Of a stretch of 64,000 bases of DNA, positions 1 to 64,000 are shown in pieces; positions within the stretch are counted from its first letter, which is position 1, and each line of letters begins with the position of its first letter. Made by a program: the position numbers and the translations under genes. The DNA lies in NCBI GenBank assembly GCA_016215445.1, contig JACRJL010000001.1:62001-126000 (forward strand), in the 5' to 3' direction. Origin of the DNA: Candidatus Roizmanbacteria bacterium. Lineage in GTDB: Bacteria; Patescibacteriota; Microgenomatia; UBA1406; GWC2-37-13. The notes under the pieces were generated by a model. That model saw only the letters and a list, made by a program, of their open reading frames with translations. It searched no databases and was not told the origin of the DNA.

Positions 1-1285
1 CATTAATGGAAATGGCATTGTAGGCCAGCGCTGCACTCAACATCTCGGTGAAGTTACTGTTATAGAGCTTAGTTACCTGATTGGCAGCTGAGGCTGTGAA
101 AGTCCATCTGGAGTGGGCGACACCGGCAACGCCATCAGTACGAGCTGTTCCTGAAACGTTACCAGATCCCCTTATTGTACATCCGTTAGAAGTTAGATTA
201 GTAGCAGGGTTATACGATCCAAGCTGGAAAGTCGTCTCTTGGCCGCTGGCACCAACAACTTTCCACTCGTAATGACTACTTGATACCGGGAAGTCTTGCC
301 AAACAAAAGTTTGATTTCTATCCCAGAAAATAGTTTCGGCAGACTGGCCGGTAGTGCCAAAGTTAAGTTTACCTGCTAGAAAATAAATTCCTTCCTGTTG
401 GACAACAATACCCCAGGCTCGAGCATTGGCATTATCAAAGGCAACATAGTCTGCCATAGTGACAGGAGCTCGACCGGTTCCGTCATTGATGGTTGAACCT
501 GTGCCGTAACGGCTAACGTCATAGACGACAGTTCCGACTTTGTTTGAAATTGTACCTGAGGCTCGGGCAGTAACTCCGAGCCTGTCAACACTGGTCAAAA
601 CAGGGCTTTGAGTAGTAAGATCTGGTGTTCCATTTATGTCGATGGCGTAATTTGTCCAACCTCTTATGCTTTCAGTGTCGCTACCTCCAAGAAACCAGGA
701 TTTTGAATTTGATGTTGCTTCCAGGAATAATAACGTGATCGAAGCTCCGGTGCCGGTACCTCCTGTAACAGTGTTAGGTGTAGTGGGTTTGGCAGTGTAA
801 AGACCTTGGGTTATAACAGAGACGGCCGTAATGACACCACCGGAAACGGTATCGACCCTGATCGTCGCGGCTGTACCAGTACCGCCGGCGACCGTCAAGG
901 TATCGCCAACTGTGTAACCTGTGCCACCGGCAGAAACAGAGACAGTATCAACTCGGCTTACAAGAGTTGGGGACGAATCTGACGAGACTACATACCCAAC
1001 GCCTTGTTTTGCCTTGGTTTGGTGGGATGGCCAGGCAATATTTTTAATCCAGACAAAGACGTGAGTAGTCGAGGCGGAAAGGTCAAGGTTGGCGGAGGCG
1101 GTGGCGGCGAGCATCATGGCAGTATTGGGAGATGTCGCGCTAAAATATGTTGCGTTAGTTCCTTCTACTTTAAGATCGTCATTAAGCGCTGCTTTGTAGA
1201 CAAAAGAACCAAGGCTGGTATAGTCAGTAGTAGTCGCCTCGGCGGCTTTTATAAGGGTGAGATCGGTGGTAAATGAACCTGGCAT
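1..1285 (-). CDS. Partial Thr/Ser/Gly-rich structural or surface protein (3' end outside window)
   Basis: This is an open reading frame that the ORF track misses because its stop lies beyond base 1. Reading the minus strand from ATG at 1285 gives 428 codons with no stop, beginning MPGSFTTDLTLIKAAEATTT. The protein has no signal peptide. Residues of about 110-185 form a glycine-threonine-rich stretch with two related segments (GGTGYTVGDTLTVAGGTGTA, then GGTGTGASI) of the kind seen in phage and surface structural proteins. The start lies 24 bp after the methyltransferase stop, so it is probably the last gene of the GT41 operon and a plausible substrate of it, which is inference. I cannot name the family. 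No other phage genes are visible in the window. Confidence 0.75.
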   Translation of the reverse strand, partial: MPGSFTTDLTLIKAAEATTTDYTSLGSFVYKAALNDDLKVEGTNATYFSATSPNTAMMLAATASANLDLSASTTHVFVWIKNIAWPSHQTKAKQGVGYVVSSDSSPTLVSRVDTVSVSAGGTGYTVGDTLTVAGGTGTAATIRVDTVSGGVITAVSVITQGLYTAKPTTPNTVTGGTGTGASITLLFLEATSNSKSWFLGGSDTESIRGWTNYAIDINGTPDLTTQSPVLTSVDRLGVTARASGTISNKVGTVVYDVSRYGTGSTINDGTGRAPVTMADYVAFDNANARAWGIVVQQEGIYFLAGKLNFGTTGQSAETIFWDRNQTFVWQDFPVSSSHYEWKVVGASGQETTFQLGSYNPATNLTSNGCTIRGSGNVSGTARTDGVAGVAHSRWTFTASAANQVTKLYNSNFTEMLSAALAYNAISIN

Positions 1286-1309
1286 ATATTTAGATTATTA
1301 AAAAACCTT

Positions 1310-3013
1310 TCAAAGCGCAAGTGCTGACTCAGCCTGTTTTAGGGATTCTTTCTCGGCTTCGGAAAGTGTTTTTAACTTTCGTCCGATATTGATCAGGTCT
1401 TTTAAAGTTTTTTTGGCGGCTTTGTGGCGTAAAAGTTTTTCCTGGGCCGCCGCAATTGAAACCATACTTCTTAAATAATCCCCGCGTCTAGTATCTTTAA
1501 GGTAGTTTTTGATGGTCTTGATATAGTCAAGGTAGCGTTTTTGCTGCCAGTAAAGTTCTCCCAGGTAGGCGTTAGCCAAAAAGCTTTTTTGGTCAGCTGC
1601 TTTTTTAAAAAATTTCTCGGCCTCTTCTAACTTTCCTTTTTCCTGTGCAGCTTTTCCTTTAATTAAATAGTAATAAATCCCCACCGTGTGTCCGTACTTT
1701 TCGAGAAGCAAGTTAACATAAAGAGCAGCATCTTGAAAAAAATTGGCTTGAAGCAAAAAAAGAGCGAGATTATTGATTAATAGATAGTCGTTTTTTACTT
1801 TTTTGGCTAAAGAGTGGTAAAGTTTGTTTATTTTTTCGGACTTTTGTTCTTGCCCCTCGGAACTTTTGAAAAGAATTGTTTTTACAATTTCCAGAAAGCT
1901 TGTGACGCGTTCTTGTAAATCGCCAACAGATTCTTTCTTAAATAGACTCTCCATCTGGGTATCATTGCCGAAACTATCAATTAACATTTCTTGTGGATAT
2001 CCAGGAGGATTTGAGGTGAGATAGTAAACTTTCTCTGCCATTTCAGCGACTTGAACAATAGTTGGGAAGTCCACGCTAAATGCCATCACCAGACCAAATT
2101 CCAGATACAAGCGTTTTTCTGATCTTCCTAATATGATGCCGAAGTCCGAGAAAAAGATAAAGCCACCCTCTTCCAGCTCTTGGATGATTTTCTTAATCAT
2201 TGTTCGTACATGGTAACTATAGTTAAAGACAAGAGGTTGGTATTTACCTCGGGATTCGACTAATTTTTTCAGATCTTCTTTTTCTTCATTACTGATGTTT
2301 AATATATCAGCGATCGGTACTATTTCAAATCTTTCTTCCAATAGTGGAAGAATTTGAGGAGTGAGGATCAACCGACGTTTGCTGTTGGGGGATAAAATAA
2401 GTTGATAAATGTCTTTTTCTTCCAAAATTTTGGGCGGGTATGAGGTAGTGTCTATTATTTGGGCGTCTTTTTTTAAAGAAGTTTGGATTAGAAATTCAAA
2501 AATTTGCCCGTCTTTAATTAAAATCTGACGTTGGTAAGAAATAGCATCGATCAGATTTGTAAAATAAACAAGCAAGGGTTTATGAGTAAATTTAGGTTTG
2601 GTGGCATCGATAACTTCAAACGTAATATGTCCTTTATGATTTTTGAAAACGCCAGATGATTTCAACTGTGAAATCATTGGTTTGGAAAAGTCGGAGAGAT
2701 GTAAAACTATCAGTTTATAAATGTTTTTATGTTCACTTTTGAGTAGATTAAGGATTCTTTTTGCCAGAATGCCAGTACCTGCCCCCAGTTCATAGATATG
2801 AATTCCATCTGGAAAGGATCGGCCCAACTTTTGTAAGTTTTTAATTCGGGCGATTAGTAACTCGGTCAAATTTTCGGCAAATTCAGGATCGGTTCGATTG
2901 GCAAAAGGGATTTTTTCAGTACTAAAAATCTCAATGCCAAAATTTTCATAGGCTTCCCGACTAATCTGAACCCGGGGAGTTTCAAATCTGCTGACAAATT
3001 TATTCAAGATCAT
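1310..3013 (-). CDS. SAM-dependent methyltransferase with C-terminal TPR-like repeats
   Basis: The 567-residue protein has a class I methyltransferase motif I near residues 95-110 (YELGAGTGILAKRIL), followed by a strand ending in LHLSDFSKPM. This layout resembles the MidA/COG1565-like group. Its C-terminal third (about 390-560) consists of helical repeats with TPR character, such as AAQEKGKLEEAEKFFKKAA. It lies 3 bp downstream of a GT4 gene and two genes after the TPR-GT41 gene, all on the same strand, so it probably modifies the same glycoprotein or its glycan. The methyl acceptor is not known. The TPR module could bind the shared substrate. There is no signal peptide or membrane segment, so a cytoplasmic location is expected. 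Confidence 0.75.
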   Translation of the reverse strand: MILNKFVSRFETPRVQISREAYENFGIEIFSTEKIPFANRTDPEFAENLTELLIARIKNLQKLGRSFPDGIHIYELGAGTGILAKRILNLLKSEHKNIYKLIVLHLSDFSKPMISQLKSSGVFKNHKGHITFEVIDATKPKFTHKPLLVYFTNLIDAISYQRQILIKDGQIFEFLIQTSLKKDAQIIDTTSYPPKILEEKDIYQLILSPNSKRRLILTPQILPLLEERFEIVPIADILNISNEEKEDLKKLVESRGKYQPLVFNYSYHVRTMIKKIIQELEEGGFIFFSDFGIILGRSEKRLYLEFGLVMAFSVDFPTIVQVAEMAEKVYYLTSNPPGYPQEMLIDSFGNDTQMESLFKKESVGDLQERVTSFLEIVKTILFKSSEGQEQKSEKINKLYHSLAKKVKNDYLLINNLALFLLQANFFQDAALYVNLLLEKYGHTVGIYYYLIKGKAAQEKGKLEEAEKFFKKAADQKSFLANAYLGELYWQQKRYLDYIKTIKNYLKDTRRGDYLRSMVSIAAAQEKLLRHKAAKKTLKDLINIGRKLKTLSEAEKESLKQAESALAL

Positions 3014-3016
3014 AGT

Positions 3017-4135
3017 TTAAATAAACATTTTAGTTAAGAATTTGTTCCATCCTTGTGCTTTTTTTGTCCAGGTGCAATTACGGTTGACGAATTTAGTTTG
3101 TTCAAAAAGTTTTTCTCCGATTTTTCCCCTATCTTTACCCAAAAATTGCTCAAGGAAAGCAATAGTTTCCCGAATAAAGTTTTCAGAATATTTATGCCAA
3201 TTTTCCTTTACGGGTATTAGTCGGGCAAATCCAGCTGTAGTTTCCGGCAAGGCACCTAAATTACTGGTTATAACTTGGCAGCCGGCGGCCATTGCTTCCA
3301 TAACCGAGATACAGGATGTTTCGGCAAAGCTGTTGGGATATGCCAAAACCGATACCTCTCCCAATTCTTTAGCCAGCTTTGGCTGGGGGATCGATCCTAT
3401 GTACTTCACCCCTTCTGTCTCCCGGCAAAGTCGGTAAAGATTGCCGTATTTTTCTTCCTCAATTTTGCCAGAGAGTTGGTAGACAGCCATACTCGAATAA
3501 ACACGAAGAACAGTTCCGGGAACAGCCCTACGGATTGCCGGGAACAGCCGAATCAAAAGATCCAGACCTCTGAATGGTGTGCTGGTATAAGTTAAGACAG
3601 GAGGTTGACTTTTTTTGGAGATAAGATTTTCTTTACCGGAAAAAAGATTTTCAAAACTCGGGGCAATGGCATTTCCGATTATCACACATTTACTTTTGTC
3701 GAGTCCGAAGGAAAAAAGGTAAGAGTCCATTTGCCACCGGCTTATTAAAACAAAGGCGTCAAAAGTTTTTTTGATTTTAGGATTTAAAAGAGACGAAACC
3801 GCCGGTTGATCGTGAGCATGTTGGGTCCACAAAACTAATTTTGCTTTTTCGTTCAAATATTTTTTCATTTCAGAACCGTGCGAAGGGGTATTCTGTACCA
3901 CTAAAACATCCAAGGACGCCAAAATGTCGTTCGGTACCTTATCAAAAGGAAGACAAAAAACCCCGCGCTTTAATGATTTTTTGGAAAAACGAGTAAATAA
4001 GATTACTTTGTGTCCGAGTTTGGCTAGATGCTCTGCCAAATAACAGATGGCTGACTCCGAACCACCTAAGGGCTTTTGATATGGAGTATCAACATCATAG
4101 ACTAGAGGGTTAAAGTTTATAAAGGCGATGTTCAT
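3017..4135 (-). CDS. Glycosyltransferase family 4 (GT-B fold)
   Basis: The 372-residue protein starts with a GT-B Rossmann segment and the LGGSESAICYLAEHLAKLGH donor/acceptor loop of GT4 enzymes. Later it carries the family's C-terminal EX7E-type region around SFAETSCISVMEAMAAGCQV (about residues 265-290). It should transfer a sugar from a nucleotide donor, but the sugar and acceptor cannot be read from the sequence. Its ATG overlaps the end of the TPR-GT41 gene by 4 bp, which points to translational coupling, and the methyltransferase follows after 3 bp. Inference: it extends or branches the glycan started by the GT41 enzyme. It is cytoplasmic, with no membrane segment. Confidence 0.85.
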   Translation of the reverse strand: MNIAFINFNPLVYDVDTPYQKPLGGSESAICYLAEHLAKLGHKVILFTRFSKKSLKRGVFCLPFDKVPNDILASLDVLVVQNTPSHGSEMKKYLNEKAKLVLWTQHAHDQPAVSSLLNPKIKKTFDAFVLISRWQMDSYLFSFGLDKSKCVIIGNAIAPSFENLFSGKENLISKKSQPPVLTYTSTPFRGLDLLIRLFPAIRRAVPGTVLRVYSSMAVYQLSGKIEEEKYGNLYRLCRETEGVKYIGSIPQPKLAKELGEVSVLAYPNSFAETSCISVMEAMAAGCQVITSNLGALPETTAGFARLIPVKENWHKYSENFIRETIAFLEQFLGKDRGKIGEKLFEQTKFVNRNCTWTKKAQGWNKFLTKMFI

Positions 4136-5922
4136 ATTTTTAAATAATCATTCCATATTTTCTCATACAATTTTTCTAAATTTTTAATAAATTTCTCGGC
4201 GTTAAACAGACTACTGGTGAGTCGATTTTTGGCGAGCTTGTTTTTCAGTTTTTTTAACTCTTTCGGTTGAGAAGCCAACTTGATCGCCAGACTTTTATAA
4301 TCATCTTTTGATTGGGTAATTAGCTCGGGAAGGCCAACAGTAGAAAGTAAACTGGCAGAAACCCTAGAGGCAAAATGATTACCCTTTAAAGTAATAACTG
4401 GCACTCCGGCCCACAAGCAGTCGCTGGTGGTGGTATGACCGTTGTAAGTAAAAGTATCAAGTCCTAAATCTGCCAAGGTCAGTCTTTCCAGGTGTTCCTC
4501 TCTTGGTATTCTTGCTGCAAAAATAATCCGACTCGGATTGATGCCTTTTTTTTTGGCTTCTTTTTTGAGATTTTCCTTGGCTAAAGAGTTTGTTTCCAGT
4601 TGCCAAAGAATGCTCCCCGGAATGGCTTTTAATATTTCCATCCAGATCGAAAACAGATCTTTTTCAATCTTGTAGGTTTGGTTAAACGAGGTAAAAACAA
4701 TTGATTTTTCCGGCAAACCAAAATCAGATTTTTTAATCTTATTTTTCGGAGTTTTTCCAGTCGTAGAGTACATTTGGTAGCAGGGTAAATACAAAGGTTT
4801 TTCTGAGTAAAATGGAATGTCTTTTTCTGGCAAAACTATTTTGTCGGCAATAATATAGTCCATGAAGTCCGCGCCGGTGGTACCGGGAAAACCTAACCAG
4901 GAAACTTGGACGGGAGAAGGGCCAAGGGCTAAAATAGCAATTTTAGAATTTTTAATATAGCCCATTAAATCAACCAAAATATCAACCTTATCTTTATAAA
5001 TTAACTTAGCCATTTCGAAGTCGCTTTTCTTTTTGATATCTCGAAAAACGTCGCTGTTTTTTTCGATATACTTTCTCCAGACACTTTTGTCATCCGGCCC
5101 AGACGAGTAAGTAAAAATATTAAATCTTTCTCGATTATGTAGTCGGAAAAGACTAAATATCAGGTGGGAAGTGGGGTGGTTGCGAAAGTCATAGGATAAA
5201 TAACCAATATTAATTTTTCGTTTGACTTTTTTTCTATCTTCAAAAGAGAAGTTTGTTTTTAAATCAGCCAGAGAATCTTTAATGGTTTTGCTCCAGTACT
5301 TGGCGACTTTAAAATTCTCTTCTGGGTCAGACTTTCGGGCAATACTGGGAAAAGGTGTTTCCAACGTCCCCTCACCAGTTTTTAGGGCTTGGGCGGTTAA
5401 CCGATTTAGTACCGCTGTCCATTTATCAACTCTTGAAAAGTCAACAATTATTTGGGAAATGTAGAGTACAAATCCGATTGCATAGGTATTATTAGGGTTA
5501 ATCTGCAAAGCCTTTTCCAGTTGCTTGATCGCCTGAGGATAGAATTCAGTCAGCATATACAACGACCCCAAGTCCACCAGCGCTGGTTCGTAATCAGGGT
5601 TTATTTGTAATGCTTTTTGGTAGTTCATTTCTGCTTGGTGAACGTTTCCTTTCCTAAAGAAGGAGTAAGCGAGTTTGTAGTATGAGACTGGATCTTGATT
5701 ATTAAGATGGATAAGTTGGCGAAAATGTTTAATTGCTCTATTGTATTTCCCAACTCTAATTTCTAAACTGCCAAGGTTATATAGTGATTTTTCATAGTTT
5801 GGGTAAAATGTCAGTGCTTTTCGAAAGGAGGATATGGCTTTTGTTAAGTTGTTATTTTTGGCTTCTATAACGCCTAAGTTGTTAAGATAAGCGGCTTTTT
5901 CAAAATTCGGTTTAATATCCAT
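4132..5922 (-). CDS. TPR-repeat O-GlcNAc transferase-like protein (GT41)
   Basis: The 596-residue protein begins with at least four TPR units (about residues 5-150, e.g. AISSFRKALTFYPNYEKSLY). The GT41 catalytic region follows: NIGYLSYDFRNHPTSHLIFS (about 237-256), a VQVSWLGFPGTTGADFMDYI segment, a FTSFNQTYKIEKDLFSIW segment and the conserved TFTYNGHTTTSDCLWAGVPV loop. The order and motifs match eukaryotic OGT and its bacterial homologues, which transfer GlcNAc or related sugars to Ser/Thr of cytoplasmic proteins. Length is normal for a compact bacterial form. It is the first gene of the minus-strand operon (GT41-GT4-methyltransferase-structural protein) and has its own -10 box nine bases before ATG. 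The protein substrate is unknown; the Thr-rich last gene is a candidate. Confidence 0.88.
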   Translation of the reverse strand: MDIKPNFEKAAYLNNLGVIEAKNNNLTKAISSFRKALTFYPNYEKSLYNLGSLEIRVGKYNRAIKHFRQLIHLNNQDPVSYYKLAYSFFRKGNVHQAEMNYQKALQINPDYEPALVDLGSLYMLTEFYPQAIKQLEKALQINPNNTYAIGFVLYISQIIVDFSRVDKWTAVLNRLTAQALKTGEGTLETPFPSIARKSDPEENFKVAKYWSKTIKDSLADLKTNFSFEDRKKVKRKINIGYLSYDFRNHPTSHLIFSLFRLHNRERFNIFTYSSGPDDKSVWRKYIEKNSDVFRDIKKKSDFEMAKLIYKDKVDILVDLMGYIKNSKIAILALGPSPVQVSWLGFPGTTGADFMDYIIADKIVLPEKDIPFYSEKPLYLPCYQMYSTTGKTPKNKIKKSDFGLPEKSIVFTSFNQTYKIEKDLFSIWMEILKAIPGSILWQLETNSLAKENLKKEAKKKGINPSRIIFAARIPREEHLERLTLADLGLDTFTYNGHTTTSDCLWAGVPVITLKGNHFASRVSASLLSTVGLPELITQSKDDYKSLAIKLASQPKELKKLKNKLAKNRLTSSLFNAEKFIKNLEKLYEKIWNDYLKI

Positions 5923-5931
5923 TTTGATCTT

Positions 5932-5941
5932 ATTATATAAT
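5932..5941. promoter_or_regulatory. Shared palindromic -10 box of a divergent gene pair
   Basis: ATTATATAAT is a perfect palindrome. It contains TATAAT on the minus strand (9 nt before the GT41 ATG at 5922) and TATAAT on the plus strand (13 nt before ATG 5955). Both genes would have very short or no leaders. Confidence 0.6.
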
Positions 5942-5954
5942 GTACAATGAAGAA

Positions 5955-8117
5955 ATGAGATTCTTCCAGATAGTTTTGCTCTTTTTTTTAGCTTTTTTTT
6001 TAGCCCAACCAGCTATCTCTACTTTAGAATCGTGTAGCGCTTCCGTCTCTCCAAATTCTGTCCCAACTTCCACTAATCAAAATTTTAGTTTTACATTGAC
6101 TAACAGCGGATCTAATCCAATTTTATTTTTTAAAGTATCTGTTCCTTCGGAAAATTTTACTCTTCAAGGACATACTATTTCCGGATGGAATGTCAATCGG
6201 AGTGAATCATATGCCATTTTTTCTGATGGAAACTTAACATCGGGTAATCAACTGAGTTTTTCTCTACAAGCGGCTATTGGTAATAGTGAGGCAGTATCAT
6301 CAAATTGGCATGTTGAGGCTAATGATGTACTATCAGGAAATGGGACAACAAATTGCGGAGGATCTTTAGGTACGGCGATTTCAGGGATTACTGACGTTAC
6401 ACCACCAACAATATCAGAGACAATTACTGTTTCTGGTGTCAATTCATCGTCAGCAACAGTTAATTGGATCACCGATGAAGAGACAACTTCCATTGTCCAT
6501 TATGGATTGACTACAGACTATGGAAGTAATGCTTCAGGTACAGGTTTGACAACTTCACATAGTGTAACTTTGTCTGGTTTAACAGTTAATACCACTTATT
6601 ATTTTTATCTTGAAAGCGCAGACAGTTCAGGTAATGCGACTACTTCGGAAGAACTATCCTTTGTTACGGCAGAAACAACAACAACCGCAGAAGTGACGCC
6701 AATTGTTATCCAAACGACAACGACAAAGACCGAGACAAAAACCGAGACAAAAACGAGCACAAAAATTATTGAAATCAGAGATACGTTGCCGCCGACAGTA
6801 ACAGTTTCGACTGATTTTGAAAAACCATTTGAACAGGCGCCAGAAATAAGCGGGCGGGCCGCCGACAAATCAAGGATAGTGGTTGTTGAGTACTCAATCG
6901 ACAACGGTGAAAACTGGTTACCGGTTGATGAAGTTCTTTCGCCCGGCCAAACTTCAACCGAATTCAGGTTTGTTCCCTCCATTTTTGACGACGGCAACTA
7001 TGAAATTAAAGTTAGGGCTCTGGACGGAGCCGGTAACTATGGCACATCAAAAGTACAGACGTTAATAATTGATCGACTTCCACCCCTAATCGGCGCCAGT
7101 TTATTTTCCTTGGGGCCTCTGATTTTGCAACCTGACAAAAACGGGACAATAGTTACCTCAACAGGAGTTGAACAAAAAATCACCCTTTCCGCGGCTGGAG
7201 GCCCAACGACAATTGATCTTTTTATAAACGACTCGATGAGTTCCCTTTCGAAATCAGTAGCGACGGGTCTCTGGTCGGGAAATGTCAAATTCACCAAATC
7301 CGGAGTTTACACGATTAAATATAAGGCTGTTGACGGTGGGGGAAATGTCACAGAAGATAATTTGGCTCGCATTATTGTCGTTCAACCTGGACAGGTATTG
7401 AATAAAAACAGCCAAAAACCAATCAAAAACGCCTCGGTCAGACTTTTTCAAAAAGACGAACTGACGCAGATCTGGTATCCATGGGACGGGTCTGCTTTCA
7501 ACCAAAATTCACCGCAGACTACAAGCGATCGCGGAATCTATAGTTATTTCTTGCCACCGGGACAGTATTATTTTAAGGTCGAAGCCCAGGGATACGACGG
7601 TGTTATGAGTCAAATCTTTAACGTTAGTTTTCCCACTCCAATTAATTCGGTTTTTCATTTAACTCCGAAAAAATTCCCGATTCAGTTTAACTGGGAAAAA
7701 GTCGACGTCGTTATCAATATTCCGGAAACGTCAGCAACAAACAGTATTAATAATTTAATTGGCAAAACTACCCAAGAATTTTCCGGCCTACGCGGTCGGC
7801 CAACCTTAATTACTTTTTTAAATACTTGGTTTCCTCTTTCTATTGAACAGATTAATCAACTGGACAGATTAAAAGATGAAAGCGGGGAGAGAATCAATAT
7901 AAATGGCATCGCCGTCCAGGAAAAGCCCGCCAAGATAGACGTTTTTTCTAAAAGAGGCGGCTATAATATTACTTTTTTAGCTGACCAGGACGGCACTTTG
8001 GCCAAACAATTTTCCGTCACCACTTTGCCGACCCATTTATTTTTGGATAGAAGAGGAACAATAATAAATATTATTACCGGTGTATTAACCGAGGCAGAGA
8101 TACTAAGTAACTTCTAA
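5955..8117 (+). CDS. Secreted FnIII / Ig-like protein with C-terminal thioredoxin fold lacking the CXXC
   Basis: I place the start at ATG 5955 rather than 5940, because the plus-strand -10 box overlaps 5940. The protein then starts with a signal peptide (MRFFQIVLLFFLAFFLAQPA). Next come an N-terminal beta domain, an FnIII domain at about 145-238 (TVNWITDEETTSIVHYGLTT), a Thr/Lys linker, two Ig-like domains, a carboxypeptidase-regulatory-like domain (about 485-565) and a TlpA/redoxin-like domain from about 605 to the end. In the last domain the usual WCxxC is replaced by NTWFPLSIEQ, while the cis-Pro segment TTLPTHLFLDRRG remains. It therefore cannot do thiol chemistry at the normal site and probably acts as a binding module. 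Expected location is extracellular or surface. Confidence 0.8.
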   Translation: MRFFQIVLLFFLAFFLAQPAISTLESCSASVSPNSVPTSTNQNFSFTLTNSGSNPILFFKVSVPSENFTLQGHTISGWNVNRSESYAIFSDGNLTSGNQLSFSLQAAIGNSEAVSSNWHVEANDVLSGNGTTNCGGSLGTAISGITDVTPPTISETITVSGVNSSSATVNWITDEETTSIVHYGLTTDYGSNASGTGLTTSHSVTLSGLTVNTTYYFYLESADSSGNATTSEELSFVTAETTTTAEVTPIVIQTTTTKTETKTETKTSTKIIEIRDTLPPTVTVSTDFEKPFEQAPEISGRAADKSRIVVVEYSIDNGENWLPVDEVLSPGQTSTEFRFVPSIFDDGNYEIKVRALDGAGNYGTSKVQTLIIDRLPPLIGASLFSLGPLILQPDKNGTIVTSTGVEQKITLSAAGGPTTIDLFINDSMSSLSKSVATGLWSGNVKFTKSGVYTIKYKAVDGGGNVTEDNLARIIVVQPGQVLNKNSQKPIKNASVRLFQKDELTQIWYPWDGSAFNQNSPQTTSDRGIYSYFLPPGQYYFKVEAQGYDGVMSQIFNVSFPTPINSVFHLTPKKFPIQFNWEKVDVVINIPETSATNSINNLIGKTTQEFSGLRGRPTLITFLNTWFPLSIEQINQLDRLKDESGERININGIAVQEKPAKIDVFSKRGGYNITFLADQDGTLAKQFSVTTLPTHLFLDRRGTIINIITGVLTEAEILSNF

Positions 8118-8150
8118 TACTAAACACTATATACTCGATTTTGAAGTAGG

Positions 8151-8549
8151 TTATTTGGACCCTGGAACAGAGTCGCGTGTGTATCCGGCGATGATTTCCT
8201 TGACCATTTTGACGACATCTTTTGGTTCGTATTCGCTTTTAACAATGTATTTGACCGCTCCTTTGGCCAGGGCAGTTTCCGCATCCTGACTTCCGGCCAG
8301 ATTAGTCAACATTATTACGGGAATTTTTTTTGTGTCGTCGTTGGCCTTGAGTTTTTCCAAGACCTGGAGGCCGTTCATCTTCGGCATCATGATATCAAGT
8401 AGTACCACATTTGGAGAAAAACTTTTTACTTTTTCTAAACCTTCTTCACCGTTTCCAGCAACTTCAACCGTATATCCTTCAAACGTAAAAACCTTCTGAT
8501 AAAGCCTGATCATCAAAGGATCATCTTCTATAATCAAAATTTTTACCAT
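8151..8549 (-). CDS. Single-domain response regulator (CheY-like receiver)
   Basis: The 132-residue protein is a complete receiver domain and nothing else. It has the acidic pocket (IIEDD near residues 6-10), the phospho-acceptor Asp in VVLLDIMMPKMNG, the switch Thr in VIMLTN and the Lys in VKYIVKSEY. There is no DNA-binding or output domain, so it should act by protein contact. It starts 15 bp after the Cache-type membrane sensor on the same strand, which suggests one transcriptional unit. A close relative is encoded at 16173-16553. The cognate kinase is probably the histidine kinase at 12343-14364, the only one in the window; this is inference. Confidence 0.92.
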   Translation of the reverse strand: MVKILIIEDDPLMIRLYQKVFTFEGYTVEVAGNGEEGLEKVKSFSPNVVLLDIMMPKMNGLQVLEKLKANDDTKKIPVIMLTNLAGSQDAETALAKGAVKYIVKSEYEPKDVVKMVKEIIAGYTRDSVPGSK

Positions 8550-8564
8550 AAAATGATCTTAACA

Positions 8565-10139
8565 TTATCTAATCTGTTTTTCAATGTATTTTGAAATGAA
8601 ATAAGAAGGAATTATCGACAGTATTAGCAAAATAATAGTCGTTATGAAGGTTAGTTCGATTGACCGGCTGGCCGTCTGTAAGATCGATACTTCCGGTCTG
8701 CCCACGTACAACATTCCGACCGGATTATTTTCCGAATTGATAAGAGGAGCAAAAGCTGAAAAGTAGGGGATATTTAGAATATTCGTCGAACCGACATAGG
8801 TTTGCGATTTTTCCAAAACGGTTTTCTTGACGGCTTCCGAACTTTCTTTGATGCCGATATAACGATTTTTGCCGTCCTGGGAAACCAAAGTGGTGGCACT
8901 TCTGACATCATCGGCATAGACACTAGTGTCTAGTCCGGTGGCTTTTTTGACTCCGTCGACATAGGCGTTATCAATGTCCGATCCCATTAAAATGACTCCG
9001 GCAACCTTGTTGGCTTCAAGAATCGGAACGGCAGCCTGAACGCTGACTATCGGCGCAATCACGCCTTCCCGGGTGACAACCGAAGAAATTTTTTTCCCGG
9101 CAAGGGCGACTTTGACCAATGGATCGTTAGACAGAGAACCACCCCGGCTTTCCGAATCTTCAGCCCGTAAAATTATTTCACCAGTTTTGGAAATGACAAT
9201 AAGTTCCGAGGCTTTTTTAGTGACAAGAACAGGAACCGTGATATCGGCTAAAATCTTTCGGTTCTCGGCAACGACCTGACTAATAAGTTCAGAATTTTGA
9301 GCGAGAGTTTCCGCATCTGACGTTACTTCGGTTTTTTTGCTTTCAATCGTGTAGCCTAAAACGCCGACATCTGTTTTCAGAGTTGACAAGAGATCGTTTT
9401 TGACGTTGTTGAGGGTGGCAAAAGTAAAGAAAATTGTCGTCACCAAAAAAATCAACAGTATAGAGCTTGTAAAAATTATAAAAAGTTGGGAACTGAATCT
9501 TTTTAATAAATAACTCCAGGCCCATTTGCCAAAGATGACAATCGCCAGAACCAAAACCAACCTCTGGACGATCCATAAAACGCCGAAAGCCGAAGTCAAA
9601 CTGGCGAGCAAAACGTTATCCGAACCTTTAAAAAACGTTGAAAGTGCAATTAGTTCCGATAGAGCCAGTATGAAAAAAGCCGATGAGATCGGTTTTAAAT
9701 GGTTTTCCAATCCTTTAGTTGCCCGGCGTAAATACAGAAGACCCGTCAAGGCAGCCAAAAAAGGAAAGAAAAAAATACCCACGGAAAAAATCATTATTCC
9801 TGTGGCTCTTTTTCTGTATTCGGGAAGGGGTTGAAGGGGAAGGCTGATTTGGGAAATGATCAAAACCAAATAACCGGCCGTCCTTGTGAAAAACCTGATT
9901 GTTTCAAGAATCTGACCACCTAAAATTGACTGGTCAAGAAGTGCCTGGTCTATGACCGCGGACTGAGCAACATAGGAAACGGAAAGAAGAAGAAAGCCAA
10001 AAAAGGTTAGGCTCTCTAAAAGTCCTTTTTTAATAAGCCAGGCGTCAAAATAAAGCCAAAATATGGAAAATAAAACCAGGGCGGTTCCCAGACAGAGGAC
10101 AAAATTGGCATTGACGAGCAAAAATTGAGTCAGCAGCAT
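8565..10139 (-). CDS. Multi-pass membrane sensor with extracellular Cache-like domain and no output domain
   Basis: The 524-residue protein has several N-terminal membrane segments (about residues 1-235), then an extracellular region of about 260 residues with Cache features (two PAS-like halves, e.g. ELIVISKTGEIILRAEDSES and later ILNIPYFSAFAPLINSENNP). A final membrane helix (ITTIILLILSIIPSYFISKY) follows and the protein stops after EKQIR. In a chemoreceptor or kinase this is where HAMP and the output domain would begin. Only 15 bp separate its stop from the receiver gene, so there is no room for a frameshifted kinase. It may signal by contact with a kinase or receiver partner. A minus-strand TATAAT lies 11 nt before its ATG. 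Confidence 0.75.
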   Translation of the reverse strand: MLLTQFLLVNANFVLCLGTALVLFSIFWLYFDAWLIKKGLLESLTFFGFLLLSVSYVAQSAVIDQALLDQSILGGQILETIRFFTRTAGYLVLIISQISLPLQPLPEYRKRATGIMIFSVGIFFFPFLAALTGLLYLRRATKGLENHLKPISSAFFILALSELIALSTFFKGSDNVLLASLTSAFGVLWIVQRLVLVLAIVIFGKWAWSYLLKRFSSQLFIIFTSSILLIFLVTTIFFTFATLNNVKNDLLSTLKTDVGVLGYTIESKKTEVTSDAETLAQNSELISQVVAENRKILADITVPVLVTKKASELIVISKTGEIILRAEDSESRGGSLSNDPLVKVALAGKKISSVVTREGVIAPIVSVQAAVPILEANKVAGVILMGSDIDNAYVDGVKKATGLDTSVYADDVRSATTLVSQDGKNRYIGIKESSEAVKKTVLEKSQTYVGSTNILNIPYFSAFAPLINSENNPVGMLYVGRPEVSILQTASRSIELTFITTIILLILSIIPSYFISKYIEKQIR

Positions 10140-10150
10140 CTTGTATTAAG

Positions 10151-10158
10151 ATTATATT
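10151..10158. promoter_or_regulatory. Overlapping divergent -10 boxes
   Basis: ATTATATT holds TATAAT on the minus strand (11 nt before ATG 10139) and TATATT on the plus strand (9 nt before ATG 10168). The two divergent genes appear to share this core. Confidence 0.5.
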
Positions 10159-10167
10159 TTTAGTAGC

Positions 10168-10722
10168 ATGATTTCAATGGCTAATAATGTTCCGGAAGTT
10201 GCAAAAGAACAAAATTTGAACGAAAAAACCGAGGAAGTTTTTGTTGAAAAACCAGCGAGCGAGGATGTGCCTTTGGAAAAAACGAACAGGAAGCTATTGG
10301 TTGTTGGCACTATTATATTCATTATTATTTCTCTTCTTTCTACTGGGGTTTATTATTTTACGACAAGAGTCAAATCGACTAAAGAAATTGTCAGCAAGGT
10401 TGAGCCCGTAAAAGAATCGGTCAAAGAAATAGTCCAACTTAGAAGAGAGGAAATTACTCTGGAGGTTTTGAACGGATCTGGGATAAGCGGATTGGCCGGA
10501 AAAACCGCCGACAAATTTAAGACTTTAGGATATCAGATAATAAAAACTGGCAATACCGAAGATTCTTTAGTCAATCATTTATTGGTTAACGACAGTGTCA
10601 AAGATAAAGTTAATATACTTCTCCAGGACCTTCTAAGCGAGTTAAAAATCAGCAGTATTTCCGGTCCATTAACCGATTCGACTGCAGCAGCTCGGATTGT
10701 TCTTGGAAAGGATAATCAATGA
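10168..10722 (+). CDS. Membrane-anchored LytR C-terminal-domain protein
   Basis: The 184-residue protein has a short cytoplasmic N-terminus and one membrane helix (LLVVGTIIFIIISLLSTGVYYF, about residues 43-66). A LytR_C domain follows at about residues 95-180, recognisable from LEVLNGSGISGLAGKTADKF. This domain accompanies LytR-CpsA-Psr cell-wall ligases or stands alone; here no ligase domain is present. It would face the outside of the cell. Its stop overlaps the start of the PAS protein (ATGA at 10719), so the two are probably translated together with the downstream solute-binding protein and histidine kinase. That association hints at envelope-linked sensing, which is inference. Confidence 0.75.
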   Translation: MISMANNVPEVAKEQNLNEKTEEVFVEKPASEDVPLEKTNRKLLVVGTIIFIIISLLSTGVYYFTTRVKSTKEIVSKVEPVKESVKEIVQLRREEITLEVLNGSGISGLAGKTADKFKTLGYQIIKTGNTEDSLVNHLLVNDSVKDKVNILLQDLLSELKISSISGPLTDSTAAARIVLGKDNQ

Positions 10723-11558
10723 AATTATTACTAAGACTTATTTTATTGCTCATTTCTTTTACGGTTTTTTTGACGATTTCCTTTCTTTTTTATCCTGTTT
10801 TCGGCGACGTCATCTTTCTTTTTTCAGGAATAATAGCTGTCGCGGGAGGACTTATTTTTGGACCGTTGGGAGGATTGATTGGTGGACTTTTGAGCTCTCC
10901 TTCTGTGAGTTTAGTACTGTTATTTTTTGGCCAGTTCAACTTCCAGAAACAGTTGATGATCGCCATTCCTTCGACTCTGGGTTTTTCTTTTATAGGAATT
11001 CTCGTTGGCCGGATGAAAAAAGTCCAAGATAGCCTTCAAGGAGAAAAAACTATCGAACTAAAACTTTTAGAGGCGGAACAGAGATTCACGGCTTTTATGG
11101 ACAATATCCCAAATATTGCTTGGATCAAAGATCCGACCACTTGGGAGCATATCTATGTCAATAAGTCATTTGAGAATTTTTTCAAAAAAACCCTCAAAGA
11201 AATGGAAGGAAAGACAGATTTTGACATCTGGACGAAAGAGATTGCCGGAGATCTAAGAAAGCACGATAAAGAAGTTCTTGAAAATAAAACTTCTATAAAA
11301 GTCTATGAGCAAGTGCCAGATTCCAAAGGCGTTATCCATCATTGGCTTGTCTATAAATTTCCCTTGATTTTAAAGACAAAAATATTGATTGCCGGGATAG
11401 CCACCGATATAACCGACCAAAAAAAATATGAGAACGATCTGGTTCAAAAAACCCTCGAGCTTGAAAAGATGAATAAACTCATGGTTGGTCGGGAACTAAA
11501 AATGTCCGAGTTAAAAAAAGAAATAGAAAGATTGAGGGGGGGTGAAAATAATGAATAA
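10719..11558 (+). CDS. Membrane protein with PAS domain and no kinase domain
   Basis: The 279-residue protein has several N-terminal membrane helices (about residues 1-95, glycine-rich IIAVAGGLIFGPLGGLIGG), a short helix, and one PAS/PAC domain (about 122-235: FMDNIPNIAWIKDPTTWEHI to AGIATDITDQKKY). It ends in a charged helix (EKMNKLMVGRELKMSELKKE) of the type that normally leads into a kinase core, but stops there. It overlaps the LytR_C gene by 4 bp and the solute-binding gene by 8 bp. It may pair with the histidine kinase two genes downstream. The membrane part slightly resembles ECF/MASE-type sensors, but I cannot assign it. Confidence 0.75.
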   Translation: MKLLLRLILLLISFTVFLTISFLFYPVFGDVIFLFSGIIAVAGGLIFGPLGGLIGGLLSSPSVSLVLLFFGQFNFQKQLMIAIPSTLGFSFIGILVGRMKKVQDSLQGEKTIELKLLEAEQRFTAFMDNIPNIAWIKDPTTWEHIYVNKSFENFFKKTLKEMEGKTDFDIWTKEIAGDLRKHDKEVLENKTSIKVYEQVPDSKGVIHHWLVYKFPLILKTKILIAGIATDITDQKKYENDLVQKTLELEKMNKLMVGRELKMSELKKEIERLRGGENNE

Positions 11559-12336
11559 AATATTAATTGTAGTGGTTTTATTGATATTGGTTTTAAGCGG
11601 TTATTTTTATTTTACTAAAGGATCTTTGCCTCTATTTCAAAAGCCTGTATCTAAGGAAGTCATGGCGATAAAAGAAAAAGGTTCATTGGTCGTAGGTTCT
11701 GACGCTACCTATCCTCCTTTGGAATTCGAACAAGAAGGAAAAATCGTCGGTTTTGACGTTGATTTGGCTAATGAAATTGCCAAAAATATCGGTGTTGCCG
11801 TTGAAATCAAAAACATCTCTTTTGACAAAATATTTATGGCTTTGGCGAATAATGAAGTCGATCTGGTAATTTCATCAGTAACCATAAATGAAGAAAGACA
11901 GAAGACAATGGATTTCTCAACTCCTTATCTTAACGCCGGCCAGGTGATTGTCGTTGACAAGAATAATACGCAGATTCTGGCGGTCGAAGATTTAAAAAAT
12001 AAGACAGTTGGAGTCCAGACAGACACAACCAGTAAAGTTGAGGCTGAAAAGTATACTGCTAAAGTAAAAGATTATCCTGATTATGATAAGGCCAAGAATG
12101 ATCTGCTGCAGGGAAAAATCGACGCCATTATCATTGACTATCCGGCTGGGATTTCTATGTCTCAATCGAGCGCCGGACAACTAAAAGCAGTTGGCAATCC
12201 GTTTACGTCCGAATTCTACGGAGTGGCAGTCAATAAAGGAAAAGAGGGTTTATTGTTACAGGTTAACGACACTTTGGCAAAAATAAAAAAATCAGGCAGA
12301 CTCAATGAGTTGGAGGCTCTCTGGTTCAAGAGATAA
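11551..12336 (+). CDS. Family 3 solute-binding protein (amino-acid type), membrane-tethered
   Basis: I choose ATG 11551 over the GTG at 11542, because a GAGGGGGGG purine run serving as ribosome site lies upstream. The protein has an N-terminal anchor (ILIVVVLLILVLSGYFYF) and then an SBP_bac_3 fold: GSLVVGSDATYPPLEFEQEG, VGFDVDLANEIAKNIGV and VDLVISSVTINEERQKTMDF. These are the signatures of periplasmic binding proteins for polar amino acids. No ABC permease or ATPase gene is nearby. It lies between the PAS protein and the histidine kinase, with 6 bp to the kinase. Inference: it supplies ligand information to the kinase instead of, or as well as, feeding a transporter encoded elsewhere. Confidence 0.85.
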   Translation: MNKILIVVVLLILVLSGYFYFTKGSLPLFQKPVSKEVMAIKEKGSLVVGSDATYPPLEFEQEGKIVGFDVDLANEIAKNIGVAVEIKNISFDKIFMALANNEVDLVISSVTINEERQKTMDFSTPYLNAGQVIVVDKNNTQILAVEDLKNKTVGVQTDTTSKVEAEKYTAKVKDYPDYDKAKNDLLQGKIDAIIIDYPAGISMSQSSAGQLKAVGNPFTSEFYGVAVNKGKEGLLLQVNDTLAKIKKSGRLNELEALWFKR

Positions 12337-12342
12337 ACGACG

Positions 12343-14364
12343 ATGAGAATCAATATTTTCAGTAAATTTATGGCAGTCATTGGTTTGACTGCTTTGTTAA
12401 TGGGTTTAGTTGGCGCCTGGGTTTCTGTAAATAACCAGCAAAAATTTTTCGAAAACCTTTACTTTGAAAAAGGCCAATCAATAGCCCGTTCCATAGATGC
12501 CGCAATAAGTGATAAAGACTTGAAAGACACTACGAATTTACGTTCTTCGCTTTATAAATTTTTGCTTTTAAATCCGGATTTGCTTGAAATAACTATTTAT
12601 ATCGAAAAATCCGGACAACTAATTCCTTTAGTTAGTACTTCAATAAGCCAAGAAAGCTCAAAGGACAAAATAAGTAATCGTGATGCGTTTGAAAAAAACA
12701 GCACAATTTCACATAAAGAATTCGAACAATCTTACGATAGGACAGTCCTTGAGATTTTTGTTCCATTGCATATAACGGGTCGTATCATAGGTACTTATAA
12801 TATAGTTATTTCCCTAGAAAGTTTTGACGAAGCAGTCAAAACTCAGACATATAATTTAATCAATCTGGCAATAATAGCCGTTTTTATTTTTGTTTTTGGA
12901 ACAGCCTTATTAGTCAGACAGATTGTTTCCAAGCGTTTAAACCGACTTATTATTTCGACAAAGGAAATTGAGTCTGGAAACTTTACAATTAAAAAACGCG
13001 CCTGGGCTAACGATGAAATAGGTGATCTGGCAGAGGCTTTTTATAAAATGGCCGACAAACTCAAGTATTCTTATGCAGAATTGGAAAAGAGAGTTGAAGA
13101 AAAAACTAAAAGTCTGAGTCAGGCATTGAATATTACACGAGAACAAAACAAGGTTCTTGAAGAAAATAAATCAGCCATGTTAAATCTTCTTGAGGACGCC
13201 AAAAATCTGGAGGACGAACTCGAAAAAGAAAAGAAGGGCGTTGAAGCAAAAGTCGAGGAAAGGACAAGAGAGTTAAAAAATGCAAAAAATAAAATCAGCG
13301 AAGGTTGGTTCATGCTCCATCAGGAAAAAGCCAGACTGTCATCCTCAATAAATAATCTCTCTCTCGGTTTCATTATGATTGATATGGAGAATAGGATTAT
13401 CCTTACTAATCCTTCCGTGAAAAACCTCCTTGGAGAAGAGCTTATAGGAAAAACTGTCGTTGATTTTCAAAAAATCATCGGTGAAAACATTGACCTGATC
13501 GATCTTTTGAAAAAATGCCAAGAAGAGAAAAAAGCCATTAAAATCAATAATGTCGCTTTTAATCTGAAATACTTTAAGATAATTATTACTCCAATAATCT
13601 CCGAAGAGAAAACTCATATTGGTTCGATCTTTCTTATTGAAGATATTACCGAAGCAAAAATCATCGAAAGATCGCGTGACGAATTCTTTTCAATTGCTTC
13701 CCATGAGTTAAGAACTCCGTTGACTGCCATACGCGGTAATTCGGATTTGATCGAACAGTATTTTGGAGATCAGATAAAAGATCCTCAGTTTAAGGAAATG
13801 ATTGGCGATATTCATGAGTCAACGATCAGATTGATAAACATTGTCAATGACTTTTTAGAAACGAGCCGCCTCGAACTGGGTAAAATTGACTTTAAAAAAG
13901 AAAAAGTTGACCTTGTGCAATTAATCAGCAAGACAATCCAAGAATTCCAGGTGACTGGTTCAAGAAAAAAACTTTACCTCGAATTTGAGAAACCAACTAA
14001 ATCGATTCCTGAAGTTGACGCCGATGTGGCTCGAACCAAAGAAGTCTTTATCAATCTGGTTGGTAACAGTCTAAAGTATACGGAAACAGGAGGCGTCAAA
14101 GTGACGGTCAACCAAGAAGACGGATTTGTCAAAGTTTCGGTAATTGATACGGGGCGTGGTATTTCTCCCGAGGGCCAGAAGCTCCTTTTCAGAAAATTCC
14201 AGCAGACGGGTGACAGTTTATTTACCCGCGATACAACCAAGGGTACTGGTTTGGGTCTTTATATTAGCAAACTGATGATTAAAGGCATGGGAGGAAAAAT
14301 TTGGTTGGAAAAATCAGAGGAGAAAAAAGGATCGATATTTTCCTTTACATTACCAATAGCTTAG
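12343..14364 (+). CDS. Sensor histidine kinase (TM-sensor-TM-HAMP-coiled coil-PAS-HisKA-HATPase)
   Basis: The 673-residue protein has a membrane helix at about 9-30, an extracellular sensor of about 135 residues, a second helix (LAIIAVFIFVFGTALLV), a HAMP domain (about 190-245), a long coiled coil, and a PAS domain (about 335-440). The HisKA box is FFSIASHELRTPLTAIRG with phospho-His at residue 454. The ATPase carries an N box (NLVGNSLKYTETGG), G1 (DTGRGIS) and G2 (GTGLGLYISK). All catalytic motifs are intact. It has no receiver domain of its own. The single-domain receivers at 8151 and 16173 are the likely phosphate acceptors. It is the last gene of the 10168-14364 unit. Confidence 0.93.
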   Translation: MRINIFSKFMAVIGLTALLMGLVGAWVSVNNQQKFFENLYFEKGQSIARSIDAAISDKDLKDTTNLRSSLYKFLLLNPDLLEITIYIEKSGQLIPLVSTSISQESSKDKISNRDAFEKNSTISHKEFEQSYDRTVLEIFVPLHITGRIIGTYNIVISLESFDEAVKTQTYNLINLAIIAVFIFVFGTALLVRQIVSKRLNRLIISTKEIESGNFTIKKRAWANDEIGDLAEAFYKMADKLKYSYAELEKRVEEKTKSLSQALNITREQNKVLEENKSAMLNLLEDAKNLEDELEKEKKGVEAKVEERTRELKNAKNKISEGWFMLHQEKARLSSSINNLSLGFIMIDMENRIILTNPSVKNLLGEELIGKTVVDFQKIIGENIDLIDLLKKCQEEKKAIKINNVAFNLKYFKIIITPIISEEKTHIGSIFLIEDITEAKIIERSRDEFFSIASHELRTPLTAIRGNSDLIEQYFGDQIKDPQFKEMIGDIHESTIRLINIVNDFLETSRLELGKIDFKKEKVDLVQLISKTIQEFQVTGSRKKLYLEFEKPTKSIPEVDADVARTKEVFINLVGNSLKYTETGGVKVTVNQEDGFVKVSVIDTGRGISPEGQKLLFRKFQQTGDSLFTRDTTKGTGLGLYISKLMIKGMGGKIWLEKSEEKKGSIFSFTLPIA

Positions 14365-14370
14365 AACATA

Positions 14371-14820
14371 TTAAACATCTTCATCTTCGCCAGCAGGCTT
14401 CAAGGTTCTATCAATAGCTACGTAGATCAAACCGAGAAAAATAAATATAAACGAAGGAATAACAAGTAGTAATCCCGTCCAGGTCAAGGCCATAGTCCAC
14501 TGGATTGGGATAAACTCTAATCCCGTTGCCAGCTCTTGGATCGCATAAAGAACAAACATGGCAGCGATGAAAAAAATTATCAGGCCTTTAGTAAGAAGTT
14601 TTTTTTGAAAAAAGGAAAAAATTAAAAGGACAGATGAAAATAGTGCGACTGTCCTAATCATAATTGATACCGTAGTGAAAGGGTATCTTGACAACAGGTC
14701 TGGATTAACATAGTCAAAAGGTGATTTAAGAAGGATTGTCACAGGTCCGGCAACCGAATCAAATACATAAGCCAGGATAAATAAACCAAGGATTGCTACG
14801 GCAGAATATTCTTTCTTCAT
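14371..14820 (-). CDS. Four-helix integral membrane protein of unknown function
   Basis: The 149-residue protein has about four hydrophobic helices (e.g. YSAVAILGLFILAYVFDSVA, LIIFFIAAMFVLYAIQEL, GLLLVIPSFIFIFLGLIYVA) and an acidic tail (PAGEDEDV). I recognise no motif or family. It converges on the histidine kinase gene with a 6-bp gap and is followed upstream by two more small membrane or envelope genes on the same strand (15528 and 16070). It may belong with them in one unit, though the gap to the next gene is 36 bp and holds TTATATAA. Confidence 0.6.
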   Translation of the reverse strand: MKKEYSAVAILGLFILAYVFDSVAGPVTILLKSPFDYVNPDLLSRYPFTTVSIMIRTVALFSSVLLIFSFFQKKLLTKGLIIFFIAAMFVLYAIQELATGLEFIPIQWTMALTWTGLLLVIPSFIFIFLGLIYVAIDRTLKPAGEDEDV

Positions 14821-14856
14821 TTTTGTTTTTATTATATAAACTGTCTTAATAAAAAA

Positions 14857-15528
14857 TCAACTGAAAATTACGTCAAAATAATCATAGCCCAATGTTCCTT
14901 TTATAAGCCATTTAGCAGCAAAAGTATCACCGGGGAGACCCGTTCCTTTGACGTAACTATAATTTGGAGTGGCTGTCGAGTCCTCCTTCATGATAAACCA
15001 GGCACCGTCTTTATTGACAAAACCGTAATAAGCAGGAGAGGTAGTGTCGGCGATTTCGGTTATTTTATAGCCGTCGGTCGGCGTTTTTATCGCCGGGTCA
15101 ATCACGGCTCCGGTTGAATCTTTGACACTAATCGTTCCTGGGCCAGGGACGCTGCCAAAAAATGCGGCGTGGGTTTTCTTGGTAAAAATTGACATCATAA
15201 AAAGTCCTGCCCCGGCTGAAGCAATGATTTTAAGGAATACCCTCCGGTCATTATCGACTCCTTCATTTACAACCTCTCCTTCTTCAGTCTTACCTTTTTT
15301 TGCCACAGTCTTGGCAGTGACAGATGTTTTTTCAAGCTCTTTTTTGACTGGTAAGATAATTGCTATTGCTTTTCGTCTTCTTGGAATTACCAGTTCAATA
15401 AAATAAGCAAACAAGGGAAAGAAAATTATGGCGCTGATAAGATGGGCGCTTGATTGAGCTTTTAAAAAAGAAACGAGCGTCATTACACTTACGATGACAA
15501 AACTATAATAAATAAGAAATTTTTTCAT
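14857..15528 (-). CDS. Membrane protein with internal twin-arginine-like motif and exported C-terminal domain
   Basis: The 223-residue protein has two N-terminal membrane helices (about 1-47), then a charged cytoplasmic loop (KKELEKTSVTAKTVAKKGKT). Next comes DRRVFLKIIASAGAGLFMMS at about residue 93, which reads as a Tat-type signal (RRxFLK followed by a hydrophobic stretch) ending near KTHAAF. The remaining 105 residues contain YYGFVNKDGAWFIMKEDS and look like a small beta-rich exported domain of unknown family. A Tat motif after two membrane helices is unusual. No tat genes are in this window. Its ATG overlaps the stop of the SH3 gene by 4 bp. Confidence 0.65.
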   Translation of the reverse strand: MKKFLIYYSFVIVSVMTLVSFLKAQSSAHLISAIIFFPLFAYFIELVIPRRRKAIAIILPVKKELEKTSVTAKTVAKKGKTEEGEVVNEGVDNDRRVFLKIIASAGAGLFMMSIFTKKTHAAFFGSVPGPGTISVKDSTGAVIDPAIKTPTDGYKITEIADTTSPAYYGFVNKDGAWFIMKEDSTATPNYSYVKGTGLPGDTFAAKWLIKGTLGYDYFDVIFS

Positions 15529-16070
15529 TGTTTTATTTCGACAAATTTTTCATTGACAAATCCATTAATTTTGTTATCAAAAATTATTTCAAACCAAGAA
15601 GTTTTTTTGGCGACCATGAGATATGGTTTATTTTCCAAAGTACCGATTATTTTTGCATTTGTGGAAGAAGAGTCACGGACGTTTATTTTATCTTTCTCAA
15701 ATTCTTTTTTTAAGACAATATAAGAAGAAGGTGTTGGTTTTGGACTGTAAGTTTTTGATATTTTTTTAATTGAATCATTTTTCTTTGTCGGATTATTGAC
15801 GATATTAATAGTTCTTGAGACGAGTAAGAATAGAAATAATACGACCGTAACTATAAGAGCAGACATATTAACTTTATTATCCTTAATAGGGGATTCTTTT
15901 TTGTCGATTAACTGGACCAAGATTGAGTAACTGAAATACAAAGTCACTGGTAGAAATATAAGTTGGGATAAAAGTTGAAGAGTATTTTGACTGGAGAGTA
16001 TGCCAGAGATGGAAATAAATAAAGCTGTCAAAAAACAGTAGTAAAATAGAACTTTTTTATAAATTTTCAT
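15525..16070 (-). CDS. Membrane protein with extracellular bacterial SH3 domain
   Basis: The 181-residue protein has three hydrophobic segments in its first 105 residues (e.g. MSALIVTVVLFLFLLVSRTI) and a Pro/Ser linker. The C-terminal SH3_3-type domain spans about 118-179, recognisable from KINVRDSSSTNAKIIGTL and SWFEIIFDNKINGFVNEKFV. Such domains bind peptidoglycan stem peptides or cross-bridges in other bacteria. The gene overlaps the following Tat-motif gene by 4 bp. The upstream region (16071-16172) contains a few degenerate AAAGTCA-type heptads and no clear TATAAT close to the start. Confidence 0.75.
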   Translation of the reverse strand: MKIYKKVLFYYCFLTALFISISGILSSQNTLQLLSQLIFLPVTLYFSYSILVQLIDKKESPIKDNKVNMSALIVTVVLFLFLLVSRTINIVNNPTKKNDSIKKISKTYSPKPTPSSYIVLKKEFEKDKINVRDSSSTNAKIIGTLENKPYLMVAKKTSWFEIIFDNKINGFVNEKFVEIKQ

Positions 16071-16108
16071 ATCTTTAACTATTATTCATGATATATAAAT
16101 TTAATAAC

Positions 16109-16129
16109 AAAGTCAAAATACGAAATAAC
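16109..16129. repeat. Short run of degenerate heptads
   Basis: AAAGTCA AAATACG AAATAAC: three 7-nt units like the longer heptad runs at 18919 and 23459. The run is short, so this may be chance. Confidence 0.35.
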
Positions 16130-16172
16130 TACTTGCAAATTGTAAGAGTTAGAAGTATTCTGAATTTTAGAC

Positions 16173-16553
16173 ATGATTAAAATACTTATTGTGGATGATG
16201 ACTTGGTGTTGTCTGAGATGTATAAGAACATTTTTAAAGAAAAAGGCTACGAGACCTATGTTGCTTTTGACGGTTATGACGGCTTAATAAAGGCTAATTC
16301 AATCTTACCAGACATAATACTTATGGATATGATGATGCCTAAATTGAATGGCCTTGATGTTCTTGATAAACTCAAAAAGAATCCGTTGACTAGCGCAATA
16401 CCGGTAGTCATCTTAACCAATATAGAAAAAGTAGCCGAGGAAAAAGTCATCGCCAAGGGAGCGGCAAAATATATAACAAAAAGCGAATACAATCCTCCCC
16501 AGTTGGTCGCCTTGGTAGAAACGATTCTTGATGGTAAAATAGACAAAGAATGA
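16173..16553 (+). CDS. Single-domain response regulator (CheY-like receiver)
   Basis: The 126-residue receiver has the acidic pair in LIVDDDLVL, phospho-Asp in IILMDMMMPKLNG, Thr in VVILTN and Lys in AKYITKSEY. It is a paralogue of the receiver at 8151-8549; both share the GLxVLxKLKxN and K(Y)I(V/T)KSEY segments. There is no output domain. The following P-loop kinase gene starts inside its stop codon (ATGA at 16550), so the two are co-translated. A link between the receiver and nucleotide metabolism is possible but unsupported beyond position. Confidence 0.92.
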   Translation: MIKILIVDDDLVLSEMYKNIFKEKGYETYVAFDGYDGLIKANSILPDIILMDMMMPKLNGLDVLDKLKKNPLTSAIPVVILTNIEKVAEEKVIAKGAAKYITKSEYNPPQLVALVETILDGKIDKE

Positions 16554-17146
16554 AGAAAAAATACATAGTCTACGTTGGCGTTGTCGGCCAGATTGCAGTT
16601 GGAAAAGGAATATTGGTTAAATACTTAACTGATAAACTGGAATTTGTTTCTTTTTCTTTGTCATCGATTCTTCATGACGAGCTTAAGAAAAAAGGCATAA
16701 AAAAATTCACCAGGAAAACCCTTCAGGATATTGGCGATAAATTACGAAATAGATATGGTGACGATGTTTTGGCCCGCCGGGCGGTCGAATTTCTCAAAAA
16801 ACAAGGAGAGAGGCATGTTGTTATTGAAGGAATCCGCAATCCAGGCGAGATAGAGTTCTTGAAAAAAAATCCAAGTTTTATATTAATTGGCGTTAAAGCT
16901 GACAGGGAAATTCGTTTCAAGAGATTGTTGGAAAGGGGAAAGCCCTGGGATCCAAAAACCTGGAATGATTTTGTCAATGTTGACAGACGTGATCTTGGTA
17001 TCGGTCAACAAAAATCCGGGCAACAAGTAGGAAAATGTTTAGCTTACTGTGATTATGTATTAACAAACAACAAAGATCTAAAAGATTTTGAGAGGAAAGT
17101 AAAGGATCTGATGAAAAAAATCTTCAAGCTCAATGGGACTTCGTGA
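16550..17146 (+). CDS. P-loop nucleotide kinase-like protein (dNMP/dephospho-CoA kinase fold)
   Basis: The 198-residue protein has an unusual Walker A (GVVGQIAVGKGILVKYL) in which Gly stands where Ser/Thr normally follows the Lys. It also has a strand HVVIEGIRNPGEIEFL and an Arg-rich lid segment (DREIRFKRLLERGKPWDPKT). The layout fits the NMP kinase / dephospho-CoA kinase superfamily, such as archaeal dNMP-kinase-like proteins, but the substrate cannot be read. It overlaps the receiver gene by 4 bp and converges with a cluster of NDK and Tmk genes, which makes a nucleotide-phosphate role plausible. Length is normal for the fold. Confidence 0.7.
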   Translation: MKKKYIVYVGVVGQIAVGKGILVKYLTDKLEFVSFSLSSILHDELKKKGIKKFTRKTLQDIGDKLRNRYGDDVLARRAVEFLKKQGERHVVIEGIRNPGEIEFLKKNPSFILIGVKADREIRFKRLLERGKPWDPKTWNDFVNVDRRDLGIGQQKSGQQVGKCLAYCDYVLTNNKDLKDFERKVKDLMKKIFKLNGTS

Positions 17147-17152
17147 AAATTA

Positions 17153-17740
17153 TTATAAAGAGTACATGAATTTTTCCGAAGCCAGTTCGTAGGAGAAAAG
17201 TTCGTCTTCATTAAACCAAACCTTAATTTCTTTTTCTCCGTCCTCGATCGTATCTGAAGCATGAATGAGATTACGAAGCGGTCTGTTTTGTTCATTAGCC
17301 AAGTCAATCGTATCATGGGAAAAATCGCCGCGTATTGTTCCTGGAGCAGCCAGGACAGGGATGGTATTACCAGATAGCTTTCTTACAATTTCTATGGCAT
17401 CGTAGCCTTCAACAACTGCCATAAAAACAGGGGACTCTTTAAAATAAGTGACGAGCCAGCTCTTGACGATTTTACCGATCGAAACCGCGTCATCTGTTTT
17501 AAAAATTTTTCTCGCATCCAAACCTTTCTTCTTGTAATTTGTTAACGTTCGTTCTCCTACTTTTTTAAACCAAGCCTCGGTTTCCGGATAGTGGGCGATT
17601 ACTTTTTCTTCAGTGGCCCATTCGAATTTGAGGCCGATTATTTTTAATCCGACGGTTTCGAAACGGCTTAATATCTTTCCGATGATGTCTCGTTGGACGC
17701 CGTCTGGTTTTATTATTAGTAAAGCTCTTTGTTTTTTCAT
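17153..17740 (-). CDS. ndk: Nucleoside-diphosphate kinase, long form (copy A)
   Basis: The 195-residue protein has the NDK start (ALLIIKPDGVQRDIIGKIL), the VEGYDAIEIVRKL helix, the TIPVLAAPGTIRGDFS segment and the catalytic His in RNLIHASDTIEDGEKEI. It should transfer phosphate between NTP and NDP through phospho-His. Typical NDKs have about 140-150 residues. This one carries an insertion of about 35-40 residues (TNYKKKGLDARKIFKTDDAV region) before the VEG motif. It is immediately downstream of a second NDK gene (adjacent stop and start at 17740), followed upstream by tmk. A heteromeric enzyme of the two copies is possible. Confidence 0.9.
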   Translation of the reverse strand: MKKQRALLIIKPDGVQRDIIGKILSRFETVGLKIIGLKFEWATEEKVIAHYPETEAWFKKVGERTLTNYKKKGLDARKIFKTDDAVSIGKIVKSWLVTYFKESPVFMAVVEGYDAIEIVRKLSGNTIPVLAAPGTIRGDFSHDTIDLANEQNRPLRNLIHASDTIEDGEKEIKVWFNEDELFSYELASEKFMYSL

Positions 17741-18321
17741 TATTTTAAATAAAGAGCGTCAATTTCACGCTCATAATTTTTAAACTCCGTTTTTGGAAAC
17801 CAATATTTTATCTCCCTTTCTGCTTCCTCGCGGTTTCCCGAGGCATGAACAAAAGTTTTTACAACGCGGTCCAAAGATGACGAAAGAGTAGAGGAATCAA
17901 ATGAATAGTCACTATGCAATGTACCGGTTTGAGCCAGTAATGGTATAGTATGACCTCTTAGTTTTCTGGCGATTTGGATTGCATCAGGCCCCTCCCAGAC
18001 CATGGCAACTATCGGTCCCTCCATCCAGTATTTAATTAATCTTTCGTAAACAAAAGTCCCAAGTTTTTCCGGATCATCAGTTCCCAAATTTTGTTTGACA
18101 TCAGCCCCACTTTGTTTGAACGAAGAAAGGGTTTTTTCTCCCATTTCCTTAATCCATTCAGGCGTTCCAGGATAGTGGTTTTTGATGACTTGGGCGTCAG
18201 GACGAAGCATTTTAGCTACCATTAATTTGAGGCCGACGTTTTCAAAAGTAGTGATAATTGTTCCTATAAGGCCGCGTTTAACGGCATCGGGTTTAATTAT
18301 TATTAAAGTTTTTTCAATCAT
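17740..18321 (-). CDS. ndk: Nucleoside-diphosphate kinase, long form (copy B)
   Basis: The 193-residue protein has the NDK N-terminus (TLIIIKPDAVKRGLIGTIIT), VWEGPDAIQIARKLRGHTIP and the catalytic His in KTFVHASGNREEAEREIKYW. It has the same extra block as the neighbouring copy (LSSFKQSGADVKQNLGTDDP). The two proteins are clearly paralogous but diverged through most of their length, so the duplication is not recent. Its ATG overlaps the tmk stop by 4 bp (18318-18321), and copy A starts at its last base, so tmk, ndk B and ndk A form a tight unit for making NTPs and dTTP. Confidence 0.9.
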   Translation of the reverse strand: MIEKTLIIIKPDAVKRGLIGTIITTFENVGLKLMVAKMLRPDAQVIKNHYPGTPEWIKEMGEKTLSSFKQSGADVKQNLGTDDPEKLGTFVYERLIKYWMEGPIVAMVWEGPDAIQIARKLRGHTIPLLAQTGTLHSDYSFDSSTLSSSLDRVVKTFVHASGNREEAEREIKYWFPKTEFKNYEREIDALYLK

Positions 18322-18905
18322 GGTAATATATTATAGATGTCTTTTGTAATCTCTTCAATGCCTTGGTTGCCGTCGATATTTATCCACTTAGCCCAAATTT
18401 GATCTTGGACGAGTTTATTATATTGGTCATAAGTTTTTCTGATGAAATCAAAATCTTTTTCTCGGCGGTTTTTTTCCTTGGCTTCAGTACCTTTACGTTT
18501 TATGGCAATATCCGGGTCGACGTTCAAATAATATACAGCATCAGGAAGCTCTATATTAAAGTTTTGGGCGAAGTCTAAAGCCATCGGAAAAGGAATCCCT
18601 TCAAGCGTCTGGTAACAAAGAGTAGTTGTAAAATAACGGTCGGCAATAATAATTTCGTTTTTTCTTTTTTCCGCAATCATAGTCGCATCCATAATAAACT
18701 GTAAAGTGTAAAGTAGAAATTGTTGTTGGGCTGTTAGATTCTTGTTTTGATAGAGAAATTCCTTAATTAATCGTCCGACGTTTCTTTCGTAGTCAGGATA
18801 TTTTATTAGACTGGCCTTTTTTCCATTGTCTTGAATCATTTTAAGAAGGTTTTTAGCCTGAGTTTCACACCCGGCACCGTCAATTCCCTCTATTACTATG
18901 AACAT
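18318..18905 (-). CDS. tmk: Thymidylate kinase with a non-canonical Walker A
   Basis: I place the start at ATG 18905 (195 residues); the ORF-track start at 19178 would read through the tRNA-Arg gene and a structured spacer. The protein opens with FIVIEGIDGAGCETQAKNL and has DRYFTTTLCYQTLEG (DRY motif) and VYYLNVDPDIAIKRKGTEAK (lid). This is the Tmk family, which phosphorylates dTMP to dTDP. The P-loop normally reads GxDGxGKSTQ; here the Lys is Cys and the Ser is Glu (codons TGT GAA), so the key phosphate-binding Lys is absent. Other motifs are kept, which argues for function with altered ATP binding. It is followed by two ndk genes. Confidence 0.85.
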   Translation of the reverse strand: MFIVIEGIDGAGCETQAKNLLKMIQDNGKKASLIKYPDYERNVGRLIKEFLYQNKNLTAQQQFLLYTLQFIMDATMIAEKRKNEIIIADRYFTTTLCYQTLEGIPFPMALDFAQNFNIELPDAVYYLNVDPDIAIKRKGTEAKEKNRREKDFDFIRKTYDQYNKLVQDQIWAKWINIDGNQGIEEITKDIYNILP

Positions 18906-18918
18906 GAATAAAGTATAG

Positions 18919-18953
18919 AAAGTCAAAAGGCAAAAGTCAAAAGGCAAAAGCGA
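18919..18953. repeat. Heptanucleotide repeat run upstream of tmk
   Basis: AAAGTCA AAAGGCA AAAGTCA AAAGGCA AAAGCGA: five 7-nt units starting 14 bp upstream of the tmk start codon. It joins directly to the 22-bp direct repeat at 18947. Confidence 0.75.
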
Positions 18954-18968
18954 AGATATCAAATTTTT
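18947..18968 (+). repeat. 22-bp direct repeat, left copy
   Basis: AAAGCGAAGATATCAAATTTTT occurs here and again at 20013-20034. The copies flank the tRNA-Arg and sortase genes. Confidence 0.7.
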
Positions 18969-19064
18969 ATAGGTGTCACGAATGAAAAGTGTCTTCGAGA
19001 AGCGGATTGCGGCGTAGGCCGCAGAGCCTCGCAGAAGAAAAGGTTCATGAGTGACAGAATCTAT
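18969..19064. repeat. Structured inverted-repeat element before tRNA-Arg
   Basis: ATAGGTGTCAC (18969) and GTGACAGAATCTAT (19051) form imperfect outer arms. A perfect hairpin, TGCGGC-GTAG-GCCGCA, sits in the middle at 19008-19023. No gene overlaps it if tmk starts at 18905. It may be a repeat element, a terminator or an RNA structure. Confidence 0.5.
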
Positions 19065-19088
19065 AAATCTGTTAAAATATAGATTATA

Positions 19089-19160
19089 GCTCCCATAGTT
19101 CAACGGATAGAACAAGCCCGTCCTAAGGGTTAGATGGTGGTCCAATTCCGCCTGGGAGCA
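19089..19160 (+). tRNA. tRNA-Arg (anticodon CCT)
   Basis: The acceptor arms GCTCCCA and TGGGAGC pair fully. The anticodon stem AGCCC/GGGTT holds loop GTCCTAA with anticodon CCT, reading AGG. The T-arm is GTGGTCCAATTCCGCC-like. The discriminator is A19160 and no CCA is encoded. The sortase start codon is only 3 bp downstream. Confidence 0.92.
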
Positions 19161-19162
19161 CA

Positions 19163-19912
19163 ATGAAAAACGCAACAAAACTTTCTCATAAACATATAAT
19201 TCGTCATCACATTCACAGGGTGACTTCTAGTGAGTATTTTAGAGTCTTGGTTTTACGCACCCTCGGTAATTTTTTGCTTTTTTCTTCGCTTTTTTTGATT
19301 GGAAAAACTTTATATTCTCCCGTTCGTGAAGAAATTAAATATTTTATTAATGCAAAGCTCCAAAAAAAATATGTAGTAGCTGAAAAGATTGATAGTATTG
19401 AGCTTCCCGAACCGGGAAATAAAGGGCTTTTGGCTAAAGCGTTTAACTTCAAACCGATTGAAGTTTTAGCACCGCAAGACCCCCAGTTCAGCATTGTTAT
19501 TCCCAAAATCGGCGCCAACGCGAAGATTTTTGGGAATACGAATGCCGCCGACGAAAAGGAATATTTGAATGTTTTAGAAAAAGGAGTCGCCCATGCCGCG
19601 GGAACGGCTTATCCCGGAGAAGGTGGGCACATATTTCTTTTTGCCCACTCGACAGACTATTTTTGGAATGTGGGTAATTATAATGCTGTTTTTTACCTTC
19701 TTTACAAGTTGGAAAAAAACGACGAAGTCGACCTTTTCTATGATGGTCAGCGTCACGTCTACAGGGTAATAGGGACAGAGATAGTCGATCCTTCTCAAGT
19801 TCAGTATCTGACGAGAAAAACCAACCGGGAATTTTTGACTTTACAAACTTGCTGGCCGCCAGGCACAACCCTAAAGCGTCTTCTTGTGTTTGCCGTTCGC
19901 GTTGCTGAATAG
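19163..19912 (+). CDS. Sortase family transpeptidase
   Basis: The 249-residue protein has a His-rich cytoplasmic N-terminus (LSHKHIIRHHIHRV), one membrane helix (TLGNFLLFSSLFLIGKTLY) and a sortase beta-barrel. The catalytic His lies in GHIFLFAHSTDYFW, the Cys in FLTLQTCWPPGTT and the Arg in TLKRLLVFAV. It should cleave an LPxTG-like signal and attach the protein to the envelope. The class cannot be fixed by eye. A matching LPQSG sorting signal is found in the cohesin protein at 54727-55356. The start codon follows the tRNA-Arg gene by 3 bp, so it probably depends on the tRNA transcript. Confidence 0.92.
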   Translation: MKNATKLSHKHIIRHHIHRVTSSEYFRVLVLRTLGNFLLFSSLFLIGKTLYSPVREEIKYFINAKLQKKYVVAEKIDSIELPEPGNKGLLAKAFNFKPIEVLAPQDPQFSIVIPKIGANAKIFGNTNAADEKEYLNVLEKGVAHAAGTAYPGEGGHIFLFAHSTDYFWNVGNYNAVFYLLYKLEKNDEVDLFYDGQRHVYRVIGTEIVDPSQVQYLTRKTNREFLTLQTCWPPGTTLKRLLVFAVRVAE

Positions 19913-19925
19913 GTAAAGACTCGGT

Positions 19926-20087
19926 GGTATCAATTTTTATCACACGAGAGTCTCACCACTTCGTGGTCCCCTCGAAAGTGAAAAAATTGTTCCCACCTCG
20001 TCTTCAGAGTAGAAAGCGAAGATATCAAATTTTTTTCACTTTTGGGGTGTAGGGGTCCCCACTGTGACAAAAAATTTCGGTATCAAG
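19926..20087. repeat. Two tandem inverted-repeat units between convergent genes
   Basis: Unit 1 pairs GGTATCAATTTTTATCAC (19926-19943) with GTGAAAAAATTGTTCCC (19978-19994). Unit 2 pairs GATATCAAATTTTTTTCAC (20021-20039) with GTGACAAAAAATTTCGGTATC (20064-20084). Both share a GATATC/AATTTTT/CAC pattern and lie between the sortase and PEGA stops, so they could serve as a two-way terminator. The right copy of the 22-bp direct repeat (20013-20034) overlaps unit 2. Confidence 0.6.
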
Positions 20088-20090
20088 CTT

Positions 20091-21275
20091 TTAACGAATT
20101 CCAACTAGGTAGAGATCGGGGAGCTTGTTGGCTTCGGGGTTAAGGTTGGCGAGAACTATAATTTTTCCGTCCGACGTCGGTGTAAAAAAATTAGCTTCGA
20201 AAGGGCCAGAATAGACTGTTTGTCTATTGGCATTGTCATAATCGGCGATTGATATCTTCTTTTCCTCGTCAATCACGAGATGTTTTGAATCAGAGTACCA
20301 TTGAACCGATTGGTCAGTCAGCGAATTAAGCGCCGACGGATTTGTAACTTCGTAATTTTTGTCTTCTTTTTTGTCATAGACATACAAGCTATTTCTTTTT
20401 AAACTTCTCGTTTCTGCGGTTTGGTTTGTGGCAATTAAAGGAGGAGTAATCATTGGCGGTAGGGTGATATTATCCAAGGCACGATATAAAACCTTGATTT
20501 CGTTAGGAGAAAAAGAAATCACCTTAAATGAGTCTGAAGCCACTTTGGCAAATTCTAAAGGATAGGTTTCCAGTATTTTTAGGAAATCATCTTTTTTTTG
20601 TTTTTCCCACGCTGCGATAAGAGTCTGTTTTGAGGTTAAGGGTAGACTCAAGACTTCCTGATTCTCTTCTTCAAGAGACAGAAGATAAGCGAGGCTTTCA
20701 CTCTCTGTGCCAAATTCAAAGATGGCTTGTTTGAGGTCGGGTGAGACAGAAACAAGAACCTGGGAAAAATCAACTGACTCTGGTAAAAGGCTTTTTTTAA
20801 CAATAGTTTTTAAAGGGGCAAAGAATGGTAGTTGGCCTCTGGCCGCTTCAAAAAGATAGACACCTTCTTGGGCAAGAATGATCATTTTGTCATTATCCTG
20901 CATAGGGACTGCTTTTATAACACCCAAATTAGTAAGGGGGGAAAGGCTTGGATTAATCGGAAACAAAACCGCATCAAGGTTTATGACAAGTTCACCTTTA
21001 AGATTGACTTTTCTACTCCAACTTGTATATCCGTCTTTTTTAATATCGACTTGATAGTCTCCCGGTGACAAAGTTAGGTTGGCATCTGTAACGCCTTTAA
21101 GAAGGTCATTCAGATATATTTTGGCGGTTTTCGGAGAAGAGGTAATAGCAATAATTCCAGTTGAAGAAAAGGTTCTACTTCTATAATCCAACCGGTATCC
21201 CCGGGCATAAGCAATGACTAGACCTAATATAGTTACAAATAGGATAAAAAATATCAATCTGGATAATAGTCTCAT
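20091..21275 (-). CDS. PEGA-domain membrane-anchored protein with beta-propeller-like region
   Basis: The 394-residue protein has an N-terminal anchor (LIFFILFVTILGLVIAYARG) and a PEGA domain at about 38-110 (ITSSPKTAKIYLNDLLKGVT, then LSPGDYQVDIKKDGYTSW). The rest, about 270 residues, contains repeated hydrophobic strand segments such as SVQWYSDSKHLVIDEEKKIS and looks like a WD/TolB-type propeller. PEGA domains are common in surface proteins and are thought to bind ligands or stabilise the envelope. The gene is divergent from mreB with overlapping -10 boxes. Expected location is outside the membrane. The ligand is unknown. Confidence 0.78.
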   Translation of the reverse strand: MRLLSRLIFFILFVTILGLVIAYARGYRLDYRSRTFSSTGIIAITSSPKTAKIYLNDLLKGVTDANLTLSPGDYQVDIKKDGYTSWSRKVNLKGELVINLDAVLFPINPSLSPLTNLGVIKAVPMQDNDKMIILAQEGVYLFEAARGQLPFFAPLKTIVKKSLLPESVDFSQVLVSVSPDLKQAIFEFGTESESLAYLLSLEEENQEVLSLPLTSKQTLIAAWEKQKKDDFLKILETYPLEFAKVASDSFKVISFSPNEIKVLYRALDNITLPPMITPPLIATNQTAETRSLKRNSLYVYDKKEDKNYEVTNPSALNSLTDQSVQWYSDSKHLVIDEEKKISIADYDNANRQTVYSGPFEANFFTPTSDGKIIVLANLNPEANKLPDLYLVGIR

Positions 21276-21289
21276 ATTTTGCCCTACAT

Positions 21290-21299
21290 ATTATACAAT
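21290..21299. promoter_or_regulatory. Overlapping divergent -10 boxes (PEGA gene and mreB)
   Basis: ATTATA (21290-21295) is TATAAT on the minus strand, 14 nt before ATG 21275. TACAAT (21294-21299) lies 7 nt before the mreB ATG at 21307. Confidence 0.5.
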
Positions 21300-21306
21300 A
21301 ATTGAT

Positions 21307-22335
21307 ATGTTCTTTCGTAGCAAAATTGGTATTGATCTTGGGACTGCTAATACTCTTGTTTACATCAAAGGAGAAGGGATTGTTTTGAATGAACCGACTG
21401 TCGTGGCGTATTCGATTGAAGATCTATCTATGGCTAGGCAGGGTAAAAAAATCTTAGCTGTCGGCGACGATGCCCGGGAAATGTTGGGTCGGACTCCAGG
21501 TTCAATTATTGTTTCCAGGCCGATGAAAGAAGGCGTTATTGCCGATTATACAACCACTTCGGCCATGATAACTTATTTTTTAAAAAAAGCCTTAAAAGGC
21601 AGCGTACTTTGGCCGGAGGTAATGATTTCCATTCCAGGCGGATCGTCTCAAGTGGAGAAGCGAGCCGTCGTAGCAGCCTGTAAACAGGCGGGAGCAAGTA
21701 ATGTCTATTTAATTGAAGAACCGTTGGCCGCGGCAATCGGTGCCAAAATCCCTATTTCTCAGGCATCAGGCCACATGATTATTAACATAGGTGGTGGTAC
21801 AACAGAGGTGGCGGTAATTTCCCTAGGCCAACTAGTGGTTTACAAAACCATTCGCGTTGCCGGGACAAAGCTAGACGAGGCCATCATTCACCATCTGCGT
21901 AAAAAACACAATATTATTATCGGAGAAAGGACGGCAGAGGACATCAAAATAAAGATAGGCAATGCTTTCATCGAGTCGAGTGGAATTGAAGGGAGAAAGA
22001 TGGAAGTGAAAGGCCGTGATTTTCAATCTGGATTGCCCAAGATTTTTGACATTGACGAGGTTTCTGTCAACGAAGCTATGGTTAAATCTTTAAAACTAAT
22101 TTTAGAAGGAGTCAAAGAAGTCCTGTCTCAAACACCGCCTGAACTGGCGGCCGACATTGTCGATAAAGGGATTGTCTTGTCAGGAGGCACTAGTCTTTTA
22201 ACAAATATTGACAGGTATGTTACTTACTATACAGGTGTTTCCTCTTTTGTCGTTGACGAACCGTTGTTTTGCGTTATTAGAGGAGTAGGGATGGCGATTG
22301 AGAATTTAGACAGTTTTAAACAATCTATCCGATAG
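21307..22335 (+). CDS. mreB: Rod-shape actin homologue MreB
   Basis: I choose ATG 21307 (342 residues, the family's normal length); the track start at 21214 lies upstream of the -10 box. The protein begins with KIGIDLGTANTLVYIKGEGI (phosphate 1 motif) and has IEEPLAAAIGAKIPI, HMIINIGGGTTEVAVISLGQ (phosphate 2) and DKGIVLSGGTSLLTNIDRYV (adenosine motif). MreB polymerises under the membrane and guides wall synthesis. No mreC, mreD or rodA follows; the next gene is a WecG/TagA glycosyltransferase after 226 bp of AT-rich spacer. Confidence 0.95.
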   Translation: MFFRSKIGIDLGTANTLVYIKGEGIVLNEPTVVAYSIEDLSMARQGKKILAVGDDAREMLGRTPGSIIVSRPMKEGVIADYTTTSAMITYFLKKALKGSVLWPEVMISIPGGSSQVEKRAVVAACKQAGASNVYLIEEPLAAAIGAKIPISQASGHMIINIGGGTTEVAVISLGQLVVYKTIRVAGTKLDEAIIHHLRKKHNIIIGERTAEDIKIKIGNAFIESSGIEGRKMEVKGRDFQSGLPKIFDIDEVSVNEAMVKSLKLILEGVKEVLSQTPPELAADIVDKGIVLSGGTSLLTNIDRYVTYYTGVSSFVVDEPLFCVIRGVGMAIENLDSFKQSIR

Positions 22336-22351
22336 TATTAGATGAAATATA

Positions 22352-22400
22352 AAATTTCAAATATCAAATTTCAAATAGGAATCCAAAAATAATAAATTAA
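22352..22400. repeat. Heptanucleotide repeat run after mreB
   Basis: AAATTTC AAATATC AAATTTC AAATAGG AATCCAA AAATAAT AAATTAA: seven 7-nt units. The 226-bp spacer between mreB and the next gene holds this run, a second run at 22513, and otherwise only AT-rich sequence. Confidence 0.7.
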
Positions 22401-22512
22401 AATACTTATAGTATTATTTATTATTATAATGTTAGTTTTGCTTTAAAATCAAGATTTAGTTTGATAAAATAGTCAACAAACACAATAAAAATTTTGAACA
22501 AAAGTGCTTTTA

Positions 22513-22540
22513 TATTTAACATTTAAAATTTAATATTTAG
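22513..22540. repeat. Heptanucleotide repeat run before the WecG-like gene
   Basis: TATTTAA CATTTAA AATTTAA TATTTAG: four 7-nt units just upstream of the probable -10 box TATAAT at 22543-22548. Confidence 0.65.
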
Positions 22541-22542
22541 CT

Positions 22543-22548
22543 TATAAT
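22543..22548 (+). promoter_or_regulatory. Probable -10 box for the WecG/TagA gene
   Basis: TATAAT ends 13 nt before ATG 22562, with no convincing Shine-Dalgarno sequence between. Confidence 0.45.
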
Positions 22549-22561
22549 AAATATCAAATAA

Positions 22562-23305
22562 ATGAAATCAAACAAGCTCTTAGGAATCACTATTTTGTCT
22601 GATAACAAAACCATTATCCTAGAGAAAATTATAAAATACATAGGTTCACCTAAGGGTTTTTTTCATATTGTCTCTCTCAACCCGGAAAATTTAGTTATTA
22701 CTCAAGAGAATGAGGAATTTAAAAAGGTTGTTGAGACAGCCCAAATTAAGATAGTTGATGGTATAGGGACTGTCCTGGCAGGCCGATTACTAAATTTGAG
22801 CCTTGAAAGGTTAACCGGTGTTGACCTAATGGATAATCTAATAAATTTAGTTGCCAATATGCGCTTAAGAGTGATGTTAATCGGTGGAAAACCAAATTTA
22901 GCACTGGATCTATCTAAGTGCTACGAGGACAAATATCCTGAAGCTAAATTTTTAGGCCTTGAGGGAATAAAAGATATTAAAAGCCCCAAGATAGAGGAAG
23001 AAAAAGCGATATTTTCAATAGTGACCGACTATAAGCCCCATGTGGTATTCATCTCTTTTGGTTCTCCTGACCAGGAACTATGGTTGGCCCGTCATAGCAG
23101 TAAATTTTCCGGAATTGTCGTTATGGGTGTTGGAGGAGCATTTGATTATTTGTCGGGAAGAATAAGTCGAGCACCAAGATTATTTCAAAAAATCGGAATA
23201 GAATGGTTTTATCGCCTTATTAGTCAGCCTTGGCGTTGGAAAAGACAGCTACGTCTTCTCAAATTTATAAAACTAGTTTTAGAGCAAAAATGGACAAAGA
23301 ATTAG
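22562..23305 (+). CDS. WecG/TagA/CpsF-family glycosyltransferase (GT26)
   Basis: The 247-residue protein matches the GT26 pattern along its whole length: FHIVSLNPENLVITQENEEF, the IVDGIGTVLAGRLL region with the catalytic Asp, LTGVDLMDNLINLV, the VMLIGGKPNLALDL Rossmann strand, and VGVGGAFDYLSGRISRAPRL followed by GIEWFYRLISQPWRWKRQ. Relatives transfer N-acetyl-mannosamine(uronic acid) or glucose to lipid-linked GlcNAc in wall teichoic acid or polysaccharide synthesis. The membrane-associated basic C-terminus is present. The downstream nucleotidyltransferase starts inside its last codons (16-bp overlap). Confidence 0.92.
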   Translation: MKSNKLLGITILSDNKTIILEKIIKYIGSPKGFFHIVSLNPENLVITQENEEFKKVVETAQIKIVDGIGTVLAGRLLNLSLERLTGVDLMDNLINLVANMRLRVMLIGGKPNLALDLSKCYEDKYPEAKFLGLEGIKDIKSPKIEEEKAIFSIVTDYKPHVVFISFGSPDQELWLARHSSKFSGIVVMGVGGAFDYLSGRISRAPRLFQKIGIEWFYRLISQPWRWKRQLRLLKFIKLVLEQKWTKN

Positions 23306-24108
23306 CTTCAGTAATCAAGTATTTCGCCTTTTTTGACTACTTTCCCGAATTTGTCGACGTTTATACCTTTTTTCCGAGGAAAATTTCCAAAAAACAGCTA
23401 AAAAACTTGATTGAAGCTAATAAATATACTGTAGGGGAGTATAGTAAAAACAAGGTTAAAAGTCAAAAATCTAAAGTCAAAATTTCGCGAAAAAAACTGG
23501 ACAATTGGAGATTTAGAACATATATTTGGCTAATTTCTTTATTCCCGCAAATAAAATTAGTGGGTCTATCTGGATCAATATCCATGATGAACGCCGATTT
23601 AGACGATGATATAGATTTATTTATAATTACGAAAAAGCAACGTTTATTTACGGGGAGATTTTTAGCCACGATAATAGCTTTTATTATAGGTTTAAAAAGA
23701 CCATTAGGGCTGAAAAAAGCCTCGAATAAAGTTTGCTTAAATCTTTTCTTTGACGAAGGTAATCTGAAAATCCCCAAGTTCAAACAGAGTAAATTTGTCG
23801 GTCACGAAGTACTTCAAATGAAGCCGATTATTAATAAAGATTATACTTATGAAAGGTTTTTATACGAAAATAGATGGGTAGTGCGATTTTTTCCGAATAC
23901 GAGTTGGATTATGTTAAAAGTCAAAATCCAAAAGTCAAGAGTACAAGTTAAAAGTCAAAACTTTTCACTTCTATCTTTTAATTTTATAGAATTAATCTTT
24001 AAGAAGGCACAGTTATTTATGATTAATCGTCATCGTACGACTGAGCTAATTTCAAACACCCAGCTCTGGTTTCATCCTGATGATTTTGAGAAGAAGATTA
24101 AATTTTAA
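23290..24108 (+). CDS. Nucleotidyltransferase-fold protein with repeat-derived insertions
   Basis: I choose ATG 23290 (272 residues), which overlaps the end of the GT26 gene by 16 bp. The core is a Pol beta-type nucleotidyltransferase signature, LVGLSGSISMMNADLDDDID (GS followed by a D-x-D pattern), with strand VCLNLFFDEG and Trp/Arg-rich helices after it. The substrate is unknown. Two lysine-rich stretches (KNKVKSQKSKVKISRKK at about 55-71 and KVKIQKSRVQVKSQNF at about 209-225) are encoded by AAAGTCA-type heptanucleotide repeats at 23459-23486 and 23917-23958. They look like insertions into loops. The gene ends in a palindromic TTAA shared with the convergent next gene. Confidence 0.75.
   Translation: MDKELASVIKYFAFFDYFPEFVDVYTFFPRKISKKQLKNLIEANKYTVGEYSKNKVKSQKSKVKISRKKLDNWRFRTYIWLISLFPQIKLVGLSGSISMMNADLDDDIDLFIITKKQRLFTGRFLATIIAFIIGLKRPLGLKKASNKVCLNLFFDEGNLKIPKFKQSKFVGHEVLQMKPIINKDYTYERFLYENRWVVRFFPNTSWIMLKVKIQKSRVQVKSQNFSLLSFNFIELIFKKAQLFMINRHRTTELISNTQLWFHPDDFEKKIKF
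23459..23486. repeat. Heptanucleotide repeat inside the nucleotidyltransferase gene (first)
   Basis: AAAGTCA AAAATCT AAAGTCA AAATTTC, translated in frame as part of KVKSQKSKVKIS. The same unit appears upstream of tmk. Confidence 0.75.
23917..23958. repeat. Heptanucleotide repeat inside the nucleotidyltransferase gene (second)
   Basis: AAAGTCA AAATCCA AAAGTCA AGAGTAC AAGTTAA AAGTCAA: six 7-nt units, in frame, encoding a Lys/Gln/Ser-rich stretch. Confidence 0.75.
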
Positions 24109-24392
24109 GCCTCTTTCATGTAGCAAGTACCTAGGCCAGCCGCCTCGAGTTGATCCATGATAGTTTCCGCCCGTTTTACGTCGATTTTTAAGGACTCTGA
24201 CAACTGTTTTGAGGAAATTTCATCTGCTTTGTCCATAACTTCAACGGCTTTGGAAAATAAAGGATCCCTTTCGACTTTTACAGTTTTGGTTTCAGACATT
24301 TTTGGACCGTCTGAATGAGGAGATTCCAAATTTTTCAAACGAGAATCAATGTCATCGAGTTTTTTCAAAATTACTTTTACAGATTCGTCCAT
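24105..24392 (-). CDS. Small winged-helix protein resembling the FtsK gamma domain
   Basis: The 95-residue protein has an N-terminal coiled-coil helix (VKVILKKLDDIDSRLKNLES), a linker, and a C-terminal region ADEISSKQLSESLKIDVKRA + ETIMDQLEAAGLG. This follows the FtsK gamma / winged-helix pattern (a short helix, a turn, and an R-A-x-x-I-x-D-Q-L-E recognition helix). DNA binding is therefore likely. Whether it binds KOPS-like sites or is a general regulator cannot be told. No FtsK motor domain is fused. A minus-strand TATAAT lies 8 nt before its ATG. Its stop overlaps the convergent nucleotidyltransferase stop. Confidence 0.7.
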   Translation of the reverse strand: MDESVKVILKKLDDIDSRLKNLESPHSDGPKMSETKTVKVERDPLFSKAVEVMDKADEISSKQLSESLKIDVKRAETIMDQLEAAGLGTCYMKEA

Positions 24393-24400
24393 AGGAAAAT

Positions 24401-24406
24401 ATTATA
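24401..24406 (-). promoter_or_regulatory. -10 box close to start codon (winged-helix gene)
   Basis: TATAAT on the minus strand ends 8 nt before ATG 24392. This predicts a leader of at most a few bases. Confidence 0.5.
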
Positions 24407-25729
24407 CTATAAAAGCTTGGCAACTGTTTGCCAAAAGCTAGCTACTCCGTTGGAATTTAATTCATGGCGTTGTTCGTCTTCATTTAACGGCCTTATTTTG
24501 CAGTTCATCATTGAAGTGAAAATTCCTTGTTCGAGACACCAATAAATAAAATTTGCCGCTTTGATAGAGCCTTTTGGAAGTGAGATACCACGCCAAAATT
24601 GAGCCTTGGTCTGCATATTAGGTATTTTTTCCATCTGCCAAAGAGTTTTTTCTTCTGATTTTGAAGGAATCAACTTATGTCTTCTCAAAAAATCAAGATT
24701 GTCATATTCCTGACGCCCGACCGGTTCTGTAAAAAGAAGGAGCGAGGCGCTGTGTTTATTGCAGTCGAAAAGGGCTTTGAATGACTGTTCGCTTGGTTTG
24801 GTTATTTCCAAAGAAACGACATTCTGCTCATAGACATAGTCATAATTTGTGATGATTTTGCGGTCATCGGCTGCCGTATATAAATGAACAAAAGAAAGAT
24901 CAGAGATTTTTCCGACAAAATTTTTGGTAAAAGGAGCATCTTTGGCGACAACGTGAAAAACAAACCTATCTGACTTTTCATGAAGTAAGGGGATTAATTT
25001 TGTAAAAAAATAAGTACCTACGGCGGCGCCTGATATCGGAATAAGAACTTGGATCCTCGTATTTTTACTTGGGTCAACTTGGAAAAACTTCTCCTCGATT
25101 TGATTTTCAGTCAGGGTTTTATTGAGTCTGGGGCTGAGAGGGTATGGGTTGACTTCGATTTTGACGTTGCTACCTATGTCTTTTCCATACTCGAGCAGGC
25201 CGGCTTTTGTTTTATTGCTTGGAACGACAATCAGGTCGGCTCCCGGCACATACCAGATGTGATGAGGGGAGTCGTCGGTGACTTGGACAACCAGAATCAT
25301 TTTTATATTGGTATCTTTTTCCAACTTGTCTTTTAAAGAGGCTAATTGATGAGCTAAACCAAAATGAGTGGCAATGACTAATACTTTGGTTGGCGGCGTA
25401 TAGATTTCATTAATAAGTGTCAACATTTGTTTATACAAAACTTCCGTCCGTGTTCTCAAAAAATAACGATAAATAACCGTGGTAACGTCTTCAGCCAAAC
25501 CTGTTTCAAGCCAAACTGTCAAATGACGGATGATCGGATTTATACTCATAAATCTATGGAGATAGGTGATTGTTGTATCTTGACTGCCTAATAAAAGTGG
25601 CGTTCCGACTTCTTTGGGTAAACCATGATAAAGAGCGTCTGTGACTCTAAGATGCCCTAGGCCGGCCGGCGCATAGGCGAAAATAATCAATAAAGATTTG
25701 TCTTTGAGAGGCGAAAGTAGTTTGTCCAT
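24407..25729 (-). CDS. GT-B-fold protein, MurG/UgtP-like, function unknown
   Basis: The 440-residue protein starts with LLIIFAYAPAGLGHLRVTDA, which resembles the SxGxGH loop of MurG and diacylglycerol glucosyltransferases (GT28). A second-domain start follows at IQVLIPISGAAVGTYFFTKL. The N-terminal half contains VLVIATHFGLAHQLASLKDK and DLIVVPSNKTKAGLLEYG, as in UgtP-type N-domains. The C-terminal third is Trp/Arg-rich and not recognised. It could be a lipid glycosyltransferase, but conserved donor-site residues are not obvious, so I leave the reaction open. A TATAAT lies 6 nt before ATG. Confidence 0.6.
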   Translation of the reverse strand: MDKLLSPLKDKSLLIIFAYAPAGLGHLRVTDALYHGLPKEVGTPLLLGSQDTTITYLHRFMSINPIIRHLTVWLETGLAEDVTTVIYRYFLRTRTEVLYKQMLTLINEIYTPPTKVLVIATHFGLAHQLASLKDKLEKDTNIKMILVVQVTDDSPHHIWYVPGADLIVVPSNKTKAGLLEYGKDIGSNVKIEVNPYPLSPRLNKTLTENQIEEKFFQVDPSKNTRIQVLIPISGAAVGTYFFTKLIPLLHEKSDRFVFHVVAKDAPFTKNFVGKISDLSFVHLYTAADDRKIITNYDYVYEQNVVSLEITKPSEQSFKALFDCNKHSASLLLFTEPVGRQEYDNLDFLRRHKLIPSKSEEKTLWQMEKIPNMQTKAQFWRGISLPKGSIKAANFIYWCLEQGIFTSMMNCKIRPLNEDEQRHELNSNGVASFWQTVAKLL

Positions 25730-25735
25730 GAAAAA

Positions 25736-25741
25736 ATTATA
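25736..25741 (-). promoter_or_regulatory. -10 box close to start codon (GT-B-like gene)
   Basis: TATAAT on the minus strand ends 6 nt before ATG 25729, which implies a leaderless transcript. Confidence 0.5.
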
Positions 25742-25745
25742 TCAG

Positions 25746-26567
25746 TTAATATAGTTCGTATTGGGCGTTATAAGAGGCCGTGATTTTTACAGTTTGTTCA
25801 CTATAGAAAACGTTACCAGTGTTTTGTTGACTCATACTACTTTTTTCAATAGGTTGAGATTGGTCTTCAATATTTGTTACTCCGCTTCCGCTATCAAAGG
25901 CTTTTAAAGGCATTGGGTAAGGCTTCGGATTATTAGCGTCTTCAAGAGTCACGAGTTTTCCGACACGGAGTCTGTTTATTTTGGCAACTGACTCTATTTG
26001 ATTTCTGGCGTCTTTAAGGGCTTCTTCTTTAGCCTTGGTTTCCCATTGTTTTCGATTTTTCAACGAGTAATAAGAGTTTGTTATCTGGGCATTGGTGTTT
26101 TTTGAGACTATATCATAGACTTTTTCGATATTTTTTATCGGGTCAAGAACTAACGTTAAATTTGTGGTAACGGCTGGGTTAGTCTCAGGTCTGTATGTAG
26201 GCATCATTTTATTTACTGATCCTTCCTGATAATTAATATCAGGGATGTTTCTTATGATTGGTGGAGAATAACTGGATTGGGTGATTCTGCTTTCGGGGAT
26301 GCCAAGTTTTATAAGTTCTGATTTGAGGGCTTCGACATCTTTTTTATTTTCTTCCTGGGCTTTTTCATAAGTGTCGGCTGTGTTGATTACCTGAATTGTA
26401 ATAGTGGCTTGGTCTGTGACGGCATCTACTTCACCGGCTCCGACGACACTAACTGTCTGTTTGGGAGCTTTGAAACGGTCAATTGCTTTTATGCTGAAGA
26501 TTCCAATGGCAACTCCTAAAGCAATAAGAGATAGAACGCTGAAGATTTTTTTAAAATCAAGATACAT
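25746..26567 (-). CDS. SIMPL-domain (DUF541) membrane-anchored protein
   Basis: The 273-residue protein has an N-terminal anchor (IFSVLSLIALGVAIGIFSIK) and a SIMPL/DUF541 domain. The domain shows SVVGAGEVDAVTDQATITIQ, the long helix EKAQEENKKDVEALKSELIK with LGIPESRITQSSYS, and a second half NAQITNSYYSLKNRKQWETK followed by KEEALKDARNQIESVAKI. The family occurs in periplasmic or surface proteins with stress and signalling-complex roles in other bacteria. The biochemical activity is not established. It stands alone between the GT-B-like gene and tspO on the same strand. Confidence 0.88.
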   Translation of the reverse strand: MYLDFKKIFSVLSLIALGVAIGIFSIKAIDRFKAPKQTVSVVGAGEVDAVTDQATITIQVINTADTYEKAQEENKKDVEALKSELIKLGIPESRITQSSYSPPIIRNIPDINYQEGSVNKMMPTYRPETNPAVTTNLTLVLDPIKNIEKVYDIVSKNTNAQITNSYYSLKNRKQWETKAKEEALKDARNQIESVAKINRLRVGKLVTLEDANNPKPYPMPLKAFDSGSGVTNIEDQSQPIEKSSMSQQNTGNVFYSEQTVKITASYNAQYELY

Positions 26568-26616
26568 AGTATGATTTACTCATATTAAAGAAATAAAATC
26601 AAGTATATCGGACGGG

Positions 26617-27069
26617 TTAGTTTAGCTTCCAGAGAAAATAGTTGAGTAGTGAAGCGTAGGCGACCCAAAGAAGATAAGGAACGAGAAGAAGAGAGGAAAT
26701 TCTGCTGACTTTCCAAAATTTATCAATCATAACTATAATCATCGCCCACAAGAAAATAATTATTTCCAAAGCCAGAAAAATGTCTTTCAGTCCGAAAAAA
26801 ACCGGAGCCCAGATTAAATTAAAAAAAAGGTGAATAAAGAATAGTTGGACGTTAAATTTGGCTTGTTTCGTGTTTTTTGACCAGTTCAAGTAAAGGGCAA
26901 TACCCATCAGCAGATATAAAATAACCCAGATCGGTCCGAAAAGCCAGTTGGGAGGGGAAAAAGAAGGTTTGTTAAGTGACATATACCAAGTTGGAATGGC
27001 TTGAACTGTAAAATAAGAACCGACAAATCCGGAAAGTTGGGGTAGTAAAATTGATGCAAGAAACCTCAT
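26617..27069 (-). CDS. tspO: TspO/MBR family membrane protein
   Basis: I take ATG 27069 (150 residues) as the start; the track's 27087 adds six residues. Five membrane helices are visible, with the family segment MSLNKPSFSPPNWLFGPIWV (the PxW...PxW loop), LMGIALYLNW, FFIHLFFNLIWAPVFFGLKD and YLLWVAYASLLNYFLWKLN. TspO proteins bind porphyrins or cholesterol-like ligands and affect stress regulation. CPR bacteria usually lack heme synthesis, so a scavenging or sensing role is possible, which is inference. No linked regulator is apparent. Confidence 0.92.
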   Translation of the reverse strand: MRFLASILLPQLSGFVGSYFTVQAIPTWYMSLNKPSFSPPNWLFGPIWVILYLLMGIALYLNWSKNTKQAKFNVQLFFIHLFFNLIWAPVFFGLKDIFLALEIIIFLWAMIIVMIDKFWKVSRISSLLLVPYLLWVAYASLLNYFLWKLN

Positions 27070-27189
27070 ATAAATAAGGAATAGCAAATTATCAATAATA
27101 AATCAATAACAAGTAGCGGTTTATGGTATAAATGAATAAGAGATAAAGAGATTGCGTATCATTAAAAATTTTAAACACCAAAAAATAAT

Positions 27190-27996
27190 ATGGAACTCAT
27201 ATCTGGAAATAAGCTTTTGGATTTAACTGGAAAAACCGCCATAGTCACAGGAGCGGTTGGCATCGGTTATGGAATCTCCTACCGGCTGGCTGAAGCCGGA
27301 GCGAAAGTATTAGTTACAGGTCGGAATCAGGAGGAGATTGATAAAACCGTTGCCGATTTAACGGACAAAGGTTTTAAAGCAAAGGGAATTAAAGCTGATG
27401 TTTCAATTGAGGCGGACGTGAAAAAAATGGTAGAGACAGCTGTCTCTGATTTCGGCGGACTAGATATCTTGGTTAATAACGCCGGCATCTATCCGTCGAT
27501 TCCGGTTCACCTTATGACTCTTGAGGATTTTGACAAGGTATTGACGATAAATTTGAAAGGGGTATTTCTTTGTTCAAAATATGCATCTGAACAGATGATA
27601 AAACAGGGAAAAGGAGGAAAGATCGTCAACATTACTTCGATCGATGCTCTCCATCCGTCGATGGTTGGATTGGCTCATTATGATGCTTCAAAACACGGTG
27701 TTTGGGGATTCACGAAAAACCTGGCTCTTGAATTAGCTCCCCATAAAATATGGGTCAATGCGGTTGCTCCGGGTGGAATCGCGACTCCGGGTGTGCAAAA
27801 AATGCAGTCTGGAATGAAGATGCCGGCAGGAGTCGATATGGCTAAAGTCCTCGAAGCATTCATGGGGAAAATACCTATGCATAGAATGGGAGAACCTGAC
27901 GATATAGGAAAAGTTGTCTTGTTCTTGGCAAGCGATATGTCATCCTATATGACTGGTAGCCAGATTGTCGTTGATGGAGGAGTTCTTTTGTCTTAA
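27190..27996 (+). CDS. Short-chain dehydrogenase/reductase (FabG-like)
   Basis: The 268-residue protein has the SDR cofactor loop TAIVTGAVGIGYGISYRLAE, an Arg in VLVTGRNQEE that favours NADP(H), the NNAG motif (ILVNNAGIYPS), the catalytic Ser (IVNITSIDALHPS) and YDASKHG for Tyr/Lys, and the SDR C-terminal AVAPGGIATPG plus DIGKVVLFLASDMSSYMTGS. It is a classical SDR. FabG and glucose-dehydrogenase groups both look like this, so the substrate is open. No fatty-acid synthesis genes are nearby. The codons and residues look slightly more GC-rich than its neighbours, but I cannot quantify that. Confidence 0.92.
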   Translation: MELISGNKLLDLTGKTAIVTGAVGIGYGISYRLAEAGAKVLVTGRNQEEIDKTVADLTDKGFKAKGIKADVSIEADVKKMVETAVSDFGGLDILVNNAGIYPSIPVHLMTLEDFDKVLTINLKGVFLCSKYASEQMIKQGKGGKIVNITSIDALHPSMVGLAHYDASKHGVWGFTKNLALELAPHKIWVNAVAPGGIATPGVQKMQSGMKMPAGVDMAKVLEAFMGKIPMHRMGEPDDIGKVVLFLASDMSSYMTGSQIVVDGGVLLS

Positions 27997-28487
27997 ATTT
28001 CTCCGCCAAAAAAACTCGAAGTAAGTAAAATAAGACTGACGAGAATTAAAGCGTAATAATACAACCAGGATTGTTTAGTGCGTTTGAAAAAATACAGAAA
28101 CCCCAAGAAAAAATAGGCGCTTAATAAAAAGGCAACGATTGGCAGGCGATAAAAAAATATTCCTATCGTTACATAAATAACTGAAAGAGGAACTGTAAAG
28201 TAAATTACCTTAAAGATTGTTTTTAATTTTGACTTGAATACTAATCGAGACAGAATAGCAATAATTAAAACAAAACTTAGGTGCAAGACAGGTGGAAACC
28301 ACTTGAAATTGCCTTGGAAATCAACAGTAGTAAAAAGTCTGATAAGGGTAATAACTGTGTATTGAAATAAAAAATCAAGTATAAAGGTTAGATTTAAAAT
28401 AATGAAGCCGCTTCCGGCAACAAAGACTGCCGATAAGATATTTTTGACTACTTTATTTTTGAGAAAACTTTTTTTTGCTAATCCCAT
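27993..28487 (-). CDS. Integral membrane protein of unknown function
   Basis: The 164-residue protein has about five hydrophobic helices (e.g. ILSAVFVAGSGFIILNLTFI, FTVPLSVIYVTIGIFFYRLP, YYALILVSLILLTSSFFGGE) and a basic N-terminus (AKKSFLKNKVVK). I recognise no family. Its stop overlaps the convergent SDR gene by 4 bp, and the tRNA-Ser gene lies 4 bp upstream of its start codon on the same strand. It may be expressed by read-through from the tRNA operon. Confidence 0.55.
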   Translation of the reverse strand: MGLAKKSFLKNKVVKNILSAVFVAGSGFIILNLTFILDFLFQYTVITLIRLFTTVDFQGNFKWFPPVLHLSFVLIIAILSRLVFKSKLKTIFKVIYFTVPLSVIYVTIGIFFYRLPIVAFLLSAYFFLGFLYFFKRTKQSWLYYYALILVSLILLTSSFFGGEI

Positions 28488-28491
28488 TTTG

Positions 28492-28577
28492 CGGAGAGGG
28501 TGGGATTTGAACCCACGCGAGTCTTGCGACTCAAGGGGTTAGCAACCCCTCGCTTTGGACCGCTCAGCCACCTCTCC
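28492..28577 (-). tRNA. tRNA-Ser (anticodon GCT)
   Basis: A class II tRNA of 86 nt. The acceptor GGAGAGG pairs with CCTCTCC, the anticodon stem GGGG/CCCC holds loop TTGCTAA with GCT (reading AGY), the long variable arm is TTGAGTCGCAAGACTC, and the T-arm is TGGGTTCAAATCCCA. The discriminator is G and no CCA is encoded. Confidence 0.93.
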
Positions 28578-28663
28578 TAAAGTATCTTAATTTTACATTA
28601 TTTGTGCCGCAGAGAGGAGTTGAACCTCTACCTCTTGCGAGACACGGTTCTGAACCGTGCGCG

Positions 28664-28786
28664 CCCGCCTGCCAAAGCCTGTGCCGGAGGGGAGAGTTGA
28701 ACTCCCACGCCCTTGCGAGCACATGGTTCTGAACCATGCTTGTCTGCCATTCCAACACTCCGGCTTTAGGCATTGGCGGGCAGATA
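28664..28786 (-). other. 123-nt insert in tRNA-Leu: inverted-repeat flanks around an inner tRNA-Leu
   Basis: On the minus strand the left flank is TATCTGCCCGCCAATGCCTAAA and the right flank is CAGGCTTTGGCAGGCGGG. CCCGCC/GGCGGG, GCC/GGC and AAA(GCC)/(GGC)TTT can pair, giving 12-15 bp around the inner tRNA. TGGCA occurs at both edges (28787-28791 and 28670-28674) and might be a target duplication. It is far too short for a group I intron. Confidence 0.6.
28682..28764 (-). tRNA. tRNA-Leu (anticodon CAG), complete, nested inside another tRNA-Leu
   Basis: An 83-nt class II tRNA. The acceptor GCCGGAG pairs with CTCCGGC, the D-arm is TTG-GAATGGCAGA-CAA, the anticodon arm is CATGG TTCAGAA CCATG (CAG, reading CUG), the variable arm is TGCTCGCAAGGGCG, and the T-arm is GGGAG TTCAACT CTCCC. 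The discriminator is A and no CCA is encoded. It looks fully functional. Confidence 0.9.
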
Positions 28787-28853
28787 TGCCAGTTCCGCCA
28801 CTGCGGCAGCTCCTAATATTATACTATTAAATTTTTGAGTTCTTGTCGTCTGC

Positions 28854-28859
28854 TATAAT
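28854..28859 (+). promoter_or_regulatory. -10 box close to start codon (HAD gene)
   Basis: TATAAT ends 6 nt before ATG 28866, a leaderless arrangement. Confidence 0.55.
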
Positions 28860-28865
28860 CTTTCT

Positions 28866-29549
28866 ATGATTTACGCTCTTTTTGATATTGATGACACAAT
28901 GACTTCGATGCCGGATGGAACAGATAGAAAGACATCGGTTGCTATGTTCAGGCAAGTTTTCGGCGTTGACGCCGATGAAAGCATCGCCAATCCTATCGGA
29001 AAAACCGAGATGATGATAATAAAAGAAGCTATGGAAAAAGTCGGAAAGCCAATAGACAAAGTACCAGATGAAGCGTATAAAGTTTGGGGAGAAAATGTCG
29101 CCAAGGAGCTTCAAAAAAACCCTGGTCGCGTCCTGCCCGGCGTAGTTGAATTATTGGAAGCTTTATCAAAAAACCCGAAAGTAAAACTTGAACTTTTAAC
29201 CGGAAATGCACCAGAGCGAGCCCGAGCAAAGTTAGAATCGACAAAGCTCGATAAATTTTTTATCGACCCAAGTTCCAATGAACTGGTTGGTGCTTTAGGA
29301 AATATGGCATATAAAAGGGAAGAACTAATTGAAGTGATCAAAAAAAAACTCCAACCGGATGACAAATTTATTATTATAGATGATTCATTAATCGGTGCCA
29401 ATATGGTAAAAAAATATCAAGTTTCGTCTATTTTGGTGGCGACAGGAAATGTCAGCGAAGATCGGCTCAAAGAGTTTTCAACTAATGTTTTTCCGGATTT
29501 TGGAGACAACCGCTGGCAAAAAGCCGTTTCAATAATCGAATCCATTTAA
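28866..29549 (+). CDS. HAD-superfamily hydrolase (phosphatase)
   Basis: The 227-residue protein has HAD motif I (ALFDIDDTMTSMP, with nucleophile Asp and second Asp), motif II in ELLTGNAPERARAKL (Thr), a Lys in the YKREELIEVIKKK region and motif III in FIIIDDSLIGANMVKKY. A helical cap lies at about residues 18-90, as in phosphoglycolate phosphatase and related C1-cap enzymes. It should dephosphorylate a small metabolite, but the substrate cannot be read. It is followed after 9 bp by a histidine phosphatase, so the two may be co-transcribed. Confidence 0.9.
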   Translation: MIYALFDIDDTMTSMPDGTDRKTSVAMFRQVFGVDADESIANPIGKTEMMIIKEAMEKVGKPIDKVPDEAYKVWGENVAKELQKNPGRVLPGVVELLEALSKNPKVKLELLTGNAPERARAKLESTKLDKFFIDPSSNELVGALGNMAYKREELIEVIKKKLQPDDKFIIIDDSLIGANMVKKYQVSSILVATGNVSEDRLKEFSTNVFPDFGDNRWQKAVSIIESI

Positions 29550-29558
29550 TCTAAAAAA

Positions 29559-30161
29559 ATGAAAACAAACTGCATTTTATATTTAGTACGCCATGGACAG
29601 ACAGAGTGGAACGTAAGAAAGCTAATCCAAGGTCACAGAGATATTCCCTTGAATGAAAAAGGAAAAGAACAGGCGAGAAAACTGGCTGATGAGTTAAAAG
29701 CAATTAAGTTTGATGCGATATATTCTTCCGACTTGAAAAGGGCGAGCGAAACAGCCGGTTTGATTGCTTCAACTAAAGGGTTAGACGTTCATATTTCTGA
29801 AGACTTACGGGAAAGGGACTTTGGCAAATTTGCCGGACAGTCTTTTGAAGGAAACAGAAATCTGGCTAAATTCATAGATGATCTCGAGAAAAAATCCGGA
29901 AACAAAGAAATAGAGAGCGACGAAAAATTAATGAATCGGTTCGTTGGTTATCTGAAAAAAATAACTCTCGATAACTTTGGCAAAATCATTCTCGTTGTCA
30001 GCCATGCCGGCCCGATGAGGACTTTTTTGATCGAGTTGGGGTGGGGAACCTATGAAAATTTAAATGAAGGTTGCATAAGCAATCTCGCCTATATTAAACT
30101 TCAAAGTAACGGAGAAAAATTTATAGTCAGGGAGACTTTTGGGATAATAAAGACTTTATAA
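29559..30161 (+). CDS. Histidine phosphatase family protein (phosphoglycerate mutase-like)
   Basis: The 200-residue protein has the RHG motif (LYLVRHGQTEWNVRKLIQGH), AIYSSDLKRASETAGLIA with the catalytic Arg, ERDFGKFAGQSFE with the acid, and the second His in ILVVSHAGPMRTFLIELGWG. These mark the GpmB/CobC-type branch of histidine phosphatases. The substrate could be a phospho-sugar or nucleotide; true phosphoglycerate mutase activity is not implied. It lies 9 bp after the HAD gene. Its end overlaps the convergent P-loop gene by about 35 bp. Confidence 0.9.
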   Translation: MKTNCILYLVRHGQTEWNVRKLIQGHRDIPLNEKGKEQARKLADELKAIKFDAIYSSDLKRASETAGLIASTKGLDVHISEDLRERDFGKFAGQSFEGNRNLAKFIDDLEKKSGNKEIESDEKLMNRFVGYLKKITLDNFGKIILVVSHAGPMRTFLIELGWGTYENLNEGCISNLAYIKLQSNGEKFIVRETFGIIKTL

Positions 30162-30753
30162 TTTCTTCGGCTTCTTTTAGATAGTCGTTTTTTGCTTTAT
30201 AAGAGTTTTCGATTGATATTTTTGGAAAAGGTACTTTCTTGTAACAATCAAACCAAAACGGATAGATTGCTTCCATGATTTTTTTATACTCATTAAGGTG
30301 TTTATCAATGATAGTTTTATCGTTGACACCTTTTTCGAGAATTCTTTTTAAATACATTGATTTTCTTCTTTCAAAGCAAACTTCAAGATCGGTTTTAATA
30401 AAGAATACATAAGGTTTTAAACCCTGATGAGCCTGCAGATATTCTCCAAAATAGCGATCAGCTAGTTTTTTATAAAGAAAGTAACGGGCGTAAACATAAT
30501 GAAAAATGCCGCTTTCAAGAATAACGGTGTCTTTTTTTCTATCGATTTTTTCAATGTTGTCGATGTCCCCGTTAAGAATTCTTTCTTCGAGGTCAGCATT
30601 AGTATTGACGGCGCCAAAGTTTTTTTTCCCTGTAATAGTCCTCGGATTAACTTCATCGACAAAATACCAATCTTTATGTTTTTTCTTTAAATAATTTAGG
30701 GTAGTGGTTTTTCCAGAAGATTGTGGACCGGCAATGATAATCAATTTCGACAT
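30127..30753 (-). CDS. P-loop ATPase/kinase of unknown substrate (AAA_28-like)
   Basis: The 208-residue protein has Walker A in IIIAGPQSSGKTTTLNYLKK and a probable Walker B-like strand in DTVILESGIFHYVYARYFLY. The acidic/Arg-rich helix DLEVCFERRKSMYLKRILEK resembles the lid of nucleotide or NadR-type kinases. The size fits a small-molecule kinase. I do not recognise the substrate. It converges with and overlaps the histidine phosphatase gene and is divergent from the DHH gene, sharing a symmetric pair of -10 boxes. Confidence 0.75.
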   Translation of the reverse strand: MSKLIIIAGPQSSGKTTTLNYLKKKHKDWYFVDEVNPRTITGKKNFGAVNTNADLEERILNGDIDNIEKIDRKKDTVILESGIFHYVYARYFLYKKLADRYFGEYLQAHQGLKPYVFFIKTDLEVCFERRKSMYLKRILEKGVNDKTIIDKHLNEYKKIMEAIYPFWFDCYKKVPFPKISIENSYKAKNDYLKEAEEIIKSLLSQKSP

Positions 30754-30757
30754 CTTG

Positions 30758-30767
30758 TATAATTATA
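30758..30767. promoter_or_regulatory. Symmetric bidirectional -10 palindrome
   Basis: TATAATTATA is a perfect palindrome with TATAAT on both strands. Each copy ends exactly 8 nt before its own start codon (ATG 30753 on minus, ATG 30772 on plus). It is the clearest bidirectional leaderless promoter in the window. Confidence 0.65.
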
Positions 30768-30771
30768 ACTG

Positions 30772-31776
30772 ATGAAATACTATCCGCAATCAGATCAAAT
30801 TTTGCAAGAGATCAAAAAAGCCAATAGCATATTGTTAAATGCACACCGTAATCCTGATCTTGATTCGATCGGCTCGTCAACCGTGATGTATAAAGTTTTG
30901 AAAGACATGGGTAAAAAAGTAAAAATAGTCTGCACCCACCAGGTTCCAAAAGAGTTTTTTTTCATAAGAAATGCCTCTCAAATCGAAAAGATCGATTTTA
31001 AATCATATGATTTTAAATCATATGATTTGTTTATTGTTCTTGATTCTGGGAGCTACGATATAGTTACAGGCAGTAAAGAAGTTTTATTGCCAAAAATGGA
31101 AAAGATTGTTATTGATCATCACCGAAGCAATTTATTTACTGACGTGAATATAAGACTCTTTGAAGAAAGAGCCAGCGCCACTTGCGAAATGGTTTATAAG
31201 TTATTATCGGACTGGAATATAAATATCGATCAAGATATGGCAACAGCACTTTTTTCCGGGATTGCCGGCGATACAGTATTTCTTCGTTATACAGAAAATA
31301 CCAAAGAAACTTACAGAATTATCGGAGACCTGATCGAAAAAGGAGCCGACAAAAATCTTTTGGTGGAAAAAATGTTTAATAACTATCAATTTCTTTCGGT
31401 AAAACTGGTGGGTGAGTTTTTGAGGAATATGACAAGGGAAGAAAATTTTGTCTGGTCGGCTGTTGATTATGAAACTTTTGAAAAATACGGCAAACCAAAA
31501 GGAATCAGAGAATTGACAGCAGATTTATTTTTTCAAAGCGTCAATGGCGCTAAATTTGGATTAGCTCTTCTTGAGGAAGAAAAAGGAAAAATCTTTATGA
31601 GTTTTCGCTCTATAAAAGATACGGACGTTTCTAAAATTGCAAGGACAGTTGGAGGTGGAGGGCACAAAAACGCCGCCGGAGGAAAAATGAACGGTGAATT
31701 CAGAAAAATCGTCAAAGAAATTGTTGACAAGGTTAGCCGTTTGCCTGCAGTCTACTTTTCGGCAAAATCAATCTAG
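30772..31776 (+). CDS. DHH-family phosphoesterase (NrnA-like oligoribonuclease/pAp phosphatase)
   Basis: The 334-residue protein has the DHH pattern: ILLNAHRNPDLDSIGSSTVM (metal motif I), FIVLDSGSYD, IVIDHHRSNLFTD (the DHH motif), and SGIAGDTVFLRYTENTKETY. It also has the DHHA1 C-terminal RNA/substrate motif KIARTVGGGGHKNAAGGKMN. NrnA-like enzymes degrade short oligoribonucleotides and pAp, and some cleave cyclic dinucleotides. A 15-nt tandem duplication gives DFKSYDFKSYD at about residues 76-86, just before the second metal strand. The next minus-strand ORF overlaps its 3' end by 44 bp. Confidence 0.92.
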   Translation: MKYYPQSDQILQEIKKANSILLNAHRNPDLDSIGSSTVMYKVLKDMGKKVKIVCTHQVPKEFFFIRNASQIEKIDFKSYDFKSYDLFIVLDSGSYDIVTGSKEVLLPKMEKIVIDHHRSNLFTDVNIRLFEERASATCEMVYKLLSDWNINIDQDMATALFSGIAGDTVFLRYTENTKETYRIIGDLIEKGADKNLLVEKMFNNYQFLSVKLVGEFLRNMTREENFVWSAVDYETFEKYGKPKGIRELTADLFFQSVNGAKFGLALLEEEKGKIFMSFRSIKDTDVSKIARTVGGGGHKNAAGGKMNGEFRKIVKEIVDKVSRLPAVYFSAKSI

Positions 31777-32002
31777 ATTTACATAAACCGCATTGGCCAT
31801 AATATGCCGTTGCCTTTGATAAGTTTCTTTCGTCGAACCTATCAATAATAAATCGCACACCTAATTTGACTTGGTTACCTTTAGGTCGACATATTTTGCC
31901 GTCTGGTGTTTGATGAGGTGAAAATACATACATATTACCGATGCAGTCAAGAAAAGCCGCCACTTCCTGCTCGATTTGATATGGGTTAGCTTTATGCTCC
32001 AT
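31733..32002 (-). CDS. Small hypothetical protein (uncertain)
   Basis: The 89-residue ORF (EQEVAAFLDCIGNMYVFSPH, then YYGQCGLCKSRLILPKSRLQ) has one CGLC motif and a normal amino-acid mix. It overlaps the end of the DHH gene by 44 bp on the opposite strand. A TAAAAT box lies 8 nt before its ATG, as for other genes here. I recognise no family. It fills what would otherwise be an empty 360-bp gap, which favours it being real. Confidence 0.5.
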   Translation of the reverse strand: MEHKANPYQIEQEVAAFLDCIGNMYVFSPHQTPDGKICRPKGNQVKLGVRFIIDRFDERNLSKATAYYGQCGLCKSRLILPKSRLQANG

Positions 32003-32137
32003 CTTGGTATTTTATCACTTTAAATCTTAATTTAAAATATATAAGTTGCGGACGTAAAATTTTCGCCTATTTAAATACTATTGAAATAAAAGATTTTTTC
32101 AGCAATAATTAAGAAAGTTATAATTTTTATTATATAA

Positions 32138-32554
32138 ATGGCTAAAAGATCAAGCAGAAATTTGGATATACATCACCCTAAAATGGTGAAGACAGTTTTC
32201 ATTCTTACCTCGTTAGCAATTTTGGCTTTTCTTGCTCTCATTGTCAAAACTACCAGTTTCAAAAGCGAACCAAAAGCTTCAGAATCAAGTAGTAATATAG
32301 TTTTTGAAAGTAACGGGGTATCATGTTGGAAACTCTATAAAGGTAGAGACTATATTGGTTGTGATAGTGTATGTGGTTCTAAGAAGTTAAGTTTTAAGTT
32401 TAAATTTGTAAGTACCTATTTTGCAGGTCCGGTTTGCGGATACGATAAATTTAGAAAACCTTTGTATCCTAATTATTCACCTTTAGATATAAAAGGTATT
32501 TTGAATAGGCCAGTTATTATTAAAACGAGATATTGTTGTGTTTCGTCAAACTAA
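32138..32554 (+). CDS. Membrane-anchored cysteine-rich single-domain protein
   Basis: The 138-residue protein has a basic start, one membrane helix (TVFILTSLAILAFLALIVKT, about 24-44) and an outside domain with six cysteines: SCWKLYKGRDYIGCDSVCGS, then VCGY, and a final RYCCVSSN. The pattern C-x(n)-GC-xx(x)-C ... aromatic-CC recurs in the large 52-cysteine protein at 48465-50477 (e.g. GCNTQC...KWCCPTSN). It looks like a stand-alone version of one repeat, presumably disulfide-bonded. TATAAT lies 13 nt before ATG. It converges with the metallopeptidase gene (9-bp overlap). Confidence 0.7.
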   Translation: MAKRSSRNLDIHHPKMVKTVFILTSLAILAFLALIVKTTSFKSEPKASESSSNIVFESNGVSCWKLYKGRDYIGCDSVCGSKKLSFKFKFVSTYFAGPVCGYDKFRKPLYPNYSPLDIKGILNRPVIIKTRYCCVSSN

Positions 32555-32914
32555 CCTTTTAACAACTTTTTCCACTTCTCTGTCGTTGATTTCGTGATGC
32601 GGGCCGCGGTGTGAGAGTAAAGCTCCGGAAAATGTCTTTGGTATGTGCATCAGCTCATGGATCAACGTCTTCAACCTTTCCCGTTCTGGTAATTTATCGA
32701 ATTTCTTGGCATTAACCTCGATGATATAATGCGGTTCGAGGCCGGCGACTTCGCTAAAAAGTTTTGCCATTCCCCATATCCTTGCATAAGCTCTGGTTTT
32801 GGCATCAAAGCTACGGATACAGTGAATATTATTAATTTTTATGTGACTATAGTTTAGTTCTTTAACCAAAATTCTTATCTGTCTTTTTATTTCCGGAGCG
32901 CTTTTATAATTCAT
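32546..32914 (-). CDS. Putative metallopeptidase (HExxH)
   Basis: The 122-residue protein contains LKTLIHELMHIPKTFSGALL with a zinc-binding HELMH, and a further His pair in SHRGPHHEINDREVEKVV that could supply the third ligand. An N-terminal helix and strand precede it (AYARIWGMAKLFSEVAGLEP, then YIIEVNAKKF). It matches small stand-alone predicted metallopeptidases found in archaea, phages and CPR. No signal peptide is present, so a cytoplasmic place is expected. Its start overlaps the end of the phosphoribosyltransferase gene by 11 bp. Confidence 0.8.
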   Translation of the reverse strand: MNYKSAPEIKRQIRILVKELNYSHIKINNIHCIRSFDAKTRAYARIWGMAKLFSEVAGLEPHYIIEVNAKKFDKLPERERLKTLIHELMHIPKTFSGALLSHRGPHHEINDREVEKVVKRLV

Positions 32915-33440
32915 AGACTAGTTTTTTGTCAAAACCATATTTAACAAGCATTTTTTTTGCCGTTGATTTGCTTTTAAAGACTTTTAGAAATGCCAGATAG
33001 GTCTCTTTTAATTCGTAAGGATAGATGATCCAGTCGTCTATAATTTTTAGGTAAAAATCAGGTTTCGGATCACTGAAAGATCTGATAATTGGGGCAAGAG
33101 TGAAGTATTTTTTTATATTTAACGAACGTAAATAATTCTTTATAATCTTGAGGGTTTTTCCCGTATCATCAATCTCATCAACGACCAAAAGTCTCTCGTT
33201 TTTCAGTTTAGCCGGCGTCTCCGTAATTTTAACTTCCTTTTGTTGTTTCAAGTCTTGGTAGGAGACGACTGTTAAATGTGAGACGGGTAAATTTCCCAAA
33301 AGGTCGGAAAACATCCGCGCCCAGACAAGCCCTCCGCGGGAGATACAAAGGATCCTGTCGAATTTATACTTATTTATTTTTTTTGCCAGTTTAAAGCAGT
33401 CTTGTTCAAGTTCTTCCCAGGAGACTTTGTAGAATTTCAT
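32904..33440 (-). CDS. Phosphoribosyltransferase (purine salvage-like)
   Basis: The 178-residue protein has a type I PRTase fold: FDRILCISRGGLVWARMFSD, the PRPP-binding motif RLLVVDEIDDTGKTLKIIKN (EIDDTGKT), and a flexible-loop region SYQDLKQQKEVKITETPAKL. These fit the xanthine/hypoxanthine-guanine PRTase group. The base specificity lies in the hood and cannot be fixed here; WIIYPYELKETYLAF is a typical end of the XGPRT-like group. It should make a purine nucleotide from free base and PRPP, useful in an organism that scavenges. It is co-directional and overlaps with the metallopeptidase gene. Confidence 0.88.
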   Translation of the reverse strand: MKFYKVSWEELEQDCFKLAKKINKYKFDRILCISRGGLVWARMFSDLLGNLPVSHLTVVSYQDLKQQKEVKITETPAKLKNERLLVVDEIDDTGKTLKIIKNYLRSLNIKKYFTLAPIIRSFSDPKPDFYLKIIDDWIIYPYELKETYLAFLKVFKSKSTAKKMLVKYGFDKKLVYEL

Positions 33441-33463
33441 TGAAATATGATACTATATTATCA

Positions 33464-35122
33464 ATGAAAAAAGCCATCATAGGTCTTCTTTTATTTTTTT
33501 TATTTGTTTTTAACGTCAACGCCGAGGAAATCAAAGATTTTGATTCACAAATTAACATCAATAAAGACGGGACAGTCGATATCAAAGAAACCATAACTTA
33601 TGATTTTGGTAATTTATTCAAACATGGTATTTTCCGGACAATACCGTACATAAAAACTAATAAAGATGGTAAAAAATTCCAATTGGTATTCGATAATTTT
33701 TCAGTGACTGACGAGTCGGGGATGCCATATCAATACAGCCAAACTACTGAAAATAATGACTTAAGATTAAAAATCGGCGACCCAAATCGCACAATCAGCG
33801 GATCTCACACTTACATCATAGACTACAAAGTTTCCGGCGCTTTGACTTATTTTTCCGACCACGACGAGCTTTATTGGAATATTACCGGCAATGATTGGGA
33901 AGTTCCGATCGTCAGAGCGACAAGTAAGATCATCTTACCGCCGCAAATAAAAGAGGATGAAATAAACGGAAAATGTTACATCGGGGAGTCCGGTTCGACA
34001 GAAACGGACTGTGAAATCCAAAAAAATAAAAATAGTATAAAGTTTGATACAGTAAATGAGTTATCTATTACAGAAGGTTTGACTGTTGTTGTAGGTTTTC
34101 CGATAGACGTTATTAACGTGTTGGAACCTAAACCGTATACGGAGTTTAAGGACAGTCTGATGGGGAAGTTCGTGATGTTATTGATGAGTCTCATTGGACT
34201 TATTTGGTATGGTCTACTCCCGTTTTATATCATCTATAGATGGTTTAAAACCGGCCGGGATCCCAAAGGAACTGTTGGAGTGACAACTGCCTGGTTTGAT
34301 CCGCCAAAAACCCCTGATAATAAAAGATCCTTAACTCCTGGCGAGGTTGGTACTTTGGGTGACGAAACAGTCGATTTGAAGGACATTTCGGCAACAATTA
34401 TAGATTTGGCCAGGCGAGGTTATCTGAAAATTGAGGAAAGGAAAAAAAACGATTTTTATCTTATTAATCTTGGAAACAGTAAACCACTTTTTTCTTTTGA
34501 ACGGTTATTGATTGACAAATTTTTTAAGAACAAAACTGAAATTAGATTAAAAGATGAACATCTATATGAGGAAGTCGAGGAAATTAAAAAGAATCTTTAT
34601 CAGATCGTGGTTGATGAGAAACTATTTTCCCAAAACCCGGAAACAACCAGGACAATCTATTATGTAATCGCCTTGGTAGCGCTATTTACAGGTAATCTTC
34701 CTCTGGCTTTTGTTTCTTTTATTTTCGGTCGGGCGATGCCGAAGAAAACAGTCGAAGGAGTCAATGCTTTTAATATATCAAAGTCCTTAAAAAACTTCTT
34801 GACTTCGCAGGAAAGACAAATGAAATTTCAAGCAGACAAACAAATGATGTTTGAAAAATTGTTGCCATATGCAGTGGTTTTCGGCGTTGAAAAAGTCTGG
34901 GCAAAGCGGTTTGAAAATTTGAATTTAAGACAACCTGATTGGTACCAGGGATATTTGAGCGGGCATTTCAACAGCTATATATTTGTGAACAGCCTTTCTT
35001 CTTCAATGGGTAGTTTCCGGTCTGCTGCGACTCCAACTCGCAGCTCCTCTGGTTTTTCTTCCGGCTTCAGTGGTGGATCCTCAGGTGGAGGTGGAGGTGG
35101 TGGAGGCGGAGGATCGTGGTGA
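33464..35122 (+). CDS. DUF2207-family membrane protein with Gly-rich tail
   Basis: I choose ATG 33464 (552 residues); the track start is a TTG upstream of the -10 box. There is a signal peptide (AIIGLLLFFLFVFNVNAEEI), then an extracellular DUF2207 domain of about 190 residues (DGTVDIKETITYDFGNLFKH, SDHDELYWNITGNDWEVPIV). A membrane segment at about 225-250 (MLLMSLIGLIWYGLLPFYII) is followed by a cytoplasmic region starting RWFKTGRDPKG, further helices, and an end in SSGFSGGSSGGGGGG. This architecture is common in CPR and Gram-positives; its function is unknown. Confidence 0.88.
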   Translation: MKKAIIGLLLFFLFVFNVNAEEIKDFDSQININKDGTVDIKETITYDFGNLFKHGIFRTIPYIKTNKDGKKFQLVFDNFSVTDESGMPYQYSQTTENNDLRLKIGDPNRTISGSHTYIIDYKVSGALTYFSDHDELYWNITGNDWEVPIVRATSKIILPPQIKEDEINGKCYIGESGSTETDCEIQKNKNSIKFDTVNELSITEGLTVVVGFPIDVINVLEPKPYTEFKDSLMGKFVMLLMSLIGLIWYGLLPFYIIYRWFKTGRDPKGTVGVTTAWFDPPKTPDNKRSLTPGEVGTLGDETVDLKDISATIIDLARRGYLKIEERKKNDFYLINLGNSKPLFSFERLLIDKFFKNKTEIRLKDEHLYEEVEEIKKNLYQIVVDEKLFSQNPETTRTIYYVIALVALFTGNLPLAFVSFIFGRAMPKKTVEGVNAFNISKSLKNFLTSQERQMKFQADKQMMFEKLLPYAVVFGVEKVWAKRFENLNLRQPDWYQGYLSGHFNSYIFVNSLSSSMGSFRSAATPTRSSSGFSSGFSGGSSGGGGGGGGGGSW

Positions 35123-35189
35123 AGAGATTCTTCTACGAGTAAAAAATTGACTATAGGACTAAATTTAGGTATAATTTATAGATATTTTA

Positions 35190-37106
35190 ATGAAAAATAT
35201 GCCTGAAAATCTATTGCTTGCCAACTATATTCCGTCCTTAATGAATAGAGTAGTTAAAGATTCAACTGCTGCTTTCAGGAAACTCTACTTTCCAAATGGA
35301 CCAAAAACAATAGACCAAGATTTCTTGAGATATCTTACAGAAGATTTGTTTCCGATATTAAGTAGGGAAAGGGGTTATGATGAGAAGGGAGTGACGAATT
35401 TGGTTCTTTATGCCGGCCCTAGGCTTCCTCAAGAAGTTTTTTCTAGCAAGCATGATGTTATCTTAAAATTTGAGGACGACCCGAGTTTTTTTGTTGACGA
35501 AAAAGGTCTCAAACCAGGCGTAAAAACTGCCCCGTCACGAAGTCGTTGGTACAAGGCTGAAACAGTACAAGACGAAGAACACCCCGAATTAAAAAAAACC
35601 CAGATAACTATTCACGCCCAAAGTCAAACAGCTGTTCTTGAAACACTTGTTCACTTATCAGTGGTTGAGAGGGTAAGAGACGAAGTCAAAAAGCTTATTA
35701 TGCAGAATCGTTTAACAGATCAATCAATGACTTTTCTTTGGAATATACTTGGTTTATTGATTAAAGATAAAAGTGATAGAGTCCCTAAAACAAATGTTTG
35801 GGCGGCGAGGAAAATAGAAGTTGCACCACTTGAAAAACCGATCAACTGGGAGGATCTCGTTTCCATTGGTGAGAGGTCTTCAAAAACAGCTTTAGCTTTT
35901 GCCGAACAGGCTCATTCATTTTTAGAAGAAAATAAAAATTTCCCCACAATGTTACTTTTTTCCAATGACTACTCCTTACCGAATATACTTTCTCACCATC
36001 TACTCAATAAAAAATCTGGCGAAATTTCAGTCAGAGAGCACATAATAAATAGAGCTCTTTTAGCCTGGAATAATTATAAAGATGAAATTAAAGTTATTAG
36101 AGGAAGGAAAAAAAATAAAATCAGAGTCAAGACAACGCTTGAAGCTTTGGGTGAGTCTTTAAGTTGTCTCAAGATGTATAAAAAAGAAAGTGATGTGAAA
36201 GAAATTAGCCCTGAATTTCAATTTATTATTGATAATATGATTATTTTTGATTTAACTAGGAAGGACAATGGTGATTTCGGGGATAAGGTAATTGACACTT
36301 TTGTTAGGGATTTTAGAGATCCAAGGAAGATGGAGGACTTGGGGATAGAAACTGCTGTTGAAAAAAATAAGTCACCGACGGCCGATCCACTTTATTATAT
36401 TGATTTTTCAAAAACGAAAGACGAGGTTATAGACGGCTTAAATCCTATATTGAAAAACGCTATAAGAAAGCTCAAGGAAAAAAGGTTAGCGGCCTTTTTT
36501 TTAGCTTATGCTCCTGGTGATTTGACCTACTCAATAATTAAGGAAATGACAAAAAAAATTAGATCGATTACTTCAATAGGCGAGGTAGGTAAGGTTGCTC
36601 AACTTGTTTTTGGTACGGATCAAAGGGAAATAAATGAAATTGGTCAGTTAGTTCTACCTAAAAAAACTTTTTCTTCAACCGGGCCGGTTAAAGTTGAAAT
36701 CTACCAAAACAGGGTAGAAGATCGTCATATACACCCTTTTGAAAAACGTAGGAGAGTAAGGAAAACAACTTTGATGCAAGTTCCAACCGTTATTCTGCAA
36801 GATAGGTTTGAGATGATAGATTTGGTTAGAAAACTGTTTCATGAAAATTTAAGTAGACAAAATATCACTTTGAATATGGAGGTAGAATCTTTCAAAAATG
36901 CCAGAAGTCTGGGTCTAGATATTTTTGAAGCTGACTATCTTTCCGACCACGCTATCCCATCCCATTTAATTAAAGAATTCGCTGGTACGGGCAAAGAAAA
37001 ACTTTTTCAACAGATCACCAGGTCTCTTGACCGCAAGGGTAGGCACGGTGTCCATGCGGCAACTGCGGCAGTCATTCTCGCTTTTGCTGATTCAATAAAA
37101 AACTAA
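35190..37106 (+). CDS. Large soluble protein of unknown function
   Basis: I do not recognise this 638-residue protein. It has no signal peptide or membrane helix and is mostly helical with many Lys/Arg/Glu. Features that can be seen are a possible binding segment AQSQTAVLETLVHLSVVERV, the basic stretch VIRGRKKNKIRVKTTLEALG, AAFFLAYAPGDLTYSIIKEM, and the C-terminal HIHPFEKRRRVRKTTLMQVP and RKGRHGVHAATAAVILAFAD. A TATAAT lies 14 nt before ATG. It stands alone between the DUF2207 gene and a tRNA pair. Base use looks like its neighbours, so recent transfer is not obvious. Confidence 0.7.
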   Translation: MKNMPENLLLANYIPSLMNRVVKDSTAAFRKLYFPNGPKTIDQDFLRYLTEDLFPILSRERGYDEKGVTNLVLYAGPRLPQEVFSSKHDVILKFEDDPSFFVDEKGLKPGVKTAPSRSRWYKAETVQDEEHPELKKTQITIHAQSQTAVLETLVHLSVVERVRDEVKKLIMQNRLTDQSMTFLWNILGLLIKDKSDRVPKTNVWAARKIEVAPLEKPINWEDLVSIGERSSKTALAFAEQAHSFLEENKNFPTMLLFSNDYSLPNILSHHLLNKKSGEISVREHIINRALLAWNNYKDEIKVIRGRKKNKIRVKTTLEALGESLSCLKMYKKESDVKEISPEFQFIIDNMIIFDLTRKDNGDFGDKVIDTFVRDFRDPRKMEDLGIETAVEKNKSPTADPLYYIDFSKTKDEVIDGLNPILKNAIRKLKEKRLAAFFLAYAPGDLTYSIIKEMTKKIRSITSIGEVGKVAQLVFGTDQREINEIGQLVLPKKTFSSTGPVKVEIYQNRVEDRHIHPFEKRRRVRKTTLMQVPTVILQDRFEMIDLVRKLFHENLSRQNITLNMEVESFKNARSLGLDIFEADYLSDHAIPSHLIKEFAGTGKEKLFQQITRSLDRKGRHGVHAATAAVILAFADSIKN

Positions 37107-37120
37107 TCTTTAAAGGATTT

Positions 37121-37194
37121 TGGCAGGGGTGGAGAGAATCGAACTCCCATCAAAGGTTTTGGAGACCTCTATTCTACCATTGAACTACACCCCC
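37121..37194 (-). tRNA. tRNA-Trp (anticodon CCA)
   Basis: The acceptor GGGGGTG pairs with CACCCCT (a G-U wobble at the first pair). The anticodon arm GAGGT CTCCAAA ACCTT carries CCA, and the T-arm is TTCGATT-type. The discriminator G37124 is followed by an encoded CCA (37123-37121). It starts 1 nt after the CCA of the tRNA-Arg gene. Confidence 0.93.
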
Positions 37195-37195
37195 T

Positions 37196-37270
37196 TGGTG
37201 TTCTCGGGCAGAATTGAACTGCCATCTAAGGTTCCGCAAACCTTCATTCTATCCGTTGAACTACGAGAAC
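37196..37270 (-). tRNA. tRNA-Arg (anticodon GCG)
   Basis: The acceptor GTTCTCG pairs with CGAGAAC, the D-arm is GTTCAACGGATAGAAT, the anticodon arm AAGGT TTGCGGA ACCTT carries GCG (reading CGC/CGU), and the T-arm is GGCAG TTCAATT CTGCC. The discriminator A is followed by an encoded CCA (37198-37196). Most bacteria use ACG here, so a G34 form is noteworthy. Confidence 0.9.
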
Positions 37271-37306
37271 TTAAGTATATTTTATCACAAAGACGACTGT
37301 TAGGTT

Positions 37307-37879
37307 TTAAGCAGTGGTTTTGGCGGCGGCAGCAGGGAAATCAGGGATGGAAGGAGCATTAGTCGGAGGAGTTTCCGTTGGTATTGTTGGTGAAACGACT
37401 TCGGTTGGCGCTGGAGGAGTTTCGACGGGTGGCGTTGCTTCTGGCGTAGTTTTTTCTTCAAGTTTATCTAAGACTGAATTAAGTTTTTCATCTGACAGTG
37501 GGGTTTGAGAAGCTGGTGCAGTTGGTGTTGCTTCCATTGGCTTAACTTCACCTGGCGTCGGTTCGACAGGTTTGGTTTCTTCTGTTTTTGGAGCTTCATT
37601 TGCTACCGGAGGAGGAGTTGCAGGAGTAGCTGTTAATCCGAAAGTAGCGTCAAATTCTTCTTTGGTAAACCCCTTCAAAACGGCGATTGTACCATCGTCT
37701 TTTTCGACTCTTGTCACCGGCGTTCCGGCAAAATTGTTGGAAACCGCCAGCATCTCTGTCAAAAAATCCTTGTTGGTTTCCAGATTTTTTTCTTCAAATT
37801 GAAGCGTATGAGAAGTTAGATATTCTTTCTCTGCTTTAGAGAATTGACAATCAGTAGTAGTATAGATTGTAATCTTCAT
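37307..37879 (-). CDS. Monothiol glutaredoxin-like domain with Pro/Thr-rich tail
   Basis: The 190-residue protein starts with a glutaredoxin-like thioredoxin fold (about 1-82). MKITIYTTTDCQFSKAEKEY has a CxxS site, and NNFAGTPVTRVEKDDGTIAV has the TPV cis-proline. The remaining 105 residues are a Pro/Thr/Glu-rich low-complexity tail (VEPTPGEVKPMEATPTAPAS) with one short helix (LNSVLDKLEEK). No signal peptide is present. The tail may be a flexible tether to a partner. A fused long tail is unusual for a glutaredoxin. Confidence 0.8.
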   Translation of the reverse strand: MKITIYTTTDCQFSKAEKEYLTSHTLQFEEKNLETNKDFLTEMLAVSNNFAGTPVTRVEKDDGTIAVLKGFTKEEFDATFGLTATPATPPPVANEAPKTEETKPVEPTPGEVKPMEATPTAPASQTPLSDEKLNSVLDKLEEKTTPEATPPVETPPAPTEVVSPTIPTETPPTNAPSIPDFPAAAAKTTA

Positions 37880-37936
37880 ACTAAAATTCAGAATAGGGGA
37901 TTAAAAAAGAAAAGTCAATAACCATTTAAGAAATAT

Positions 37937-38218
37937 TTAATCTTTAAGATTTTTTGATTTAACTTCGAAAGCCTTGAGTTCCTTAAGCTTCCACATGAAA
38001 AGAGCAGCTCTATTTCTAGCGTTGGCATCTATCACATAGCGGAGGGCTTGTTCCAAAACCGGTCGTGGGATAGTTTTGGAAAACTTGATGTAGAGTGCCT
38101 TTCTTTTTTCGTCCTGAAGCTTTTTTGCCAGGTATACGCCAAACGCCTGAAATTCCCGTGAGACATAACGGTCTTCAAGCGGATTGAATTTTTTTAGAAT
38201 GTCTTTGACAGATTGCAT
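37937..38218 (-). CDS. Small helical protein of unknown function
   Basis: The 93-residue protein is basic and helical (DRYVSREFQAFGVYLAKKLQ, then FSKTIPRPVLEQALRYVIDA). It has no signal peptide and no known motif that I recognise. It lies 7 bp downstream of a run of three glycosyltransferase genes on the same strand and is probably part of that unit. Similar short proteins are seen in CPR genomes, but I cannot assign a role. Confidence 0.6.
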   Translation of the reverse strand: MQSVKDILKKFNPLEDRYVSREFQAFGVYLAKKLQDEKRKALYIKFSKTIPRPVLEQALRYVIDANARNRAALFMWKLKELKAFEVKSKNLKD

Positions 38219-38225
38219 TAGTGTT

Positions 38226-39461
38226 TTATTTTTCGATTAAGGGAATGAATTTTTCGGTAAGAATTGTCTTTAATTCAAACTGGCTCCGGCTGCGGTAGTT
38301 CATCTGAACCCGCCGGCTATTTTTCAAAAAAGTCATTACTTCCGTACCAGCTTTTTCTGGGGTAAGTTTTTTGTAGTCCAGGTATTTGACAAAATCGCCA
38401 CCTACTTCCCGGAAAACCTTCAAATCAGAGACAAAAATAGGTGTTTTTGTCAGCGAAGATTCCAAAAGCGGTAGGCCGAAATTTTCGCTCTTTGACAGGA
38501 AAAATACCAAGTCGGCGATCTGGTAAAGGTCGTGGATCTCTGTTTTCATCAAAGCTCGATTGAGAAAGTCGCTGAAAAAGATAACGTTGTCTTTCAATCC
38601 TAGAACCTCGACTTTCTTTTTTAACAGGTTAAAATATTCCATGGTCGATCGGTGTTTCGAAGGTTTTCCTGTAATGATATACTTGATTTGCGGATAGGTT
38701 TTCTTTAAAAAAGAGACAGTTTCAATGCAGTAATCAAGATTTTTTCTTTCCAATATATTGACCGGGGAAAGAATAAGGGGAAAACCTTTAAGAAGCTTAT
38801 ATTTTTCTATAATTTCCCAGATCAAATCGTCAATTTCCAAAAAATGTTTAATATCTATACCATTTGGAATAACGACAGTTTCGCCGTTATTAAGCCCCAT
38901 GAGTCGAGAGAATGGTTCTCTGAAGCTTTCCGATATCAAAACATAGGTTACGTTTTTGATGGGGATAGTTAGAAGTTCTTTCTCCAGTTTTGAGTTGATA
39001 ATTTTATCGAGATCCTTAATCTGAAACTCATTTATATATGAGTGGTCGTGGATCCAACCAATATATTTTTTCTTTGGAAATTGTTTGACAAAATTTTTGA
39101 AAGCGTAAACAAAAGGAAGATTTCTAACTATCGTAATCATGTTGTGAACGACGACTATATCAATTTTTTCCAGAGTTTTTTCCAGTTGATTATTTATTTG
39201 TTCCGCCAGTTTGTAGAATTCTTCGTCTATGATGCCTTTGCTCAAGATTTTCTCTTGCAAAAAAGGGTTAAAGCTAACGACCGATTGGAGTTCAGGAATT
39301 ATCGCTAATTTGATGCGTGGATTGGTTTCTTCGCCAGATCCTGTCACTACTGTGACTTCATAATCAAGATTAGTCAACACTTCAGCGTGTTCTTTAATCA
39401 TGCTTTCTACGCCTCCTATATTGGGTGGATAAGCAAAATGTAAAATGGCAATTTTTTTCAT
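38226..39461 (-). CDS. Glycosyltransferase family 4 (third of three)
   Basis: The 411-residue protein has the GT4 N-terminus (ILHFAYPPNIGGVESMIKEH), VVVHNMITIVRNLPF and HDHSYINEF. The linker VIPNGIDIKHFLEI is followed by the donor-site region with ITGKPSKHRS and IADLVFFLSKSENFGLPLLE + SSLTKTPIFVSDLK (EX7E type). It should add a sugar to a lipid-linked or surface glycan. Its start overlaps the preceding GT4 gene by 4 bp. It forms a unit with the two upstream GT4 genes; no export or polymerase gene is next to them. Confidence 0.9.
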   Translation of the reverse strand: MKKIAILHFAYPPNIGGVESMIKEHAEVLTNLDYEVTVVTGSGEETNPRIKLAIIPELQSVVSFNPFLQEKILSKGIIDEEFYKLAEQINNQLEKTLEKIDIVVVHNMITIVRNLPFVYAFKNFVKQFPKKKYIGWIHDHSYINEFQIKDLDKIINSKLEKELLTIPIKNVTYVLISESFREPFSRLMGLNNGETVVIPNGIDIKHFLEIDDLIWEIIEKYKLLKGFPLILSPVNILERKNLDYCIETVSFLKKTYPQIKYIITGKPSKHRSTMEYFNLLKKKVEVLGLKDNVIFFSDFLNRALMKTEIHDLYQIADLVFFLSKSENFGLPLLESSLTKTPIFVSDLKVFREVGGDFVKYLDYKKLTPEKAGTEVMTFLKNSRRVQMNYRSRSQFELKTILTEKFIPLIEK

Positions 39462-40561
39462 GAATTGTTTTTCAAATTAATAATTTCTTGATAAGTTTTT
39501 TCGTAGTTGTCGACCATTGTTTGGGTACTGAAGTTGGTTGTGACGTGGTCGCGACAGTCTTGAGGTTTGATAGAGCTAATTTTATTTAAAGCTTCCTTTA
39601 ATCCTGCGACGCCTTTATCGGGTGAAACGACAAAGCCTGTTTTGCCTTCGACTACCAATTCAGAGACGGCTCCACGATCAAAACCTATAACAGGGGTTCC
39701 GCAGCTCATGGCTTCGGCCATAACCAAACCGAATGGCTCATACCAATTGATTGTCATTAAAAAAGCACGGGCTTTCTGCATTAGTTTAGCGACTTCTGGT
39801 TTTGTCAAGCTTAACTCGGCCGAAACTGGACCGATCCATTTAATTTTGTCACTTAAATACGGGTTAACATCCTTCTCATAAAAATCCATATCTTCGACAT
39901 TGCCGCTCAACATTAGTTTAGAACCGCTTTCTTGGGCTAGTTTGATTGCCCATTTAATTCCTTTTGGATCCATAAAACTCCCGTCCGGATTTTTTGCCTT
40001 AGATAACCGACCCAACCAAAGCAAATAGTCGTCTTTTTTTTCCTGAAAAGAATAAACATCAGTATCAATGCCGTTATAAACGACTTTAAATATTTTTGCC
40101 TTTTTGAATAGCTTTTTGTGGGCTTGGGAAATGGAAACGAGATATGTGTTAGGAAATAGGCTGAGAACATCGTCGAATTCTGAAAAATATTGAGCGTGAA
40201 TGGTAGAGACGATCGGCGTTTTGACATTTTTTGAAATCAAAAGATTGATAAATTCTGGATAGGTATGATTATGGATAATGTCAAAATTATTACCTATTTC
40301 CTCAATTTTTTTAGCTAGTTTTACAAGATAAGCTGTTTCCGCATAAAAGGGATTTTCATAAGGTGGTTGAGAAACAAAATCTTTTTCTATCATCGGAATG
40401 AGTTCCGCTCCTGGAATTTGACTGTCTCCGGTTCCCAAAACTGTGACTTGATGGCCTTTTTTGACCAAGCCGCTTATTATTTCGTAGACGATGCGCGGTC
40501 TGGAAGCGAGTATCTCGGGGGTGATCTTTCTTTTTAAAAGAGAAACGACCAGGATCTTCAT
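39458..40561 (-). CDS. Glycosyltransferase family 4 (second of three)
   Basis: The 367-residue protein has the GT4 pattern: a VVSLLKRKITPEILASRPRI start, IIHNHTYPEFINLLIS, STIHAQYFSEFDDV, VVYNGIDTDVYSFQEKKDDY, LLWLGRLSKAKNPDG, and INWYEPFGLVMAEAMSCGTP with VIGFDRGAVSELVVEGKTGF (EX7E motif). Relatives act in cell-surface polysaccharide or glycolipid synthesis. The sugar cannot be told. It lies 4 bp downstream of the first GT4 gene and overlaps the third, so the three are probably used in sequence on the same glycan. Confidence 0.92.
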   Translation of the reverse strand: MKILVVSLLKRKITPEILASRPRIVYEIISGLVKKGHQVTVLGTGDSQIPGAELIPMIEKDFVSQPPYENPFYAETAYLVKLAKKIEEIGNNFDIIHNHTYPEFINLLISKNVKTPIVSTIHAQYFSEFDDVLSLFPNTYLVSISQAHKKLFKKAKIFKVVYNGIDTDVYSFQEKKDDYLLWLGRLSKAKNPDGSFMDPKGIKWAIKLAQESGSKLMLSGNVEDMDFYEKDVNPYLSDKIKWIGPVSAELSLTKPEVAKLMQKARAFLMTINWYEPFGLVMAEAMSCGTPVIGFDRGAVSELVVEGKTGFVVSPDKGVAGLKEALNKISSIKPQDCRDHVTTNFSTQTMVDNYEKTYQEIINLKNNS

Positions 40562-40565
40562 AAAA

Positions 40566-41768
40566 TCATTTTACATGATTTTTTCCGTTGGGTTTGGGTT
40601 TTTGAAGGGACTTTTCATAAAGGCGGTAAAATTTGGCGGCGATTCTTGTCCAGTTGAATTTTTCCATGACTGTTTTATAAGCCTTATCTCCCATTTTCCA
40701 TCTTAGCTTATCGTCGTTGAGGAGTAAGTTGACTTTTTCAGAGATAAGAGCAGGCGAGCGGGGTCTGATTAAAAAACCGTTAACGCCGTCTTTGACAATG
40801 GTGGCGACGCCGCCTTTCCGGCTGACAACAACGGGTGTTTTGTGAGACATGGCCTCAAGGATCACCAAGCCCAATGGTTCGTTCCAGACTGATGGCGCAA
40901 CGTAGACGTCAGCACGAAGATAAAAATCATTAATTGTATCAAGTTTGCTTGAGAAGTAACCGACCATATGAACATTAAGGAGTTTGTATTTGATAATTAG
41001 ACTTTCCAGGTATCTTTTTTCCGGGCCGTCGCCAGCAATAACTATTTCTGCCTTAATCTGTTTAGCCGCTTTAATAAGATATTCAACGCCTTTATGTTCT
41101 GTCAGCCTTCCTGTAAAAAGGACCATTTTGTCGTGTTTAAAATGATATCTTTTATCAATCCAAGAAACATCCTTTGAAAAGTTAGTTTTATAACCTACTC
41201 CGGCCGGAATAGTTTTGGTTTTTTTTGCTAAGTCATGACCAAACATATCAAGATACCACTCGCGGCTAAAATTGCTATTAGCGGTTATATATTTGGCTCT
41301 TAATGAAGCGTCGCGGACATTCGCTTTCCAGCGGCCGTCTTCTTTAAAATAATAAAGATCGCTGCCGTGGGTGGTAATTATAAAAGGGATTTTATAAATG
41401 TTGGCGAGGGAACGGGCGACTGGAGGCAGAAAGGCAGTGTGGAAGACATGAATTAAATTAGGTTTGAATTTATCGATTACCTTGGCGGTTTGAAGAAGAT
41501 AGTAATTGAAAATTCTGACATGATCCAAGTTTGACATTTTCGAATATTTTTTTTCACTGGGGAGTTCAGGATTTCCGACAAAAACTCCCATCAACGGAGG
41601 TTTGAGGGTTCTAATTTTTGCTCCTGGGATTTTTCTTCTTTCCGGAGCGACAATCATGGCTTCAAAGGCATCGCCATAATGTTCTTCGAGGCGATAAACC
41701 AATCTTCTCAGCCAGTTTCCGCTTCCGTTGCCCCAAAGCGGAAACATATAAAGATAAAGTACTTTCAT
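40566..41768 (-). CDS. Glycosyltransferase family 4 (first of three)
   Basis: The 400-residue protein has GT4 features: NGSGNWLRRLVYRLEEHYGD, LIHVFHTAFLPPVARSLANI, IITTHGSDLYYFKEDGRW, IPAGVGYKTNF, MVLFTGRLTEHKGVEYLIKA, IVIAGDGPEKRYLESLI and SVWNEPLGLVILEAMSHKTP (EX7E). This is a full-length, intact enzyme. It is the first gene of the three-enzyme run and is preceded by 177 bp of spacer with the REP-like palindromes of the RAYT region. Confidence 0.92.
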   Translation of the reverse strand: MKVLYLYMFPLWGNGSGNWLRRLVYRLEEHYGDAFEAMIVAPERRKIPGAKIRTLKPPLMGVFVGNPELPSEKKYSKMSNLDHVRIFNYYLLQTAKVIDKFKPNLIHVFHTAFLPPVARSLANIYKIPFIITTHGSDLYYFKEDGRWKANVRDASLRAKYITANSNFSREWYLDMFGHDLAKKTKTIPAGVGYKTNFSKDVSWIDKRYHFKHDKMVLFTGRLTEHKGVEYLIKAAKQIKAEIVIAGDGPEKRYLESLIIKYKLLNVHMVGYFSSKLDTINDFYLRADVYVAPSVWNEPLGLVILEAMSHKTPVVVSRKGGVATIVKDGVNGFLIRPRSPALISEKVNLLLNDDKLRWKMGDKAYKTVMEKFNWTRIAAKFYRLYEKSLQKPKPNGKNHVK

Positions 41769-41832
41769 AAGTTTAAATGAATTATATCATTATCTTATTA
41801 AAGATAAGTAAATAAACGCGGCCCAAGAGCTT

Positions 41833-41845
41833 AACCTCCGGGGTT
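41833..41845. repeat. REP-like palindrome, left of RAYT
   Basis: AACCTCCGGGGTT, stem AACC/GGTT, followed by a TTGGGTTTA...TAAACCAAG hairpin (about 41850-41878) and TTTTGTAG-ATTATAGTC (41891-41908). The same set recurs after the transposase gene. Confidence 0.65.
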
Positions 41846-41945
41846 GTATATTGGGTTTATATAGATTGCTAAACCAAGCCATATTTTATATTTTGTAGAT
41901 TATAGTCCATGGACAAAATAACAGCGGTAAGAAACAATATTTTTA

Positions 41946-42596
41946 ATGAGAAGAAAAGAAATTTTTAAAGACGGTGAACTATATCATATTTTAAATAGAA
42001 GCATATCTGGTTTTAATATTCTTAAAGATATTAATAACTGCTGGAGGTTTTTAGAACTATTAGACTACTACAATAATAGATTAGTTGACTGTAGTTTTTC
42101 TCGTTTTCTTAAAGAAAATAATAAATATCAATATGAAAATCTTTTAATACCGAAAGAATTTCCATTTGTTAAGTTTATCTGTTTTAGTTTAATGCCGACA
42201 CATTATCATTTATTGCTTAAAATACTTGATGAGAATAATTTTTCTTATTACATTTCTAATGTAGAGAATAGTTTCAGTCGTTTTTTTAATATAAAATTCA
42301 AAAGAAAGGGTCCTTTATGGGAATCAAGGTTTAGAGCAGTGAGAATAAAATCTGAAGAACAACTTTTACACGTTTCTCGTTATATTCATCTCAATCCAGT
42401 AACTGATTATTTAATTGAAAAGGCCGAAGATTGGAAATTTTCTTCTTATAGAGATTTCATTAATAAGAAGGGATTTCTAAATGAAATAATTAGCGAAGTA
42501 TCGATTAAAAACCCAAAGACCTATCAACAATTTGTTGAAAATCAGAAGGATTACCAACGAAAACTAAAAATGATTAAAAAAACGATTTTAGAATAG
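41946..42596 (+). CDS. REP-associated tyrosine transposase (RAYT, Y1/HUH family)
   Basis: The 216-residue protein is an IS200-like Y1 transposase of the RAYT type. The HUH motif is FSLMPTHYHLLLKI, the probable catalytic Tyr is in SYYISNVENSFSRFFN, and the family hallmark VSRYIHLNPVTDYL follows GPLWESRFRAVRI. It makes a single-strand nick through a 5'-phosphotyrosine. The gene is complete, and matching palindromes lie on both sides (41833 and 42627; 41891 and 42723), which are the likely substrates. It has a lower GC content than most neighbours by eye. It may be active or domesticated. Confidence 0.9.
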   Translation: MRRKEIFKDGELYHILNRSISGFNILKDINNCWRFLELLDYYNNRLVDCSFSRFLKENNKYQYENLLIPKEFPFVKFICFSLMPTHYHLLLKILDENNFSYYISNVENSFSRFFNIKFKRKGPLWESRFRAVRIKSEEQLLHVSRYIHLNPVTDYLIEKAEDWKFSSYRDFINKKGFLNEIISEVSIKNPKTYQQFVENQKDYQRKLKMIKKTILE

Positions 42597-42626
42597 TATA
42601 TAGGCTTTCATATTAGGCCGAAATAC

Positions 42627-42639
42627 AACCTCCGGGGTT
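42627..42639. repeat. REP-like palindrome, right of RAYT
   Basis: AACCTCCGGGGTT, identical to the left copy. It is followed by a TGTGGTT...AACCA hairpin and, at 42723-42740, TTTTGTAG-GTTATAACC. The last palindrome differs from the left one by paired changes (GATTATAGTC versus GGTTATAACC). Confidence 0.65.
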
Positions 42640-42772
42640 AATAAGTGTGGTTTTAAGAATGATGGATATAACCAATGTGCTACTTTAAAAGAAATATCCT
42701 TTTATAAAGGGCTAAAATGATTTTTTGTAGGTTATAACCGACTGAATTGCCAAAATAATTTCAATAAGATAC

Positions 42773-42784
42773 CTCATATATGAG
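42773..42784. promoter_or_regulatory. Palindromic operator candidate over the HTH start codon
   Basis: CTCATATATGAG is a perfect 12-bp palindrome spanning the ATG at 42780, within CCTCATATATGAGAGG. Position and symmetry suit autoregulation by the encoded repressor, which is inference. Confidence 0.4.
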
Positions 42785-42998
42785 AGGTAATTTCTATTAC
42801 AAAAGACTTGGCGAAAGTTTGGTTAAAGCTCGAAATCGCAGAAAACTTTCGCAACATCAACTGGCAATTTTATCAGATACAGATAGAAGCTATTTGGCGG
42901 AAGTTGAAGAAGGGAAAGCCAATCCTTCGGTAAAATTTCTACACAGATTATCCAAAATACTAAAAATTAAAGTCAACGAGATACTGAAGGATCTTTGA
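42780..42998 (+). CDS. XRE-family helix-turn-helix regulator
   Basis: The 72-residue protein is a bare Cro/CI-type HTH domain: LGESLVKARNRRKLSQHQLA, ILSDTDRSYLAEVEEGKANP, SVKFLHRLSKILKIKVNEIL. There is no effector domain. It lies just after the RAYT region and converges with pth (26-bp overlap of 3' ends). A perfect palindrome covers its start codon. It could be a small house regulator or part of the mobile region; nothing shows a toxin partner. Confidence 0.9.
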   Translation: MRGNFYYKRLGESLVKARNRRKLSQHQLAILSDTDRSYLAEVEEGKANPSVKFLHRLSKILKIKVNEILKDL

Positions 42999-43500
42999 GT
43001 TGTTCAATTAACTGGGGATAGATTTTCGGAAAAACTTCCATTTCAAGAATATTTTTTTCTTCATTAAGAAAATTATCAAGGACATAAGTCTCACCATTTA
43101 TCCAGCGTTCTTTATTCCTGGCGTCAACGCCGATTCTAATACGCCAAAAATCTTTTGATTTTAGATTTTGTTCGATCGATTCTAGACCGTTATGGAGTTG
43201 TGGACCGACGCCTTTTTGGATATGGAATTTTCCGAGGGGAATATCTAGGTCGTCGTGGACGACGATTAAATCGTGTAACGTGTAATGTGTAACGTGTAAC
43301 GTTTTTTTGAAAAATGACCCGGACTGATTCATATAACAATCAGTTTTTAAAAATTTAAAATTTGGATTTTGAAATTCATTTGTTATTTGTGATTTATCAT
43401 TTGGATTCTTTAACAAATAGTCAATAAACATATGCCCGACGTTGTGTCGGTTATTCTGGTACTTCTTTCCCGGGTTGCCGAGACCAACGATTAAAATCAT
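42973..43500 (-). CDS. pth: Peptidyl-tRNA hydrolase carrying heptad-repeat insertions
   Basis: The 175-residue protein has the Pth core: LIVGLGNPGKKYQNNRHNVG with the catalytic His, KTDCYMNQSGSFFK, DLIVVHDDLDIPLGKFHIQK with the catalytic Asp, and GLESIEQNL plus FWRIRIGVD. It frees tRNA from peptidyl-tRNA. Two segments do not belong to the usual family: NPNDKSQITNEFQNPNFKF (about 33-51) and TLHVTHYTLHD (about 68-78). Both are encoded by runs of 7-nt units (43351-43406 and 43273-43300). They sit in loops, and the catalytic residues remain. GHNGL is NGLES here with an altered lead. Confidence 0.9.
   Translation of the reverse strand: MILIVGLGNPGKKYQNNRHNVGHMFIDYLLKNPNDKSQITNEFQNPNFKFLKTDCYMNQSGSFFKKTLHVTHYTLHDLIVVHDDLDIPLGKFHIQKGVGPQLHNGLESIEQNLKSKDFWRIRIGVDARNKERWINGETYVLDNFLNEEKNILEMEVFPKIYPQLIEQLKDPSVSR
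43273..43300. repeat. Heptanucleotide repeat inside pth (first)
   Basis: GTGTAAC GTGTAAT GTGTAAC GTGTAAC: four 7-nt units, read on the minus strand as TLHVTHYTLH. Confidence 0.85.
43351..43406. repeat. Heptanucleotide repeat inside pth (second)
   Basis: AAATTTA AAATTTG GATTTTG AAATTCA TTTGTTA TTTGTGA TTTATCA TTTGGAT: eight degenerate 7-nt units, translated on the minus strand within pth. Confidence 0.75.
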
Positions 43501-43501
43501 A

Positions 43502-43616
43502 GTATTCAGTATAGAGTATTCAGTATAGAGTATTCAGTATAGAGTATTCAGTATAGAGTATAAAGAAGAAACAAAAAATACTGGATACTGGATACTCAAT
43601 ACTCTATACTTAAAAC
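43502..43616. repeat. Heptad repeats in opposite orientations between pth and the GalT-like gene
   Basis: The left arm is (GTATTCA GTATAGA) four times, starting 2 bp from the pth start codon. The right arm (about 43582-43616) read in reverse is GTATAGA GTATTGA GTATCCA GTATCCA GTAT. The arms can form a long hairpin with loop AAGAAACAAAAA. This fills the whole 116-bp divergent intergenic region. Confidence 0.85.
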
Positions 43617-44438
43617 ATGGCCGATTTCATTTCAGACTCTACAAAAACCCATTGGATGGTAAGTAATCCTAAGCGCTTGATTCGTACAGGTATGGACGGC
43701 AAGCCGTTCCGCTGCCCTTTTTGCGAAGGAAATGAGGCTGACACACCGCCTGAAGTCTACCGCGTTGGTGGAGGGGAAGTCAACAAACCAGGTTGGCAGA
43801 TTCGCGTTGTTCCAAATCTTTTTCCAATCACAGATGTCCATGAAGTTATTATTCATTCGTCTGAACATGAAAAAGATATCGAAGATTTTTCTTTAAATCA
43901 GGTCGAGAATATTGTCAAAACTTATATTAACCGCTTTAACATTCTTAAAGAAAAAGGTAAGGTTTTTATTTTTTCCAACCATAGTTTGACAAGCGGGGCT
44001 TCATTGATTCATCCTCATTCGCAGATTTCCGTCATCCCAAACAACATTCCCACCAATACTATAACAATGCAACCGGTGGTAAACATAGTTGAACAGAATA
44101 GCAGTTTTGAATCTTATTGTCCTCAATATTCAGAGTGGAGTTATGAAGTTTGGGTTAAGGCTCTAGGACAGATAAAGTTTGGAGAGTTAAAAGTTAACGA
44201 GTTAACGAGTTTGGCAAATATTTTACAATCTTCTATTAAAAAATTAAAAAAAATCCACTCTGGAAATTCTCATTATGCAAAAAAACCATTTGGTTATAAC
44301 TTTTACATCTATCCATACGATTCTTGGTATTTGCGGATTATTCCCCGATTCATGGAGCGAGCCGGATTTGAACTTTCAACCGGGATCATGGTAAACTCCG
44401 TAGAACCGAAAAAAGCCTCAGAAGATCTGAAAAACTAA
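43617..44438 (+). CDS. Galactose-1-phosphate uridylyltransferase-like protein (HIT superfamily)
   Basis: The 273-residue protein has the GalT zinc Cys pair in FRCPFCEGNEADTPPEVYRV, RVVPNLFPITDVHEVIIHSS, and the active-site triad SGASLIHPHSQISVIP (HxHxQ, second His nucleophilic). It ends with NFYIYPYDSWYLRIIPRFME. It is shorter than classical GalT (about 340 residues). This branch also includes ADP-glucose and ATP adenylyl-transferring enzymes, so the nucleotide and sugar remain open. It transfers a nucleotidyl group through a His intermediate. The upstream region consists of heptad repeats, so its promoter may lie inside them. Confidence 0.88.
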   Translation: MADFISDSTKTHWMVSNPKRLIRTGMDGKPFRCPFCEGNEADTPPEVYRVGGGEVNKPGWQIRVVPNLFPITDVHEVIIHSSEHEKDIEDFSLNQVENIVKTYINRFNILKEKGKVFIFSNHSLTSGASLIHPHSQISVIPNNIPTNTITMQPVVNIVEQNSSFESYCPQYSEWSYEVWVKALGQIKFGELKVNELTSLANILQSSIKKLKKIHSGNSHYAKKPFGYNFYIYPYDSWYLRIIPRFMERAGFELSTGIMVNSVEPKKASEDLKN

Positions 44439-44500
44439 AAATAAGACGTTCGTGAAATTTTTTCTTACGATTGCCCTTGATTTTGCTTTGTCAATATTGT

Positions 44501-44506
44501 TATAGT
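44501..44506 (+). promoter_or_regulatory. -10 box for the 44517-47128 unit
   Basis: TATAGT with TTGATT about 18 bp upstream. It overlaps the GTG at 44505, so translation must start at ATG 44517. Confidence 0.45.
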
Positions 44507-44516
44507 GAAAGATAGA

Positions 44517-44825
44517 ATGGCAAATTCTCAAGTCTTTGATGAAAAATTAAAAAACAAAGTAAAAGCCGATCTTCTGCAAGTAATAATTTTAGGATTAGAA
44601 TCAAAAAATCTTACTTTAGCTGGAATGAAAGCTTCAGCTAACTATATTCTTGACCATATCGAAAAAATAAATAATTATTCACAATTTTTAGTCTTTATGA
44701 ACCTTCTTAAAACGAAATGGAAGGTATTTGAAAACGTTTATAAAATCTATAATCATATATCAGATCAAGATAAAGAGAAAGAAGTAATAAATAAATTACA
44801 GAGTTTTATTAAAAGTCAAAACTAA
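44517..44825 (+). CDS. Small helical protein of unknown function
   Basis: I take ATG 44517 (102 residues), because the track's GTG overlaps the -10 box. The protein is almost all helix (KVKADLLQVIILGLESKNLT, ANYILDHIEKINNYSQFLVF, NKLQSFIKSQN) with no membrane segment. I recognise no family. It is the first gene of a run with 44831 and 46718 (5-bp and 9-bp gaps), so it probably works with the large tail-anchored coiled-coil protein. Confidence 0.65.
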   Translation: MANSQVFDEKLKNKVKADLLQVIILGLESKNLTLAGMKASANYILDHIEKINNYSQFLVFMNLLKTKWKVFENVYKIYNHISDQDKEKEVINKLQSFIKSQN

Positions 44826-44830
44826 ATAAT

Positions 44831-46708
44831 ATGGCAGATGGCGCACCTACACCAGAGATGATTAAAGCCGGGCAGGAGGCTGTCGCAAGACCAGCTGGAC
44901 TAGCAGCAGGATCTGTAGAACAGCAAATAATTAAAGATGTCAAAAATGCAAATATGGCCGAGGCATATAATTTAATGGCAGGTAAACAGCCAGATTATGC
45001 GGCGATAGATAGATTGATACCAAATAATTTTGGTTATAAAGATCATACAGGCGTAGCCCAACTGACACCTACTGAAGGAGCTTTGTTAACTGAAGCCCAA
45101 CAGATTAAAAACTATCTTCAGGAATATGCTACCAAAGGTTTAAATGCCGGATTAAGCGCCAACGCCCGTGATTATGTAGTAAACAATTATGCTCAAGTTA
45201 TTTTAACTAGTCCGCAGTTAGCCGATCGGTTTGTCGGTATGTCTCCAGGATTGGCTATAACCGAAGCAAGGAGAATTGCGGCAGAACACTTGAAGGATCC
45301 GCGATTACAAAGACAAGTAGCAGAACAAATCGCTCAAATAGCCGATATTGCCAAACCTATAGAGGACAAGGTGACTCCGGTTGAAGAAGAACTCCATAGA
45401 TTGAGGCAGGAAGAACAACGACTGAAAGACCTCTATGATGGGACCGATGGAGCAAAAGGAAAACACGATAAAAAAGAAACACAGGTAAAAGAATATATCC
45501 AAACAGAACAGCCATCTGGATCAGGAACTTTTGTCGACGGCGTAAAGTTAGCTAGGATTAAAGCATTAGAAAGTTCTAAAGCAGCTGCGGAAGCCCAAAG
45601 AACAAATCTTGAAAACACAATAATACCAGGTCTAACTGATGATTTGGCAAATCTTCAATCAGAATTAAGAGCTTCACTTGATGCGATAGGTTCTGCGCCA
45701 ACTGGAACTGCAAACATGACTGCTTACTTGACTAGCCTCGGGTTGAGGGCGACTACTACCATTCAAACCGAAATAACAGCAAAACAAGGAGAATTAAGGG
45801 GCAAAAGAACCGATCTTAGTGTGAAAGTAAGAGAATCAAAGGAAGCTGAAACAGAGGCGAATCAATTAAGAGAAGAGAAACAAAGATATGAAGCAGAACT
45901 AAAGGAATTAGAGACAAAAATGGAAAAGGCAAAAGAAGCTTGGGAAAAGGCAAAAGACACCGGTGATAAAAAAGAGACGGAAAGAAATAGACTTTGGACT
46001 CAAAAAGAAACGGCAGAAACTCAATGGGTTGATCAACTTAGGAAAATTATTCCTGAAATAAGCGCAGGTGAACTTCAAAAAGCGATGCAAACGGGTGTAA
46101 ATAAAGCCAAAGAAATAATGGATAAAAGGACCGAGGAGGAAAAAGACTCTGGAAAGAAAAGATTTTGGGAATTTGAAAAACAACAGTATATTGGACCAGA
46201 TGGTAAACCAATTAAAGGAACGATTAATACTGATAGACTCAGCTTGATGAGAGCGGGAACAGATTATCAGTTCACTCTTTCAAACGGAAACGTAGAGAGA
46301 ATATTTTTGAACGGGGCAGAGCAAACCTTGGTTGACGTTATGGTTAGAGGTGGAATGACAAATGACGCAATTTACAATCTCGTCAAAGATCCAACAACAC
46401 GTGCTGAAATGTCCGTTACCTTAGCTCAAGATATTTTGACTACTTTCTTATGGTCAGGTGGGAGACTTAGTAATCAGGGCGAAGTGATTGCTATCCAAAG
46501 GTCGGATTGGGGTAAGGGGATGGTCGCAAAAGCAATGGCTGGAAGAACTGATTTACAGGCTCAAGTTGATGCAGTAATTGGCAAAGATGTTCTTAAATGG
46601 GACAAAGATATTTTGGCCCAGCTCGGAAAAATTGATTGGACTAAGTTCGCCGCTATTCTCTTTTTGATTGTTGGAGGTTTTACTCTCTTTAGTATTCTTA
46701 AAAAATAA
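44831..46708 (+). CDS. Large coiled-coil protein with C-terminal membrane anchor
   Basis: The 625-residue protein has an Ala-rich helical N-terminal half and a long coiled coil at about 175-430 (EEELHRLRQEEQRLKDLYDG, QLREEKQRYEAELKELETKM). It then has a globular part (about 440-600: TDYQFTLSNGNVERIFLNGA, MTNDAIYNLVKDPTTRAEMS) and a single C-terminal membrane helix (TKFAAILFLIVGGFTLFSIL). There is no signal peptide, so it is a tail-anchored cytoplasmic protein. I recognise no family. Its small neighbours on each side are probably partners. A scaffold or secretion-associated role is possible but unproven. Confidence 0.7.
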   Translation: MADGAPTPEMIKAGQEAVARPAGLAAGSVEQQIIKDVKNANMAEAYNLMAGKQPDYAAIDRLIPNNFGYKDHTGVAQLTPTEGALLTEAQQIKNYLQEYATKGLNAGLSANARDYVVNNYAQVILTSPQLADRFVGMSPGLAITEARRIAAEHLKDPRLQRQVAEQIAQIADIAKPIEDKVTPVEEELHRLRQEEQRLKDLYDGTDGAKGKHDKKETQVKEYIQTEQPSGSGTFVDGVKLARIKALESSKAAAEAQRTNLENTIIPGLTDDLANLQSELRASLDAIGSAPTGTANMTAYLTSLGLRATTTIQTEITAKQGELRGKRTDLSVKVRESKEAETEANQLREEKQRYEAELKELETKMEKAKEAWEKAKDTGDKKETERNRLWTQKETAETQWVDQLRKIIPEISAGELQKAMQTGVNKAKEIMDKRTEEEKDSGKKRFWEFEKQQYIGPDGKPIKGTINTDRLSLMRAGTDYQFTLSNGNVERIFLNGAEQTLVDVMVRGGMTNDAIYNLVKDPTTRAEMSVTLAQDILTTFLWSGGRLSNQGEVIAIQRSDWGKGMVAKAMAGRTDLQAQVDAVIGKDVLKWDKDILAQLGKIDWTKFAAILFLIVGGFTLFSILKK

Positions 46709-46717
46709 TTTTACAAT

Positions 46718-47128
46718 ATGACAGATCAGCCACAGGTTGATAATCTTCAAGGGGCTAATAAAACACCTGTAGTTGAACAATTGCCTTCTTCTTTGCAATT
46801 AGATTATAAACAACCAGGCCCTGAAACAGGGTCGACGGCAATCGATTTGAGAAAATTCGCGGATCAACAAAAGGCAGCCGAGGATCCTTTGATTCAAGCT
46901 TTAATGCAGGGTATGAAAAAAAATGTGTCTCCTCAAATCGATAATCAGTCTGCGCCAATAGTTAAAGAGGAACCAAAAGTTCAGATCCAGGAAGCAAAAC
47001 CTGTCAAAGAGCAACAAGGATTTTTAACTCCTTTTGTCAGCGGATTCAATAATTTGTTGGCAGGAATTTGGAACGCTTTGAAATCTTTAGTTCCGATGAA
47101 GCCTCAGACAGGAGCTGGACCGGCTTAA
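46718..47128 (+). CDS. Small Pro/Gln-rich protein with amphipathic C-terminus
   Basis: The 136-residue protein is mostly disordered (NKTPVVEQLPSSLQLDYKQP, EEPKVQIQEAKPVKEQQG) and ends in a hydrophobic or amphipathic helix (FVSGFNNLLAGIWNALKSLV). It may attach to the membrane beside its upstream tail-anchored neighbour (9-bp gap). No family is recognised. Its stop is 2 bp from the stop of the convergent MerR/Xis-like gene. Confidence 0.65.
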   Translation: MTDQPQVDNLQGANKTPVVEQLPSSLQLDYKQPGPETGSTAIDLRKFADQQKAAEDPLIQALMQGMKKNVSPQIDNQSAPIVKEEPKVQIQEAKPVKEQQGFLTPFVSGFNNLLAGIWNALKSLVPMKPQTGAGPA

Positions 47129-47129
47129 T

Positions 47130-47351
47130 TTATTTTTCTTCTTCTACGCCAAGTAAACGGAGAACAACCTCTTTTCGATAACGTCTATCTCCGCGGGAAT
47201 TAATTCGAATGGCCGGAAGTTTGCCTTTTTTACCCCAACGTTTTATTGTTAAGGGAGAAATTCTTAAAAGTTCGGCGACTTCTCTTATTGTCATTAAATC
47301 TGGAAGATCTGCGAGTGATACTTTGTTAGATGTTTTGGTAGAGACTGACAT
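47130..47351 (-). CDS. MerR/excisionase-type DNA-binding protein
   Basis: The 73-residue protein has the HTH_17 pattern: LMTIREVAELLRISPLTIKR, WGKKGKLPAIRINSRGDRRY, RKEVVLRLLG. Such proteins act as excisionases or small regulators. No integrase is in this window. It sits between two blocks of envelope genes and may control one of them, which is inference. There is 51 bp between its start and the next gene's stop. Confidence 0.9.
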   Translation of the reverse strand: MSVSTKTSNKVSLADLPDLMTIREVAELLRISPLTIKRWGKKGKLPAIRINSRGDRRYRKEVVLRLLGVEEEK

Positions 47352-47402
47352 GGTTTGAATTATAAAAGGCGGTTTTTAGTTTGTCAAGTAATGATGGAGT
47401 TA

Positions 47403-48392
47403 TTAATACTGTTTATAGTAGTTGAGAACTTTATTACAATAATTATCTCCGCAAGTACCATAGTGTTTTTCAGCAGCAGTTTTTATGGCGTCTGCTGGCC
47501 AGTCCGAGCAGTTTTTTGGCGGGGATCCGAGTCGATTTTTAGTGATAATCGCAAATATGATAGCATTATCAAAAATTACTCGTCTATCAATGTTACCCTT
47601 TATAATTTTTGTCATATATTTCTTTGCAACATCTTCTTCGTATTTTGATATCTGCCAGAGACCCATGATGGCTTGATCTGCTCCGCTTGGAATCGGATTT
47701 TGACAGACTGTCCCTGCGTCTACTGCATCGCTTGGGACAATTCCAGTTTGTGTATGATAGCCCATTCCAGTACAAGAACTACCACTTCCATCTATCCACC
47801 AACCATATTTATTATATGTTTTTACTTTTGATGAGGCACTATTTACCGGCCACCAAGCTCCAGTTTCTGCCTGTTGAAACGCATAAAGTAAAGCTGCCGG
47901 CACACACATTCTATCTTGAACATCTTCGTATATTTCTTTTAATGTTGATCCGGGTCTTATTGATGATGTTATGGCTGGGGCCAGAGGAGTCGGCGTGGGT
48001 TTAGGAGGCTTGGTTGGTTTTGGCGTCGGGGTAGATTGAGGAGCTGAAGTTGCACTGGGTCTTATACTTGGGTTGATAGTTGGATATCTTAGACCAGTTG
48101 GAGTCAGACTCGCCTTCGTCAAAACTGCGACGGGCAAAGTTGGAGTCGGTTGGACAGTCGGAAGATAAAAAGAACCGGAATTATTTTTAAAATTATCGTT
48201 CTCTTGATTGAATTTGAGGGTAAAAAGTTTGGATAGGTTGAAAGAAGGAAATTTTATTTTAGAAAGAAGGTTTTTTGTCTCTGCCATGATGTTTTTTTTG
48301 ATAAAAGGAGTGGTTGATAAACGTCCGTAAATATTAACAATAATAAAAGCAATGGCAATGGAGACAATGATACGAAAACGATGATTAAACAT
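47403..48392 (-). CDS. Secreted lysozyme-like (lytic transglycosylase-fold) protein
   Basis: The 329-residue protein has an N-terminal anchor (FRIIVSIAIAFIIVNIYGRL) and a long Pro/Thr-rich linker (about 75-145: TPTPKPTKPPKPTPTPLAPA). Its C-terminal domain has VPAALLYAFQQAETGAWWPV (candidate catalytic Glu), QAIMGLWQISKYEEDVAKKY (GLMQ-like motif) and a helical remainder. Eight or so cysteines suggest disulfides outside the cell. It may cut peptidoglycan to let a surface structure pass, which fits its divergent neighbour, the cysteine-rich protein. Activity needs testing because the family is degenerate. Confidence 0.75.
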   Translation of the reverse strand: MFNHRFRIIVSIAIAFIIVNIYGRLSTTPFIKKNIMAETKNLLSKIKFPSFNLSKLFTLKFNQENDNFKNNSGSFYLPTVQPTPTLPVAVLTKASLTPTGLRYPTINPSIRPSATSAPQSTPTPKPTKPPKPTPTPLAPAITSSIRPGSTLKEIYEDVQDRMCVPAALLYAFQQAETGAWWPVNSASSKVKTYNKYGWWIDGSGSSCTGMGYHTQTGIVPSDAVDAGTVCQNPIPSGADQAIMGLWQISKYEEDVAKKYMTKIIKGNIDRRVIFDNAIIFAIITKNRLGSPPKNCSDWPADAIKTAAEKHYGTCGDNYCNKVLNYYKQY

Positions 48393-48464
48393 ATTGACTT
48401 GATCTTACTATTAATATACATTATATATAACGAGAATTTTCAATTTAATTTTCAATCTAAAATA

Positions 48465-50477
48465 ATGAATAAAAAAGGCGAAGTAGCAACTCTTCTTACC
48501 TTGGGTTTGGTATTGATTGGTGGTTTAATGACTCTGGGACTTTCCTTTCTTTCAAACAACCAGAAAATTGCGATTAATTCAAGAGCTGCTAATTCTCCAA
48601 TATCTTGTACCACAGTTAAACCAACCTATACGAAAGGTAATTATTATTCATGTAACGGAAAGTTTTATAAACTTTCCACTTGTGTGAACGAGATTATAGA
48701 AGGAGTTGGTAATTATTGTAAAGTATTAAATCCCACTACACCAGTTAGTGAAGTCGTCCCAGATTCTAATTTGGGTGGAACATTGTCTGCTTGTTATTTT
48801 ACAAGTTCTTCTGAAGCTAAGTCTAATTGTGATCCTGTTGGTTTTACATCAACTGGTTGTAAAGCTGGAACTTATAAATGTAAAACTGGTTCAGCTCCGC
48901 CCGTTCAACAGTCGGGAGGTCAAGCATACAATTGTAGTGAACACGGTGGGGGTACCGCCTACCAAGGTGTTGGTTGTTATAATCTTTGCGCGGGCAAAGG
49001 TTCAAGCTACATTCCTAATTCTCAAGGGCCAGGAACAGACGGTAAAAATTATTGTTGCTGTGGAGGAGGGTTGCCTGGTGTAGACGGTTATCCGGCAGAT
49101 GATTCTTGTTGGATAATAAAATGCATCGGTGGCCAATCAACAAAAGTTCAATATTCTGACTCTTTGAGCAAATATGATATGCCTTTGAGTAGTTGTCAAG
49201 GCGGCAGTCCTTATAGCGGCGGGGGAGTTATGGCAATAGGATCCGTAGACGCAGAAAAACAATTAGCCACACTAAGTTGCGATAGTGGTAATAATGAAAC
49301 ATTTGCTCCGCCGGAAGAGGTTGAAGAAGAAGTCCAGGAAACTCCGCCAAATGCCAACTGTCGTGATTTTGGCACAGCAACAGGGTGCAATACCCAATGT
49401 ACAGCTTTTGAAGGATCCGAATATACTTGTGAAGCCGGAACGGACTCAACTATAAAAAAATGGTGTTGTCCAACAAGTAATCAGCAGACTAATTGTAAAC
49501 AAAAAACTGCGAATTGTAGTCAAGCCCAAGGCGGCAAACAATTCACATATTATCAATCAATATCCACAAATTGCGGTAACGGTAATTCACCGGTGCCTGA
49601 TGATTCTAAAAAATGTTTTGGAAACGGCATAAATAGTTGCACTTCAAGTACATGGTCTGAAATAGCCAGTCTCAAATGCGGAGCAGTGACAACTAATTCT
49701 TGTATAGCTAAAAGCTGTAAAACGCTTGATACCCGTTATGAAAATAAAAACTTTCATGAAATGAATGGTAAATTTTACGAGGATGCACCTTGTTTGGAAA
49801 ATAAAAGAATCACCGATGCTAATAGTCTGGCTTTGTTTTGTGCAAAACAGTCTCCAGGATTAGATTTTGGTGGAGCACTTGATAATGCTTGTGTACAAAA
49901 AACAGGCAATCCTCTTGCTTATTGTAATAGCGCTAGCGTGGGTCCTGCTATAGCTCCATTTAAAAACTTACCTTGTAAAAGTGGTTATCAATATTCTGGA
50001 GACACTTGTAACAATTATGGTATGAAATGCTGCATTCCTGTACCAGCAGCTCAATCGTGCGTCAAGAAAAACTGTCACGACATAAATAGCAATTATGCTG
50101 TTAGTAAAGGAGTCTATGAAAAAAATTCTGCCTACTATACAAATTTAAACGACTGCTCAAATGGTAGTAATGCCATTGGTGATATAGTCATGTACTGTAG
50201 TCAGGGAATCGGTATTCAAGCCTCTGCTGATAATAGTTGTAAGCAAGATACAGGAGATCCTTTGGCTTATTGTAACAATGTTGCACCCTTTGGCTTGAAT
50301 ACTATTTACACTCGAAATTTACCATGTAAAAGTGGTTTTCAACATGCTTCTGCAAGATGCGGTTTTCCTTCAACTGTTTGCTGCGTGCAAAAAAGACAAC
50401 AGACTGAAGCTGAAACGACAGTTGAATGTGCTAGTATAAGTTATGACTCGTCAGGAAATATAATTTGCGAACAATAA
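48465..50477 (+). CDS. Secreted 52-cysteine repeat protein with prepilin-like N-terminus
   Basis: I choose ATG 48465 (670 residues); the track start overlaps the divergent gene. The N-terminus MNKKGEVATLLTLGLVLIGG has a basic patch, KKG and a hydrophobic helix, like a type IV prepilin or class III signal, but lacks the usual Glu at +5. The rest contains 52 cysteines in repeats: one type near residues 35-140 and twice at about 455-650 (e.g. NACVQKTGNPLAYCN and NSCKQDTGDPLAYCN), another type ending in aromatic-CC (KNYCCCGGG, KWCCPTSN). It is surely extracellular and disulfide-rich. It is the first gene of the unit that leads to the cohesin and dockerin proteins. Confidence 0.75.
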   Translation: MNKKGEVATLLTLGLVLIGGLMTLGLSFLSNNQKIAINSRAANSPISCTTVKPTYTKGNYYSCNGKFYKLSTCVNEIIEGVGNYCKVLNPTTPVSEVVPDSNLGGTLSACYFTSSSEAKSNCDPVGFTSTGCKAGTYKCKTGSAPPVQQSGGQAYNCSEHGGGTAYQGVGCYNLCAGKGSSYIPNSQGPGTDGKNYCCCGGGLPGVDGYPADDSCWIIKCIGGQSTKVQYSDSLSKYDMPLSSCQGGSPYSGGGVMAIGSVDAEKQLATLSCDSGNNETFAPPEEVEEEVQETPPNANCRDFGTATGCNTQCTAFEGSEYTCEAGTDSTIKKWCCPTSNQQTNCKQKTANCSQAQGGKQFTYYQSISTNCGNGNSPVPDDSKKCFGNGINSCTSSTWSEIASLKCGAVTTNSCIAKSCKTLDTRYENKNFHEMNGKFYEDAPCLENKRITDANSLALFCAKQSPGLDFGGALDNACVQKTGNPLAYCNSASVGPAIAPFKNLPCKSGYQYSGDTCNNYGMKCCIPVPAAQSCVKKNCHDINSNYAVSKGVYEKNSAYYTNLNDCSNGSNAIGDIVMYCSQGIGIQASADNSCKQDTGDPLAYCNNVAPFGLNTIYTRNLPCKSGFQHASARCGFPSTVCCVQKRQQTEAETTVECASISYDSSGNIICEQ

Positions 50478-50478
50478 T

Positions 50479-50883
50479 ATGAATATTTTTACATCTCAAA
50501 GAGTAAAATTGGTTTTAGTTTTGCTAATCTCCTTTACCGCTATCAAATTTGTAGCGCCGCAGATCTTTTTAGCGGATTCTCCTAAAATTAATCCCATGTT
50601 TATAACTAATTTAAAGAAAACACCTTCTTACATCGCCTCGATTCCTAAAGTGATAGGACAGTATATTAATTTTGGAAATAAAACTGCTTCAATCAATCAA
50701 GTGGCGGTAAAGAGTCCTCCATCAGGACTAATTTTTAATAGTATTTCCAAGAATGTTTCCGCAGCTGAAGACAAAAAAAATGATAAGGTTTATTTAAAAA
50801 TTCAGCCAGGAACGGCATATAGTGTTGAAGAAATAGAAGTCGATGGAGTAAAAAAGAAAGTTCTAAAAATATATAAAGAATAA
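50479..50883 (+). CDS. Small membrane-anchored or secreted protein of unknown function
   Basis: The 134-residue protein has an N-terminal hydrophobic segment (VKLVLVLLISFTAIKFVAPQ) and a soluble part ending in a short beta-like domain (VYLKIQPGTAYSVEEIEVDG, VKKKVLKIYKE). I recognise no family. It starts 1 bp after the cysteine-rich gene and is probably co-translated. Expected location is outside or on the membrane. Confidence 0.6.
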   Translation: MNIFTSQRVKLVLVLLISFTAIKFVAPQIFLADSPKINPMFITNLKKTPSYIASIPKVIGQYINFGNKTASINQVAVKSPPSGLIFNSISKNVSAAEDKKNDKVYLKIQPGTAYSVEEIEVDGVKKKVLKIYKE

Positions 50884-50919
50884 GTTGACTATCTCTTTAT
50901 AAATTCCTAATATTAAAAT

Positions 50920-51216
50920 ATGTATATTGGACCATTTTACCTGGATACAAAAGAGATTTTTCTTGTCTTGGCGGCGATTTTACTGGGTTTGGCCTGGGGA
51001 TTGGGTTGGAGTCTATGGTGGTTTGATAAAAGAGCCTTATTGACATTGGTTATTCTGATGCTGATGACAAAAGGATTACTCCCTTCAATTCACAATGAAG
51101 CCTTTTTTATACTCGCTATTGTGACAATATTTTTGTCACTTTATTTGCCGATTTTTCAGGTTGTACTTTTTTATTTTGTTTCATTTTTAATGTTTAGACT
51201 ATTAAAAGTTATATGA
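50920..51216 (+). CDS. Small integral membrane protein
   Basis: The 98-residue protein has three hydrophobic helices (IFLVLAAILLGLAWGLGWSL, LLTLVILMLMTKGLLPSI, FFILAIVTIFLSLYLPIFQV). It has no recognised family. It overlaps the dockerin gene start by 4 bp (ATGA at 51213), so it is co-translated with the surface module. It could assist insertion or anchoring. Confidence 0.65.
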   Translation: MYIGPFYLDTKEIFLVLAAILLGLAWGLGWSLWWFDKRALLTLVILMLMTKGLLPSIHNEAFFILAIVTIFLSLYLPIFQVVLFYFVSFLMFRLLKVI

Positions 51217-52310
51217 AAAATATTTTTAAATATCCAGTATTTTTTTTAGTAATTTTGTTAGTTTTGTTTACTGGAGGAAGGATTATATTTGGTCAAACTC
51301 GTTTAGGAGGAGGAATTCGAAGCGCTAGTGTGAGCACTTCCTCAATTAGACGTATAGGAGAGGTAGCATCACATTTAGTAAGAGAAGTTACTGTGAGAAG
51401 GAGAGATAGAGATGATGACGATGGTGGCGGAGGAGGTGGTGGTGGCGGAGGAGGTGGAGCAGTAACAACAACAACGACAGCTACGACAACAACAACAGTC
51501 AATGAAACTACAACAACTACACCTTTAACAACAGGTAACGACGATCTTTGTCAGTCTCTTGAAATCTCAATTAACAAAAATTCATCTTTACAGCCAGGAC
51601 AAGATATTGAATTTTCAGCAAAAGCGAAAATAGAAGATATTACTAATTTTGGTTTTTGGTTTTACAATCTCGATAATCTAGACGCCCAAAACAAACCAAA
51701 ACCAATAAGATTTGTAGCTAATATTGATTATAATGCTGTTAATAATTTAACAGTTACTGCTGGTACACTTACATTTCCTTTAAATTTTGCTGATTTTGAT
51801 AGACCAGATCTAAACTGGAGTTGGTATATGCCACGACCAAAACATATTCAAGTTGATGCTTATTTTAAAAAAGTTGGCTCAACAACCTGGTCAAAAGAAG
51901 ACAATAAATGTCGTGCAAGTTTTACAGTTAATTCGATTGATCCGACACCGACTCCAAATCCTGCCTGTGTTTGTGCGGCAGCCGGAACCTGCGCTACTGC
52001 CTGTTTTTTTGACAAGCAAGTTACCCAAGGCAATAATATAAGTTACACTGATCCGATCAAATGTAATCTTGGAAACGATTTATATAAATCAGTTCCATCA
52101 GCGACCGATAAAAACAACTGGTGTCGTTATTATCTCAAGACCAAAGGTGACGCCAACGGCGACGGCAAAGCTAATAGAATAGACTATTTTTATTATGTAT
52201 CTGTCAGAAACGGAGGGAAATTACCACCTTCAGTTAACATTGATTTTAATGGTGACGGTTTTATAAGCAATGATGACAGAAAAATTTTGATTAAGGCACT
52301 CAAACCATGA
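51213..52310 (+). CDS. Surface protein with C-terminal type I dockerin
   Basis: The 365-residue protein has a signal or anchor segment (FFLVILLVLFTGGRIIFGQT), a basic Ser/Arg region, poly-Asp then poly-Gly (DDDDGGGGGGGGGGGG), and a Thr-rich linker. A beta-sandwich domain spans about 110-250, a Cys-containing spacer about 255-300, and a dockerin about 310-363 follows. The dockerin has two F-hand calcium loops: GDANGDGKANRIDYFYY and DFNGDGFISNDDRKIL. Dockerins bind cohesins through calcium-dependent contacts. Three cohesin-type proteins follow in the same unit. No enzyme domain is recognised. Confidence 0.85.
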   Translation: MKNIFKYPVFFLVILLVLFTGGRIIFGQTRLGGGIRSASVSTSSIRRIGEVASHLVREVTVRRRDRDDDDGGGGGGGGGGGGAVTTTTTATTTTTVNETTTTTPLTTGNDDLCQSLEISINKNSSLQPGQDIEFSAKAKIEDITNFGFWFYNLDNLDAQNKPKPIRFVANIDYNAVNNLTVTAGTLTFPLNFADFDRPDLNWSWYMPRPKHIQVDAYFKKVGSTTWSKEDNKCRASFTVNSIDPTPTPNPACVCAAAGTCATACFFDKQVTQGNNISYTDPIKCNLGNDLYKSVPSATDKNNWCRYYLKTKGDANGDGKANRIDYFYYVSVRNGGKLPPSVNIDFNGDGFISNDDRKILIKALKP

Positions 52311-54112
52311 AAAAAATAATAGAAGCAATAGTCATACTTGTCGTTGTCGTCGTGGCAATATATTGGGCGGCTAATTTTTTATTTTTAAATAAATTAGGTC
52401 CTCGATCTAAGGCAGCTGGTGAAACTGTAGATATTATCTATGATCCAACTTCAGCTGCACCTACAGCAAATCAAGACTTTACTATAACTGCTAAAATCAA
52501 ACCAAGCGTTGATGTAACTCTTCGAGGTTATTATATAGCCATTCCATTTAACAAATCCATAATCAAGGTCAAAAGTATTGCTTATAAAGTAGGCGTTACA
52601 AGCGCTGATTTGGGTAATACTACGGCTGATATTTCAACTATAAACCAAAACGGGTTACTTGAGATAAATGGTGAAGTTGCCAACGGCATAGGTCAAATAA
52701 TACCTGTAACTACAACAGGAACAGATTTAGTAACTATTACTTTTACTGCACTAGCAACAACAGGAACGAGCTTCCAGGCAGACGCAAAGATGTATCTAAT
52801 TTCATCAGACGGTACAATCACGGAAACAGGTATAACAGCCGTACCCAAGTTTGATATTAACGGAGGAGGTACTTTGGTAACGGCAATAAACTGTATTCCA
52901 TTTACTGATACTTTTTCAGTTGCTGGTCTAAATAATTTTTGGTCACCAGCTTCAACAGATGCTTCTAGTAGTTCAATGATAGTAGCTACTGGTTCAGCTA
53001 ATCTCATGTTGAAAGGAAAACAAGGAAGTGTAAACACCTTTTATTTAACAGATACTAAAACTGTAAAAGGTGACTTTATTGTCGAAGTATTATTAAAAAA
53101 CTTAATTGCATCATCCGACGCCAATTTACAGTTGAACTTAACACCGGTTGCGCCAAGCGCGAGTAATAATAGCATTAGAATAGTAAGAATTGCAGGGAAT
53201 CAGGTCATATCAGCATTCAATAATCTTGGCACTGGTACTGCAGTTGCTCAAGCTTCATCTGGCAATTTAGGCATTTCACAGACAACTCCTATCAAAGTAA
53301 AAATTGAAAGAACTGGAACTAAAGTAAACACTTACTATGATATGCAGACAGGGCAAGGTTATACGTTATTAAAGACATTCGATAATGTTCCAGATGTTGA
53401 AAGTAAAGTATCTATATCCACGAGTTCTTTTGAATCAACTTATCCAAATGTAACATCTGTAATTGATGATTTTGCCTTAAATTGTACTACTGCGACTACA
53501 ACAACTACAAACACAAATACTAATACCAACACTAACACAAATACCGCAGTGACAGGCAATGTCAAAGTAACATTGAAGCTCAAATTTCAAGGAATTGGCA
53601 AAAAACCAGCTGATAGCCAGAATTCTATGGTTGTCAAAGTGAGTTTAAAAAAAGAAGGAACAACAACAAAAGTAGACTCACAAGGTACATTTACGGCTGA
53701 TGTATCAGGCGTTTGGACAGGTACAGTAGGGTTTAATATTGCCGATATTTCAGGAAAATGGTTGGCCTATGTTAAAGGTCCCCAGCATTTACAAAAAAAA
53801 GCCTGCGATAGTGCTCCAACGGAAACTAAAGCCGGCACATATAGTTGTGCAAATGGAAATATAACTTTGGCAATAGGGGATCACACAACAGTTGAACATT
53901 CGTTTAACTTTACTGGAATAACTCTTTTGGTAGGAGATCTTGACCAAAGTGGCGTTGTCGATTCAGTTGATTTGGGCTTAGTGAAAAACAATTTGGGTAA
54001 AAAAGACGCCGCGATTTTAGCAAAATCCGATCTTAATCGTGATGGCGTAGTTGATACGCAAGATTTTTCACTAATATTGGCCGCATTATCAGTGAGGACA
54101 GATGAACAATAA
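52307..54112 (+). CDS. Cohesin-like / beta-sandwich / dockerin adaptor protein
   Basis: The 601-residue protein has an N-terminal anchor (IIEAIVILVVVVVAIYWAAN), then a cohesin-like domain at about 42-185 (DFTITAKIKPSVDVTLRGYY, VTITFTALATTGTSFQADAK). A second beta-sandwich (about 195-395: FTDTFSVAGLNNFWSPASTD) resembles DUF1349/laminin-G-type modules, followed by an (NT)n linker. A further beta domain (about 410-540) and a dockerin at about 545-598 complete it, with loops GDLDQSGVVDSVDLGLV and DLNRDGVVDTQDFSLI. Having both cohesin and dockerin, it could bridge other members. It overlaps its upstream neighbour by 4 bp and shares its last base with the next gene. Confidence 0.82.
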   Translation: MKKIIEAIVILVVVVVAIYWAANFLFLNKLGPRSKAAGETVDIIYDPTSAAPTANQDFTITAKIKPSVDVTLRGYYIAIPFNKSIIKVKSIAYKVGVTSADLGNTTADISTINQNGLLEINGEVANGIGQIIPVTTTGTDLVTITFTALATTGTSFQADAKMYLISSDGTITETGITAVPKFDINGGGTLVTAINCIPFTDTFSVAGLNNFWSPASTDASSSSMIVATGSANLMLKGKQGSVNTFYLTDTKTVKGDFIVEVLLKNLIASSDANLQLNLTPVAPSASNNSIRIVRIAGNQVISAFNNLGTGTAVAQASSGNLGISQTTPIKVKIERTGTKVNTYYDMQTGQGYTLLKTFDNVPDVESKVSISTSSFESTYPNVTSVIDDFALNCTTATTTTTNTNTNTNTNTNTAVTGNVKVTLKLKFQGIGKKPADSQNSMVVKVSLKKEGTTTKVDSQGTFTADVSGVWTGTVGFNIADISGKWLAYVKGPQHLQKKACDSAPTETKAGTYSCANGNITLAIGDHTTVEHSFNFTGITLLVGDLDQSGVVDSVDLGLVKNNLGKKDAAILAKSDLNRDGVVDTQDFSLILAALSVRTDEQ

Positions 54113-54717
54113 TGGAAAATACACAACCCAATAATAAAATTTTTGTCTATCTCATGGCTATATTTTTTGTCGTCTTTATTGGTTCGGGAATTTTTCTGTT
54201 GATAAGTAACAAACCAACGACAAATGAAAATGCGCCAACAACAACCGCCACAATCAAACAGGAGAATATGGTATTTCCGACGTCAGCACCGACACGAGGG
54301 TATTTAAAGCTCGAGGGAGAAGCTGAAGTTTTGTCATTAAAAGAAAATAAAGATTTTGTTCTTAATGTAGTTGCCGATTCAAACAAGGAAAACATTACAG
54401 CATTTGATATTTTAGTGGGTTTTGATCCTCTAGCTTTTGATTTTATTGAGGCAGTTTCTCTTGATCCGGCATTTCAAGTCTATTCTTTCCGTAAGGATAA
54501 ACGCTTGACCTTAACAGTCGTAAAAACCAGTCAGGATCAAAATCTTTCAGTTTTTTCCGGAAAAGCAGTGGTAAAATTAAGTTACAAACCAAAAAAAACC
54601 GGGGACTTTATTTTTGCTATACTATCTACATCTGATAAAGAAACGACAAAATTTGTCAATGAAAAAACCGAAGTAATTAATCCAAAAGTCAATGAGATTA
54701 AAGTCACGGTAAACTAA
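54112..54717 (+). CDS. Membrane-anchored cohesin-like protein
   Basis: The 201-residue protein has an N-terminal helix (FVYLMAIFFVVFIGSGIFLL), a Thr/Pro linker and one cohesin-type domain at about 62-200. Characteristic segments are DFVLNVVADSNKENITAFDI, LVGFDPLAFDFIEAVSLDPA and GKAVVKLSYKPKKTGDFIFA. The protein would hold its cohesin close to the membrane. It begins at the last base of the previous gene and lies 9 bp before the LPQSG cohesin gene. Confidence 0.8.
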   Translation: MENTQPNNKIFVYLMAIFFVVFIGSGIFLLISNKPTTNENAPTTTATIKQENMVFPTSAPTRGYLKLEGEAEVLSLKENKDFVLNVVADSNKENITAFDILVGFDPLAFDFIEAVSLDPAFQVYSFRKDKRLTLTVVKTSQDQNLSVFSGKAVVKLSYKPKKTGDFIFAILSTSDKETTKFVNEKTEVINPKVNEIKVTVN

Positions 54718-54726
54718 TATTTATAT

Positions 54727-55356
54727 ATGAAAAAAACACTATTATTGATTCTACTGCCGATAATTTTTTTCTTTGTCAGTCCTTATTTCAAACTGTCTTG
54801 GGCAGCTTCTTTGAACTTTGACAAATCTACCGTTACTGTCGGCAACGGCGGGACTTTCCAGATTGCCGTGACAGTTGACCCGACTGGCGAAAATGTCAGT
54901 TCGGCTGATGTCTATGTTAGTTATGATGCCACTGCCCTTAAAGCAACTGCAGTCGCCGCCGGGAGTATTTTTCCAACTGTCAGCAATGACATTTCAACGT
55001 CTGGCAAGGTCTATATCGCCGGAATGGTTAATGATGCTGCCTCTTCTGTTTCAACCGCCGGAACGATTGCGACAATTACCTTTCAGGCTTTAAAAGAAGC
55101 GACTGCCACTCTTTCTTTTGACTGTACGACGTCGAAAGTAGTCAAAAATGACATCAATGCTACAAATGTTTTAAACTGTTCCCAAAATGGAAGTAGTACA
55201 GTAACTATAGGTGCCGGAGGAAGCAACAACACGATACCGACTCCGACAACTGTCGAAACGCTTCCTCAAAGCGGTGTCTTTGACAATGTGGTAAAATTTG
55301 CCATACCTGGTATGATATTGTTATTATTAGGTAGCGCTTTAAGATTTGTCCTATGA
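54727..55356 (+). CDS. Cohesin-domain protein with LPQSG sortase signal
   Basis: The 209-residue protein has a signal peptide (LLLILLPIIFFFVSPYFKLS ending WAA) and one cohesin domain at about 27-165 (STVTVGNGGTFQIAVTVDPT, VSSADVYVSYDATALKATAV, TAGTIATITFQALKEATATL). A linker is followed by a sorting signal at the C-terminus: ETLPQSGVFDNVVKFAIPGM, a hydrophobic run, and RFVL. LPQSG fits LPxTG-like sortase motifs, so the sortase at 19163 is a likely partner. It is the best candidate for the wall- or membrane-anchored receptor for the dockerin proteins. Confidence 0.85.
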   Translation: MKKTLLLILLPIIFFFVSPYFKLSWAASLNFDKSTVTVGNGGTFQIAVTVDPTGENVSSADVYVSYDATALKATAVAAGSIFPTVSNDISTSGKVYIAGMVNDAASSVSTAGTIATITFQALKEATATLSFDCTTSKVVKNDINATNVLNCSQNGSSTVTIGAGGSNNTIPTPTTVETLPQSGVFDNVVKFAIPGMILLLLGSALRFVL

Positions 55357-55940
55357 TGAATAATCCGAAAGTAACCAAGATTGCCGCGATTGTCGTCGGG
55401 GTAATTGTTTTTATACTCCTGGTTTTTTTCGCCTTTAGGATTTTTGGTACAAGGGCTGCTGACGTTGAACCTCAAGACGTAGTTGTTTCCACGATTGAAA
55501 AAAACTCCGCCAAACTATCTTGGGCAACAGGAGTAGAAACTCAGGCAGTAGTCGAATACGGAACTTCTCCTACAGCTTTGAACTTCTTTGCTCCCGAAGC
55601 AACCAAAGATAAAGTTCATTCCCTTGACCTGACTTTACTTTCCCCGTCAACAACATACTATTTTGATATAAGGATTGGTGATAAGAAGTATGACAATGGC
55701 GGCGTTCCTTGGACTTTTACGACAAAGGGAGTAGAGAAGTCTGTGACTACAGCACCAACACCGAGCCCGACTACGACAACGACATCAACCACTTCGCCGA
55801 CGCCAGTGCAAAGACTGCAGATCTCCGACGGTACGGCCTGTAATGAGACAGACTGTGCAAAGATTAAAGAAAAACTGGGCAAGGGTTGTTCTACGCAAGA
55901 TTATTTTGTCTGCCTGAAGAAACTTACTCCGACTCCTTAA
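55353..55940 (+). CDS. Membrane-anchored FnIII-like protein
   Basis: The 195-residue protein has an N-terminal helix (IAAIVVGVIVFILLVFFAFR) and a purple-acid-phosphatase-N/FnIII-like domain at about 36-125 (NSAKLSWATGVETQAVVEYG, LLSPSTTYYFDIRIGDKKYD, VPWTFTTKG). A Thr/Pro linker and a small Cys-containing C-terminal region follow (NETDCAKIKEKLGKGCSTQD). The FnIII sequence resembles that of the secreted protein at 5955-8117. It overlaps the cohesin-LPQSG gene by 4 bp and ends the plus-strand surface unit, overlapping the convergent protease gene by 4 bp. Confidence 0.8.
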   Translation: MMNNPKVTKIAAIVVGVIVFILLVFFAFRIFGTRAADVEPQDVVVSTIEKNSAKLSWATGVETQAVVEYGTSPTALNFFAPEATKDKVHSLDLTLLSPSTTYYFDIRIGDKKYDNGGVPWTFTTKGVEKSVTTAPTPSPTTTTTSTTSPTPVQRLQISDGTACNETDCAKIKEKLGKGCSTQDYFVCLKKLTPTP

Positions 55941-56593
55941 ATAGATCCGGTTGACAGATTAATTGGAACCAATAGTTTAAACAGGAAAGTTACGACAGGC
56001 CTTAATATTCCGTCAAGCATCGATGAACCACCAAGCGGAATTATCAAAAGTAAAAGAAATAACATTCCGAATCTTTGTAATCCATACCATTCATGAGCTT
56101 TATCTTTTGGCAGAATTCCGCCGACAATATTAAAACCGTCCAAAGGATGGATTGGCAATAAGTTAAAAACTCCCAAAACCAAGTTCATCTGCATCATCGG
56201 GAGAATTATAAACATACCTATAGTAGTTAAAATACTTAGTTTAAATAATATTAACAATCTTAGGGTTATAGAAAGTATTATAGCCAAGATAAAGTTTGAT
56301 GTTGGGCCGGCGATTGAGATCAAAGCGGCGTCTTTACGGGGGTTTTTCAGGTTGTATGGATCAAATTCAACCGGTTTACCCCAGCCAAAACCGAAAAGAA
56401 GCAAAAAGAATATTCCCATAGGATCAATATGAGCTCGCGGATCTAGTTTTAGCCGCCCTTGAAGCCTTGGAGTTGGATCACCGAGATAGTCGGCCAGGAA
56501 AGCATGAGAAAATTCATGGACGGCAATGGCGAAAAGAAGAGAAATGATATAAACGGCAAAAAGAAGAGGATTCGTAAATAAATAAGATAACAT
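55937..56593 (-). CDS. Site-2 protease family membrane metallopeptidase (M50)
   Basis: The 218-residue protein has the zinc motif LFAIAVHEFSHAFLADYLGD (HEFSH) in the first membrane region and the second ligand in VFNLLPIHPLDGFNIVGGIL (LDG motif). It has about five helices and the AALISIAGPTSNFILAIIL segment of the family. It lacks PDZ and CBS domains, so it is the minimal form. Such proteases cut membrane-embedded signal or anti-sigma fragments. No partner is recognised here. It is divergent from rpmB. Confidence 0.92.
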   Translation of the reverse strand: MLSYLFTNPLLFAVYIISLLFAIAVHEFSHAFLADYLGDPTPRLQGRLKLDPRAHIDPMGIFFLLLFGFGWGKPVEFDPYNLKNPRKDAALISIAGPTSNFILAIILSITLRLLILFKLSILTTIGMFIILPMMQMNLVLGVFNLLPIHPLDGFNIVGGILPKDKAHEWYGLQRFGMLFLLLLIIPLGGSSMLDGILRPVVTFLFKLLVPINLSTGSI

Positions 56594-56615
56594 ATTATTG
56601 TTTTTGTAACTTTAA

Positions 56616-56627
56616 TATGATATCATA
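56616..56627. promoter_or_regulatory. Palindrome between divergent S2P and rpmB genes
   Basis: TATGATATCATA is a perfect palindrome holding TATGAT on both strands, 22 nt from one start codon and 8 nt (from its right end) from the rpmB ATG. Confidence 0.35.
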
Positions 56628-56635
56628 AAACTCTT

Positions 56636-56923
56636 ATGAACGCTTGTTATCACTGCGGAAAAACAGTTCTTTACGGTAGATCACATACTCACCATCGAGG
56701 TGTTGCCGGTGGTCGTTGGAAAAAACGAGCACCCAAAACTCAAAGAATTTTTAAAGTCAATTTTATCCGCCTGGCTATTTTGGAAAGTGGCAAGGAAAAA
56801 CAAGTGAAACTTTGTGCTAAGTGTTTGAAGAGAGTCAGAAAAGACATGATTGATGGGGTTGAGCCGTTTCTTACCTTGGCAAATACAGGTACAAAAGCAA
56901 AAGCTCCTGCCGTAGTAAACTAA
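56636..56923 (+). CDS. rpmB: 50S ribosomal protein L28
   Basis: The 95-residue protein is bL28: NACYHCGKTVLYGRSHTHHR has the CxxCGK zinc pair, GRWKKRAPKTQRIFKVNFIR is the W-K-x-R-x-P core, and VKLCAKCLKRVRKDM has the second Cys pair. It is a structural protein of the large subunit. The C-terminus is extended by about 15 residues (GTKAKAPAVVN). Its stop overlaps that of the convergent def gene by 4 bp. Confidence 0.95.
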   Translation: MNACYHCGKTVLYGRSHTHHRGVAGGRWKKRAPKTQRIFKVNFIRLAILESGKEKQVKLCAKCLKRVRKDMIDGVEPFLTLANTGTKAKAPAVVN

Positions 56924-57489
56924 ATTTCGTAGGGTTTGAGTTCGTCTCCAACTTCTTTATAAATAGGCTGATTTTGTTCCATTGACCTTTGAGTAAAAAC
57001 CTTTCCTTGCAGATGGTCTATTTCGTGTTGGATTATAGTTGCTTCAAAACCGGAAAACCATTTTTTGTGGCTTTTTCCATTGACATCAATATATTCCAGA
57101 TAAATCTTTTTTGCTCGTTTTACCGATCCCCAGATACGGGGAATAGAGAGACAGCCTTCTAATTTTACAGGTTGACGTCGTGATTTTTTTGTAGGGGCGT
57201 GATTCATCACGCCCTTTTTTTCGGGCGCAATAAATTGCTCCCCTACAGTCTTTATTATTTTCGGATTGATAAATACGTTTGTTTTGGCTTTTTCAGATGA
57301 TTTAATAATGAATAGAGACAGGTTTTGCCCGATTTGATTTGCCGCCAACCCGACTCCTTTCGGATCTTTTTGGGAGGAGAGGGTTTTTTCCATTTCAATG
57401 AGAAGATTTTTGATTTTTCCGTCAAGTTTGACAACAGGTTTGGTGGGCGAGGAAAGAATACTGTTTGGGACAGTTATGATTTTAAGCAT
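56920..57489 (-). CDS. def: Peptide deformylase with a repeat-encoded insertion
   Basis: The 189-residue protein has all three deformylase motifs: KGVGLAANQIGQN (GxGLAAxQ), KLEGCLSIPRIWG (EGCLS) and ATIIQHEIDHLQGKVF (HExDH). It removes the formyl group from nascent proteins using a metal held by Cys and two His. Between the third strand and EGCLS it has an extra segment, GEQFIAPEKKGVMNHAPTKK, not found in ordinary deformylases. The segment is encoded by a 56-bp palindromic element (57191-57246) kept in frame. TATAAT lies 5 nt before its ATG. Confidence 0.93.
   Translation of the reverse strand: MLKIITVPNSILSSPTKPVVKLDGKIKNLLIEMEKTLSSQKDPKGVGLAANQIGQNLSLFIIKSSEKAKTNVFINPKIIKTVGEQFIAPEKKGVMNHAPTKKSRRQPVKLEGCLSIPRIWGSVKRAKKIYLEYIDVNGKSHKKWFSGFEATIIQHEIDHLQGKVFTQRSMEQNQPIYKEVGDELKPYEI
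57191..57246. repeat. 56-bp GTAGGGG palindromic repeat element inside def
   Basis: The ends are GTAGGGG and CCCCTAC. Inside are hairpins GTGATTCATCAC, GCCC-TTTTTTTC-GGGC and GCAATAAATTGC. The element is typical of interspersed palindromic repeats and is translated within the deformylase. Confidence 0.85.
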
Positions 57490-57494
57490 AAGAT

Positions 57495-57504
57495 ATTATA
57501 CAAT
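57495..57504. promoter_or_regulatory. Overlapping divergent -10 boxes (def and GT2)
   Basis: ATTATA (57495-57500) is TATAAT on the minus strand, 5 nt before the def ATG. TACAAT (57499-57504) lies 10 nt before ATG 57515. Confidence 0.5.
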
Positions 57505-57514
57505 AAGACTTAGT

Positions 57515-58273
57515 ATGAAGTTATCCCTTTGTATTGCCACTTTTAACGAAGAAAAGAACATCCATTACCCGTTGGATTCGGCCTACGATCTTGTTGACGA
57601 GGTCGTCATAGTTGACGGTGGATCAACCGATAAAACAGTAGAAATCGCCAAATCCTACGGAAAAAAAGTTAAAGTAATTAGCACTGATAACCCGAAAATG
57701 TTTCATGAAAACAAGCAAAAGGCAATTGAAGCGGCCAAGGGAGAGTGGATCTTGCAACTTGATGCGGATGAAGAGTTGAGTCCAGAATTAAAGGAAGAGA
57801 TTAGGTCGCTGACGGGGCCTGTCTCGGATGGGAAAATTGCTTATTGGTTACCTCGAAAGAACTGGTTTTTAACAGGATTTTTGATGAAAGGTGGTCAGTA
57901 TCCGGATTACACGATCCGCTTATACAAAAACGGTGTTGCCAAATTTCCCTGCCGAGATGTCCATGAGAACGTTGAGGTTAAAGGAGAAGTAGGTTATCTC
58001 ACAAACCCACTTTTGCACTACGCTGACCCTGATTTTTCGCGTTATTTAATGCGTTGGGATAGATATACGAGTCTTGAAGTAGAGAAGATGGGTAAAGAAG
58101 CGAGGTTGGGATTTTTTAACTATGTTATTTGGAAGCCAAAGATTACTTTTCTCATGATGTATTTTAGACACAAAGGTTTTCTGGATGGATTCCCGGGATT
58201 TGTTTTTGCTCTTTTTTCTTCTTTGCGATTTATTGTGATCTATGTCAAATGGAGAACTAAAAATAAAAAATGA
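57515..58273 (+). CDS. Glycosyltransferase family 2
   Basis: I choose ATG 57515 (252 residues); the track start lies inside def. The protein has the GT2 start LSLCIATFNEEKNIHYPLDS, VVIVDGGSTDKTVEIAKSYG, and GEWILQLDADEELSPELKEE with the DxD motif. The later acceptor region includes LKGGQYPDYTIRLYKNG-like and HENVEVKGEVGYL segments. It resembles the KdtX/WaaE-like group that adds a sugar to core glycans. A hydrophobic C-terminal segment (GFPGFVFALFSSLRFIVIYV) could touch the membrane. It converges with ychF. Confidence 0.92.
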   Translation: MKLSLCIATFNEEKNIHYPLDSAYDLVDEVVIVDGGSTDKTVEIAKSYGKKVKVISTDNPKMFHENKQKAIEAAKGEWILQLDADEELSPELKEEIRSLTGPVSDGKIAYWLPRKNWFLTGFLMKGGQYPDYTIRLYKNGVAKFPCRDVHENVEVKGEVGYLTNPLLHYADPDFSRYLMRWDRYTSLEVEKMGKEARLGFFNYVIWKPKITFLMMYFRHKGFLDGFPGFVFALFSSLRFIVIYVKWRTKNKK

Positions 58274-58283
58274 AAATTGAAGA

Positions 58284-59381
58284 CTATGTATTTACCTTGA
58301 ATTCGACTACTTCTCCATCTTTCATCTCATAATCTCTTCCGACAATCGCCACCAATCCTTGTTCTCGTGCTTTAGTCCAGCCGCTACTGGCAATGAATTT
58401 TTCATATGGGATAATATCGGCTTTTATAAAACCTTTTTCAAAGTCTGTATGGATTGTACCGGCTGCTTGGGGAGCTAAAGTTCCTTTTGGTATGGTCCAA
58501 GCCCGGGCTTCGAGTGTTCCGGCAGTCAAGAAGGAAATCAATCCCAAAGTTTCGTAGGCTTTTTTGATCAGGCGGTTAAGTCCCGATTCTTCAAGGTCAA
58601 ACTGTTTTAGATATTCTTTCTGTTCTTCATTATTAAAGGCGACAATTTCCGCTTCCATCTTGGCACAAAGATAGATAAAGCCTTTTTTGTCATTCTTAAC
58701 TTGTTTTAGAATCTCTTCGATTTTCTTTTCCGTTTCCTCCTTATTTTGCAGTTGGGATTCTGAGACGTTAAAAACATAGATAACAGGTTTTGAACTTAAA
58801 AGATTCAAAGGTTTTAAAACTTCTTTTTCTTCGTCGCTTATGGTTTGCGATCTGACAGGTATTCCTTTATTGAGGTTTTCTTTGACTTTTATGAAAACTT
58901 CCCAAGCGGATCTGGCCTCTTTTGAGGCGGCGTCTCCTTTTGGTTCTCTTTGCTTACTCAAAGTCTCAAGATCGGCTAAGTTTAGTTCGGTTTCAATGGT
59001 TTGCAGATCGTCCTGGGGGTTGATCTTTTCGGAAACGTGGACGACATTTCCGTCTTCGAAAAGCCTGACAACGTGAACGATAGCGCTAACTTCGCGGATA
59101 TGGGAGAGAAACTTATTTCCGAGCCCGGCGCCGGTTGAGGCACCTTTAACCAGTCCGGCAATGTCGTAAAATTCAACCACAGCCGGTACAATTTTCGTCG
59201 TGTTGACGATTTTTGCCAGGACAGGAAGACGTTCGTCAGGCACTTCAATAATTCCGACATTCGGTTCGATGGTGCAGAAAGGATAGTTGGCGACATTCGC
59301 CACCTGTTTTTTCAACAAGGCATTAAATAGAGTTGATTTTCCGACATTCGGCAGCCCGACGATTCCGATTGAAAGCTTCAT
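58284..59381 (-). CDS. ychF: Redox-regulated ATPase/GTPase YchF
   Basis: The 365-residue protein is the Obg-family YchF: IGIVGLPNVGKSTLFNALLK (G1), YPFCTIEPNVGIIEVPDERL (G2 region), FYDIAGLVKGASTGAGLGNK (G3), a YVFNVSES region in place of the usual NKxD (as in YchF, which prefers ATP), a coiled-coil middle, and a C-terminal TGS domain (TIPKGTLAPQAAGTIHTDFE). It binds ribosomes. It is complete and of normal length. TATAAT lies 8 nt before ATG. Confidence 0.96.
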   Translation of the reverse strand: MKLSIGIVGLPNVGKSTLFNALLKKQVANVANYPFCTIEPNVGIIEVPDERLPVLAKIVNTTKIVPAVVEFYDIAGLVKGASTGAGLGNKFLSHIREVSAIVHVVRLFEDGNVVHVSEKINPQDDLQTIETELNLADLETLSKQREPKGDAASKEARSAWEVFIKVKENLNKGIPVRSQTISDEEKEVLKPLNLLSSKPVIYVFNVSESQLQNKEETEKKIEEILKQVKNDKKGFIYLCAKMEAEIVAFNNEEQKEYLKQFDLEESGLNRLIKKAYETLGLISFLTAGTLEARAWTIPKGTLAPQAAGTIHTDFEKGFIKADIIPYEKFIASSGWTKAREQGLVAIVGRDYEMKDGEVVEFKVNT

Positions 59382-59389
59382 AGGTATTT

Positions 59390-59395
59390 ATTATA
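59390..59395 (-). promoter_or_regulatory. -10 box close to start codon (ychF)
   Basis: TATAAT on the minus strand ends 8 nt before ATG 59381. Confidence 0.5.
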
Positions 59396-59410
59396 TCAAT
59401 AATAAGGTTA

Positions 59411-59416
59411 TATAAT
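59411..59416 (+). promoter_or_regulatory. -10 box close to start codon (CAP gene)
   Basis: TATAAT ends 7 nt before ATG 59424. Confidence 0.5.
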
Positions 59417-59423
59417 TAAGCCT

Positions 59424-60320
59424 ATGATAAAGAAGTTTATAAATGTCTTGGTTTTTATTTTATTTGTTTCCCTTGTCTATTTTTTATTGACAAAAAACCC
59501 CTACTTTTTTAAAAGTATAAACGAGATAACTGAAAATATTAAGCCGAAAATAAACCAGTTGATTACTTCAGAACTGAAAGTCGGCTCGACAGGTAATGAC
59601 GTTAAGATAGTTCAGATTGCTCTTGGATTAGATAAGACTATCTATCCTTCAGGAATTGTGAGTAGTTACTACGGTGTATTGACCAAGCAGGCAGTGGAAA
59701 ATTTTCAGAAGAAGTATGGATTGGCAGTAAATGGGTCAATGGACAGACTAACAGTTGACAAATTCAATGATATATATGGGATCAAAACACGAGAATACTA
59801 TCTTGATTTAGTTCCAACTCCAGAACTAGTTCAGTTAAATTTCAATAACAATTCTATTATCCCTAATCTGGAAGAGTGGGGGAAAGCGAAACAGATTTCC
59901 GAACACAGCTGGACTATGAATATAGGCTATGACGCTAAAATGGCTACCCCAGGGGAAATATTTGAAGCTTTAAATAATTACAGAATAAAGCATGGTCGCA
60001 ATTCGTTGAACTGGGATGATAGGTTGGCCAATTATGCTTCTCAAAGAGCTCAGTACTTTACAAGTATAGATAATCTAGATGAACACGCCGGTTTCAACGA
60101 ATTTTTGAAAAGCGAAGACAATGTAAGGAGCCTTGGTTATTATTGGTTGGGTGAAAATTCCTCCTTTGGTTACCGTCTTGAAGGCGTTCACCTTATTGAA
60201 TGGATCTATGCCGGAGATCAACCCCACAATGACAATCAACTTAATCCTGACTGGACTCACGTGGGAATAGGAGTGGATGGTTACCAGACTGATCTGATTT
60301 TCGCAGCTCAGCCAATTTAA
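59424..60320 (+). CDS. Secreted protein with peptidoglycan-binding and CAP domains
   Basis: The 298-residue protein has an N-terminal anchor (VLVFILFVSLVYFLLTKNPY), a PG_binding_1 domain at about 52-118 (KVGSTGNDVKIVQIALGLDK, LTKQAVENFQKKYGLAVNGS) and a CAP/SCP domain at about 172-298. The CAP domain shows FEALNNYRIKHGRNSLNWDD, DEHAGFNEF with His, and WTHVGIGVDGYQTDLIFAAQ. CAP domains bind lipids or act as proteases in other systems. Surface location is expected. It ends 4 bp into the convergent ATPase gene. Confidence 0.9.
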   Translation: MIKKFINVLVFILFVSLVYFLLTKNPYFFKSINEITENIKPKINQLITSELKVGSTGNDVKIVQIALGLDKTIYPSGIVSSYYGVLTKQAVENFQKKYGLAVNGSMDRLTVDKFNDIYGIKTREYYLDLVPTPELVQLNFNNNSIIPNLEEWGKAKQISEHSWTMNIGYDAKMATPGEIFEALNNYRIKHGRNSLNWDDRLANYASQRAQYFTSIDNLDEHAGFNEFLKSEDNVRSLGYYWLGENSSFGYRLEGVHLIEWIYAGDQPHNDNQLNPDWTHVGIGVDGYQTDLIFAAQPI

Positions 60321-62482
60321 GCTTTTCTACCGTATTTTTCTTTGGAGAGCTTAATGATTTTATCGCGGTTGTCATTTTTTAGGGCGGGCAGGGGAAGAGT
60401 TGTTGCTGGAAATGGAGCTGACATCATGCCGTCAATTGACAACTTCATCACTGTTTCGTATTTTCCAAGGGAAACCAAATCGCTTTCGGTATAAATTTCT
60501 CCGTATTCTTTGCTTAGTACATAGGCGTCACGGGCGCCGACGACAAATGAGATCAAAGTGCCGATGTTACCAAAAATCGCTCGTCTTACTTCTTCATCAA
60601 GTTGTTCAATATACTGGTTGGCCAGAGTCAAGGATAGTCTGTATTTACGGGCTTCAGAGAGAATTTTGATAAAAGACTGAGTGGCAAAGTTTTGAAATTC
60701 ATCGACATACATAAAAAAGTCTTTTCTTTCTTGTTCCTTGACAAAACTGCGGTTCATGGCAGCCAGCTGAATTTGCGTAATCAACATGGCACCGAGTAAA
60801 GCCGTATTATCTTCACCAAGTTTTCCTTGCGAAAGGTTGAGGATGAGAATTTTTCCGTCGTTCATGATCTGTTCAAGGTCGATCGAGGACTTGGTTTTGC
60901 CAATTATATTTCTGATCATTTTTGAAGTAACAAACTGCCCGACTTTGTTTTGGATAGGAGAGATAGCTTCGGCCTTGAGCCGATCTGGCATCTTAGCGTA
61001 TTCTTTTTCCCAGAAATCTCTCAAAACAGGATCGGTTAATTGACGGACGACTTTTTTTCGATACTCGACATTCGACAGTAAAGCCAGTATATCAACTAGC
61101 GTAGCGCCGGGCGCTTCAAGTAATGTCAGAATGACGTTTCTCAAAATATATTCGAGTCTTGGTCCCCAGCTATCCTTATAAAGTTTGTAAAAAATTGAGA
61201 CTATTCCCGATGCCACCAAGTCTTTTTGCTGTTTATTTTTTATTTCCAAAACGTTTAAAGAGAAAGGTCTTTCCGTGTCAAATGGTTCGAGATAAACAAC
61301 GTCATTGAGTCTTCTTTTAGGAATAAAATCAAGAATAGTTTCTGATAGATCTCCGTGGGGATCAATGATACCAACACCCCTGTCTTTTCTTATGTCATCA
61401 ATCGCCATATTGGCGATAAGGGTTGATTTACCAACCCCGGTTTTGCCGATTATATAGACGTGTTTTCTTCGATCTTCGGTTTTAATACCAAATATTTGAT
61501 TTTTATTTTTAAATTCAGTCTTGGCAAAGAAATTTATATCTTTTTTATGTTCGTCGGATTTATTATCGGCAACTGGCAGGTTTTCCGGCGGTTCACCGAG
61601 TAAAGTTTTTCCCCAGGCAATATTTTTTATTCCGGCAAGCAAATATCCAGGTGGGTGCCATAAAGTGGCTAGCTCCTGGGCGTTTAATATCTGATACTGT
61701 TTTTCAAAATAAGTAATCTTTCTTTCCTTGGTTCTTTGCAAAAACCAGTCCGGGAAAAAGATTCTTCTTTTAAAAACATACTGATTACCTTCTCCAAGGG
61801 AAAATGAGCCGAAAGTTCCGGCAAGCTGTGTCAGATAGGGGTAGGGATCGACTGCCTCTGTTGTCGAACCGACAAGAAGACGGACAACTGCCTTGCCGCC
61901 CTGAAACGATGCCTTTTTCATAATGAGCATTCTCTGCGGGTTTTGGCCGTATTTGGCAGCTGTTTCGTCATAGGAAAGTTTGTGGGCGGCGGCCACGGCA
62001 TTATCTGCCCAGGGAAAATAAGCAGGCGTGATGGCGATTTGGATCGCCATTTTTAGATTGGCCGGCTGTTTTGACAGAAAGCCCAAAAGAGCAGAAAGCG
62101 GATCAACGTCTTTGAAATCAAAGTAGGTTTTAGTTGGAAGATAAGTGTAGGAATTTAGCCCGACTTCGCCAAAGCTAAGCCGTTTAGATTTAAAAACCAG
62201 ATCCATGGGGTCGCTTGTTGTTTTAGCAGTTGAGGTCGGAAACGAAGAGGAAACCAAGCTGCTGACAAAAGTTTCCGTGGTTTTCGGAACAGTAACATAA
62301 AGATAGATAGTTTGGTTTAAAAGAAAGATTTCAAAGGCATAAGTTTTTGGTTTGACGAGCCATCTTTTCCAAAGTGGGACGTAAGGTTGGGGGAGAAGTG
62401 AGGCAAAGATCTGTGTTGCCGCTTCAATCGGCGTTTCGTCGTCTTTTGGGTTACGAATTTGTAAGTGGGAAAGCTCGCTCAT
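60317..62482 (-). CDS. DUF87/VirB4-TraD-like ATPase (type IV secretion or conjugation type)
   Basis: The 721-residue protein has an N-terminal half without catalytic motifs (about 1-330) and a P-loop ATPase half. Walker A is VYIIGKTGVGKSTLIANMAI (about 345), with GVGIIDPHGDLSETILDFIP, Walker B in DFFMYVDEFQNFATQSFIKI, and RKYRLSLTLANQYIEQLDEE with the sensor region. This resembles TraD/TraC/HerA-type motors that CPR genomes encode with type IV pilus or DNA uptake genes. No other secretion gene is adjacent. A motor for DNA or protein transfer across the membrane is the likely role. TATAAT lies 10 nt before ATG. Confidence 0.85.
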   Translation of the reverse strand: MSELSHLQIRNPKDDETPIEAATQIFASLLPQPYVPLWKRWLVKPKTYAFEIFLLNQTIYLYVTVPKTTETFVSSLVSSSFPTSTAKTTSDPMDLVFKSKRLSFGEVGLNSYTYLPTKTYFDFKDVDPLSALLGFLSKQPANLKMAIQIAITPAYFPWADNAVAAAHKLSYDETAAKYGQNPQRMLIMKKASFQGGKAVVRLLVGSTTEAVDPYPYLTQLAGTFGSFSLGEGNQYVFKRRIFFPDWFLQRTKERKITYFEKQYQILNAQELATLWHPPGYLLAGIKNIAWGKTLLGEPPENLPVADNKSDEHKKDINFFAKTEFKNKNQIFGIKTEDRRKHVYIIGKTGVGKSTLIANMAIDDIRKDRGVGIIDPHGDLSETILDFIPKRRLNDVVYLEPFDTERPFSLNVLEIKNKQQKDLVASGIVSIFYKLYKDSWGPRLEYILRNVILTLLEAPGATLVDILALLSNVEYRKKVVRQLTDPVLRDFWEKEYAKMPDRLKAEAISPIQNKVGQFVTSKMIRNIIGKTKSSIDLEQIMNDGKILILNLSQGKLGEDNTALLGAMLITQIQLAAMNRSFVKEQERKDFFMYVDEFQNFATQSFIKILSEARKYRLSLTLANQYIEQLDEEVRRAIFGNIGTLISFVVGARDAYVLSKEYGEIYTESDLVSLGKYETVMKLSIDGMMSAPFPATTLPLPALKNDNRDKIIKLSKEKYGRKA

Positions 62483-62492
62483 ATATAAAATG

Positions 62493-62498
62493 ATTATA
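62493..62498 (-). promoter_or_regulatory. -10 box close to start codon (DUF87 ATPase)
   Basis: TATAAT on the minus strand ends 10 nt before ATG 62482. Confidence 0.45.
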
Positions 62499-62510
62499 TC
62501 AGAAGACTGC

Positions 62511-62516
62511 TATAAT
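62511..62516 (+). promoter_or_regulatory. -10 box close to start codon (partial membrane gene)
   Basis: TATAAT ends 7 nt before ATG 62524. Confidence 0.5.
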
Positions 62517-62523
62517 AATTTTA

Positions 62524-64000
62524 ATGATAGGGAAGATATTTGACTTTTTTAAAAAAAGGCCGGGATTGGCCTTTCTTATTGCGATTTTGACAATAATTAC
62601 CGCTGTCAGTCTTAAACCTGGTTTTTATCTATTGGGTTGGGATAATTATTCCTCTTACTTTAATCTAAAAACCAACATTTTCCGGACCTTTTTTTCCACC
62701 TGGAGGGAATATAGAGGATTGGGAGTTCCCTCGGATGCCGAAGTAACCGACGTGTTTAGGCAAATATTTTATTGGATTACCAATTTATTCCTGCCTGAAC
62801 AGTTACTTGACCAGGTTTATTATCTATTGTCATTGTGGGTAGGTATTTTGAGTGCTTATGCAGTTTCCGATTTGATTTTCAAAAACTTTTTTTCCAAGGA
62901 CAGGGAAAAAACTGGTCAAGGAGCGGATCTATTTGCCGTTCTGGTATCTTTGTTTTATCTTTTCAACCTTAATACGCTTTCCATATTTGCGTCACCAATA
63001 ATACCCTTCACCAACAGATTTTATTCTATGCCTTTGACTATTTATCTTCTTTTTAAATTCCTTTATTCTGGCCGAAAAAAAAGAGATTTTTTATGGCTTG
63101 CTTTGGCTATCGTTGTTACATCGGGTAGTTATGTGACACCGACGGTTTTCATCACTTCGTTCGCCGCTTTTGGGTTACTTCTTTGGTTTATGACTGGTCT
63201 CAAAAAAACGATCATCTACTCGCTTATTTTTCTGTCGCTGAATGCATTTTGGCTCTTGCCATTTTTTAACTATACGGTAAAAAAATCACCTATCATACCG
63301 CTTGCCCGGACGTTCATAGAAATCAATGAGTCGACCTTAAACCAGCCAAAGTCCAACTTCAGTTTAGGCAAACAGGCAGCTCTATTCCCAAGCTTTTTTG
63401 ATATAAAGTTTCCTTCTCTTAACGGGGCCTCGCAGAATATTCATCCATTACTGGACGAGTACAACAAACCTTTCAATCAGAAAGTGTTTTTGATGTTTCC
63501 GATAATCTACACACTTGGCGGGATTCTTCTTATTAAGGACTGGAAGAAATACCGTAAGCTTTTGTGGATGCCGGTTTGGATTGTTTTGTTTCTATTTTTG
63601 TCGACCAAGCAGTATGGTCCTCTAGGTTTTCTTTACAGTTTTATGGATAAACACATACCGTTTTTTGGGATAATCTTTAGGATAGGGGACACGAAATTTC
63701 ATGCATACATCAACTTTGCCGGCAGCTTTCTTGCAGGGTATTTTATTTTAAGGCTATTGGAGTTTGTGAGGACAAAAAAGTCATATTTGATGCTTGTGTC
63801 CGTTATCTTTATTGCCTTTATTTATTATGTATTCTTATTCAGAAGCTATTTTACCGGCAACCTTATTAATTATGTTCTTTATGTAAAAATTCCGCAGGCA
63901 TATTACGACGTTGCCGAAAAAATAAATAAAGATCCCAATAAGTCCCGCGTTCTCCATTTGCCTTTCGACAGCTGGCACCATTATTGGAGATCTTATTCAT
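62524..64000 (+). CDS. Partial large multi-pass membrane protein (GT-C/YfhO-like?)
   Basis: This gene is absent from the ORF track because it runs off the window. From ATG 62524 the frame stays open for 492 codons to base 64000. It has many hydrophobic helices (e.g. LAFLIAILTIITAVSLKPGF, LLSLWVGILSAYAVSDLIF, FAAFGLLLWFM, LLWMPVWIVLFLFLSTKQYG, YLMLVSVIFIAFIYYVFLF). An outside loop after the first helix contains GWDNYSSYFN, and a later part contains RVLHLPFDSWHHYWRSYS. The pattern, with acidic residues after helix 1, fits GT-C type or YfhO/arabinofuranosyl-transferase-like membrane enzymes, which glycosylate at the outer face. The family is uncertain because the C-terminal part is missing. Confidence 0.75.
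   Translation, partial: MIGKIFDFFKKRPGLAFLIAILTIITAVSLKPGFYLLGWDNYSSYFNLKTNIFRTFFSTWREYRGLGVPSDAEVTDVFRQIFYWITNLFLPEQLLDQVYYLLSLWVGILSAYAVSDLIFKNFFSKDREKTGQGADLFAVLVSLFYLFNLNTLSIFASPIIPFTNRFYSMPLTIYLLFKFLYSGRKKRDFLWLALAIVVTSGSYVTPTVFITSFAAFGLLLWFMTGLKKTIIYSLIFLSLNAFWLLPFFNYTVKKSPIIPLARTFIEINESTLNQPKSNFSLGKQAALFPSFFDIKFPSLNGASQNIHPLLDEYNKPFNQKVFLMFPIIYTLGGILLIKDWKKYRKLLWMPVWIVLFLFLSTKQYGPLGFLYSFMDKHIPFFGIIFRIGDTKFHAYINFAGSFLAGYFILRLLEFVRTKKSYLMLVSVIFIAFIYYVFLFRSYFTGNLINYVLYVKIPQAYYDVAEKINKDPNKSRVLHLPFDSWHHYWRSYS

Follow-up and report, generated by a model that had tools for sequence, protein, structure and literature searches.

The sole peptide deformylase gene (def) found in the 0.94-Mb genome of this Candidatus Roizmanbacteria bacterium carries a palindromic element within its reading frame. 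The locus raises the questions of what this element is, how it came to lie in an enzyme gene, and whether it has become protein sequence. The reading considered highly likely here is that a GTAG-tagged REP pair, probably moved by a Y1 transposase, entered def with the frame kept and is translated into a disordered loop that the enzyme tolerates. All coordinates below refer to the window, i.e., the whole 64-kb stretch of DNA that was analyzed.

The element and its host gene

The following features were distinguished at the locus:

57489..56920, minus strand: def, peptide deformylase, 189 aa, sole copy found in the genome (ORF, Pfam, NCBIfam)
57190..57247, minus strand: whole element, a head-to-head (inverted) pair of GTAG-tagged REP hairpins with the core GTAGGGG...CCCCTAC at 57191-57246 (sequence and fold)
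57191..57214, plus strand: REP unit 1, GTAG followed by GGGCGTGAT-TC-ATCACGCCC, a perfect 9-bp stem with a 2-nt loop and three basal G-C pairs
57215..57222, no strand: linker TTTTTTTC separating REP units 1 and 2
57223..57246, minus strand: REP unit 2 on the opposite strand, GTAG followed by a hairpin of the GGGAGCAAT-TT-ATTGCGCCC type with one stem mismatch
57190..57246, minus strand: 19 translated codons (GTA...ACA), V82-T100, VGEQFIAPEKKGVMNHAPT (in-frame ORF)
57193..57221, plus strand: terminator-like hairpin with a T run after it, in antisense to def, past the end of the gene for ribosomal protein L28 (consensus match only; possibly a side effect)

The outer palindrome occupies 58 nt (57190-57247; TGTAGGGGCGTGATTCATCACGCCC-TTTTTTTC-GGGCGCAATAAATTGCTCCCCTACA) and extends by 1 base on each side beyond a 56-nt core. 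This core, which begins with GTAGGGG at 57191 and ends with CCCCTAC at 57246, coincides with the element delimited in the first-pass annotation. Three internal hairpins had been claimed there; two are present, one perfect (9 bp with a 2-nt loop) and one with a single mismatch. The GTAG foot of unit 1 stops where GGG starts, GTAG lies on the outside of the inverted dimer (the HH arrangement), and three consecutive G-C pairs (GGG/CCC) form the stem base in both units, as in TnpA_REP subclass 2.4. Complementarity between the two arms amounts to 76%. Besides the two hairpins, a third helix results from the outer 8-bp pairing; RNA of the minus strand favours one long hairpin.

Inverted-repeat scoring alone missed this element in the window because of its mismatches, and RNA folding was used instead. 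The coding-strand RNA folds at -34.9 kcal/mol (z -8.0), with none of 200 shuffles as good; as DNA, the element has a fold z of -4.2. A scan of 64-nt stretches ranked it first among the RNA folds of the 64-kb window, the runner-up reaching -27.4.

The def product was assigned by PF01327 (Pfam, E=2e-40) and by TIGR00079 (NCBIfam, above the cut-off), and the genome has one def match only. Deformylase genes are in general essential, and this one, as the single def found, is presumed to be so. The placement of the element in frame within this 189-aa ORF, first proposed from the letters alone, was confirmed, as was the presence of about 19 extra residues before EGCLS: the insert, V82-T100, ends ten residues ahead of E111 of this motif. 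The motifs GVGLAANQ, EGCLS, and QHEIDH are intact, as had been stated, and their key residues are invariant in a 36-sequence alignment. The deformylases compared from related genomes, within the genus and beyond it (30 aligned; about 70 in a larger set), lack V82-T100; those of the genus match on both flanks. Among the matches listed, PDB deformylases likewise align on both flanks and skip these residues. The exact empty site was not found in any close relative, the nearest deformylase being about 70% identical.

An AlphaFold2 model built with 36 aligned relatives has a mean pLDDT of 87, mostly >90 in the core, and all Foldseek matches listed for it are deformylases; the product thus has the fold as well as the three catalytic motifs of this enzyme. 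Residues 85-102 have pLDDT <50 and lie between two well-predicted strands, so that the insert is predicted to be a disordered loop on an intact core. V82-T100 should be translated as a floppy 19-residue loop that the enzyme tolerates, and we infer that it is translated in the cell and is neutral.

Related elements and their reading frame

A pattern search of the own genome found no second GTAGGGG pair, and the further copies expected there by the first-pass annotation are not present in this form. The def element is a REP by its structure and its relatives and, because it stands alone, not a repeat in its own genome. Further copies were found in related genomes. The strict pattern TGTAGGGG...CCCCTACA, with the same pattern read backward as a control, occurs in 6 of 72 genomes of the family (control, 0), in 13 of 372 of the class (control, 4), and in 17 of 379 of the phylum (control, 7). 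Copy counts below are based on this strict pattern and on the loci fetched.

The stems vary among copies yet remain palindromic. In the tgt gene of a congener the element is in frame and encodes a similar peptide, VGAQFIAPKNKGLINQTPTRK. A Gallionella contig carries, outside a gene, a pair with the whole first arm in common, and the arm of REP unit 1 was also found in viral contigs, where no convincing in-frame gene use was seen. The absence of copies anywhere had been named as evidence against the capture of a repeat; closely similar pairs were instead found in other genomes, at unrelated sites. Together with the congeneric deformylases that lack the insert and the in-frame copy in tgt, these kin elements support capture of a repeat as coding sequence. 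They also bear on the idea that no mobile element was involved and that palindromes arose in a hypervariable loop by chance or by local DNA slippage. The length and sequence of the loop do vary greatly among relatives, but the failure of all 200 shuffles to fold as well speaks against this idea, and the similar pairs at unrelated sites, including the congener tgt and the Gallionella contig, refute it; we regard it as scarcely credible.

About 42 copies were examined. In 20 of them the element is in frame in an ORF, mostly one identified by Pfam; the remaining copies are located outside genes or at their ends. The in-frame hosts are as follows:

def: one copy, own genome
P-type ATPase: two congeners, same site
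tgt: one copy, congener
trxB-like reductase: one copy
669-aa ORF without a Pfam match: one copy
CAP-domain protein: one copy, near the N terminus, a weaker case
RadA-like protein (radA-like): one copy
LeuRS (twice) and an HHH/SLBB protein: all in a single genome
RecG, UvrA, GatB, and transketolase: one copy each
Y1 transposases: five copies

Some of the Y1 matches fall just below the Pfam cut-off, being split by the insert itself. No out-of-frame copy breaking a gene was seen among the approximately 42, and flanking ORF pairs tested by Pfam were different genes in all five cases. Copies are almost always read as GTA GGG (Val-Gly), three transposases using a second frame (Cys-Arg-Gly), and the third frame holds a TAG stop. 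By our estimate, about one in five random insertions would stay open (one third by length, with two thirds of the frames stop-free), i.e., about four out-of-frame or stopped copies would be expected per open one. That the copies inside genes are all open is as expected if broken genes are purged. Only translatable inserts appear to be retained in genes, and positive selection need not be invoked.

The P-type ATPase inserts (L039, 1500-1560; L040, 1500-1557) occupy the same site in two congeners, with lengths of 60 and 57 nt; their stems differ but are palindromic. Either a single inherited copy underwent paired changes, or insertion took place twice.

The reading frame also bears on whether the insert reaches the protein. 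The very stable mRNA hairpin could be taken to mean that the transcribed insert is excised from the RNA or bypassed by the ribosome at the hairpin, giving a deformylase without the 19 residues. An insert that is skipped has no need to keep the frame, yet each of the 20 copies located in ORFs preserves it and is free of stops, and no out-of-frame copy was met within a gene, which makes removal or skipping very improbable.

Retention of the element as nucleic acid is also unlikely, if less so. According to this explanation, transcription converging from the L28 gene would be halted at an intrinsic terminator, made up of the plus-strand hairpin and its T7 run, and so kept from proceeding antisense through def. 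A terminator-like hairpin (57193-57216) followed by a T run is indeed found 270 nt past the L28 stop codon, and REPs are commonly located directly downstream of genes (PMC3733652). The T run, however, is only the linker, and the linkers of other copies often have no T run; the region contains four terminator-like sites against 2.3 in shuffles; and the other in-frame copies are spread over many different genes. Translation of the element as part of the deformylase is the reading retained below.

REP class and candidate transposases

In GTAG-tagged REPs, a 5' GTAG directly adjoins a short-looped hairpin whose stem has 6-13 bp, and the HH inverted dimer with GTAG outside is their commonest dimer type (Di Nocera, 2013; PMC3733652). 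The def element has the GTAG foot, the short GC hairpin, and the head-to-head heterodimer in common with these REPs; unit 1 conforms fully, and unit 2 does so in its foot, its stem having a single mismatch. GTAG REPs also occur in frame in housekeeping genes, where they add about 20-30 residues (PMC3733652), as the def element does. Classical REPs, in contrast, are mostly intergenic and present in many copies, whereas here a single copy lies inside def in a 0.94-Mb genome.

The long REPs of TnpA_REP subclass 2.4 combine GTAG with three basal G-C pairs (PMC6006769). This subclass corresponds to RAYT group 4, with the signature NHxH, WQ, YIxNNP (Quentin, 2018; PMC6006769). Canonical long or double-foot REPs of the subclass, which include pairs and 30-bp double-foot forms (PMC6006769), share both features with the def element; the latter differs in lying in an unrelated enzyme gene, in a genome where no recognizable subclass 2.4 transposase was found. 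The two Y1_Tnp genes that were found there (motifs of the window copy, MPTHYH and YIHLNP) look like subclass 2.1, which has no REPs. We regard the def element as working like a subclass 2.4 REP and do not claim its membership by cognate enzyme.

The window Y1 transposase (41946-42596) is REP_Tyr_transpos-like, below the NCBIfam cut-off, and is flanked by AACCTCCGGGGTT repeats near 41834 and 42628. Beside the other own Y1 transposase (L036, 1240-1281) lies a REP-like palindrome of another type, GTAGGCCCATACAACC...GGTTGTACGCGGCCCTAC.

Transposases of the NHxH/WQ type were found in four congeners (G002, G014, G015, and G017). In relatives, nearly all Y1 transposases of the MPNHxHGII type carry an in-frame GTAG palindrome after the HuH motif. 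Novelty of RAYTs with an internal REP was considered and dropped, as subclass 2.4 transposases have already been described with a REP palindrome inside themselves (PMC6006769). The RAYT model was matched in 30 of 38 chosen genomes, with no clear link between the presence of a Y1 transposase and that of the element.

The following course of events is proposed. In this lineage, def would have acquired a GTAG-tagged REP pair (a head-to-head heterodimer, BIME/REPIN-like), transferred in single-stranded form, in all likelihood by a Y1 HUH transposase of the TnpA_REP (RAYT) subclass 2.4 type. A RAYT-type enzyme responsible for this transposition would have been lost later or would have acted before this lineage split. 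The insertion would have left the reading frame intact, at a point of the protein where a surface loop joins one strand (end near residue 82) to the next (start near residue 110). Translation would then give 19 disordered residues that the enzyme tolerates, and for this reason selection would not have removed the element.

Other palindromes in the same loops

The deformylase loop contains other palindromes in related genomes: one of the AAGGACTGTCCTT type in G017 and G010, AACCTCCGCGGTT in G014, AAGGTCTGACCC in G016, and GAACCCTGAGGGTTC in G054. For these five genomes, none of 100 shuffles reached the observed score; the loop palindrome of G002 is weaker (1 of 100). Elsewhere in these def genes, only two scoring intervals reach >=11. 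The palindrome AACCTCCGCGGTT of G014 is similar to the AACCTCCGGGGTT repeats described above. The loops of the P-type ATPase and tgt vary likewise among relatives.

The own genome also harbours 15 copies (E<1e-5) of another palindrome family, about 76 nt long. Members of this family lie in frame in tgt (two copies), queA, a heavy-metal P-type ATPase, TatD, and a Glu/Leu dehydrogenase. An intergenic copy is located at window 20013-20088. The own tgt (tRNA-guanine transglycosylase; L145/L169) has three long in-frame inserts, two of which are 93% alike in DNA. The top-scoring inverted repeat of the window, at 43522-43610, is an intergenic array of AGTATAGAGTATTC in tandem and inverted copies.

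In Rickettsia palindromic elements (RPEs), in-frame palindromes in many genes of a reduced genome are kept as extra residues; the def element is alike in being an in-frame palindrome that adds residues in a reduced genome. REP-like RPEs of R. conorii have a CGTC foot (PMC3733652), whereas that of the def element is GTAG. As to spread through a genome, the GTAG family has one copy in the own genome and the 76-nt family occurs in frame in many of its genes; by analogy, the latter may be called RPE-like in effect. Intragenic REPs and RPEs are already known; less expected is the same deformylase loop with unrelated palindromes in at least five relatives. Titles and abstracts of the literature on Patescibacteria/CPR with intragenic palindromes gave no relevant match. 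On balance, we lean towards the view that the genus remodels proteins via several unrelated in-frame palindrome families that land repeatedly in the same loops (deformylase, tgt, and P-type ATPase).

If this is true, several repeat families would be feeding an RPE-like system that expands the proteins of a reduced genome. In def, presumed to be essential, selfish-type DNA would have turned into protein sequence, and this in a lineage whose genome is so small that little spare DNA is to be expected. With its different palindromes across related species, the deformylase loop offers a natural series for testing the harmless addition of unrelated DNA to an enzyme, and this series also bears on how REPs survive where nearly all sequence codes.
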